From a virus: a DNA stretch of 34,280 bases. The stretch is from positions 1 to 34,280 of the IMG/VR virus record IMGVR_UViG_3300037502_001710. The stretch is one strand, 5' to 3'. Both the position numbers and the translations under genes were made by a program. This document shows, piece by piece, positions 1 to 34,280 of the stretch. The stretch's first letter is position 1. Each line of letters starts with the position of its first letter. A model generated the notes under the pieces. The model was not told the DNA's origin. It was given only the letters and a program-made list of their open reading frames with translations, and did no database searches.

Positions 1-129
1 GCTGGTCCTCCGAAAATAAGGATAGATGCCATGAAGCTGTAATTTAACTCTACAAGAGGAATGAAGGAAGATTGGTGAGAATCATCGAACGCCGGATGTA
101 GCTAGGCGTGACAGCCGGAGAGACGGCTT
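1..129. other. Non-coding left leader
   Basis: No credible coding region is seen here. The only short reading frames are a few codons long (for example ATG at 30 and at 61). A small hairpin (AGCCG, six-base loop, CGGCT) lies at about 113-128 just before the first tRNA-like fold; it has no following T-run, so I do not call it a terminator. If the genome is circular, this segment would join the right-hand end and form part of the divergent control region. Confidence 0.5.
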
Positions 130-228
130 GGGTCGGCGGCGTGGTGGGAACATGCAATATCTGCATCAGGGATATGGCTCTCCTTAAGGTGCAGAAGCCA
201 ATAGCGGGTTCGAATCCCGCCCGACCTG
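130..228 (+). tRNA. tRNA-like gene, class II (long variable arm), irregular anticodon loop
   Basis: The acceptor stem pairs seven of seven (130-136 GGGTCGG with 221-227 CCGACCT, first pair G-U). The T arm is perfect (stem 204-208/216-220, loop TTCGAAT). The D stem is 3 bp (139-141/153-155), with a GG in its loop. A long variable region at 176-203 contains GGCT/AGCC pairing. The anticodon stem ATATC/GATAT (157-161/171-175) encloses nine bases, TGCATCAGG, instead of seven, so no anticodon can be read with confidence. CAG, GCA and CAT are all present but none sits in a normal U33/purine-37 setting. No CCA is encoded. It could be a divergent Leu/Ser-type tRNA, a degenerate one, or a tRNA mimic. 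Confidence 0.6.
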
Positions 229-264
229 ATTGATAGAGTTTTTGGTAGCCAAGCCGAACGGAAA

Positions 265-292
265 CTCCGGGGCATTTTTTTTATGCGGAGGG
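265..292 (+). promoter_or_regulatory. Hairpin covering the Shine-Dalgarno of the gene at 299
   Basis: GCAT (272-275) pairs with ATGC (283-286) around a loop of seven T. CTCC (265-268) pairs with GGAG (287-290), leaving GGG as a bulge. The GGAG that pairs is the ribosome binding site of the GTG start at 299 (GGAGGG at 287-292). In the folded state the site would be masked, so translation of the small protein could depend on opening the hairpin. This is read directly from the bases; the regulatory role is inference. Confidence 0.35.
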
Positions 293-298
293 TGTGTT

Positions 299-520
299 GT
301 GAAAGCAAAGTTGGTGCATTATCAGCACAAAGACAACGGTTTAGCTTTGTACATTGTTCCGGAATCAGAAATTGAAAGAGCGGTGTTGCGAGCATTCTGG
401 GAACACGGAAAGCTTGAGACGACCAATGGCATTGCGGACAATTCAGAGCAAGGTTTTGCGGTGCGGTGGAGATGTGAACAGGTAGCCAAGCCGGTCGAGT
501 ACGAAGATCGCGGCGGTTGA
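299..520 (+). CDS. Hypothetical small protein, 73 aa, GTG start
   Basis: The start is GTG with GGAGGG six bases upstream; the reading frame is open further upstream but has no ribosome site there. I do not recognise the protein (begins VKAKLVHYQH, ends EYEDRGG). It is mixed in charge, has no membrane segment and one cysteine, and looks like a compact cytoplasmic early phage protein. It lies between two tRNA-like genes, and its ribosome site sits in a possible hairpin. The bases GGTAGCCAAGCCG occur both upstream (244-256) and near its 3' end (480-492), a short direct repeat of unknown meaning. Confidence 0.55.
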   Translation: MKAKLVHYQHKDNGLALYIVPESEIERAVLRAFWEHGKLETTNGIADNSEQGFAVRWRCEQVAKPVEYEDRGG

Positions 521-611
521 TGATCCGCTGTGGGGACAATTTTCGAAGGGTTGAAAGGAGATTGCGATGGGCGTGGAGGTGACAGATGGCGAGTGACGCA
601 GGTTGATCGTT

Positions 612-684
612 TCACCCGTGGTGTAATCCAGGAAACACACTCAGCCGAGGCTGAAAGCTGCGGGTTCAACTCCCGCCGGGTGAA
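612..684 (+). tRNA. tRNA-like gene, 73 nt, six-base anticodon loop
   Basis: The acceptor stem is perfect over seven pairs (612-618 TCACCCG with 677-683 CGGGTGA), followed by discriminator A684. The T arm is perfect (660-664/672-676, loop TTCAACT). U and G occupy positions 8 and 9. The D stem GTGT/ACAC (621-624/635-638) has a ten-base loop with GG. The anticodon arm is one base short: TCAG/CTGA (641-644/651-654) closes the six-base loop CCGAGG, and the outer pair C640-A655 is mismatched. No normal anticodon can be assigned and no CCA is encoded. The rest of the fold is too good for chance, so it is either a genuine divergent tRNA, a decayed one, or a tRNA-shaped RNA with another job. Confidence 0.6.
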
Positions 685-723
685 TTGGGTTGGTTTGGAA
701 TGTAACTTTTTGGAGGTGTGGCG

Positions 724-1098
724 ATGGAATTAATTCCAGAATGGGCGATGGAAATGAGGGCAAAAAGCCAGGTTTTGGAAACTCGGCTCGACCACTTTCC
801 AAACTGGATGAAGCGATCGATAAACGCTTATTTAATCAAGAACGGGGTCAAGAAGAAGAATTCATATTATCCTTGGATCCTGAACAGCATTGGCGACATT
901 GAATTAGATCATTGGGGGACCTGCGATGGCGGGACAGTTTTTGTAAATGAACCGTATTTTTGCCAGATGTATGGACATCAAAAGATAGCAGAACTGCTTG
1001 GATTGCATTTGACGGTTATTCCGCAAGAAAAAAGCTTTTGGTTTCCAAATAGGACGTTCCGATACGAGCTTCGTCATTCTGACATAAGCTTTTTTTAA
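724..1098 (+). CDS. Hypothetical protein, 124 aa
   Basis: I chose ATG 724 because GGAGG at 712-716 sits seven bases upstream; GTG 718 in the same frame is too close to that site. I do not recognise the product. It starts MELIPEWAME and is rich in aromatic residues. The stretch HWGTCDGGTVFVNEP near residues 64-78 looks like part of a folded enzyme or binding domain, but I cannot name a family. There is no signal peptide or membrane segment. It follows the second tRNA-like gene and begins the run of closely spaced early genes. Confidence 0.7.
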   Translation: MELIPEWAMEMRAKSQVLETRLDHFPNWMKRSINAYLIKNGVKKKNSYYPWILNSIGDIELDHWGTCDGGTVFVNEPYFCQMYGHQKIAELLGLHLTVIPQEKSFWFPNRTFRYELRHSDISFF

Positions 1099-1111
1099 CA
1101 CCGAGGCACCC

Positions 1112-1408
1112 ATGAACAAAGCAAAATTGAAAACATACATCGACACGGCCAATGCTTACCGCAAAGCTGAAGCCGAAATGCAAGCGGCAGCAAGGGAGCT
1201 AACGGGCGATCTGTTCGCTGATCGCTACACTGGCCCCATGATCGCGGAAGCAACTGGGTGGTCAAAAACGAGCGTCTACAAAGTCGCAAAGGGGCACTGG
1301 CTGGCCTCGGCTGATTACCTCGAAGCGATGATCGGGCTTGCTACCGGTGAGCCGGTAATCAAGCAGCGAGTTTCCCGAGCAGCACAACCTGACTTCCACG
1401 GAGCATAG
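1112..1408 (+). CDS. Small helix-turn-helix DNA-binding protein
   Basis: This 98-residue protein starts with ATG, with GAGG five bases upstream. Its first 30 residues are an Ala/Lys/Glu-rich helix. Residues about 42-60 (PMIAEATGWSKTSVYKVAKG) match a helix-turn-helix: a short helix, a GWS turn and a recognition helix with Thr-Ser-Val-Tyr. Proteins of this kind usually bind an operator or act as an adaptor. Its position near the start of the early run would suit a regulator of early genes, but no operator repeat is visible next to it. The family is uncertain. Confidence 0.65.
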   Translation: MNKAKLKTYIDTANAYRKAEAEMQAAARELTGDLFADRYTGPMIAEATGWSKTSVYKVAKGHWLASADYLEAMIGLATGEPVIKQRVSRAAQPDFHGA

Positions 1409-1411
1409 GCC

Positions 1412-1972
1412 ATGATCGAAAAATGGTTGCCGGTGCCAGGGTATGATGGCAAGTACGAGGTTAGCAACCTCGGCAGTATCAGATCACTTTGGACTGCCGA
1501 AAAGATTGTGCTAAGGGCAGGCAAGCAAAGCAAAGGATACCTCACTGTATCGCTGGCAGATGGAATTAGGCCAAAGCATAGCAAGAGCCATCTTGTTCAT
1601 AGATTAGTAGCGACTGCGTTTTTAGGCGATCCTCCAGAGGGAAAGACTCAGATCAATCACCTGGATGGTAATCGAGAAAACAACTGCGTCACTAATCTGG
1701 AATGGTGCGACTCAAAGCACAACGCAAGGCACGCTGTGGTGGCTTTGAAATCTGGGATAGGTCAGCGCAATAGCCGATGTAAGCTCACGGATCAGCAGAT
1801 TGCTGAAATACTTGTACGCTTGGCAAGGGGTGAGAAGTCTACTCGATTTGCTCACCTATATGGAGTTTCTGACAGGTACATCAGAGACGTTGGCAAAGGA
1901 AAGTACCGTGGCCAGTCGCACCAAGATTTTATTCAGACTGTTCGCGAACTAGATCAACTAAAAGGAGCCTAA
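1412..1972 (+). CDS. HNH endonuclease with NUMOD4-like and C-terminal DNA-binding parts
   Basis: This 186-residue protein has the layout of free-standing phage homing endonucleases. Residues 4-26 (WLPVPGYDGKYEVSNLGSIRS) are a NUMOD4-type module. Residues about 60-108 are an HNH core with VHRLVATAF (H63), INHLDGNREN (N82-H83 and N91) and TNLEWCDSKHNARHA. A C-terminal segment (residues 125-170, beginning CKLTDQQIAEIL) resembles a helix-turn-helix that would direct DNA recognition. The enzyme would nick or cut DNA and promote its own spread. It sits between small hypotheticals with no intron visible. All expected HNH residues are present, so it is probably active. Confidence 0.9.
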   Translation: MIEKWLPVPGYDGKYEVSNLGSIRSLWTAEKIVLRAGKQSKGYLTVSLADGIRPKHSKSHLVHRLVATAFLGDPPEGKTQINHLDGNRENNCVTNLEWCDSKHNARHAVVALKSGIGQRNSRCKLTDQQIAEILVRLARGEKSTRFAHLYGVSDRYIRDVGKGKYRGQSHQDFIQTVRELDQLKGA

Positions 1973-1975
1973 GCC

Positions 1976-2473
1976 ATGAGCAAAAAGACGATCGCACAAA
2001 TCACCCTTCGTGATGGCGTTTGGCGGATTGATGCACCTGGCGTGAAGGGTGGCTTTGTTTGCATGGGCGACCGTGAGGCAGATCGGGCTGCTTGGTTCGC
2101 TGAAATGGAGTACGGCTACGGCACGCCACATTCAAAGCCGTGGCCTCCAGGTGAGTGGTCCTGCGAGAAGGATCGAGCAGTGTACTACTCAGCGAGCGAC
2201 ACCGTCGAACTCTCTCCAGAGGCTCAAGCTATCTTGCTTGACCAGCCCGAGCCAAAGGACGATGAGCCGGTTGAAGGTGGTGCGATCTGCATCGCTTGTC
2301 TCTGCGCCCTGGCTGCTATTGTGATCCTGCTGATCGCAATGGTGGTCGGTATCGTGCAGTCCTTCGCTGCGATGCTCGATGACAGCCCAACAGCGGCGAC
2401 TGGTGCTTTGCTGGCGGCTTGGTGTGGTATTACAGCGTGGTTCGGGGCGTGGTCGCTGGATATTGGAGGTTGA
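1976..2473 (+). CDS. Hypothetical membrane protein, two transmembrane segments
   Basis: This 165-residue protein has AAGGAG about eight bases before its ATG. The first 100 residues are soluble and polar, with an acidic linker at 91-100 (PEPKDDEPVE). Two hydrophobic segments follow at about 103-130 and 140-160, separated by a short loop containing DDSP. The soluble domain would therefore face one side of the inner membrane. I know no family. In an early operon such a protein could act in superinfection exclusion or in membrane anchoring of replication, but nothing in the sequence decides this. Confidence 0.7.
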   Translation: MSKKTIAQITLRDGVWRIDAPGVKGGFVCMGDREADRAAWFAEMEYGYGTPHSKPWPPGEWSCEKDRAVYYSASDTVELSPEAQAILLDQPEPKDDEPVEGGAICIACLCALAAIVILLIAMVVGIVQSFAAMLDDSPTAATGALLAAWCGITAWFGAWSLDIGG

Positions 2474-2474
2474 G

Positions 2475-2873
2475 ATGGACTCAATTTTGAAGCAGCGGGA
2501 ACTGGTCGAGCAGCGGCTAAAGCAGCCGGATGATATGGGTGAGATGGCGTGGCTCTTTCGGGTCTACAGCATGATCGCAGTTGACGGCGACACATTTTAC
2601 GCCCACGTCGATTTAGGTTTCGGTGTCTGGAAAAGGGAGCGGTTCCGCCTGCTTAGGTGCAATGCTCCAGAGCGAGGACAACCGGGATGGTCGGCAGCGA
2701 AAGAAGCTCTGATCGCTGCGACGAAGTGGGATCCAGACACCTACCTTTGGTCACGTAAGACCAAACGTGACAAATACGGGCGATACCTTGCGGATGTCTG
2801 GTTCAGTGGTCGCCAAAAGTGGCTTTCTGACATCATGCTTGCCAGTGGGCTGGTCGAGGAGTACTTGCCATGA
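2475..2873 (+). CDS. Staphylococcal-nuclease-like (TNase) protein
   Basis: I chose ATG 2475 (GGAGG at 2465-2469); the open frame extends upstream only inside the previous gene. The 132 residues match the thermonuclease fold: D37-G-D39 in IAVDGDTF, R58 in RFRLL, NAPE with E66, then GxxAKEAL, and KRDKYGRYLADV with R103 near the C-terminus. These correspond to the metal-binding aspartates and the Arg-Glu-Arg catalytic set of the family, so activity is likely. The protein lacks a signal peptide, so it would act inside the cell, perhaps in host DNA breakdown or DNA processing. Its stop overlaps the next start (ATGA). Confidence 0.88.
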   Translation: MDSILKQRELVEQRLKQPDDMGEMAWLFRVYSMIAVDGDTFYAHVDLGFGVWKRERFRLLRCNAPERGQPGWSAAKEALIAATKWDPDTYLWSRKTKRDKYGRYLADVWFSGRQKWLSDIMLASGLVEEYLP

Positions 2874-3214
2874 GTGACGATTTACTAAAGCGTGCTCGCC
2901 AGTGGGCGGATCGGTTCGGACCATCGAACTGCTGGACGGGCACCAGTGGCGAAGCAGCAACGATCATTCACCATCTGCTGGAACTGATCGAGGCGAAGCA
3001 GGCGGAGGTTGATAGCTTGACTGTCAGGCTGTCAGGGCAACGGTTAGAGGGCACGATTGAGGAGGTGATGATTTATGGGCACGAGATTAGAAGCAGTGAC
3101 GTCTGCGGAGTACGATGCTGCAAGGCGAAGCTACATGGGGTCCCACAGTCTGGAGCGATTCAGGAGGAGCCCGATGGAATTCCAGTTGATGGCGAAGGGG
3201 ATGATTCAAGATAA
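2870..3214 (+). CDS. Hypothetical protein, 114 aa, 3' part overlaps the exonuclease gene
   Basis: It starts at an ATGA overlap with the nuclease gene. The first ~55 residues look like a real small phage protein: a charged helix (LLKRARQWADRFG) and a second helix (ATIIHHLLELIEAKQAEVDSL) suited to a coiled-coil. From about residue 68 the frame overlaps the exonuclease gene by 140 bp, and the composition turns Cys- and Gly-rich and unstructured. The tail is probably read-through of the overlap rather than a folded domain. Function unknown. Confidence 0.55.
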   Translation: MSDDLLKRARQWADRFGPSNCWTGTSGEAATIIHHLLELIEAKQAEVDSLTVRLSGQRLEGTIEEVMIYGHEIRSSDVCGVRCCKAKLHGVPQSGAIQEEPDGIPVDGEGDDSR

Positions 3215-3890
3215 GGACTCCAGCGCGTACGCTTTTGGGCGTGCGTTCCATTGCTGGTTCTTGGAAGGTGAGGCGGAATTCCATCATCGGTACGTGGTGA
3301 GTGAAGGACCGATCAACGAGAAGACGCTAAAGCCTTACGGTCGCGATACGAAAGCGTTTCAGGAGTGGATGGCTGCTAACGTCATGCCGGGTCAGGAGTT
3401 GATTACCGGTGAGGAATTCAGCCGGATACAGCAGATGGCGGAGGCGACGAAGGAGACAGCGGGAATCGAGTATTTCGAGCGAGGACAACCCGAGGTCACG
3501 ATTCGCGGCGACATCTTCGGTGTTGACTGCCAGAGTAGGCTGGACTTTTTGAACGCCACCGAAGGCTACTTCGTGGACGTCAAAACAGATGCCGAGCTCG
3601 ACACCTTCGTCTATCGCTTCGGCAAATTCGGCTATGCTAGGCAGCTTGCGTTTTATCGTGAGATGGTTCGGGCGTTGGGTACTGGTCATGAGTGGTCAGT
3701 ATTCGTTTTGGCCATCGAAAAGGAAATGCCGTTTCGATCGCAGCTTTACAGGGTGATGGACTCAACCTTACTTGCAGCACGGGAAGAAGTGATCCAGGCA
3801 CTGGATCAATACAAGCAGTTGCGACTGCGTGAAGGTGAGTTTGAGTGGCCGATTTCTTTAGTTTATGGGCAGAAAGTGGAGGTGATCTGA
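3075..3890 (+). CDS. RecB-like PD-(D/E)XK exonuclease
   Basis: This 271-residue protein starts at ATG 3075, behind GGAGG at 3061-3065. It carries the RecB/Cas4-type nuclease signature: H59 in FGRAFHCW, E140 in QPEVTIRG, D157 in SRLDFL, D168-x-K170 in FVDVKTD, and the QxxxY motif Q190-LAF-Y194. This matches phage PDDEXK exonucleases (exonuclease VIII-like family) that resect double-stranded ends to give single strands for annealing. The downstream Sak4-type ATPase and DUF669 protein would load on and protect that single-stranded DNA, so the three look like one recombination module. Its stop overlaps the next start (TGATG). Confidence 0.88.
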   Translation: MGTRLEAVTSAEYDAARRSYMGSHSLERFRRSPMEFQLMAKGMIQDKDSSAYAFGRAFHCWFLEGEAEFHHRYVVSEGPINEKTLKPYGRDTKAFQEWMAANVMPGQELITGEEFSRIQQMAEATKETAGIEYFERGQPEVTIRGDIFGVDCQSRLDFLNATEGYFVDVKTDAELDTFVYRFGKFGYARQLAFYREMVRALGTGHEWSVFVLAIEKEMPFRSQLYRVMDSTLLAAREEVIQALDQYKQLRLREGEFEWPISLVYGQKVEVI

Positions 3891-4546
3891 TGACCAAGTT
3901 TCAGGTTGGCGATCGGGTGCGAGTGCGGAAGCCTGCGGACGTTGAGCGGGGGCCGTTTTGGGTGGATCAGATGGACAGGTTTGACGGAACAGTCCAAGTA
4001 ATCCGACAGGTTTGCACCAGCGATGAGGTATTCAGGTTTGATGGGGATCCTATGAACTGGAATTTCCATTTCGATTGGCTTGAGCCGATTGAGCCAAAGA
4101 CGCTAAATGTTGGCGAGCCGGTTGAGCGTATGCAATCATGGGTTCCGGACGGCTACAGCGTTGTAGAAATGGCGGTGCCGGATGAGATGGCTAAGGACAT
4201 AGGCGAGGGTAAGGCGTTGGCGTGGAAGCATCCAGACAATGGCGAAGTGTATTTTGACAAAGAGATGGACATGATTCGTACTAGCGGCCATTTTTACACC
4301 ACCTACTATCCAGTCGTCGTTTCCACTACCCCACCCGCTCCGCAGTACCGAGAGCCTACGCAGGCGGACGTTGGAAAGATGGTTGAGGTCCGTGGTCGTG
4401 AAAAAGAACCTTGGCAGTATCGCGAACTCTTGGCCGTGATCGGAGACGAAAAGATCCGCAGAAGGTTTGTTTGTCGCGATTTTATTGATGGGGTCAGTTC
4501 TTTTGCTTGGGAATTCGCCCGCATCAAGATCAAGGAGTCAAAGTAA
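3890..4546 (+). CDS. Hypothetical protein with SH3/KOW-like N-terminus
   Basis: I chose ATG 3890, which overlaps the preceding stop and has GGAGG nine bases upstream; an upstream in-frame ATG lies inside the exonuclease gene. The protein has 218 residues. The N-terminus (FQVGDRVRVRKPADV) resembles small beta-barrel domains that begin with a VGDRVRV strand. The C-terminal part, from about residue 159 (REPTQADVGKMVEVR...), is a separate beta-rich domain of a style common in phage hypotheticals, with conserved-looking W and F residues. No catalytic motif is seen. Being inside the recombination block suggests a DNA-metabolism accessory role, but that is only context. Confidence 0.7.
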   Translation: MTKFQVGDRVRVRKPADVERGPFWVDQMDRFDGTVQVIRQVCTSDEVFRFDGDPMNWNFHFDWLEPIEPKTLNVGEPVERMQSWVPDGYSVVEMAVPDEMAKDIGEGKALAWKHPDNGEVYFDKEMDMIRTSGHFYTTYYPVVVSTTPPAPQYREPTQADVGKMVEVRGREKEPWQYRELLAVIGDEKIRRRFVCRDFIDGVSSFAWEFARIKIKESK

Positions 4547-5298
4547 TGGAACTCTACTCAACCCGCGTCATCAAGCCGCGTCGCACCTTCTTGTACGGCG
4601 TGGGCAAAATCGGGAAGTCAACGTTTTGTTCGGAGGCTCCTGGCGTTGTCTTCATTCAGACCGAGGACGGCTTGGCGAACATCGATGCAGTCACCTTTGG
4701 CCTTTGCACCGATCCCGAGCAGGTGTTCGACCAGATCGGACAATTGCGAACGCAAGAGCACCAGTTTCAGAACCTCGCCATTGATTCTGTGGACTGGTTT
4801 GAGAAGCTAGTTCATGAACGCATCTGCCATGAGGCTAGCGTCTCAAGCCTAATCGATATGGGGCACGGCCGCGGCTACACGATGGCGCAAGGTTGGTTCA
4901 ATCGGCTAACCAGGGAGCTAGACGCACTCATTGCTGAGCGTGGTATGGGGATCTTTTTGATCGCTCACGCTGAGCCGGTGAGGTTCGAGGATCCAGACAC
5001 CGCATCGTATGATCGCTGGCAACCTAAGCTGGCTAATCTGGTGGTCAAGCACCTGCGGGAATGGTGCGATGAAATCTTCTTCGCCTGTGAGAAAGTCGCA
5101 GTCAAGAAGGAGGAGGGGAAAATGGGGCGAGAGGTCGCAAAGGCTGTCCGCGCTGGCGGACGGATCCTGCGGACCACTCCGAAGCCGTCAGCAATGGCGG
5201 GCAATCGCTTGAAGGGGATTCCGGAAGAGATACCTTTGAGCTACGCAGAGTACGCGAAGTATCTACCACAGAACCAGGAGGTAACTAAGAATGGCTGA
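4546..5298 (+). CDS. Sak4-type RecA-like ATPase (single-strand annealing recombinase)
   Basis: The ATG overlaps the preceding TAA (TAATG). In the 250 residues, the Walker A motif is YGVGKIGKST (residues 17-26), the form typical of the Sak4/AAA_24 family. A Walker B-like strand, NLAIDSVDWF, follows at about residue 76. The frequent family feature of a sensor-like IAHAEP segment is present near residue 143. Sak4 proteins are RecA-core ATPases that help anneal single strands, usually with a phage SSB. The next gene encodes a DUF669 SSB-like protein, which supports this call. An upstream ATG at 4507 in the same frame lies inside the previous gene. Confidence 0.85.
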   Translation: MELYSTRVIKPRRTFLYGVGKIGKSTFCSEAPGVVFIQTEDGLANIDAVTFGLCTDPEQVFDQIGQLRTQEHQFQNLAIDSVDWFEKLVHERICHEASVSSLIDMGHGRGYTMAQGWFNRLTRELDALIAERGMGIFLIAHAEPVRFEDPDTASYDRWQPKLANLVVKHLREWCDEIFFACEKVAVKKEEGKMGREVAKAVRAGGRILRTTPKPSAMAGNRLKGIPEEIPLSYAEYAKYLPQNQEVTKNG

Positions 5299-5836
5299 AC
5301 TTGGAATCAATTGGGACGAAGTGCCAGAGGAGCGGAGCTATACACCGATCCCAGATGGGGACTACTTTGTGGAAATCACATCTGCCGAGCGCGATGACAA
5401 CCAGATGGAAGGTACGAGCACGCTCAAACTGGAGTACACCATCATCGACCAAAGCCCATTTAACGGGCGGACGGTGAGGAGCAATCACTCGCTATACCAT
5501 CCAGACCAATCGCGGGTTGAAATTGGTATGGCGACGCTCCAGAACGTTTGCCGAGCGATTGGGCTGATGCGACCTACTGACGATCAGCAGTTCTTGGGTG
5601 GTCAGTGCTTCGTTCGGCTGGTGGCGTCCACCGGGAAGAACGGTAAGACCTACACCAACATAAAGGTCTGGTGGTCTGTTGACTCACAAGCACCTCCTCA
5701 GAAGGGCGGAGCAATGAAGGCACCAGCGGCCAGGCCAACGGCACCCGCAGCGCCTCCACAGCAGCGACCAGCGGCACCTCCATCGGGTCCGCAGGTTTGG
5801 CGACCTGGCCAGGTGCAACCACCCAAGGGATTCTGA
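5291..5836 (+). CDS. DUF669-family SSB-like protein
   Basis: This 181-residue protein starts eight bases before the Sak4 stop, indicating coupled translation. Residues 1-125 show the DUF669 pattern: INWDEVPE at the start, IPDGDYFVEITSAE, a long beta strand TLKLEYTII, FNGRTVRSNHSLYHP, and CFVRLVASTGKNGKTYTNIK. The C-terminus (about 130-181) is a Pro/Ala/Gln-rich linker ending QPPKGF, like the tails of single-stranded-DNA-binding proteins but without the usual acidic tip. DUF669 proteins often accompany Sak4 ATPases, and the two probably work together on ssDNA. Confidence 0.82.
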   Translation: MAELGINWDEVPEERSYTPIPDGDYFVEITSAERDDNQMEGTSTLKLEYTIIDQSPFNGRTVRSNHSLYHPDQSRVEIGMATLQNVCRAIGLMRPTDDQQFLGGQCFVRLVASTGKNGKTYTNIKVWWSVDSQAPPQKGGAMKAPAARPTAPAAPPQQRPAAPPSGPQVWRPGQVQPPKGF

Positions 5837-5848
5837 TCGGAGGCAGTC

Positions 5849-6247
5849 ATGGAAGATGAGACGCTCAAGTGGCTGGATACAACCGCAGGCTGGTTAGCGT
5901 CTCGCTTCCGGACTCCAAAGGATGAGGTCTACCAGATGCTGGCGTTGCAGTTGGTATCTGGTCAGCCTCGCAAGTTCGCCCGGCTCCGCGTCATGCGTGA
6001 GCTTGGGCAGTCGGAAAGAGCCCACCAGGGGCCATCGGTTGAACGTGAGGCGGTTGAGATGGGGCAGTCAGTAGCGGAACTGACAGCGGCAGAAGTGCTG
6101 GATGAGCGATCCTGGCTGATTGTCCAGTTGCGGGTACAGCACGGCTACACCGTGAAACAGGTGGCCGATCAGCTTGGGATTTCTCGGCAGCGTGTGGGGC
6201 AAATTTACACACAGGCAATCGAACGATTGAGGGAGGAATTGGGATGA
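5849..6247 (+). CDS. Sigma-70 region 4-like DNA-binding protein
   Basis: This 132-residue protein has CGGAGG before its ATG. Residues 101-131 (TVKQVADQLGISRQRVGQIYTQAIERLREE) are a near-perfect sigma-70 region 4 helix-turn-helix, including the RQRVxQI recognition helix. The N-terminus (residues 10-35, WLASRFRTPKDEVYQMLALQ) faintly recalls the start of sigma region 2, but the core -10-binding region is missing. It could be a reduced sigma factor, an anti-sigma or adaptor for late transcription, or a plain transcription factor. Its place in the early block would suit control of the leftward late operon. Confidence 0.78.
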   Translation: MEDETLKWLDTTAGWLASRFRTPKDEVYQMLALQLVSGQPRKFARLRVMRELGQSERAHQGPSVEREAVEMGQSVAELTAAEVLDERSWLIVQLRVQHGYTVKQVADQLGISRQRVGQIYTQAIERLREELG

Positions 6248-7011
6248 ATGAATGTCTCCCGATAAACAAGATAATTTGCGGCGACAATTGCGAGGTGATG
6301 CGGAAGATGCCAAGCGAGTCGATAGATTTAGTCGTGACCAGTCCACCTTACGATAACCTCCGAACCTACGGCGGGCATCCTTGGGACTTTGAAGGCGTCG
6401 CGCAGGAGCTTTGGCGATTAATTAAGCCGGGCGGCGTAGTTGTTTGGGTTGTTGGCGATGCAACCGTAAACGGCAGCGAAACAGGGACTAGCTTCCGGCA
6501 GGCCTTGCGGTTTATGGAGATCGGTTTCAGGCTGCACGATACGATGATTTACCAGACATCGAAGCCGCCAATGAACGACAGGCGATACCAATCGGAGTTT
6601 GAGTTCATGTTCGTCTTTTCACGCAACGAACCAGCGGTGTGGAATCCGATCAAGTCACAAACAAAACACGCCGGAGAGCGAGTGAGCGGCACATACTGGA
6701 ACGTAGATGGAACACAGAAGCCGCGGCATGGAGACGGTCGGCCGGTGGACGAGAGTTTTGTTCGCGGGAATGTGTGGCGAATGGTTGATCGGCAAGGCAA
6801 TGGGCACCCCGCGACGTTTCCCGAAGCACTAGCCCGCGATCACATCCTATCTTGGTCCAACGAAGGCGATATTATTCTCGACCCGTTCAGCGGATCAGGC
6901 ACTACGGCAAAGATGGCTAAGCACAACGGGCGAAGATTTATCGGAATCGAGGTCAATCAGGAATACTGCGATATTGCGGAAAAGCGATTGGCTCAAGATG
7001 TTTTGTTTTAG
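6244..7011 (+). CDS. DNA methyltransferase, N4-cytosine/N6-adenine type
   Basis: The ATG overlaps the stop of the preceding gene. In the 255 residues, the catalytic motif TSPPY lies at 32-36 near the N-terminus, and the AdoMet-binding motif DPFSGSGTT at 213-221 near the C-terminus, which is the beta-class order. The TSPPY form is more frequent among N4-cytosine enzymes, though N6-adenine cannot be excluded. No matching restriction gene is nearby, so this is a solitary methyltransferase, probably protecting phage DNA from host restriction. The window encodes a second one in the late strand. Confidence 0.9.
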   Translation: MNECLPINKIICGDNCEVMRKMPSESIDLVVTSPPYDNLRTYGGHPWDFEGVAQELWRLIKPGGVVVWVVGDATVNGSETGTSFRQALRFMEIGFRLHDTMIYQTSKPPMNDRRYQSEFEFMFVFSRNEPAVWNPIKSQTKHAGERVSGTYWNVDGTQKPRHGDGRPVDESFVRGNVWRMVDRQGNGHPATFPEALARDHILSWSNEGDIILDPFSGSGTTAKMAKHNGRRFIGIEVNQEYCDIAEKRLAQDVLF

Positions 7012-7036
7012 TGGGCATTTACTGGAGGGAATTGGG

Positions 7037-7381
7037 ATGAGCGGCGAAACACCATCGGATTTGCTGGCGACACTTCGGAAGCAGTTTGCGAAGCTTCATT
7101 TGGAACTAGCGGCAGGCAGGCAGGAGGCAGCGGAGGCTAGGATCGATGCACTTGATCAGATGATTGAGGTGCTTCAGTTTGACGAATGGCAAAACAAAAA
7201 AATGCTTGAGGACGAAGGTGCGATCGTCTGGCGTCTGCTGGTGGAAGGCGACACTATTTCGCCTGGTGATCAGCGATGGGATGGATTCGATCAGGAGTGG
7301 CGAGAGATTTCGGACGATCTGCACGGTGATTCCGTTGAGCAGTATAGCGTGATCCGTCGCAAAATCTTCCTTCCTGGGTGA
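7037..7381 (+). CDS. Hypothetical protein, 114 aa
   Basis: I chose ATG 7037 because GGAGGG lies at 7024-7029; the frame is open further upstream inside the methyltransferase gene. The protein begins MSGETPSDLL. Residues 10-48 form a heptad-like helical stretch rich in Leu, Ala and Glu, then an acidic, Trp-containing domain (DQRWDGFDQEWREI) of about 50 residues. I do not recognise it. It has no membrane segment. Position between a methyltransferase and a helicase suggests a DNA-metabolism accessory. Confidence 0.65.
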   Translation: MSGETPSDLLATLRKQFAKLHLELAAGRQEAAEARIDALDQMIEVLQFDEWQNKKMLEDEGAIVWRLLVEGDTISPGDQRWDGFDQEWREISDDLHGDSVEQYSVIRRKIFLPG

Positions 7382-7387
7382 TCTATC

Positions 7388-9091
7388 ATGCAGCCAAGAT
7401 GGTATCAAACGGAGGCAGTCGAGGCGATCGCTGCGCACTTCGCAACCAGTAACACCAGCCCGGCAGTAATCCTGCCGACTGGGGCTGGCAAGTCGCTGGT
7501 CATTGCCATGCTAGCCCAACGGATGGTCGCCAATGGTGGCCGGGTGGCAGTATTTCAACACCGGGCGGAACTGATTCGGCAGAACGCGGAGAAGTTTCAA
7601 GTGATCTGTCCTGATGTTCCGGTTGGGATCTGGTCCGCATCGCTAAACCAGAAAAGCGGTAGTCAGCCGGTGGTGTTCGCCGGCATCCAGTCAGCGGCGA
7701 AGGAGGAGAGCCTGCTACACCTCGGCTGGCGAGACTTGGTGATCGCTGACGAATGCCACCTGATTCCGCCCGATGGCGATGGTCAGTGGTTATCGATGCT
7801 TCGGTACTGGCAGCGGCTCAACCCTGATTTCCGCTTTGCTGGTTTGACTGCTTCACCGTGGCGACTGGATAGCGGGTCGATTATCGGTCCAGATAGGATC
7901 CTTCAGTCGGTGGCGTTCTCGGCACCTATCACACGGCTGATTGAGGAAGGCTATCTGTGCAATCTGATAAGCAAAGACCCAGACAACCACATCGACACGT
8001 CGGGCGTCAAGATGGCTGGCGGTGAGTACGTCCTGAAGCAACTCGATGACGCTGCCAGCAAGGACGCTGCTAAGGTCGATCTAGCTTGTCGGGAACTGGT
8101 GGCTAGGACTGCGGGCAGGAATTCGGTGCTAGTCTTCTGCTGCGGTCGCAAGCACGCCAGAATGGTGGTTGAGGCAATCGCGAATCTGGAACCCGGAAAC
8201 GTTGCCTACGTGGATGGGATCACGAGCAAGAGCGAGCGAGAGGACACCCTGGAAGCGTTTGCATCGCAGCAGTTTAAGTACCTCGTAAACATCGATGTTC
8301 TTACCACTGGCTTTGACGCTCCTTGCATTGACGCCATCGCCATGCTACGCCCGAGCCAGTCAAAGGGGCTTGTCTATCAGATGATCGGGCGAGGGTTGCG
8401 GACACACCAGAGTAAGCAGGACTGCCTGGTCCTGGACTTCGCGGGGAACCTAATCACGCATGGGCCAATTGATTCCTTTGCGGATGACTACCGGACAACC
8501 CAGCGCGGCGAAGGTGGCGAGGCACCTAGTAAGGTTTGCCCGGAATGCAAAGAGATCGTTCACGCAGCGGCAACACAGTGTACCCAGTGCGACCACCAGT
8601 TTCCCGAAAAGGAGATCAAGCACGACATTCGGCCTGCGGAGGTTCGGGTGCTGTCAGGTGGTGAGGACGCAATGGAGACGGTTGACGTGGAGAGCGTGAG
8701 TTACAGCGTCTACGCACCGGACCACAAGCCGAGGATGTTGCGGGTAACCTACAAGCTCATCGGCGCTGCGGCGGTGGCTGAATACATTTGCTTGGAGCAT
8801 ACCCAAGGATCCTGGCAGCAGAAGAAAGCATCGGCCTGGTGGCGTGATCGCTCGGATGTCCCGGTTCCCGATTCCGTTTGGGCAGCGTATCGACTACACA
8901 AGGCAGACGAAAGTGCTATTGCGTCACCTCGGCAACTCGTTCTAAAGTGGACCAAAGGAAAGCGATGGCCTGATATTGTGCAGTACATCGGCATTCAGAA
9001 AGCGATTATGGACGCGGGCTACTTGGCGGATTTGGGCGATACGATTTACATCGATCGGGACATATTTCAAGGGCTGAAAAAAGGAGGTTAG
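7388..9091 (+). CDS. SF2 DEAD/DEAH-box helicase with zinc ribbon
   Basis: This 567-residue protein carries the full SF2 set: Q-motif-like WYQTEAVEAI, Walker A PTGAGKS (30-36), DECH (121-124), TAS-like LTASPWR, a second RecA domain with LVFCCGRKHA, LVNIDVLTTGFDAP, and motif VI QMIGRGLRT. It continues with a four-cysteine zinc ribbon (C384, C387, C398, C401) and a C-terminal domain of about 150 residues. Similar phage helicases of the UvsW/RecQ-neighbour type unwind branched DNA in replication and recombination. The Shine-Dalgarno is weak, so it may be coupled to the preceding gene six bases away. Confidence 0.92.
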   Translation: MQPRWYQTEAVEAIAAHFATSNTSPAVILPTGAGKSLVIAMLAQRMVANGGRVAVFQHRAELIRQNAEKFQVICPDVPVGIWSASLNQKSGSQPVVFAGIQSAAKEESLLHLGWRDLVIADECHLIPPDGDGQWLSMLRYWQRLNPDFRFAGLTASPWRLDSGSIIGPDRILQSVAFSAPITRLIEEGYLCNLISKDPDNHIDTSGVKMAGGEYVLKQLDDAASKDAAKVDLACRELVARTAGRNSVLVFCCGRKHARMVVEAIANLEPGNVAYVDGITSKSEREDTLEAFASQQFKYLVNIDVLTTGFDAPCIDAIAMLRPSQSKGLVYQMIGRGLRTHQSKQDCLVLDFAGNLITHGPIDSFADDYRTTQRGEGGEAPSKVCPECKEIVHAAATQCTQCDHQFPEKEIKHDIRPAEVRVLSGGEDAMETVDVESVSYSVYAPDHKPRMLRVTYKLIGAAAVAEYICLEHTQGSWQQKKASAWWRDRSDVPVPDSVWAAYRLHKADESAIASPRQLVLKWTKGKRWPDIVQYIGIQKAIMDAGYLADLGDTIYIDRDIFQGLKKGG

Positions 9092-9094
9092 GTC

Positions 9095-9649
9095 ATGGGC
9101 TGGCAGAGCACGTACACCGAAGGCGCGGCAAGGGCGGAGAAGATCCGGAAGTCAAAGAAGCTTAGCGAGTCGCGGAAGTCAATCATCATGGCGACCGAGC
9201 AGGCTAGCATGGATACGCCATGCGACATCGGATTGCCCTGGGTGAGCGATGAAGCGGAGCGGCTGATTCATCAACTCATCGAGGAGGAAGGCGTGAAGGG
9301 GATCCGCCTGGTTGAGGAACGCTGGTTATCATCGATCTTCCAGGAGCGGACGCGGGTTTTCTCGATCATCCGTCAACACTTTTGCGATCCTACTGAGTCA
9401 GTCGAGCAGGGTTTGAACCGTCGTCTTGGTCTGACTCTCAGACCATCCGGCCAGTACAACAAGAGCAAGATGTATTGCGATCAGCTCAAGCACGCTTACC
9501 AGTTGGCTTGGTCGAAGATTCAGTCCGGATATCAGCGACCAAAGGAGAAGTCACCCGAGCAGCGATCGCAGGAAAAATACAACCAGGGTTGCCGAAAGAA
9601 CCACATTCAGAAGCACCAGAAGCGGCTTATTAAGGCGGGTGCGGAATGA
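9095..9649 (+). CDS. Hypothetical protein, basic C-terminus
   Basis: This 184-residue protein has AAGGAGG, a near-perfect ribosome site, six bases before its ATG. The first 30 residues are Lys/Ser/Arg-rich. The middle, about 45-140, is a mixed alpha domain with VSDEAERLIHQLIEEEG and WLSSIFQERTRVFSII. The last 40 residues are strongly basic (for example KNHIQKHQKRLIKAG), which suggests nucleic-acid contact. No known motif is visible. It sits between helicase and primase genes and its stop overlaps the primase start, so a replication-accessory role is plausible. Confidence 0.65.
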   Translation: MGWQSTYTEGAARAEKIRKSKKLSESRKSIIMATEQASMDTPCDIGLPWVSDEAERLIHQLIEEEGVKGIRLVEERWLSSIFQERTRVFSIIRQHFCDPTESVEQGLNRRLGLTLRPSGQYNKSKMYCDQLKHAYQLAWSKIQSGYQRPKEKSPEQRSQEKYNQGCRKNHIQKHQKRLIKAGAE

Positions 9650-11787
9650 ACCTTGGCAGCATACCGAAAGAGCTATTAGACCAGCCGAACTGGGTTCGCT
9701 GGTGGTACACACCAGACGGAAAAAAGATGTTTGCTGGCAAGTCCAACACGCCATCGACCTGGCACACGATCGACGACCTGGCCGGCGCGGAAAGAGTGGC
9801 TTTCGTCATTCCGGAAGCTGGCCATTATGTAGGCGTCGATCTGGACGATGTTATCGGGCTGGATGGCGTGATGAGCGATGAGGCTAGCGAGATACTGAAC
9901 CGCTTCATCGGTGTCGCCTACGCTGAGCTATCGCCATCTGGTAGCGGTTTCAAGCTGATCACCAGGGGACGCAAGCCGGATTGGGCGAAATGTGAATTTG
10001 AGACCTGGCTGGAGTGCTACGATCATAACCGTTTCTGGTGTATGACGGGCAGACCAGTAGATCCCAGCGAAGCGGACTGGATGGAAATCGGCGACGGTCA
10101 GGAGGCGATCGATTGGCTTTGCGATAAGTACCTGAGACCATCCCAGCATGTAAAGCGACCAAAGCAGATTCAGGTGGTCACAACGGAACCGGCCAGCGGA
10201 TCGCTGATCGAACGCGCCGAGGCTTACGTAGCAGCGTACCCGCCAAGCCTAGAAGGTGGCCGCAACAACGCAGCGTTCAAGCTAGCCGGTCATTTGTTCG
10301 CCATTGACCACTACGGCGAACGGCTGACGGTGGACCAGTGCTTCCACCTTGTTTGGGCGTGGAACTGTGGACTACCAAACCCGCTAGATGAAGTGGAAAT
10401 CCGATCAACTGTGGAATCGAGCAGTCGGAACGGTACACCGATGGAAACCAAGCCAGCAACCTCAAGGGCTGTCACGGTTGCTAGGGTGCTGTCTAGTGAC
10501 GATGAGATTCAGCCATCGCTGAACGATCTGATCGAGGGAGTTAAGGACGCCCACACAGCAGGATGGCCAGCACGATTGATGCGACCACCGGGATTCATGG
10601 GCGAGGTCGTAGACTTCATCCAACAGCAGAACCCTCGGCCATCTGCAATTCTTGCCCTCCCTGCTGCGATCGCTCTACAGGCTACGCTTTTGGGCAACAA
10701 GTGGCGGGACAAATCGGGCAATCGTGCGAACCTTTACCTCATCGCAGTCGCTCCACCTGGTGCGGGAAAAGCGGCACCGATCAGAGTTGTCCAAGATGTA
10801 CTTACCGCGGCGGGTGCTGAGGAACTGTGGGGAGGTAAGCCGTCGAGTGACTCGGCCATGGCATCGGATATGCGGGTCAAGAGCACCAAGCTCTACGTTT
10901 GGGATGAGTTCGGAAAGTTCCTACAGAAAACCAAAATGACCAGCGGAGGATCCGCCACACTCAACACCATTCAAGATGCAATGCTTGAGCTGTGGTCGAT
11001 CAATGGCGGAACCTGGAAGCAGAAGAGCTATTCTGATTCCAAGCTAAACAAACAAGTTGATGATCCTTGCATGTTGCTACATGGATCGACCACACCGGGA
11101 ACCCTGTGGGCTGGGTTCGATGAGTCGAATCTGCTCGACGGTTTGTGCGCTCGCTTATTGATCTTCCAAGAGCACCAGTACGGACCACTCCAGGAAACGG
11201 AGCAACAAGCCCCTCCGGAGTCGGTTATCCAGCAGGCTAGGTACTGGGTTCACTGCAAGCACCACGATGGCAACCTGCCAGAGCTAAACGCTGGCTGTCG
11301 GGTGATCCCTGAAACGGAGAACGCTCGGCAATACTTCCGCGAAATGGCTGGGCTGATGGAGGATAACCTACACGATGAAGCGGCAGCGGCACAATGGGCG
11401 AGGTCCAGCGAGAAGGCCCGCAGATTGGCTATCTGCTACGCTTGCAGCCGGGACTACCTAGCACCCGTCATCGATGACGAAGCGGCTCAGTGGGCCTGCG
11501 ATGTGGTCAGAATCGCCACTCAGCAATTCCTCAAGGCGGCGCGGTCAGAGATTACCGGGAGTGACTGGCAAGCGGTCAGATGGAAGAAGATACTTTCATA
11601 CATCAAGAGCGAAACGAAGCGCCTGCAGCCGGTTAGTAGATCGTCACTGCTTAGAAAATTCCATCTGCCCGCGTCTGAGATGGAGAAGATACTGAACGCC
11701 TTGGCCGAGGCACGGGAGATTGAGGCTGTCGCTGTCGCTGATCCCCGGCCAGGTCGCCCTGGGACGTACTACCGGGCGATGGGATAA
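9646..11787 (+). CDS. PrimPol-like primase fused to a DUF3987-type ATPase/helicase
   Basis: This 713-residue protein begins with a primase-polymerase region. Catalytic DLD (65-67) in YVGVDLDDVIG, then ELSPSGSGFKLITRG, then YDHNRFWCMTGRP match motifs I-III of phage PrimPols of the NrS-1 style. Residues about 185-265 resemble the helical linker after such domains. From about 285 an ATPase region follows: APPGAGKAAP (369-378), a Walker A without the usual Ser/Thr, and YVWDEFGKF as Walker B near 418-421. The enzyme would prime and unwind phage DNA. Its 3' end overlaps the converging late gene by 137 bp. Roles are assigned by motif only. Confidence 0.85.
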   Translation: MNLGSIPKELLDQPNWVRWWYTPDGKKMFAGKSNTPSTWHTIDDLAGAERVAFVIPEAGHYVGVDLDDVIGLDGVMSDEASEILNRFIGVAYAELSPSGSGFKLITRGRKPDWAKCEFETWLECYDHNRFWCMTGRPVDPSEADWMEIGDGQEAIDWLCDKYLRPSQHVKRPKQIQVVTTEPASGSLIERAEAYVAAYPPSLEGGRNNAAFKLAGHLFAIDHYGERLTVDQCFHLVWAWNCGLPNPLDEVEIRSTVESSSRNGTPMETKPATSRAVTVARVLSSDDEIQPSLNDLIEGVKDAHTAGWPARLMRPPGFMGEVVDFIQQQNPRPSAILALPAAIALQATLLGNKWRDKSGNRANLYLIAVAPPGAGKAAPIRVVQDVLTAAGAEELWGGKPSSDSAMASDMRVKSTKLYVWDEFGKFLQKTKMTSGGSATLNTIQDAMLELWSINGGTWKQKSYSDSKLNKQVDDPCMLLHGSTTPGTLWAGFDESNLLDGLCARLLIFQEHQYGPLQETEQQAPPESVIQQARYWVHCKHHDGNLPELNAGCRVIPETENARQYFREMAGLMEDNLHDEAAAAQWARSSEKARRLAICYACSRDYLAPVIDDEAAQWACDVVRIATQQFLKAARSEITGSDWQAVRWKKILSYIKSETKRLQPVSRSSLLRKFHLPASEMEKILNALAEAREIEAVAVADPRPGRPGTYYRAMG

Positions 11788-12013
11788 GCTCCTCCACACT
11801 CAGGATTGTCGAACGAAGGATCGTGTAGACGTGGTTGTTTGGGTTGTCCCTTTCGTACTTGCCGTCAACCAGCCAGCACCCAAGCGTTATCGTTTTGCGG
11901 TGCTTGGCGACCAGTTCACCTACTAGGCGGATCTGATAAGCGTCGTCACCCTCGGCATGATCGAGGAAGACAACGCGGTAGAGGCGACCTAGCTCAAACT
12001 TCTGGGTGATCAT
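11651..12013 (-). CDS. Hypothetical protein, last gene of the late strand, overlaps the primase 3' end
   Basis: I chose ATG 12013, which overlaps the preceding stop by 20 bases. Residues 1-75 form a clean beta-rich small phage domain (FELGRLYRVVFLDHAEGDDAYQ; TLGCWLVDGKYE; YTILRSTILSVEEL). From about residue 76 the chain becomes a Gln/Arg/Pro/Ser-rich tail, and this part is antisense to the end of the primase gene. The tail looks like read-through in a non-coding frame, so the folded protein may be only about 75 residues. Function unknown. Confidence 0.65.
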   Translation of the reverse strand: MITQKFELGRLYRVVFLDHAEGDDAYQIRLVGELVAKHRKTITLGCWLVDGKYERDNPNNHVYTILRSTILSVEELIPSPGSTSQGDLAGDQRQRQPQSPVPRPRRSVSSPSQTRADGIF

Positions 12014-12377
12014 AGTTTGGTGCCTGCAATCCTGCTTCAACTGCCAGAGTCAAGGCGAACGCAACACGGGTGAGGGCGTTGACTAGGTGAGGTTCGGAGC
12101 GATCGCCTGCGGACCACTCTACCAGATGATTCATTGCGTGGCCGATATGCTCTTCGAGTGGTATCTTCTTCCAGTTGTGAAGCCCGTACTTTCGCAAGCC
12201 GAATCCGTTGCACTGGGCTAAGAGCCTGAGCACCACAGGCGGAACTGCATCGTACCTTGCCAGCGTGAACGAGTGCTTTCCACCCTGGGCGTTAGTCTCG
12301 GTGTCCCCTTCGCGTAGCTTGGGAGGTTTTACCCACTCTAGGCGGGATTGTTTTTTCGTTGGCTTCTTGGTTGTCAC
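11994..12377 (-). CDS. DUF5664-like protein (dATP/dGTP diphosphohydrolase N-terminal family)
   Basis: This 127-residue protein starts just inside the end of the methyltransferase gene. After a Lys-rich start (MTTKKPTKKQ), the core has FGLRKYGLHNWKKIP, then IGHAMNHLVEWSAGD and VNALTRVAFALTLA. The pattern GxRKYGxxNWxK followed by a His-rich helix and a second helix is that of the DUF5664 family, reported as dATP/dGTP diphosphohydrolase-type in phages. It would act on nucleotide pools in the cytoplasm. Assignment rests on the motif pattern only, and the tail could differ in activity. Confidence 0.6.
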   Translation of the reverse strand: MTTKKPTKKQSRLEWVKPPKLREGDTETNAQGGKHSFTLARYDAVPPVVLRLLAQCNGFGLRKYGLHNWKKIPLEEHIGHAMNHLVEWSAGDRSEPHLVNALTRVAFALTLAVEAGLQAPNYDHPEV

Positions 12378-13204
12378 TTCTTTACCGCCTCAATTCTAGC
12401 CTTCGCAATCTCCACGTATTCGGCCTCTCGCTCGATTCCAATGAAATTGCGTCCTAAATTAACAGCGGCTAACCCCATCGTTCCTGCACCACAAAACGGG
12501 TCGAGGACGGTACCGCCTTCTGGCGATATGTATTTTGTCCACCATTCAGCAAGTGGAAGCGGAGTCCCTGCACCATGACCATAAGCACCTGACCCCTTTG
12601 ACGAATCACTGTTTCCGCACACAACAATATTAAAAGGAGTCGCTCCCCCTCGCTCTCGAAATGCAGCAAGAGCCCTGCCATGACGCATTGAAAGACCGCT
12701 TGGAGAATAACCAATGTCTAGCCGCGATGTCCTTTTGTCATTTTTTGTGGATTCCGCTGGACTGATAAGCACCGAAGACTGGTCCCTAAAGCAATCACTT
12801 TCGCCCAACCAAACACATGCTTTCAGGCTTGGACGCATTAGCCCACGCTTTCTCTGGCAATGAACAGTAGGCGGCGTGCAATGATTCCACCACCAAGCAT
12901 CTTGAATCATGTTCCATTCACGAGACCATTTTGCCATGAACTCCCATAACCAAGACCTCATTCGTCCAACTTTTTCGCTGTTGGGCTGCAATATAAAAAC
13001 AGCACTACCAGTTGGTTTGAGAATTCGACGACATTCGAGCACAACCGAATCCATCAAGATGTGCCATTGTGATTCAGTAAATCTCCCATAATCACGGTCG
13101 ATTTCTGCGTATGGCGGATCTGTTACCACCGCATCGACGCTGCCATCTGCAAGCGTTCGCAATACTTCCAGGCAATCGCCATGATGCAAAACATACTCGC
13201 CCAC
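12374..13204 (-). CDS. DNA methyltransferase, N6-adenine/N4 type (DPPY)
   Basis: In this 276-residue protein, the catalytic motif DPPY lies at 29-32 (VVTDPPYAE) and the AdoMet motif DPFCGAG at 235-241, followed by NFIGIEREAEYVEIAKAR. This is the same beta-class order as the early methyltransferase but a different branch. A target-recognition-like insertion of about 100 residues lies between them, rich in Trp and Cys. No restriction partner is adjacent. Placed in the late strand, it would modify DNA just before packaging. Confidence 0.88.
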   Translation of the reverse strand: MGEYVLHHGDCLEVLRTLADGSVDAVVTDPPYAEIDRDYGRFTESQWHILMDSVVLECRRILKPTGSAVFILQPNSEKVGRMRSWLWEFMAKWSREWNMIQDAWWWNHCTPPTVHCQRKRGLMRPSLKACVWLGESDCFRDQSSVLISPAESTKNDKRTSRLDIGYSPSGLSMRHGRALAAFRERGGATPFNIVVCGNSDSSKGSGAYGHGAGTPLPLAEWWTKYISPEGGTVLDPFCGAGTMGLAAVNLGRNFIGIEREAEYVEIAKARIEAVKK

Positions 13205-14082
13205 TATTTAGCCCTCACCGCTTCCAGGTTCAGTCTGTAAACATCGGCCTTGCTTCGCGTCAGCGTGACACCCAGCCACGCCGATCCGATATTTTTTGGC
13301 CCCATGCCTCGCTCTACCTCCCACCCTCCCGAGCCATCGCCCCAGGCGTCTTTGTAGCCTGGGCACCTAACATGCAACTGCTCATCGCGGTAAACCTTAC
13401 CGTTTTGGCTGATCCTTTGCCGAGGGATACTAAAGATCCAATCGTCATGCGTATGACCAGTGAGAACCACATTGGCATCTGGCGTATAGTTCGCAATTCG
13501 ATTCGTCTGGATCACTCCCTTCGTCACTGGACCACCTCCACCAGATCCGTGGTAATGGTGCAGCCAAGCGGAGGCGACGTATCGATCTGGGTTGGCGGAT
13601 GATTTAACTGACAGCCTAACCCACCCGCTGTAGCCAGAAGAAAGTGTGACACCTCCCACTGATCGCAGTCCAGCAGTCAGGCGATCGGTCAAGTCGGTTT
13701 CGTGGTTCTTCTGGATCGCGGTTTCATGGTTTCCACGACCACAGATAGCAAGGATCGATTTGTACGGCTCGTAGAATTCAACGGCAGTAGATACCAACGA
13801 GTCAAGGTAGTTGTTTGTTTGATGCTCCGGGCGGATCGATTCCTTCGAGCTGCGTCGATCGTACTTACCTTGCATCGCGCAGAACAGATCGCCGTTGTCC
13901 AGCACTGGGCAATTAGATTCCATCGCCTCGTTTAGGTGCTTGCGTTCTAGATCCTGATCGCACTTGGGGTTGTCATGATGGACGTCAGAACGAAGCAACA
14001 TCCATGCTGTATCCTGCCCCACATCCCAAAAGCATATCTCAAAGACGTTAGGCCCGATCTGTTTTAGCGTCCACTTTTGCAT
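13204..14082 (-). CDS. Calcineurin-like metallophosphoesterase
   Basis: This 292-residue protein shows the expected metal-binding set in order: D33-x-H35 (LLRSDVHHDN), NGD (63-65), GNHE near residue 125, HHYHG near 177, and GHTHDDW near 210. These ligate a dinuclear metal site and cleave phosphate esters or diesters. Substrate cannot be read from the sequence; related phage enzymes act on nucleic acids or nucleotides. The stop overlaps the start of the methyltransferase by one base, and the start overlaps the preceding gene by 35 bases, suggesting co-expression. Confidence 0.82.
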   Translation of the reverse strand: MQKWTLKQIGPNVFEICFWDVGQDTAWMLLRSDVHHDNPKCDQDLERKHLNEAMESNCPVLDNGDLFCAMQGKYDRRSSKESIRPEHQTNNYLDSLVSTAVEFYEPYKSILAICGRGNHETAIQKNHETDLTDRLTAGLRSVGGVTLSSGYSGWVRLSVKSSANPDRYVASAWLHHYHGSGGGGPVTKGVIQTNRIANYTPDANVVLTGHTHDDWIFSIPRQRISQNGKVYRDEQLHVRCPGYKDAWGDGSGGWEVERGMGPKNIGSAWLGVTLTRSKADVYRLNLEAVRAK

Positions 14083-14266
14083 GGTCGTTTCCTAGCTTGA
14101 GTCTAGATCGGATCGCCTCTACACGCCCCTCGCCCCATTCGTCTAGCCAACCTTGAAACCAATAGAGGCGATCAAGCTCGCCCATTTTGTAAGGGTTGGA
14201 GTCGAACGGGTCACCGTTATTGAATGCCTCCCGGCCCTTCGCGTTCGCTGTTTTCTTCTTGCCCAT
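14048..14266 (-). CDS. Small ribosome-modulation-factor-like protein
   Basis: I chose ATG 14266 (MGKKKTANAKG); the frame extends upstream, but that part lies in the preceding gene. The 72 residues show the RMF/CrpP pattern: a basic start, GREAFNNGDPFDSNPY, then about 12 residues later YWFQGWLDEW. RMF binds and silences ribosomes, but phage members of this fold are common and mostly untested. It could help reprogram host translation late in infection or be an unrelated small nucleic-acid-binding protein. Confidence in the fold is moderate, in the role low. Confidence 0.5.
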   Translation of the reverse strand: MGKKKTANAKGREAFNNGDPFDSNPYKMGELDRLYWFQGWLDEWGEGRVEAIRSRLKLGNDHAKVDAKTDRA

Positions 14267-14723
14267 CGATCGCCTCTTTCGTGAGTCGGCAAGCTTCTTT
14301 AATGATTGATCGCCACGGGTCAAACGGGTTGAGCCACCGCAACGCCCCGGTCATTGTAGCCCGAAGTGCGGCAAAAATGGTAACGCTCCAATCGAACTGC
14401 TCAGCGTTTGCCCTTAGTTCATCAGCCAAGCTATCAATCTCGGCTAGGCATTTTTCCCAGCCTTTAGCATTCATGTTGGCCTGCACCCGCCTGCAACCAC
14501 ACCCCTTGGGCGGATCAATCCCGAAGTGCTTTTTGATGAGGTGATAGACCGCATCGCCTGGCCTATCGAGTCGGTTCCGTGCTGGCCGTGCTTCATGGCG
14601 GATCACCTGCAATAACGATCGATCAACGATGGGCGTAGAGTCCACTGGACAGCACCCGAAGTGCGTCACTTGGCTTGGTGCTGTATGGATTGCACCGCAG
14701 CGTGGGCAGGTGGATTCGATCAT
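14217..14723 (-). CDS. Hypothetical protein with N-terminal zinc ribbon and GCGC motif
   Basis: This 168-residue protein begins STCPRCGAIH and continues with FGCCPVDST, together a likely four-Cys zinc site. The centre has GDAVYHLIKKHFGIDPPKGCGCRRVQANMNAKG, a segment of a kind seen repeatedly in phage tail-region proteins, with GCGC and a following MN-x-KG. The C-terminus is helical and charged. Its start overlaps the stop of the Cys-rich gene by four bases. A virion or assembly role near the tail tip fits the position but is not shown. Confidence 0.65.
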   Translation of the reverse strand: MIESTCPRCGAIHTAPSQVTHFGCCPVDSTPIVDRSLLQVIRHEARPARNRLDRPGDAVYHLIKKHFGIDPPKGCGCRRVQANMNAKGWEKCLAEIDSLADELRANAEQFDWSVTIFAALRATMTGALRWLNPFDPWRSIIKEACRLTKEAIDGQEENSEREGPGGIQ

Positions 14724-16243
14724 GGTTGGCAGTTAATGGTGATGGTTGCGGTGGTCGCTGAGGTGAAATTGACTGGTAGCGTGGTATTGGATGGGTTGGT
14801 CCCTTCGCAGCAATCATCAATCCACCAGCGGCATGACTCAGGATCCACACTCGATGGGTTGCACTGGTTTACTGGGCAGGTTGTCCAGGTCATTGTGATG
14901 CTGTTTTTGGTGGCACCGAAAGCGCGGTCGATCGTGTGATTACCACAAACATCGTCGCAATCAACAGTCAGCGTCCCTTGAAATTGATCGTTTGCGATTC
15001 CGAATCCTCGGCAAGGTTCCTGACAGGTGCCATAAACACCACCGCCAACGGGACCCATATCAAAGCTACCGCAGATTTCGTCAAAGCCCCCAGTCTGGCC
15101 ACCGATTTCAATGCCAAGCGAGCTATCAAAAAGCGTGGTAAAATCTAGCAGTTGCGTGACCAGATCATTTAGCGGAGTCGGCCAACCTGGGCCAGACAAT
15201 TGATTAACCTCGTATGTCGTTTCGTTTATCGCTGCGCACGTTGGGTTGTTCGGTCGATCAGTCCACCAATTCTCATCTGAATCGTTTTCGCCAGATGCAC
15301 AAGGTGCAATCCTGTCGCACTCAACACCGTGGTAGCCACTAGACGAAAAGCAAAATGAACTGGTTGTCATCTCCACCCAGTTGGGAGCATCTACCGAACA
15401 ATCAAAAAAGCGGAAGCTATAAAGCTGCGATGTAGTCCCAGTCGTCGGATACTGGTACGCCTGAAATCCGATCAAGCAATAAAAGAATCCCATCAGCCCA
15501 CCCGTACCGCCTTCATCGCAGGTCGGGGAAATGATCGTGCAATCACTATTGCGGGGGCAGTTGTCGTTGTAGTAGGCGGTGATCTTGTAGCGAATGCTCT
15601 TGTCTGTTTGAGCGTAAACCGTTCTACCAAATGTCGCTGTGATCTGCTGCTGAGTTCCAGAAGGGGCGAACGTCAGCAGCAAGGATACCTCCTGCCAAAG
15701 CGTCACCTTATACAGCAGTTCCAGATCCTCCACCTTAAAGGTAAAGACGTAATACTCAGTCGGCTTGCATCCGCCCCACTGGCTGTAAACTGTCGGATAA
15801 AAAGGATCGAATTCATAGTCCTTTGCGTTGTACCAAGTGGAGCAAGCAACACACGAACCAGCGGGAACTGGGCCACCACCAGGACCACCGAACGCCTCGC
15901 CGTAGCCAGTACCCTGGAACCCTGGCCCGCCTCCTCCCTGTGGATTGCAGCAGTCTACATTTGAACCACCTGGGAGCCACGAATTGTAGAACGCTTTCCA
16001 GCAATCGCCCTGGGTTCCATCCCATGCCACAGCAGCGGAGTAGTCAACGATCTCATATTCCACAGGCGTGGAGCAGTAACGCAACACCAGCGAGCAACCC
16101 GGGATAGCGTTGATGCCTTGGTTGATTGTCCAACTATAGGTGTCGCTACCAACCGACGCGGCGATCGTGGTTATGGTCTTTGAACACGGACCACAATCAC
16201 CGCCAGCGCAGCATGTACACCCCGCCCCGTGTTTGTTAGCCAT
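14720..16243 (-). CDS. Cys-rich putative tail-tip/adhesin protein
   Basis: I chose ATG 16243; an upstream TTG would add only four residues. The 507-residue protein contains about 33 cysteines (about 6.5%), starting with GCTCCAGGDCGPC. Aromatic, Gly-, Asn- and Thr-rich stretches dominate, with no transmembrane segment or signal peptide. A Gly-rich stretch near residues 105-125 (GGGGPGFQGTGYGEAFGG) is linker-like. Its size, position after the distal tail genes and composition suit an adhesin or host-binding protein. The cysteines may form disulfides outside the cell or bind metal. It is not recognised. Confidence 0.75.
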   Translation of the reverse strand: MANKHGAGCTCCAGGDCGPCSKTITTIAASVGSDTYSWTINQGINAIPGCSLVLRYCSTPVEYEIVDYSAAVAWDGTQGDCWKAFYNSWLPGGSNVDCCNPQGGGGPGFQGTGYGEAFGGPGGGPVPAGSCVACSTWYNAKDYEFDPFYPTVYSQWGGCKPTEYYVFTFKVEDLELLYKVTLWQEVSLLLTFAPSGTQQQITATFGRTVYAQTDKSIRYKITAYYNDNCPRNSDCTIISPTCDEGGTGGLMGFFYCLIGFQAYQYPTTGTTSQLYSFRFFDCSVDAPNWVEMTTSSFCFSSSGYHGVECDRIAPCASGENDSDENWWTDRPNNPTCAAINETTYEVNQLSGPGWPTPLNDLVTQLLDFTTLFDSSLGIEIGGQTGGFDEICGSFDMGPVGGGVYGTCQEPCRGFGIANDQFQGTLTVDCDDVCGNHTIDRAFGATKNSITMTWTTCPVNQCNPSSVDPESCRWWIDDCCEGTNPSNTTLPVNFTSATTATITINCQP

Positions 16244-16598
16244 TATCGATTCCAAAGACTACTTGCAGGGTACGTGCGGCACCTTCGCTAGATCCGCTCA
16301 CCAGCTTTAGATTAGTTGGCGTCGTGGATGGTCCACCGATTGCACCACGGAACGCGGCGGCATCTAGGCAGACATGGCGACTGGTGCCAACCGTCACGCT
16401 GTACTCAGTGCCTTCCTTATAGACCGGCTTATACGTCGTCCCGCCATCGTCGCTAACCTCGAATTTCAGGCTAGTGCCTGTCAACGCTGAGGGTGTCACC
16501 ACCGCCAGAGGAACCTTATCCAGTGGCACCGACACAGCCGCACTGGTAGTTGCTCCGTTCGCGATTACCACATTAGCCCGCTCGATTTTTGTTGCCAT
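16236..16598 (-). CDS. Putative virion protein, 120 aa
   Basis: Begins MATKIERANV and reads like a small beta-sandwich virion component (ISTRAND-type pattern KFEVSDDGGTTYKPV; TNLKLVSGS). It is Thr/Ser/Val-rich, contains one cysteine and lacks any membrane segment. It overlaps the Cys-rich gene start by a few bases and follows the 204-residue gene with a two-base gap, so it is co-transcribed with the distal tail set. Structural role inferred from position. Confidence 0.65.
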   Translation of the reverse strand: MATKIERANVVIANGATTSAAVSVPLDKVPLAVVTPSALTGTSLKFEVSDDGGTTYKPVYKEGTEYSVTVGTSRHVCLDAAAFRGAIGGPSTTPTNLKLVSGSSEGAARTLQVVFGIDNG

Positions 16599-16600
16599 GT

Positions 16601-17215
16601 TTAGCAGTCCTCGAAATCAACAAACCAATAACCAGAATACCATTCACGTTTGCATTGCACCCATTTATCCGCAGCAATCGAAGCAGCGGAGATATTGTAG
16701 ACGGTGTGAGTTGTGCTGGTGCTGGTCAGTGTCGTGCCCGCCAGTTTATAGGCTGTCACAGTCCCGCTTCCAGCAGTCGTCCCGCTTCGCGCTGTAATCC
16801 CGCCCGAGTTCACCTTGGCAATCATCGCAGCGCCTGGGCGAGCGTAGACGTCAACTACGATCAGCGTGCCGTCCTGGGTGCGAGTGGCCAGAAAGAAATC
16901 GTTATCTTTGATAAGCCGATCGCTGAGGTTGAATACCTCGGTTATCACACTGGTGCTGTTGGGCGTGTGGCCTGAGATGGCGTCGGTTGTCTTGTCCCTG
17001 GTAGCGACCCTAGCATCGCCTGATGAGACTACTGGCGTAGCTGCGCCATAATCACCCGCGGGAATATCCTCCTCAGCCTGCATCAGCCAGGTGGCCCCAG
17101 TATTGGCTGGTACACTGCGAGCACCTGGGGTGCTGTACGCTCCAACCTGTTCGCGGACCATCTTCTGAACCGCTTTGGCTAGCTCAGGGCTCAGGACTGC
17201 TACTTGTCGCGTCAT
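16601..17215 (-). CDS. Putative virion protein, 204 aa
   Basis: I chose ATG 17215, with GGAG six bases upstream; a TTG six bases earlier is a weaker choice. The ATGA at this start overlaps the stop of the preceding gene. The protein opens with a helical, charged segment (PELAKAVQKMVREQVGAYS), then Gly/Thr/Ala-rich beta-type sequence typical of virion parts. No catalytic motif is seen. It belongs to the distal tail set by position. Confidence 0.65.
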   Translation of the reverse strand: MTRQVAVLSPELAKAVQKMVREQVGAYSTPGARSVPANTGATWLMQAEEDIPAGDYGAATPVVSSGDARVATRDKTTDAISGHTPNSTSVITEVFNLSDRLIKDNDFFLATRTQDGTLIVVDVYARPGAAMIAKVNSGGITARSGTTAGSGTVTAYKLAGTTLTSTSTTHTVYNISAASIAADKWVQCKREWYSGYWFVDFEDC

Positions 17216-18120
17216 GCCCAACTCCAGGGACCCAACTGTAGGTCGTTAAAATTGGCCGACTTGTAGCGATTGAAACTGGGCGAGATAAACACTGGAGTTG
17301 TTAGGCTAGTATTTTTACCGCCCGATCCGTTAAGGTTCCCGGTAGTCTGCTGGAAAGCATCGTCGCCGAACGGAACCTTGGCACCTGTCCCCTTAGATCC
17401 GCCCGACCAATAGTAGGTGCCTTCGTCCAGTAGTTTGATCTTCCAGCCCTCGCCGTTGTTGCTCCAGAATTTGAACTGGTACTCCACGTTCCAGTAAGCT
17501 ACCTGCTCCTTGCGTTCCTGAGTCGCACTGATCGAAGCACAAAGCACCGTGTTAGCGGCAGCACCCCAGAATCCCTGGCTGTTGACGCGGTTCATATAGT
17601 TGGGGATTTGGGTGTAATCAAAGTACAGCTCCGCCCTACTGATCGTCAGAACTTGGATTGTCTCAGGCGTAGTCAGTGGTGGCAACGATTCCCCGGCGGA
17701 ATTGTAGAACGGCCTAGTAGGATCCTGAGCATCGAAGAGCAGCGGCACCTCGATCGTCTCAGCGGACCATGACCACCTGGGCGTAATGTCCCACGGTTCC
17801 TGATTTGATTCATTGGCCTTGATGGTCTGGTTGTCAAAGACACACTCCACCTCCCAGGTAGCCGGACCAATCTCCGTACAGGTGCGGGAGATGCAGTACG
17901 CACCGGCTGCAATGTCCGACGCGGCACCGATGGCAGGGATCCCGGGGACTAGGACAACTTCGTTCTCCCGTGCATCCTCATCGGGACTACCAGCAAGCCC
18001 CACGCCATCGGTCATTCGGACGACAAAAACTACCGAGTGCTGGAGGTTGACCCGCAGCTTATCTAAGTCGAATGTCTCTTGGCTGTTGATCCCTACTCGC
18101 TTGCCGATGACGGCACTCAT
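17212..18120 (-). CDS. Distal tail / tail protein
   Basis: This 302-residue protein directly follows the tape measure gene, with an ATGA overlap. That is the usual site of the distal tail protein in siphophages. It is beta-rich, with a repeating pattern of Trp, Tyr and Phe (for example RAELYFDYTQIPNYMNRVN and WNVEYQFKFWSNNGEGWKI), and contains few charged helices. I could not match a named family, so the distal-tail role rests on position and composition. Confidence 0.65.
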   Translation of the reverse strand: MSAVIGKRVGINSQETFDLDKLRVNLQHSVVFVVRMTDGVGLAGSPDEDARENEVVLVPGIPAIGAASDIAAGAYCISRTCTEIGPATWEVECVFDNQTIKANESNQEPWDITPRWSWSAETIEVPLLFDAQDPTRPFYNSAGESLPPLTTPETIQVLTISRAELYFDYTQIPNYMNRVNSQGFWGAAANTVLCASISATQERKEQVAYWNVEYQFKFWSNNGEGWKIKLLDEGTYYWSGGSKGTGAKVPFGDDAFQQTTGNLNGSGGKNTSLTTPVFISPSFNRYKSANFNDLQLGPWSWA

Positions 18121-19769
18121 AGTGCGAACTCCACAAAGGCGGCGGCTGGGTTGGTGAGTGCTTTAGCGATCTTCTGTAGAAACGCTGCTTGCTGTCTCTC
18201 GATAACCAGTTGCTGATTCATCGCGTTTTCGCGGAACTTCTCGAAGGCGGCTGTACTTGTCGCCTCCAGTGCTTGCGGCTGTGCGAGCTGAACGGCTTGC
18301 TGGGTTGCGTCTCTCGCTGTGGCGCTGACATCCTCGGCACCTTCCCGAACTGCTTCGGCTCCAGGTGCTGCGGCTTTCATTAGATCGATCCCGCTAAACT
18401 GCTCGAAGGTGGCCCGTACCTTATCGGCTGCTTTGGAAGTACCTTCGGCGGTTAGATCCTGGGCCTCGGTCGCATCGGCAAGGTTGGCGGCCTGGGCTTT
18501 GGATTCCGCTTCGTATGCTGAGCGTAGCGTACTCATCTGATCGCGGAATTGATCGAGTGCTTTTTGCCCGAGGTTGTCAGGGTTGGTCAGTTCATTCAGC
18601 GACGTCTGCATCTGATCGCGGTTTTCATCGCGGATCCGTTGCACTGTAGCCTGTACTTCCTTTGCGATGTTGTCGATGTTTTGGACAACATCAGCACCGA
18701 ACGTGCGGCGGGTCAGTGGGTTATTGACCAGCACACGGAACAGCCCAAGAAAAATATCCGTTGCACTTGCTGCCATGCCGATGATGAACGATAGGCCAGC
18801 CCGCAGTCCGTGGAATGCACGGATCGCAATGTCCAGTGGCGTGTTGACGTATGCGAGAGTTTGACCGAGCAGATTGAATACCCTGGCTGAGTTGTCAACT
18901 CCAGTGGCATTCAGATCGAGATTGACTAGCAGATCCTTCAGCATATCGATCAAGGCAGTCGCATACGGCAGGAATGCTGTACCGATCGCCGTAGACACCT
19001 CCACCCAGCCAGCCTGCAACGCTTTGAGCTGGTTAGCAAAGGACATGCTGGAGCGGTCAACGTCGCCCTGTGCTGCTGCTGTTCCGGCCAAGATGATGTT
19101 GTAGCGAGCCATTGCTTTCTGTGCGTCGTTCGCGGTCTGTGGGTCAAGCCCTTGCTTGAGCAGTTCCGCTTTCATGGCGGTTTCGTTGACGATCACCCCG
19201 AAGCGTTTCATCGGCTCGGACTCGCCAACGATCGCAGAACGCAACGCCTCGAAAGCGTCAACGTCTGCGGCATTGTGGAAGCTCGCCAGATCGTAGGAAA
19301 GTTGCGTGAGATTGCGGCTCATCTCGGCGGCGGCTGCTGGATCAACTCCCATTGGGATAACCAGCGATTGAGCATCAGCCATGAAGCCGAGAACCTCAGA
19401 GCGGCTGCGCCCCATCGTCGCGGCGAACTGATCGCCCCACGCTTGCATCGATCGAGCATTCTGGCCAAAGACTACATTGAACTTATTCAGCGTCTCCTCA
19501 AGCGTGCTTGCGTTGCGGATGGCATCGGTAATCCCAACAGAGATTCCGAACGCAGCACCAAGTGCAGTAGCCTGGCCAATGAGTGATCGCATCATCCGGC
19601 TCAGCATGTTTAGGCTGTTGCCGATCGCACCAAACCCGACCCGCCCGACCATTTGTACCTGGGCTGAGAACTTCTTGATCTGGGCTTCCATCGACGCAAA
19701 GGCACGGCGGAAAGCGGCTTGGCCTTCTACCCCCATCTCAACGTATGCACGGCCTGCAAACTGTGCCAT
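18117..19769 (-). CDS. Tape measure protein
   Basis: This 550-residue protein is long, Ala/Gln/Glu-rich and mainly helical, with hydrophobic stretches (LGAAFGISVGITDAI; IGTAFLPYATALIDML; LSFIIGMAAS) and a Gly-rich N-terminus. Size, composition and place between chaperone and distal tail genes match tape measure proteins, which set tail length. At about 0.15 nm per residue this predicts a tail near 80 nm, short for a siphophage. The start overlaps the preceding stop (TAATG). No peptidase or lysozyme motif is seen. Confidence 0.88.
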   Translation of the reverse strand: MAQFAGRAYVEMGVEGQAAFRRAFASMEAQIKKFSAQVQMVGRVGFGAIGNSLNMLSRMMRSLIGQATALGAAFGISVGITDAIRNASTLEETLNKFNVVFGQNARSMQAWGDQFAATMGRSRSEVLGFMADAQSLVIPMGVDPAAAAEMSRNLTQLSYDLASFHNAADVDAFEALRSAIVGESEPMKRFGVIVNETAMKAELLKQGLDPQTANDAQKAMARYNIILAGTAAAQGDVDRSSMSFANQLKALQAGWVEVSTAIGTAFLPYATALIDMLKDLLVNLDLNATGVDNSARVFNLLGQTLAYVNTPLDIAIRAFHGLRAGLSFIIGMAASATDIFLGLFRVLVNNPLTRRTFGADVVQNIDNIAKEVQATVQRIRDENRDQMQTSLNELTNPDNLGQKALDQFRDQMSTLRSAYEAESKAQAANLADATEAQDLTAEGTSKAADKVRATFEQFSGIDLMKAAAPGAEAVREGAEDVSATARDATQQAVQLAQPQALEATSTAAFEKFRENAMNQQLVIERQQAAFLQKIAKALTNPAAAFVEFAL

Positions 19770-20401
19770 TAGCCGAACCTCGCTTTGTAGTAGTCAACCC
19801 AAATCTTTGTCATCTTGTTGCGATGTCTTGCAAGTGCCGGTGCCATCGTTGGTCGTTTTGGCATTTTGAAGTTCATCGGTCTACCAGTCTTGCTAGTGAT
19901 CAATGCCAGATCCTGATGAGCTATTGTCGTCTTGCCTTTGCGTCGCTTGATATTTTGTAGTGTGATCAATGCCGGAATGTAGCGAACCTTGGCGGTAAAC
20001 GTCCCGCCAAATTCGTGAAGCTCAGCACCCCATTTCGATCCTAGCTTTCGACTCCACCCAGCGAATCCAATCTTGACGTCACGTTTTCCGATGTTCACCT
20101 CATACACGATCTTTCGGATGCCGAAGTCACGATCGCCATACCTAGCCATCGGTGGTTTGCCAGGTGGCCTGGGCTTGCGTCCCTTCTGGTAGACTGCAAC
20201 AGGCTTACCGTCAATCACCTCAGTTCTAATTTGCTTCTGTGGCTTGACTGGATTCCCGATAAGCTTTCTGGCATCCTGCCGAATGATCGCACCAAACCTG
20301 TCAAGGGCTCGGCGGTCGATGTCCTGGATTGCTGAGATTCTGCGATTGGCTTGCTGAATGATCCGCTGAAAGCCCCGTGTTTTTGCTTTCAGCTTTAACA
20401 T
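19769..20401 (-). CDS. HK97 gp10-like / minor tail protein
   Basis: This 210-residue, strongly basic protein starts MLKLKAKTRGFQRI. It has a helical start and a C-terminus APALARHRNKMTKIWVDYYKAR, the pattern of HK97 gp10-like tail-completion proteins, which end in a long helix after a PxMAPAL motif. Such proteins normally sit between capsid and tail-tube genes; here it lies between the chaperone and tape measure genes. The start is preceded by AGGG about ten bases away and lies 101 bases inside the possible T frame of the chaperone. Confidence 0.5.
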   Translation of the reverse strand: MLKLKAKTRGFQRIIQQANRRISAIQDIDRRALDRFGAIIRQDARKLIGNPVKPQKQIRTEVIDGKPVAVYQKGRKPRPPGKPPMARYGDRDFGIRKIVYEVNIGKRDVKIGFAGWSRKLGSKWGAELHEFGGTFTAKVRYIPALITLQNIKRRKGKTTIAHQDLALITSKTGRPMNFKMPKRPTMAPALARHRNKMTKIWVDYYKARFG

Positions 20402-20974
20402 CGCGTTTATCCCTTGGAAGCATCAGCTTTAGCATCGAAATAGTTTGCGAGTTGATCGGCCACCTCTCCTTGCCATCCTTTTTCCCGGCGTCGGCAAAAA
20501 GCTCAGGACGGGCACCGCGGGCCATTTCCATTAACTGCCAGGCTGTAAGCCCTGCTGGGTCGATTCCGACGATTCCAGCCAATCGATAGAGAGCTTGCCA
20601 AACGCTTGTTTGATCCGCTCCGCTTGTACCTCCTGGCCCCGCTTGCTGCTTGACCACAGACCGGCCAGCAGCTCCTTTTTTGCGGGTGCCAGGCGCGAAA
20701 AAAAACCAGACCATTCCTCCATGAAAGCATCGATCCCAGCGGACAAAGCATCGCCATCTAAGCGATCACCAAACGTCCTGCAATCAATGCCCAATGATTG
20801 GGCTTGATCCATGCAGATAAACCACAGCACATCCATCAATGTCGGGATGTCAGTTGGCATCTGCTCGGGCGAGTCTAGTAAATCGATCTTTAGATTCTGC
20901 TTGATCGCCAGCAGGTTACCGACCGTCAGTTTGATCTGCCACTGATGGCCGGTGCTATCCTTAAACGCTCGCAT
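20301..20974 (-). CDS. Predicted GT-like fusion by -1 ribosomal frameshift
   Basis: The chain shares the G start and, after a -1 shift at one of the heptamers, continues in the T frame to 20301. A shift at A_AAA_AAG gives 224 residues. The T part contains VWQALYRLAGIVGIDPAGLTAWQLMEMARG, which resembles the T domain of phage tail chaperones: a helix, a GIDP turn and a second helix. The T frame is open from 20714 to 20301, far longer than needed by chance next to G. The fusion is predicted, not observed. Confidence 0.6.
20531..20974 (-). CDS. Tail assembly chaperone, G-like (short product)
   Basis: The 147-residue product starts MRAFKDSTGHQWQIKLT and has helices typical of tail chaperones (IPTLMDVLWFICMDQAQSLGI; GIDAFMEEWSGFFSRL). 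It sits between the tail tube and tape measure genes, where lambda has G and GT. Two slippery heptamers in this frame lie at codons 91-92 and 99-100, and a second frame stays open beyond them, so this is the normal termination product and the longer fusion is listed separately. A GAGG motif lies upstream of the ATG. Confidence 0.75.
   Translation of the reverse strand: MRAFKDSTGHQWQIKLTVGNLLAIKQNLKIDLLDSPEQMPTDIPTLMDVLWFICMDQAQSLGIDCRTFGDRLDGDALSAGIDAFMEEWSGFFSRLAPAKKELLAGLWSSSKRGQEVQAERIKQAFGKLSIDWLESSESTQQGLQPGS
20675..20681 (-). promoter_or_regulatory. Slippery heptamer A_AAA_AAG in the chaperone gene
   Basis: On the - strand the bases read GCA AAA AAG in the G frame (codons 98-100), so A_AAA_AAG is in exact phase for a -1 shift, as in dnaX. 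A stem GCTGCT/AGCAGC (20672-20667 with 20650-20645) begins two bases downstream. That spacing is shorter than the usual five to nine bases but could still stall the ribosome. Confidence 0.6.
20699..20705 (-). promoter_or_regulatory. Second slippery heptamer T_TTT_TTT upstream in the same gene
   Basis: A run of eight T (20705-20698) on the - strand contains T_TTT_TTT in phase with codons 91-92 (Phe-Phe). It lies 18 bases before the A_AAA_AAG site and would shift into the same T frame. It may be an additional slip site or merely a run whose phase is accidental. Because homopolymers are prone to sequencing error, its exact length matters. Confidence 0.4.
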
Positions 20975-21005
20975 GATGTAACCTCGCTAGGATGACTGAA
21001 CCAAA

Positions 21006-21452
21006 CTATGGGGTTACAGTATACCAAGCAGGAGCGGCGTTAGCGTTCTTGACGGGTCGCAATGAAACGTCAACCATCAACGCTTCGCCCAAGTTTTCGT
21101 TGCGGGTAAATGATTTGACCATCATCGTGGCCCGCAATCCCTCGCTGCCACTCGTAGCAACCAGGCCATCAAGGACAAGAACCTCAACAGCGGTGTTGTT
21201 GATGAACGCACCCTGGAAGGCGTCGAAGTCAGCATCGCCGGTATCCCAGAGCATACCGAATTCGACGGTAGCATCTTTCATCCCGTCAACGAATTCCTTC
21301 CACCCACCAGACGCCCTGGTTGTTACGTCGGTTTCGTCCTTCTCAAGGCTCAGTGTCAGATCCTTAACGTTGCCAATCAAATCCCAGGTTGGGCTGGCAT
21401 AGGTGCCGGTGTTTCGATAAAGCTTTGCGTTTTGGCTAAGTACGTGTGCCAT
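21006..21452 (-). CDS. Tail tube protein
   Basis: This 148-residue protein lies just before the G/GT gene. It shows the pattern of phage major tail (tube) proteins of the TP901-1/lambda V kind: an N-terminal strand (MAHVLSQNAKLYRNTGT), WDLIGNVKDLTLSLEKDETDVTTRASGGWKEFVDGMKDATVEF, and a beta-rich ending with VDVSLRPVKN. The sequence DVTTRASGGWK is typical of the 'loop-and-strand' core. It polymerises into the tail tube around the tape measure protein. Confidence 0.8.
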   Translation of the reverse strand: MAHVLSQNAKLYRNTGTYASPTWDLIGNVKDLTLSLEKDETDVTTRASGGWKEFVDGMKDATVEFGMLWDTGDADFDAFQGAFINNTAVEVLVLDGLVATSGSEGLRATMMVKSFTRNENLGEALMVDVSLRPVKNANAAPAWYTVTP

Positions 21453-21884
21453 TTATATGGTCCCCTTATAGCGGATGGAAATGGTTGTCTGTAGGACGCC
21501 ATCTTCGGCCACCCGGTTAGGGTCGAATGGCTCCAATTGCTCGATCTCATGAACGTATAACCCAGCCAGGTTATTGGATCCAAGGCGATCCATTAGTTCC
21601 TGGCAGAGCGTCAAAAACTGTCCCGTCTTCGTTTCCTGCGCTGCTTCAGTCCCGCTGCAATCAGTGCGAAGAACCACACCAACGGTGTAAATCTTCGTCC
21701 AAAGGTTGCTACGGCTCAGCAGTTCGCGGGATTGCTCTGCACTATGCACCGTGACATCCCAGCCAGTAAGCACATCCCGATCGTAGATTGGGACTAGCTT
21801 CTTAGCGGTTGTCACAGTCTGGCTGTACGTCCCGCCCTGAATGAGCGTGACAACAGCGTCAACTAGATCCACTGGCAAGGGCAT
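21453..21884 (-). CDS. Tail terminator-like protein
   Basis: This 143-residue protein lies between a connector and the tail tube gene, the place of lambda U. It has an N-terminal helix (LVDAVVTLIQGG), a beta core (KKLVPIYDRDVLTGWDVTVHS; KIYTVGVVLRTD), a helix (GQFLTLCQELMDRLGS) and an end strand TTISIRYKG. This fits the size and secondary structure of tail terminator/minor tail proteins that cap the tail before joining to the head. Not proven. Confidence 0.6.
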   Translation of the reverse strand: MPLPVDLVDAVVTLIQGGTYSQTVTTAKKLVPIYDRDVLTGWDVTVHSAEQSRELLSRSNLWTKIYTVGVVLRTDCSGTEAAQETKTGQFLTLCQELMDRLGSNNLAGLYVHEIEQLEPFDPNRVAEDGVLQTTISIRYKGTI

Positions 21885-22243
21885 TAGATTTCCTTTGTGT
21901 GGATCCGTAGAGTCTGCATCGTCTGATCCTGGTAACGCCAGGCAGCCTCGCCACCTACCGAAAGAACCTTGTAAACCTTGGTCCCTTCGGTGATCTGATC
22001 GCCACGCTGAGGAGTAATCACAACGCCACCGATCTTGAGTTCCGACGCAAGCAAGATGTAGTCTCGGCTTTTGATCTGCTCGATTACCGAACCATCTTGC
22101 GTAACGTCATGAACTGACCGGCCAGGGACAGCCCTGGAAATCGTCACAGACGATGCACCGCGGGTATAGGTGATCGACACTCCATGAATAGAGCGTGCGG
22201 CCTTGTGCGCGGCGATGACTGCGGATTCCAGGGCTGTTGGCAT
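21884..22243 (-). CDS. Head-tail connector protein
   Basis: This 119-residue protein follows the capsid gene, as lambda FII does. It begins PTALESAVIAAHKAARSI, then strands ending in KIGGVVITPQRGDQITEG and YKVLSVGGEAAWRYQDQTMQTLRIHT. The GD turn followed by a Trp/Tyr-rich strand and a terminal RIHTK is typical of small head-tail joining adaptors. It would connect the portal to the tail. Overlaps the next start (TAATG). Confidence 0.65.
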   Translation of the reverse strand: MPTALESAVIAAHKAARSIHGVSITYTRGASSVTISRAVPGRSVHDVTQDGSVIEQIKSRDYILLASELKIGGVVITPQRGDQITEGTKVYKVLSVGGEAAWRYQDQTMQTLRIHTKEI

Positions 22244-22266
22244 TGTGCTACCTCAGTGGACTACGA

Positions 22267-23196
22267 TCAGGTCAACAGGGTCTCGGTGCTGCTGATCTGA
22301 TCCGTCACAACAATCGGCACACCGAACGATTCCGATGGGAATGGTGCAGGTGCTCCCGTTGGGTTCGTCGCGGTCCGGCTGGACTGCAACTGACGGTGCG
22401 ATCGTCGGTTCATCACGATGTAGTTGGGACCACGGGAAGCAGGGAACTTCTCAAGAGCCTGAGCGATCAGGCTGTCGGTCAGACCCTTGCCGGAGTCGGC
22501 GGTCAGGTTGGCGATGCGGACAACGCTGTAGATCGATCCAACCTTCAGACCACACCAACCGACGATTGGGTGGTAGTAAGCTGGGAACCGACCAGTCACC
22601 GAGCCAGCACGTTCAACGATCTGCCGTTCACCGATCGAGATAACGCCTTGCTGTCCCCAGAGGACTTGGCAGTCAGCATCGCCGGTGCGAACCAGGTACA
22701 CCGAGGAACCAGTGGAAGCAGTCGTTCCACCAGCACCGACCACCTGGGCGTCTGCAAGCTGATTCAGGTTGGACTGGCCGGCAAAGCCAACGAATCCCTT
22801 GGCATCATTTCCGACGCCATAAAAGATCTGCTGCTCAACCTCAGCCATCGCCTGGCGCATGTGGGCGAGTGCTTCGATCCCCATCATGTGCTCAAGGCCA
22901 CGCTCATCAGCAGTAGCGGCTGCAATGTCCACGGCGAACGAAGCATCGAGCACCTTGAGGTCCAGCGTGATGCTGGTATAGGTGCCCTTGGTGTTCTCAA
23001 CGCCATCATTGACATCACGGAACCCAACCGATGGGTTAGCCGTGATCTTGCTGTACTTGAACGTATTCCCGAGCACCGTGCGTGCAGCAAGCACGCTCAG
23101 GAATGGTGCATCGTCCAGAACATCGGACACCAGGATGTCCATGTCGGTCTTGTTGAAGTGAGCTACGTCGCTGGTCGTCAGGTAACTATCAGGCAT
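22267..23196 (-). CDS. Major capsid protein
   Basis: This 309-residue protein lies directly after the protease/scaffold gene and before the connectors, as E does in lambda. It has an N-terminal segment typical of HK97-fold capsids (TSDVAHFNKTDMDILVSD; APFLSVLAARTV), an E-loop-like stretch, a GQSNLNQL region, and C-terminal NYIVMNRRSHRQL followed by GVPIVVTDQISS, the P-domain end. A GGAG site lies before the ATG. No separate decoration protein is seen between it and the connectors. Confidence 0.82.
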   Translation of the reverse strand: MPDSYLTTSDVAHFNKTDMDILVSDVLDDAPFLSVLAARTVLGNTFKYSKITANPSVGFRDVNDGVENTKGTYTSITLDLKVLDASFAVDIAAATADERGLEHMMGIEALAHMRQAMAEVEQQIFYGVGNDAKGFVGFAGQSNLNQLADAQVVGAGGTTASTGSSVYLVRTGDADCQVLWGQQGVISIGERQIVERAGSVTGRFPAYYHPIVGWCGLKVGSIYSVVRIANLTADSGKGLTDSLIAQALEKFPASRGPNYIVMNRRSHRQLQSSRTATNPTGAPAPFPSESFGVPIVVTDQISSTETLLT

Positions 23197-23230
23197 GTTT
23201 CAAATCTCCGTTTTGGTTGCGTTGGTAAAA

Positions 23231-23653
23231 TCAGTTAGCGGACTTTGGAGCGAACGCTCCAGCCCATCGAATCGCCTTCTCATCAGCACCAGCCTTTGCA
23301 AGTTTCGCCTTTCGCTCTGCTGCTTCGATCTGGGCTGCGGTCAATTCCTTGCCAGCAGGTGCAGCGCTCAGTGGCTGCTCCTCGCCAAGCTTCCCCTCAA
23401 TCGCTGCAAGCTTCGCGGTCAGCTCATCCACCTGGGATTGCAGCTTCGCATTAGCTTCGCCAATTTCGCCATTGACGATCGACAGGCACTCCTGCATCGT
23501 CTTGCCTTCGAGGAACCACTTGGCACCCCGATCACCAAACGCAACCAAGAACGGTTGCGCAGCCTCAAGGCTCATCGCAGCGGGTGCAGGTGCCACAGGT
23601 GCGGCCTGTTCCTGCTGCTGAGTCTCGACAGCGTCCACCGCTGCTTCAGCCAT
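23231..23653 (-). CDS. Predicted scaffold protein from internal start (Nu3-like)
   Basis: Inside the protease gene, ATG 23653 (codon 222, MAEAAVDAVE) is preceded by GGAG with eight bases between, a better ribosome site than many normal starts in this genome. The product would be 140 residues of the linker, the PFLVAFG region and the coiled-coil. In lambda, scaffold Nu3 is made from an in-frame internal start within C, exactly the arrangement here. The product is predicted, not observed. Confidence 0.6.
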   Translation of the reverse strand: MAEAAVDAVETQQQEQAAPVAPAPAAMSLEAAQPFLVAFGDRGAKWFLEGKTMQECLSIVNGEIGEANAKLQSQVDELTAKLAAIEGKLGEEQPLSAAPAGKELTAAQIEAAERKAKLAKAGADEKAIRWAGAFAPKSAN

Positions 23654-24316
23654 AACGTTCTCTCCATAATGAAGCGACAGAAAGCCGAGTAGTCTTTCGA
23701 CTACTTCCTTTTTCGGAACGCCCGAAAAATGAGTCTCAATCAGCGAGCTGACAACAGGCGCCAAGTCTCGCTTGTCATAAAGATCAAAGAGCCCACCACG
23801 GGTCGCGGCTGGCTCATCAACAAAGTCAACAGCCCTCAGCCCTTTGATCCTCAAGGGGGCTTTTTCGCCTGGCTTGAGGGATTCCAAAGCGGCTAGCATC
23901 TCATCAGAAAAGTCAGCCACAATCGACAATCCAAACGTCTCCGAATCTTCTTGAGCGAGCTCCAGGAGGTACGCTCCCTGCTGGCCCTTCGGGCTGTTGT
24001 CACTGGCTGAAAGCATGGTGAAATCAGCGTAGACAGCGTTCCCCTCGACGCGGAAATTCCGTGCCCTTGCAACGGTGGTCCCGAGGCCATCGCTTGACAT
24101 GTGCGGGTGGGTCCAGCGTGCTTTGATCCCACGGGTTGCACCGTTGCCGATGTCAGCGACTTGCTGTAATGTGACAGCATCAACGACGATTGGGCGTGAA
24201 TCGTTTAGACTCCCTGCCTCGATCACCTTAGCTCGCTTGATGGTTCGGCCATCAACACCGCTCGCCGGTGCTTTGGCTGGCTGGCTACGAAACATCGTCT
24301 GGCGACTCGTTGCCAT
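23231..24316 (-). CDS. Prohead protease with C-terminal scaffold
   Basis: In this 361-residue protein, residues 1-180 are a capsid protease-like domain with H70-P-H72 in KARWTHPHMSSDGLG, S131 in ETFGLSIVAD and AVDFVDEPAATRGGLFD. This arrangement is that of the HK97/lambda-C-like serine prohead proteases. Residues 226-248 are a Gln/Ala/Pro linker, and 280-312 form a coiled-coil (VNGEIGEANAKLQSQVDELT...) typical of scaffolds. It starts inside the end of the portal gene. An internal start for the scaffold part is listed separately. Confidence 0.8.
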   Translation of the reverse strand: MATSRQTMFRSQPAKAPASGVDGRTIKRAKVIEAGSLNDSRPIVVDAVTLQQVADIGNGATRGIKARWTHPHMSSDGLGTTVARARNFRVEGNAVYADFTMLSASDNSPKGQQGAYLLELAQEDSETFGLSIVADFSDEMLAALESLKPGEKAPLRIKGLRAVDFVDEPAATRGGLFDLYDKRDLAPVVSSLIETHFSGVPKKEVVERLLGFLSLHYGENVMAEAAVDAVETQQQEQAAPVAPAPAAMSLEAAQPFLVAFGDRGAKWFLEGKTMQECLSIVNGEIGEANAKLQSQVDELTAKLAAIEGKLGEEQPLSAAPAGKELTAAQIEAAERKAKLAKAGADEKAIRWAGAFAPKSAN

Positions 24317-25727
24317 TGTCCTCTCCTTCTGTTTCGGTGGTCTCTTCCGGGACGTCTGGCTCAGCCATCACAGGGACAGTAACCAGCCCTTCGGTCGATT
24401 CGTCGAATCCGTACTGCGTGAGGTAGTCCCGCTCCTCGGCAAGCTTGCGGACAACGTCCCGCCAATCGTCGCCGTACTTTTCTCGGCGGATCTCTGAGCG
24501 AGTGCGTAGCTTGCCTTCAACGGCCATCAGATCGCCGGTGATTTCCTGCTCAGGATTCCAATAGGGCACGCCGGCTGGGATCCAATCCCAATAGATTTGA
24601 TCGATCTGCTGTACTCCCGCAGGCATGGAGAGGATCCCTGCCGCCATCCACTGCTGGATCTTCCAGACGGTGATCCGGTCCAGCATCTCTTTCAGGTCTT
24701 CTCGCTTCGACTTGCAAGCCTGCTGATACTGAATAAGAGCAGCGCGGGAACCAAAGAAATTGGTGTACGCTTCATCGTAGAACGACCAGGGAATATCCAA
24801 GCTCTTAAGTGCGGCTTGTAGGCTAAGCGTCAGGAACGCTTGAAACTCTGTTGACGGATGGCGAGACTCCAGGAACTCTGCTTTGTCGCCTGGGTCAAGT
24901 TCAAGCTTGACGGGACCACGGCCTAGATCGACCTTGTATTCATCGCCGTATAGCTCAGCGTCGTCATCGGCCATTTCGCGGGTGATCGCAAGGGCGAATA
25001 GTTGGGTGATCTTAGCCTTGGCCCGCGCGTAATCAGTCACCTCCAGGCTGTCCTGGAATGATGCAATCGCGGAGGTTAGCGGGCTGACGCCACGCACCTG
25101 GTCGAACGAGTCGAAGTAGGCAAGCTGAATGACATTGCCCGCGCTGATGTCTCGCTCAAAAGTGTATTGGCCATCTAGCGACCTAGACCACACAGCAACG
25201 CGGTTCATCGATCCGCCAGCACCAACCTTGATACCGTGGACCCAGTTATACATAGGGTCAACGCGGTTATCAGGTGATCGGACTCGATCGCCCTCGATCG
25301 CCTGAAGCCTGCCATCACGTAGCTTGACTAGAAAGACGTCGCCATCAAGCACCCTACGCATCTCAGCGAGGCGGACCATACGTCGCAGCGAGTGACGGCC
25401 TGCGATGTCGCAATTGATGGGGCGGTTGTACCAGTTCATTAACGCCTCAAGGCGCTCATTGAAAACTGGGTCGTCAGTGTTGGCCTGAAATGTGAACGTC
25501 GAAACGTAGTCCAGGTGCTTGCGGATTGCCCATGCCGCTACGCTAAAATTGCGATTAAGCTCCCTTGCTCCCTCGATAACCCTTCGTCGCTTCTGCGAAT
25601 CTAGCAAAGCATCGCTAGATTGGATCCGCGTCCCTGGGTCGCGACGCTGCTGGTTCGGTTCGGCTGCAATGTACCTCCCGAAACGTGAAAGCCAGTTTGT
25701 CGCGGCGCTGCGTGCTTCTTTAATCAT
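24285..25727 (-). CDS. Portal protein, lambda gpB-like
   Basis: This 480-residue protein sits between the gpW-like gene and the protease, as B does in lambda. It has the phage-portal pattern: an N-terminal NWLSRFGRYIAAE, a helix with FSVAAWAIRKHLDYV, GDVFLVKLRDGRLQAIEGDRVRSP, NVIQLAYFDSFDQVRGVSPLTSAI, and a clip/stem segment SFYDEAYTNFFGSRAALIQYQQACK. The C-terminus is an acidic tail (EETTETEGEDNGNES). It forms the dodecameric channel for DNA entry. Confidence 0.9.
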   Translation of the reverse strand: MIKEARSAATNWLSRFGRYIAAEPNQQRRDPGTRIQSSDALLDSQKRRRVIEGARELNRNFSVAAWAIRKHLDYVSTFTFQANTDDPVFNERLEALMNWYNRPINCDIAGRHSLRRMVRLAEMRRVLDGDVFLVKLRDGRLQAIEGDRVRSPDNRVDPMYNWVHGIKVGAGGSMNRVAVWSRSLDGQYTFERDISAGNVIQLAYFDSFDQVRGVSPLTSAIASFQDSLEVTDYARAKAKITQLFALAITREMADDDAELYGDEYKVDLGRGPVKLELDPGDKAEFLESRHPSTEFQAFLTLSLQAALKSLDIPWSFYDEAYTNFFGSRAALIQYQQACKSKREDLKEMLDRITVWKIQQWMAAGILSMPAGVQQIDQIYWDWIPAGVPYWNPEQEITGDLMAVEGKLRTRSEIRREKYGDDWRDVVRKLAEERDYLTQYGFDESTEGLVTVPVMAEPDVPEETTETEGEDNGNESPDDVS

Positions 25728-25965
25728 GAGCGTTCCCCAGATTAAAGTTGCTCATCCGCGATCTAGTGCGGCTATAGCGGGTGACTTCCTTCCGCCAATA
25801 CTGGAGCTCTTGCATCGCCTGCGAGCGGTCAAAATCGACGCTCGTTCCGTCAACGGAGACGCTGACGATCCCAGCGCCAGAGGCAATCTGGGTCTCCAGG
25901 GAATCTACCATTGATTTGGCGAATTCCAGTTTGCGATTACGCTCAGAAAAGTCTGCATTGCTCAT
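25720..25965 (-). CDS. gpW-like head completion protein
   Basis: This 81-residue protein lies between terminase and portal genes, the place of W in lambda. It has the expected helix-hairpin-helix: a long first helix (NRKLEFAKSMVDSLETQIASG), a two-stranded hairpin (IVSVSVDGTSVDFDRSQ) and a second helix (QELQYWRKEVTRYSRTRS). lambda gpW has the same order with VxxDGRRVEF in the hairpin. It would plug the portal and join to the tail connector. Confidence 0.75.
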   Translation of the reverse strand: MSNADFSERNRKLEFAKSMVDSLETQIASGAGIVSVSVDGTSVDFDRSQAMQELQYWRKEVTRYSRTRSRMSNFNLGNAHD

Positions 25966-26022
25966 GCAAACATAAAAGCAGAAAAGAGGCGATTTTCGCC
26001 CGAGTTACCTCACAGATTCTGA

Positions 26023-26238
26023 CTATTTTGGAGAGATTGGCCCAACTTCTCGCAGAATAGATGGCTGGTTACAGAATTTGCAGCTCACCCGGAATCGTCG
26101 GATCTCCTGATTCAGTTCAGGGTAGGTGGCGTGGTAGTGGGCTCCCTGCTGCTTTAGTAGTCCTCCACACTTACCACAGTGCGGGCAGCATGGAACTTCG
26201 TAGGAAACGGTGGGCGGCTTCTTCTTTGGCTGGTTCAT
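26023..26238 (-). CDS. Small zinc-ribbon protein between terminase and gpW
   Basis: This 71-residue protein starts at an ATGA overlap with the terminase stop. It has a Lys/Pro-rich start, PCCPHCGKCGG near residues 17-25 and CKFCNQP near 54-60, forming a CxxC...CxxC zinc site. Between them lies a polar helix (YPELNQEIRRFRV). Lambda has no gene here. It may help terminase, bind DNA, or be an unrelated passenger. Confidence 0.7.
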   Translation of the reverse strand: MNQPKKKPPTVSYEVPCCPHCGKCGGLLKQQGAHYHATYPELNQEIRRFRVSCKFCNQPSILREVGPISPK

Positions 26239-28391
26239 AAGTAGTCAACGCTCCCGCGATGTCTCCGTCTTGGTGCTTCCTGCTGTGGCTGCTGTGTCGG
26301 TGGTGGCTGCTCGCCTGTTGTCACTTGTGGCATCTGTGCGGTTGATCTACGTCGCTTCGGGCCCGCGTCGCTCGGCAATCTGCAGCCCTCCACCGAGGCA
26401 GCAACACAGCACCCAACCAAACAGTCTAGCCAGTGGTTGTCAGGTCGATCCGCTTTGATCTTCCATTCATCGACAGTTCTGCCGCGTCCCTCAGTTCGAA
26501 CCGGAAACTCTGCGCGTAGGTGCTTGGCGATCGTCTCATGCTCAATCCCGCTCGCCTGATACAGCGTGAGACTGCCAGGTGTACCAGGTTCGGTGGATAG
26601 CCTGGAGTGGAGGAACGATTTCCACCAATTGGCATCGAATAGAACGTGCCTGATTGGGCTGTCCTTTGCTCGATCGATTCGCCAATGTTGACCCACTGCC
26701 CTACCAAGCCGGCGGGTATGGTTTGCGTTCAGTGGCTCATTCGATGCACCGACCCCCTTGCCGTGCGATGGGTAGATCGATCCTTTGTGGGTTGATCGCT
26801 GGCAATGCTGATAGACGATGTTACGCGACAGCCCCCAGTTGGCATCGATCAGCATTCGATTGATCGCAAGCTCAAGCCCGTCCTCAGTCTTCCAGACGCG
26901 GCTAAATAGATCCTTCTCGATTGCCATCAGTGCTTTGGCAATCTTGGATTCCAATGATTCGCCAGGGAACTGCTTCGTAAAGTTGTTCCGAACTCCAGTC
27001 ATTCGGAAATTCGTCGTTCGCTGATTCGGCCAGGCTCCGTACTCAATCACGGTTCCGGTCATGTCGTGACGCCAGGCAGTGACAGCGTAGAAAAGGATCT
27101 CTTGCTGAACGTCTACCATCGCTACAAGCTTGCTAGTGTTCGCTGGTGCGATCCCCTTGGGAGTATGCCCCATCCGCTTAGCTAGTGCGGTTTCGCTCAA
27201 CATCGTATCATCAGCCCGCAATTCCATCGGCTGATTCTGATACTCCGCGAAAAATGCACCCTCATCGCGGAAGTAGAGGTTCATCGCGTTTTGAATCGCT
27301 GATAGCTCATCTTCATTGAAGCGATCTTCCCATGCTGCTCTGGCCCCCTTGTCCATCTCCGCCTGGTTGTCGCGATAGAACTCCGTGGCCTCGGTGGTAT
27401 CGGTGCCGTTACGGAAGCACGCTTCCCGGATCTCCTGATACCGTTGCCAGAGATCCATCTTTTCGGGCATGCCATAGAGCAACTGCGTTCTCTCGCCGTG
27501 CCACTCAGGAGAGACCTGGCGGTCAAGCGATTGGTCTGCCATGTCGCCACGCTGAATAACGGTGCATGGCATCACACCAGCGATCTTCACACCAGGACCA
27601 GCGAGGCCCAATATGTCGCCGTTGACGATTGCTAAGCGATCATCGTTCTGGGTTCCGCTCTTAGCCGATTCCCGCGTCTGTGGGTCATCCAGGATCACGT
27701 AATCAGGGCGGATGACCTCGCCATCTGGTGTCGTCTCCTGCTGTCCTCGAATATCCCCAGTGATACCGCAGACGGACACCAGTGAGCCTGATGCCTGGCT
27801 ACCCTCGATCGTCGGCAGCATGATGTTATCGGCCAGCCATCGAATCGCGGTATTCTTCCCGCGGTACGTCTGCGAATTCGCCCGGGCTGGCTTGCCATCT
27901 AGCAGGACGATCGGATAGCAGACTTCGGGAAAGTCAGCCAGTAGCAACGGGTTAAACCGCAGTTCAGATTTGATCCCGTTCAAAAGCTTCTGTGCCTTTG
28001 GCTCAGTGGCACCAACTAGGCAGACCCAGCGACGGAACCCACAAAGCAAAGCCCATGTAGCGGCGGTGATAGCAATGGTGGTTTTGCCGGAACCGCGGGG
28101 CATCGCCATCGCAAAGAGGCCACCAGCCTTGACTGTGGTTTCGATCCGCTCCAATACTCGCAAGTGGTCATCAGACCAACCAAGGTGGAACGCTGATGGG
28201 CGATAAATCTCGCAGTAAGCGCGTAGGCTGTCCATTGCCTCCTGCCTGCGGACTGGATCGCCAATGGGCGGAATCTCGCCAATATCCGCAGCGGCTTTAG
28301 CCTGCTGACGCATCCGCTCCGCCATCTTCTCACGGTGGACGCGGTACTGCTCGGCAAGCTTATCCTTGCGGTTGTCACTCATCGTCGCCAT
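26235..28391 (-). CDS. Terminase large subunit, GpA-like
   Basis: This 718-residue protein has Walker A PRGSGKTT (98-105) and Walker B YVILDDPQ (D235-D236) for the packaging motor. Nuclease-domain acidic residues appear in MVDVQQEILFYAV, RMLIDANWGL and HWLDCLVGCCVA in the C-terminal half. The order, length and the gpW-portal neighbours match lambda A-type terminases. The C-terminus is a Gln/Pro/Arg-rich tail (QQPQQEAPRRRH). Two in-frame starts are possible (28391 or 28382); both overlap the preceding gene. No small subunit gene was found next to it. Confidence 0.92.
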   Translation of the reverse strand: MATMSDNRKDKLAEQYRVHREKMAERMRQQAKAAADIGEIPPIGDPVRRQEAMDSLRAYCEIYRPSAFHLGWSDDHLRVLERIETTVKAGGLFAMAMPRGSGKTTIAITAATWALLCGFRRWVCLVGATEPKAQKLLNGIKSELRFNPLLLADFPEVCYPIVLLDGKPARANSQTYRGKNTAIRWLADNIMLPTIEGSQASGSLVSVCGITGDIRGQQETTPDGEVIRPDYVILDDPQTRESAKSGTQNDDRLAIVNGDILGLAGPGVKIAGVMPCTVIQRGDMADQSLDRQVSPEWHGERTQLLYGMPEKMDLWQRYQEIREACFRNGTDTTEATEFYRDNQAEMDKGARAAWEDRFNEDELSAIQNAMNLYFRDEGAFFAEYQNQPMELRADDTMLSETALAKRMGHTPKGIAPANTSKLVAMVDVQQEILFYAVTAWRHDMTGTVIEYGAWPNQRTTNFRMTGVRNNFTKQFPGESLESKIAKALMAIEKDLFSRVWKTEDGLELAINRMLIDANWGLSRNIVYQHCQRSTHKGSIYPSHGKGVGASNEPLNANHTRRLGRAVGQHWRIDRAKDSPIRHVLFDANWWKSFLHSRLSTEPGTPGSLTLYQASGIEHETIAKHLRAEFPVRTEGRGRTVDEWKIKADRPDNHWLDCLVGCCVAASVEGCRLPSDAGPKRRRSTAQMPQVTTGEQPPPTQQPQQEAPRRRHRGSVDYL

Positions 28392-30063
28392 AGATTGATC
28401 CCAGCTCCACTGGGTCGCCGGTCACGGTATCGGGCAGATTGACGTACCAAGCCTTATTTTCAGCGGCGCCTCGATAGACTTTGTAGCGGCAGCCAGGGAA
28501 CAGGTTGGTGAACTGTGCAACACCGTTTGCGTCGCTTGTCACGGTTCGCAGTCGGTTATCCAGTGCCAAACCTACCGATCCCTGAGCGAGACCGACCAGT
28601 TGCATGGTGATCGATACGCCAGCCTCGACAACTCCCAGGTGGCTGTAGCAGGTGTAGTAGCCTGTGATCTGTGTCGCTGGGCTTGGCGTGATGCTGATCG
28701 CTGTCAGGCTGTAGCTAACGGTCTCATCATCATCGACCACCAGAGACGCACCGGCAAAGGTGGCATTTGGCGAGGTGATGGCAACGGTCCATGCTCCATC
28801 GTCGATGTTGAACGTGACTTGGCCTGATGCGTTGGTAGATCCAACGTAGGTTTCGGCAGCCTTGGTTAGACGTACACTGGCACCTTCAACTGGCGATGCC
28901 GAGAGCGTCACAGTGACAACCACGGTACGGGCTCCCGTTCCGGTTCCACCTCCACCTCCACCAGTTGGAGCATTCTGTAAAGCGGATGTAGAGAAGCGAG
29001 CATTGGCGGTCCCGTCGTTGACGATCATCGTTGTCAGATCGACCAACTGAGTGAGCCCACCTACAGCCGTTGCAATCTCAGTTGCTGCCGATGCTGCCAG
29101 TGCATTAGAGTCGATCGCACCTGCGGAAAAATGGGTGTTGTCAATGACGGCTGGCTGTAGTTCGTGGATGTCGGCGGCTACATGGTTCGAGCCGGTAACC
29201 TGGACAGTGCGATTGCTATTGGCAGCGATCAAAACGGAATCGAGGTAGCCAGCCCTTGTCGCGGTCCAATTGGTCGCCAGTGCTGCGTTGTCGGTTCCAC
29301 GCATGTCGGTGTTAGTGGTCGTGGTATCGACCAGCGTGACGCGGGAGATGTGACCAGATCCATTAATTCCAAGCGCGGCAAAGTTCGACGGAAACGCCTG
29401 AGTCAGTGCGTACCCTGTCTTGTCGTTATTGGCTCCGACAGTTACCGCTCCGCCAGCAGTGATCGCCAATGCGGCAAAGTTCGATGGAAACGCTTGAGTC
29501 AGTGCGTACCCTATCTTGTCGTTATTCGTTCCGACCGTCACTGGACTTGTTACGCTGTTGACTGATCCGGCAACATTACCACCAACATTGCCAGTCACGC
29601 TGCCAACGGAACCAGTGACGCTACCAACGGAACCAGATAGATTGCCCGTAATGTTTCCGGTGATGTTGATCGTTGCGGATGATGGCAAGGCAACCGCATC
29701 TGTGACAGCCTTGATCGTGGTCCCGCTTAGATTCTGGGTCGATGACGCGTTGGCGATCTTGCTCTGATCGGTTCCAGCGTAGCCGAAGGTGGCGGAGGCG
29801 CTGAATACTACCTGGGCAGACGCGGAATAGTAGTCAGTTTTGTAGGCTACTACTCTTATCGTCTCGCAATCAGTCTCTCCCTGAGTCGGAACGTAGGACC
29901 ACTCACCACGATTTACTGCTGTGGTTCCTGCACCAGCGGACCAGGATCCACCATCCTTTGAGACTTCTATCGACACGCTGGTTGTCTCTAGCGTTCCGTC
30001 GCTGATCTTAACCACTCTACCAAGCAAGATCGGTCTCGGTGTTGCGTTGTTTCGTGCGTACAT
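28375..30063 (-). CDS. Tail fibre-like protein with Gly-Ser-Val repeats
   Basis: This 562-residue protein has beta-rich domains of different styles in order: an N-terminal Ig-like region (1-100), a Ser/Val/Gly repeat region with SVGSVTGSVGSVTGNVGG near residue 140, a tandem repeat near 175-230 (listed separately), a coiled region, and a C-terminal carboxypeptidase-regulatory-like or Ig-like pair (about 375-550). A GGGGGG run links them. This is the layout of receptor-binding fibres. It lies upstream of terminase, not with the tail genes. Confidence 0.75.
   Translation of the reverse strand: MYARNNATPRPILLGRVVKISDGTLETTSVSIEVSKDGGSWSAGAGTTAVNRGEWSYVPTQGETDCETIRVVAYKTDYYSASAQVVFSASATFGYAGTDQSKIANASSTQNLSGTTIKAVTDAVALPSSATINITGNITGNLSGSVGSVTGSVGSVTGNVGGNVAGSVNSVTSPVTVGTNNDKIGYALTQAFPSNFAALAITAGGAVTVGANNDKTGYALTQAFPSNFAALGINGSGHISRVTLVDTTTTNTDMRGTDNAALATNWTATRAGYLDSVLIAANSNRTVQVTGSNHVAADIHELQPAVIDNTHFSAGAIDSNALAASAATEIATAVGGLTQLVDLTTMIVNDGTANARFSTSALQNAPTGGGGGGTGTGARTVVVTVTLSASPVEGASVRLTKAAETYVGSTNASGQVTFNIDDGAWTVAITSPNATFAGASLVVDDDETVSYSLTAISITPSPATQITGYYTCYSHLGVVEAGVSITMQLVGLAQGSVGLALDNRLRTVTSDANGVAQFTNLFPGCRYKVYRGAAENKAWYVNLPDTVTGDPVELGSIYGDDE
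29375..29541 (-). repeat. Two-copy tandem repeat of 96 bp inside the fibre gene
   Basis: The 71-bp core at 29375-29445 is repeated at 29471-29541 with only a few changes, giving a 96-bp period (32 residues). Both copies encode NNDKxGYALTQAFPSNFAAL, which would be tandem copies of one structural module. The high identity suggests recent duplication. Confidence 0.8.
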
Positions 30064-30843
30064 TTAGCGAAGTCCTCCACCAATCAAGGTTGGTCGCCGT
30101 ACTGCCCATGCCGAGCGAAATGCTGGTGCGGCCTGTTGCTGTGCCATAACTCTCGGCGTTATCGGATAGTAAATCTTGCTTGGGTCATCGGTAACCGTTG
30201 TCCCCGTGACGATTAGATTGTTGACGCCAACAATATCTAGCTCTGGATCTCCGCCAACGAGCGGGTAGTAGTTCACCAGAGATTTTGGAAGGACCATCTC
30301 CGGTATCGCACCATCGTAGAGCGATTCTACGTCAGAAAGAGAAAGCTCAACATCCCATTGCGCCCAGTGCGCAATCTCGCCGTCAAGACGCTGGTCGTAA
30401 ACTCCGCGAAGGTTTCTCGCACCCAACGAAATAGGTCGTGCAAAAGTGATTGCCGCAGTACCTATGGCGTTGCTCGAAAAAGTCAGCGTTTGTTCTGTGC
30501 CATCAAGATAAAGTCGTGTAGTTGCTGCATTCCGAACTGCTACAAAATGATGCCACGCACCATCGTTGAAGCCAGTCGAGGCGACATAGCCGATGTCAAT
30601 TCTTCCGCCGTTGTCCCGAACCTGAAAAGCCACCGAGCCATTCGTGGTTGTTGTTCCGTTCTGTGAATTTAAGTATAGAGCAACGATGCCAGCGGTCCCG
30701 GTTTCAACCACGCCCCACCCGCAGCTAAGTGTGGTAGAGGAAGTTTTTATCCAACAGGAAATCGTACCTGTTTCAAGAGACCCACCACTAAAGGCAGACC
30801 CTTGCAGCAGTCGATCGCTTGTTCCGTTGAATTCCCTTGCCAC
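30064..30843 (-). CDS. LamG/concanavalin-like adhesin protein
   Basis: This 259-residue protein has the LamG-type pattern: FNGTSDRLLQG at the start, GTISCWIKTSS, a middle strand pair, DGAWHHFVAVRNAATTRLYLDGTEQ near residues 92-116, then GEIAHWAQWDVELSLSDVESLYDG. These are core strands of a carbohydrate-binding jelly roll. It probably binds surface glycans. The C-terminus is a short arginine-rich tail. The stop is one base from the fibre start. Confidence 0.78.
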   Translation of the reverse strand: MAREFNGTSDRLLQGSAFSGGSLETGTISCWIKTSSTTLSCGWGVVETGTAGIVALYLNSQNGTTTTNGSVAFQVRDNGGRIDIGYVASTGFNDGAWHHFVAVRNAATTRLYLDGTEQTLTFSSNAIGTAAITFARPISLGARNLRGVYDQRLDGEIAHWAQWDVELSLSDVESLYDGAIPEMVLPKSLVNYYPLVGGDPELDIVGVNNLIVTGTTVTDDPSKIYYPITPRVMAQQQAAPAFRSAWAVRRPTLIGGGLR

Positions 30844-31343
30844 TACACTTCCTCTCGGATCACCACCAACAACACTCTTGCATCTCCGGTTGCTGTGTCG
30901 TTCGTCGAATCGTCCGCGTCTCTCTCAAGTTTGATGCGAACGTAATCCCCTGCGGCAACAGAATCCTTATTGGATAGGGTTATCGTAAGCTGCCCTAAAT
31001 AACCCGCCGTCGCAGGAACCGTCTGGTCGCCACTGTTAGCGGAATCGAAGGAAGATGCAGAGTCGAGGTCTACGGCATCTGCTGCCGTGATCGCCTCGAC
31101 AAGAACATCGAAATCTACGCTTCCGCTAGTGGCAGAGGCCATCATGTAAAAAATATCAGCCTTGAGCGTACCAGATCCGGTGTATGTCGCTGGCATCTCA
31201 AACGGCAGGCTGATTGCTGCTTCGACGGCTGTATCGTCGTAGGCAAGAAAAGGCCGATCCTGCAAAACTCGCCTCGCACATCCGGCCGTAGCAGGAATCA
31301 TAAACGATTGGGCGGGCAGGTTGATCTCGAAGTTATTCGCCAC
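30843..31343 (-). CDS. Putative virion beta-sandwich protein
   Basis: This 166-residue protein starts with MANNFEINLP. It has a beta-sandwich pattern (AAISLPFEMPATYTGSGTLKADIFYMMAS; LGQLTITLSNKDSVAAGDYVRIKLERD) like head-fibre or tail-fibre accessory proteins. Its stop overlaps the LamG start by one base. Role inferred from neighbours. Confidence 0.65.
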   Translation of the reverse strand: MANNFEINLPAQSFMIPATAGCARRVLQDRPFLAYDDTAVEAAISLPFEMPATYTGSGTLKADIFYMMASATSGSVDFDVLVEAITAADAVDLDSASSFDSANSGDQTVPATAGYLGQLTITLSNKDSVAAGDYVRIKLERDADDSTNDTATGDARVLLVVIREEV

Positions 31344-31782
31344 TTGGCACCTCGCCTCTCAAGATCCTTTGCACTTCAGCCTCTGTAAATTCTTGCGGCA
31401 TCGTCATGCCTAAGTATTCAATAGCTTCATAGACTTCGGAACCATCGACAAAAGGCATTGGCGTGACGATAGTTTGTAGTTTTGACCGAAGAAGAATCAC
31501 CAGTGGATCAAAGCTAGTTTGCACCGCGACGACTTGCGAGGAAGTAAGCAGGCTCAATAGTTCAAACGGATATAGCTCAGTTCGTGGCTGTGGTGCGTCA
31601 ACGATGTCTCGCTCTTCCTGGGTCATTGGCAACACGGAGTCACCAACGATCTTCCAGTATTTCCAAGGCACGCCTGCAACGCTTGATAGATCGGGATTGA
31701 TAATCCAATCCGCCAAAGGGTACTCTGGAGTATTGACCGATCGCTTGTACTCCCGGCTCAGCCGGTTGATAACGTCTGCCAT
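31333..31782 (-). CDS. Hypothetical tail/fibre-region protein
   Basis: I chose ATG 31782, with GGAG about six bases upstream; the open frame extends further without a ribosome site. The 149-residue protein contains YPLADWIINPDLSSV and VPWKYWKIVGDSVLPM, sequence typical of small virion-associated proteins. It has a C-terminal helix (TEAEVQRILRGEV). Function not known. Confidence 0.65.
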   Translation of the reverse strand: MADVINRLSREYKRSVNTPEYPLADWIINPDLSSVAGVPWKYWKIVGDSVLPMTQEERDIVDAPQPRTELYPFELLSLLTSSQVVAVQTSFDPLVILLRSKLQTIVTPMPFVDGSEVYEAIEYLGMTMPQEFTEAEVQRILRGEVPSGE

Positions 31783-31784
31783 CT

Positions 31785-32036
31785 TTACTCCGCCTTCGGA
31801 TGCAGTTGGTTGACTCTTTCTTCCAACCTGGCGACCGATTGATTTAGCTTCAGCCGATCCTCGTAGCATTCGTCAGACTGTTGAGCGCACTTCTCCAAGT
31901 CCTTCCGCATGTCCTCGATCTGCTTCGCGTTGCGTGTCTCCTGATGCTTCCAGAGTGCAGCAACAGCCCCGGCCATCGCAGCGACAACGGGACCAACGTA
32001 TAAAGCGATTTCGCTTGCCATGCTTTTGCTGCTCAT
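31785..32036 (-). CDS. Small membrane coiled-coil protein (holin-like or lysis accessory)
   Basis: This 83-residue protein starts at an ATGA overlap with the peptidase stop. Residues about 9-28 (IALYVGPVVAAMAGAVAALW) are one transmembrane segment, followed by a charged coiled-coil (residues 38-80, MRKDLEKCAQQSDECYEDRLKL...). One transmembrane segment with a long coiled-coil tail resembles small phage lysis proteins, such as XhlA-like or antiholin partners, although in XhlA the order is reversed. Its place after a peptidase gene supports a lysis role. Confidence 0.55.
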   Translation of the reverse strand: MSSKSMASEIALYVGPVVAAMAGAVAALWKHQETRNAKQIEDMRKDLEKCAQQSDECYEDRLKLNQSVARLEERVNQLHPKAE

Positions 32037-33064
32037 TCAATCACGATCAGAGGAGGGGAGTCTGGGAGGTCGATTTCTTCAAGGGTCATCACGGTTGGGA
32101 GCTTGGCTTTGTACCACCTCTCAAGCTCCTCGGCTGGGATGTTGTACATCGCTTTACCGCCCCAACTAGTATTGTTGAGGATAAAATAGAGCTTGCCGGA
32201 GCGGTCGTAGAAATGACCACTCCAACCCATGTTGTGAGCCCATCGGTTATTCGGATCGCGGCCATGGATCGGGAATCCATCTGGGTGGTCACCAATCTTG
32301 CGAATCGCAACCATGCTACACATGAAAGCAGTCTTCATCTGCTTGCTGGCTTCCAGATGTTGATCGACTGATTCAATCTTGACGGATGCCAATAGGCGGT
32401 GGTCGCAGAACTGGCGAAGCTCTTCGATGAATTGCCAATTGCCAAACGCCCTGTAAAGCGATGGCTTGCCGATCGGCTCAGGTAGCATCCGCTCGCCATC
32501 AGCTCCCTGGCTCTTCAGGATCTCCAATAGTTTCGGGGTGCCGCAATCCAAGACCCCATCCTTCATAAGCGATTCCGCCATTGGCTCGCAGTACAGCCCG
32601 TCGCTTCCCCGCATGTTTGCACGCTTTCGAGCCATTCCGTAAGACTGCGGCGCGTAAGGGGCGATCGAATCTACGCCAAACTCCGCTCGGCCAAGATACT
32701 CCTCGGCGTCTCCCCTTGCTGCGATCTGTGCAATCGCTCGCTGTACCCAGACGCGAAAGGTGTTCGATGCAACGCATGAGCCGATGTCCTGCGGTAGCCA
32801 ATTGTACTTGCGGCCTACGGTGATTTCTTCCAGCGTGTTGAGGCACATCGAGTTGTCAGCCATGCCCTTGCGGGCCATCGCTTCAACCCATCGCCTGCGG
32901 ATCCCGGGAAGGATGTCGTTGTTTGTTGGCCGGCTTCGATACGCGACCGGCATATCAGCAGCGGCGCGTTCGTAGGTTTCGTTCTCAACCCGGATCATCT
33001 CCGCTTCGGTCAGGGTGCCATCACCCCAACCCATCGGGCCGATTGCGTGTTCTAATCCGCTCAT
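32033..33064 (-). CDS. Papain-like cysteine peptidase
   Basis: The 343 residues contain a papain-like set in order: Q92 and C97 in LPQDIGSCVASNTF, then H277 (or H284) in WAHNMGWSGHF, and N297/N298 with SWG (300-302) in YFILNNTSWGG. This is the Gln-Cys-His-Asn arrangement of C1-type peptidases. No signal peptide is visible. The neighbours are a secreted protein and a membrane coiled-coil protein, so a role in host envelope breakdown or as a virion-linked peptidase is plausible, but neither is shown. The His assignment is the least sure. Confidence 0.68.
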   Translation of the reverse strand: MSGLEHAIGPMGWGDGTLTEAEMIRVENETYERAAADMPVAYRSRPTNNDILPGIRRRWVEAMARKGMADNSMCLNTLEEITVGRKYNWLPQDIGSCVASNTFRVWVQRAIAQIAARGDAEEYLGRAEFGVDSIAPYAPQSYGMARKRANMRGSDGLYCEPMAESLMKDGVLDCGTPKLLEILKSQGADGERMLPEPIGKPSLYRAFGNWQFIEELRQFCDHRLLASVKIESVDQHLEASKQMKTAFMCSMVAIRKIGDHPDGFPIHGRDPNNRWAHNMGWSGHFYDRSGKLYFILNNTSWGGKAMYNIPAEELERWYKAKLPTVMTLEEIDLPDSPPLIVIE

Positions 33065-33825
33065 TGTCCCGCCTCCAGTCCCGAGGCAACACAGGACCAG
33101 TACACCGCAAGCACTCCCTTCGAGAGCGGCCAGCGTCCCTGAAGATCCTGGTTGATTGACTCAAAGAGCGATCGCACTTTGGGCCGATCGGATTCAGGGA
33201 GCATCCGGGTGAGTGCTTGGAGGTCAACGCTCATAAGGTTGCCAGCGCCGGCAACCGTCAGTGTTGGGTCATTGGCGATTCGCTCGGCATAGGATCGATA
33301 GATGGCTGCGTACTCTTTGCGGCGAGGGACACCAGCAGCCCAGCCGTTTACCCGGGAGGCTAGCCTGTCGAAGTCAACCGGCAGGCTGTCAGGTGCTGGT
33401 GGTCCAGGTGGCACTGGCTCAGGTGTTACCTCGCCAAGCCGAACGACAGCCGAAGCTCGGGCGATGCCTCGCTCAGCATCGAACGCGATCGCCTCCACCA
33501 GGTACTCTCCAGGCTCCCCCGTTAGAATCAACTCCTGCGTTCCGTCAGTCCTGGCAATCTCCACCAGCTCGCCCGATTCGCTCCAGGTTCGCCTGGCCGT
33601 GACGTCCCAGAATTTGCAGTCGGTGGTCAGTGCGATCAGTGCAGCGGGCTTGCGTGTGACTGTCGCGTCACCCTCGGCCAGGATGAGAGTCCCGTGGAGG
33701 TGTACGGGCTCAGCGGATTCAACGGCCAATACCGTCTTGGGCGTGACGGATAGAGTGAGCTGGCCGTACTGGCCGAGGGCAACGGACGAGAAAAGACACC
33801 AGCAAACGAGAGCCAGACCCCGCAT
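33061..33825 (-). CDS. Secreted protein, signal peptide, unknown function
   Basis: This 254-residue protein has a classical signal peptide: MRGLALVCWCLFSSVALG, with cleavage likely before Gln19. After it come two Ig-like beta domains (18-120), a Pro-rich linker (VTPEPVPPGPPAPDSLPVD, near residue 135) and a C-terminal helical domain (about 150-250) with Arg/Trp motifs (VNGWAAGVPRRKEYAAIYRSYAE). It has no lipobox. It would be exported to the periplasm or outside. Position beside the peptidase suggests the lysis or envelope group. Confidence 0.72.
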   Translation of the reverse strand: MRGLALVCWCLFSSVALGQYGQLTLSVTPKTVLAVESAEPVHLHGTLILAEGDATVTRKPAALIALTTDCKFWDVTARRTWSESGELVEIARTDGTQELILTGEPGEYLVEAIAFDAERGIARASAVVRLGEVTPEPVPPGPPAPDSLPVDFDRLASRVNGWAAGVPRRKEYAAIYRSYAERIANDPTLTVAGAGNLMSVDLQALTRMLPESDRPKVRSLFESINQDLQGRWPLSKGVLAVYWSCVASGLEAGQ

Positions 33826-33828
33826 GGA

Positions 33829-34158
33829 TCAGACCCCCACAAGCAATTTAAGAATGATCGGCAGGATGATCGGCAGGATCTCTTTGAGGAAGTTGGCCAG
33901 GCCTTCCCAGTTGATCCCGTAGACGTCGTTCCCGTCAGCGTCGGTGCTGTACGACACCGAGCCAGCGGGCAGGCTGCTTGGGTTGTCAGTAAATGCCTCA
34001 ATCACCTCTTCGCAGCATTGGTCGTGCAGCTCTTGAAGCTTTGCGGGAAACAGTCGAAGCATCCGCAAGCGAAGAACAGCACCAGGCTGTCCAGATTCCC
34101 GAGCAGCAGCCAGCAAAGCACGATGAAACGATTGAACGTCAGCGGAAACTCGAAACAT
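33829..34158 (-). CDS. First late gene: 109-aa protein with hydrophobic C-terminus
   Basis: This 109-residue protein starts with AGGAGG eight bases upstream, the strongest such site in the late strand. The N-terminus is polar and basic. The last 24 residues (LANFLKEILPIILPIILKLL) are hydrophobic with two Lys, like an amphipathic or membrane-anchored tail. It may be a holin-like or membrane-tethered protein, and it opens the presumed late operon. I do not recognise a family. Confidence 0.6.
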   Translation of the reverse strand: MFRVSADVQSFHRALLAAARESGQPGAVLRLRMLRLFPAKLQELHDQCCEEVIEAFTDNPSSLPAGSVSYSTDADGNDVYGINWEGLANFLKEILPIILPIILKLLVGV

Positions 34159-34280
34159 AAGCAGATCCTCCTACAGGACATAAAGCAGGGAACCGTGCCA
34201 AAGTGACAACAAAATTCCGAAAAGAATTCGAAAATTTTTCCAGCGGGAACTAAAGCAATAAAATTTCGCGTGTTTATGGC
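34159..34280. promoter_or_regulatory. AT-rich leader upstream of the late operon
   Basis: These 122 bases carry no gene. On the - strand they precede the first late gene, ending in AGGAGGATC and eight bases to its ATG. They include AAAATT/AATTTT, the repeat TTCCGAAAA-GAATTCGAAAA and a long A/T stretch, as in promoters or replication origins. No clear -35/-10 pair could be fixed. A sigma-54-like TGGCACG is present but its spacing is one base too long. Confidence 0.4.

Follow-up and report, generated by a model that had tools for sequence, protein, structure and literature searches.

The window, that is, the whole 34,280-nt stretch of phage DNA analysed here, carries two tRNA-like elements on the + strand, at positions 130–228 (element 1) and 612–684 (element 2). 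Both had been proposed in a preliminary description of the sequence and were confirmed by fold prediction and by a scan for acceptor stems and T arms; Rfam and ARAGORN additionally picked out element 2. Directly upstream of element 1 lies a conserved phage motif, GAACGCCGG...TAGGCGTGACAGCCGGAGAGACGGC (86–127, + strand; also given as GAACGCCGG...GGCGTGACAGCCGGAGAGACGGC), which has no match in Rfam. Its core, CGTGACAGCCGGAGAGACGGC, recurs with 0–2 changes in phages of Pseudomonas, Morganella, Providencia, Stenotrophomonas and Bradyrhizobium and in one uncultured phage, often a short way upstream of a gene. Element 1 is followed by a small ORF of 73 aa (299–520, + strand) with a GTG start preceded by GGAGG, and element 2, after 34–40 nt, by a 126-aa ORF (718–1098, + strand) beginning at GTG 718 or ATG 724; neither product has a Pfam match. 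The orthologue of the latter ORF in contig G001 likewise follows its element. A NUMOD4/HNH homing-type endonuclease gene (1412–1972) comes soon after the two elements; contig L003 has a similar gene behind its own element. Positions 5849–6247 encode a protein resembling sigma-70 region 4, which may regulate phage transcription. The right end of the window (position 34280) lies close to the point where the contigs behind L022, L023 and L025 also end, about 1216–1223 bp beyond the gene at 32033–33064, suggesting either a real genome end or a shared assembly break.

As first described, the acceptor stems and T arms of both elements are intact, and predicted folds also contain the D arms. In element 1, 130–136 form seven pairs with 221–227 (including a G130-U227 wobble; pair 3-70 is G-C), the D arm occupies approximately 139–155, and the T arm (204–220) has five of five pairs and a TTCRANN loop; the discriminator position is G228 and CCA is not encoded. 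The nine-base anticodon loop reported for this element was a misreading. The minimum free energy fold instead contains a central hairpin of 13 bp with a 2-nt bulge (160–195, + strand), standing where the anticodon and variable arms would be. This fold has an energy of −41.3 kcal/mol, compared to −26.9 kcal/mol for a 5-bp anticodon stem with a 9-nt loop, a cost of 14.4, and the pairing probability of the central hairpin (CUGCAUC/GGUGCAG) is 0.998, against 0.002 for the anticodon stem with the 9-nt loop. A 7-nt loop, GCAUCAG, formed through a U-G closing pair was also considered and rejected; it reaches only −29.5 kcal/mol, compared with the −41.3 of the best fold, and has no U33. Element 1 has no match to the Rfam tRNA family (RF00005) up to E = 1.

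Element 2 has seven acceptor pairs between 612–618 and 677–683 (pair 3-70 is A-U), a D arm at 621–638 and a T arm at 660–676 with five of five pairs and a TTCRANN loop; the discriminator is A684, again with no encoded CCA. It scores 43.9 bits against RF00005 (gathering cut-off 29), and ARAGORN calls it "tRNA-???" with a 2-base anticodon. The six-base loop originally assigned to it, CCGAGG, does not stand up, as its outer C and G pair and leave a CGAG tetraloop on a 5-bp stem (UCAGC-CGAG-GCUGA, 641–654, + strand). This hairpin occupies the place of the anticodon arm, and both the stem and the 4-nt loop are kept in orthologues. Folding of element 2 yielded no 5-bp stem capped by seven loop bases that include U33. 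Rather than carrying loops changed in opposite directions, both window elements are without an anticodon arm. Alternative pairings towards a normal anticodon were rejected on folding energies, and in neither element does a 5-bp stem carrying seven loop bases and U33 fold well, which argues against the suggestion that they are very divergent working tRNAs. As modelled by folding, both elements possess the acceptor and T arms of a functional tRNA but lack its anticodon loop.

Related elements turned up in eight IMG/VR contigs, collected by searches at the level of proteins, DNA patterns and contigs. When the window and seven of these eight contigs were scanned for perfect acceptor stems accompanied by a T arm, 14 elements were recovered, compared to 0–2 per Markov-shuffled set (mean 0.3). 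As G003 and G005 hardly differ from each other, the 14 correspond to about 12 distinct elements of 45–129 nt. They fall into at least five sequence classes separated by their acceptors: class A, which includes element 1 (GGGTCGG or AGGTCGG, 45–129 nt), class B (GGATCGG, 116 nt), class C, which includes element 2 (TCACCCG, 72–73 nt), class D (GGGGATG, 102 nt) and class E (66 nt, with an 8-nt T loop, found by pattern). The acceptor and T stems are constant, while the centre between these parts spans 14 to 98 nt. In this set, which we refer to as the planctomycete-phage set (see below for the host), the D arm and elbow are usually retained, and the anticodon arm has given way to a short tetraloop hairpin or a long hairpin, or is simply missing. 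Class B retains a four-way junction with two non-tRNA arms; in the 45-nt class A member of G002, the anticodon arm is absent altogether. The favoured folds of all elements of the set lack an ordinary anticodon arm, so that the window elements are not lone decayed copies among relatives with normal anticodons.

ARAGORN found no ordinary tRNA in the window and the seven related contigs, and missed every element in the latter. Rfam returned only tRNA plus sub-threshold matches to known RNAs, the class E pattern has no match in GTDB genomes, and searches of published phages and plasmids gave no relative of either window element at the DNA level. tRNA introns were rejected, as the flanks of the inserts rebuild no normal anticodon stem (classes A, B, C and E, by inspection; class D is less settled). 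We conclude that anticodon-less tRNA-like RNAs very probably form a real class in planctomycete-related phages.

Sequence comparison of class A shows that the T arm and 3' acceptor strand, GCGGGTTCGAATCCCGCCCGACCTG (204–228, + strand in element 1), is almost unchanged across all relatives and also recurs as intergenic 3' remnants. Partial class A 3' halves follow AACAAGCGTTATACAG-like sequence at L002:1028-1054, 1797-1812 and 2295-2325, L003:8385-8442, and L005:2280-2310, 3170-3230 and 3830-3860. Such 3'-half repeats sit between small genes, as if cassettes had been swapped there, and some of the AACAAGCGTTATAC repeats resemble, by eye only, integron-type attC core sites. Visual inspection of L003 also revealed a mini tRNA-like element (9972-10018) composed of CGAGCT, GGGTCAAGGCCC, the T arm GGCGG-TTCAAGT-CCGCC and GGCTCG.

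The replaced arm of class C reads UCAGC-CGAG-GCUGA, UCGGC-GAAA-GUCGA, UCAGC-CUCG-GCUGA and UCGGGC-GAUC-GCUCGA in four phages. Its stem is paired in all four, with changes on both sides in two of the five pairs, and its loop drifts (CGAG/GAAA/CUCG/GAUC). In class E, GNRA tetraloops (GCGA, GCAA) cap a stem in which a G-C pair is exchanged for A-U, and one pair of the D stem changes from G-C to C-G between relatives. Paired cells account for 92.7% and 98.3% in classes C and E, respectively, against 33–51% in slid controls; the covariation score was matched by 16 and 63 of 500 shuffles, a weak control with 3–4 sequences in each class. In class A, the acceptor and T arm are so nearly identical across phages that structural covariation cannot show, and only pair 1-72 varies. 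The acceptor is not always constrained, because two class C relatives have it damaged, G002 by a 3-nt insertion and G003 by several unpaired positions. Judging from these sequence comparisons, selection in classes C and E appears to act on shape and not on decoding.

A block of 26 bases that lies shortly before element 1 matches Pseudomonas phage Itty13 and brought a second set to light. This phage has an 880-bp gap without annotated genes (L090:1456-2337) that contains at least one tRNA-like element; further T-arm-like pieces are visible in the gap, parts of which are common to other phages. The Itty13 element has relatives at 19 IMG/VR loci and in two further phages, Shamal and Haboob. The Pseudomonas element is intergenic and combines tRNA D and T arms with a replaced central arm; its acceptor helix is lengthened to 11 bp and surrounded by an outer helix, and it scores 42–43 bits against Rfam tRNA in Shamal and Haboob. 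Eight pairs show both-side changes and 99.5% of cells are paired, with none of 500 shuffles equalling the observed pairing or covariation. Kinship with the window elements is not claimed, because no sequence homology was detected beyond the upstream 26-base block; the Pseudomonas and planctomycete-phage sets have one design in common.

Terminase relatives in species genomes, mostly at 41–48% identity, come chiefly from Planctomycetota MAGs; Victivallaceae and a few further groups account for the others. From this we infer that the phages of the window set probably have a planctomycete host. CCA is encoded in 0/30 planctomycete tRNAs sampled (a few rows of this table were mis-oriented, and separate inspection of planctomycete tRNAs was concordant) and in none of the phage elements. 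Its lack in the latter is therefore to be expected and is no sign of decay, and the same 3' processing route could apply.

Most planctomycete-phage elements, ten of them, start 3–8 nt past a stop codon. The next start codon lies 34–49 nt downstream of many elements, with a Shine-Dalgarno-like sequence, and 57–84 nt downstream of others; class E elements lie ~105 nt after the preceding gene. All are on the same strand as the early-operon genes. In several contigs, classes E and B are placed before, and A or C after, a small gene ending in ...PPTVE.

We tentatively suggest that the elements act in cis within early operons, as signals for processing or punctuation that enlist host tRNA-maturation enzymes. 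The acceptor/T-arm helix is the part of a tRNA bound by RNase P, RNase Z and the CCA-adding enzyme. Transcribed within a polycistronic early mRNA, the acceptor/T-arm body would be recognised by these enzymes and cut on its 5' side by RNase P and on its 3' side by RNase Z or exonucleases, perhaps with participation of the CCA-adding enzyme. The cuts would fall after the upstream stop codon and about 35–50 nt before the next start, separating the early mRNAs and fixing their ends, presumably to the benefit of the phage. We favour punctuation because the acceptor/T helix is constant and is located between a stop and the next start, and the anatomy, the loss of the decoding part, the compensatory evolution and the intergenic co-directional placement all speak for it. 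The Pseudomonas element, unrelated yet built on the same plan, also counts in its favour. In the predicted folds, both window elements form a 12-bp stacked acceptor/T helix with an unpaired 5' leader. The RNase P step is plausible because this enzyme processes several phage and mRNA substrates, namely phage M3 RNA, the phage-derived C4 antisense RNA and mRNAs (reviewed in PMC11143913). At the same time, the damaged class C acceptors, the near-invariant class A sequences, the covariation counts from just 3–4 sequences, the 57–84-nt gaps and the ~105-nt spacing of class E count against punctuation, as do the non-tRNA domains found inside the outer helix in related Pseudomonas phages. Further caution is required because the extended acceptor of the Pseudomonas elements, which do not show the stacked 12-bp helix with an unpaired 5' leader, is unusual for a substrate of RNase P or RNase Z.

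The elements had initially been suggested as possible tRNA mimics, which holds in the sense of a tRNA body without its decoding part. They are unlikely to be decoys for anticodon nucleases, as such nucleases require an anticodon loop, and this target is missing or replaced by hairpins and tetraloops. Decoys for elbow- or acceptor-binding enzymes are possible: processed small RNAs would act in trans, titrating host enzymes or toxins that recognise the elbow or acceptor of a tRNA, such as tRNA modification enzymes or toxins that modify the acceptor end. The elbow features of several elements (GG in D loops, a TTCRA T loop) and the presence of several elements per genome agree with this, but D arms, central arms and acceptor sequences differ wholly between classes, the 45-nt member has no tRNA body, and placement is bound to gene boundaries, making such an action in trans unlikely overall. 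An improbable explanation, too, is that of uncut cis-acting leaders or inter-gene stabilisers, with the tRNA-like fold protecting or regulating the downstream mRNA. Elements do lie upstream of start codons, those of Pseudomonas phages have a long closed outer helix with interchangeable inner domains, and the yjdF riboswitch offers a precedent of a tRNA-like fold that regulates translation (PMC9142559). However, the constant part of the planctomycete-phage elements is exactly the acceptor/T domain, and elements are also found 3–8 nt after stop codons.

Very unlikely, in our opinion, is a role as recombination modules, where tRNA 3' halves would provide attachment or homology sites for cassette swaps and the RNA fold would be a by-product. 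While contigs that are otherwise unrelated share class A 3' halves and partial 3' remnants (AACAAGCGTTATACAGAG...TCCCGCCCGACCTGATT) in the gaps between their genes, the nine contigs, which may be incomplete, contain no tyrosine integrase, G004 alone has a serine recombinase, the 3' half was not found in 392 genomes of the phylum nor in 17 genomes with related terminases, and the conserved 5' acceptor strands and the compensatory changes of classes C and E would be left unexplained. An integrase attachment site in a host tRNA was likewise disfavoured, with no tyrosine integrase and no host tRNA match. Finally, it is scarcely credible that these are decaying, functionless tRNA genes captured long ago, for although their bodies resemble ordinary tRNAs (as inferred from D-arm sequences) and some copies have damaged acceptors, about 12 distinct elements have kept intact acceptor and T stems while their anticodon arm is always altered, and the replacement stems covary, in line with the initial remark that simple decay is hard to see here.

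Canonical phage tRNAs, among them ones whose anticodon loops are altered (van den Berg 2023, PMC10264068), are similar to the window elements in phage location, cloverleaf and intact acceptor and T arms, but have a usable anticodon with single loop bases changed, whereas here the arm is gone or replaced. Rfam detected no tmRNA in the window and only sub-threshold matches in L003 (13.5 and 15.5 bits versus a gathering score of 47), and no match to phage C4 antisense RNA. The tRNA-like domain of tmRNA has an acceptor and a T arm, with a non-decoding helix for the anticodon arm, and the window elements are alike in this; unlike tmRNA, they are without the G3-U70 alanine signal, have no identified tag reading frame and are far smaller. 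Mitochondrial transcripts contain tRNA-shaped units between genes that define mRNA ends, and armless variants exist; those units are mostly working tRNAs, whereas none of the elements here appears able to decode and their processing is a prediction. Bacterial Y RNA has a tRNA-like module with a non-translational role, and M3 and C4 are, to our knowledge, single known RNAs without a cloverleaf with a replaced arm. Phage phi80 M3 RNA, C4 antisense RNA and RNase P-cut mRNAs are pieces of phage RNA or mRNA cut by a tRNA-maturation enzyme (PMC11143913), and it is in this that we propose a likeness. The Y RNA module and the yjdF riboswitch (PMC9142559) are likewise tRNA-like folds with non-translational roles, with no sequence or Rfam relationship to the phage elements detected. 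Among open-licence papers, we came upon no account of non-decoding tRNA bodies that form a set and have interchangeable centres.

When tRNA-like sequences of phages are not overlooked, they are usually catalogued as odd or decayed tRNAs. If the anticodon-less class is under selection, a part of phage "tRNA" content would serve mRNA processing or another non-decoding role. It may be, although we regard this broader view as rather doubtful, that phages of distant hosts employ the acceptor/T body as a scaffold for non-decoding modules with swappable centres, spread between early genes, and hijack host tRNA maturation to shape mRNAs or present a stable centre. Whether phage "tRNA" content has a non-decoding role can be tested, since Pseudomonas, which can be cultured, is host to three phages with similar elements (Shamal, Haboob and Itty13).

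Variants of the Pseudomonas element differ in what the outer helix encloses. R656, Ab31 and PAE2 have the same outer helix around a different, non-tRNA inner domain, and across L091, L092, L114, L115 and L117, a constant outer helix (GCUGUAUCGG...CCAUACAGC) surrounds swapped inner domains, tRNA-like or not. The 3' part of this outer-helix element is also present near cI in PAJU2.
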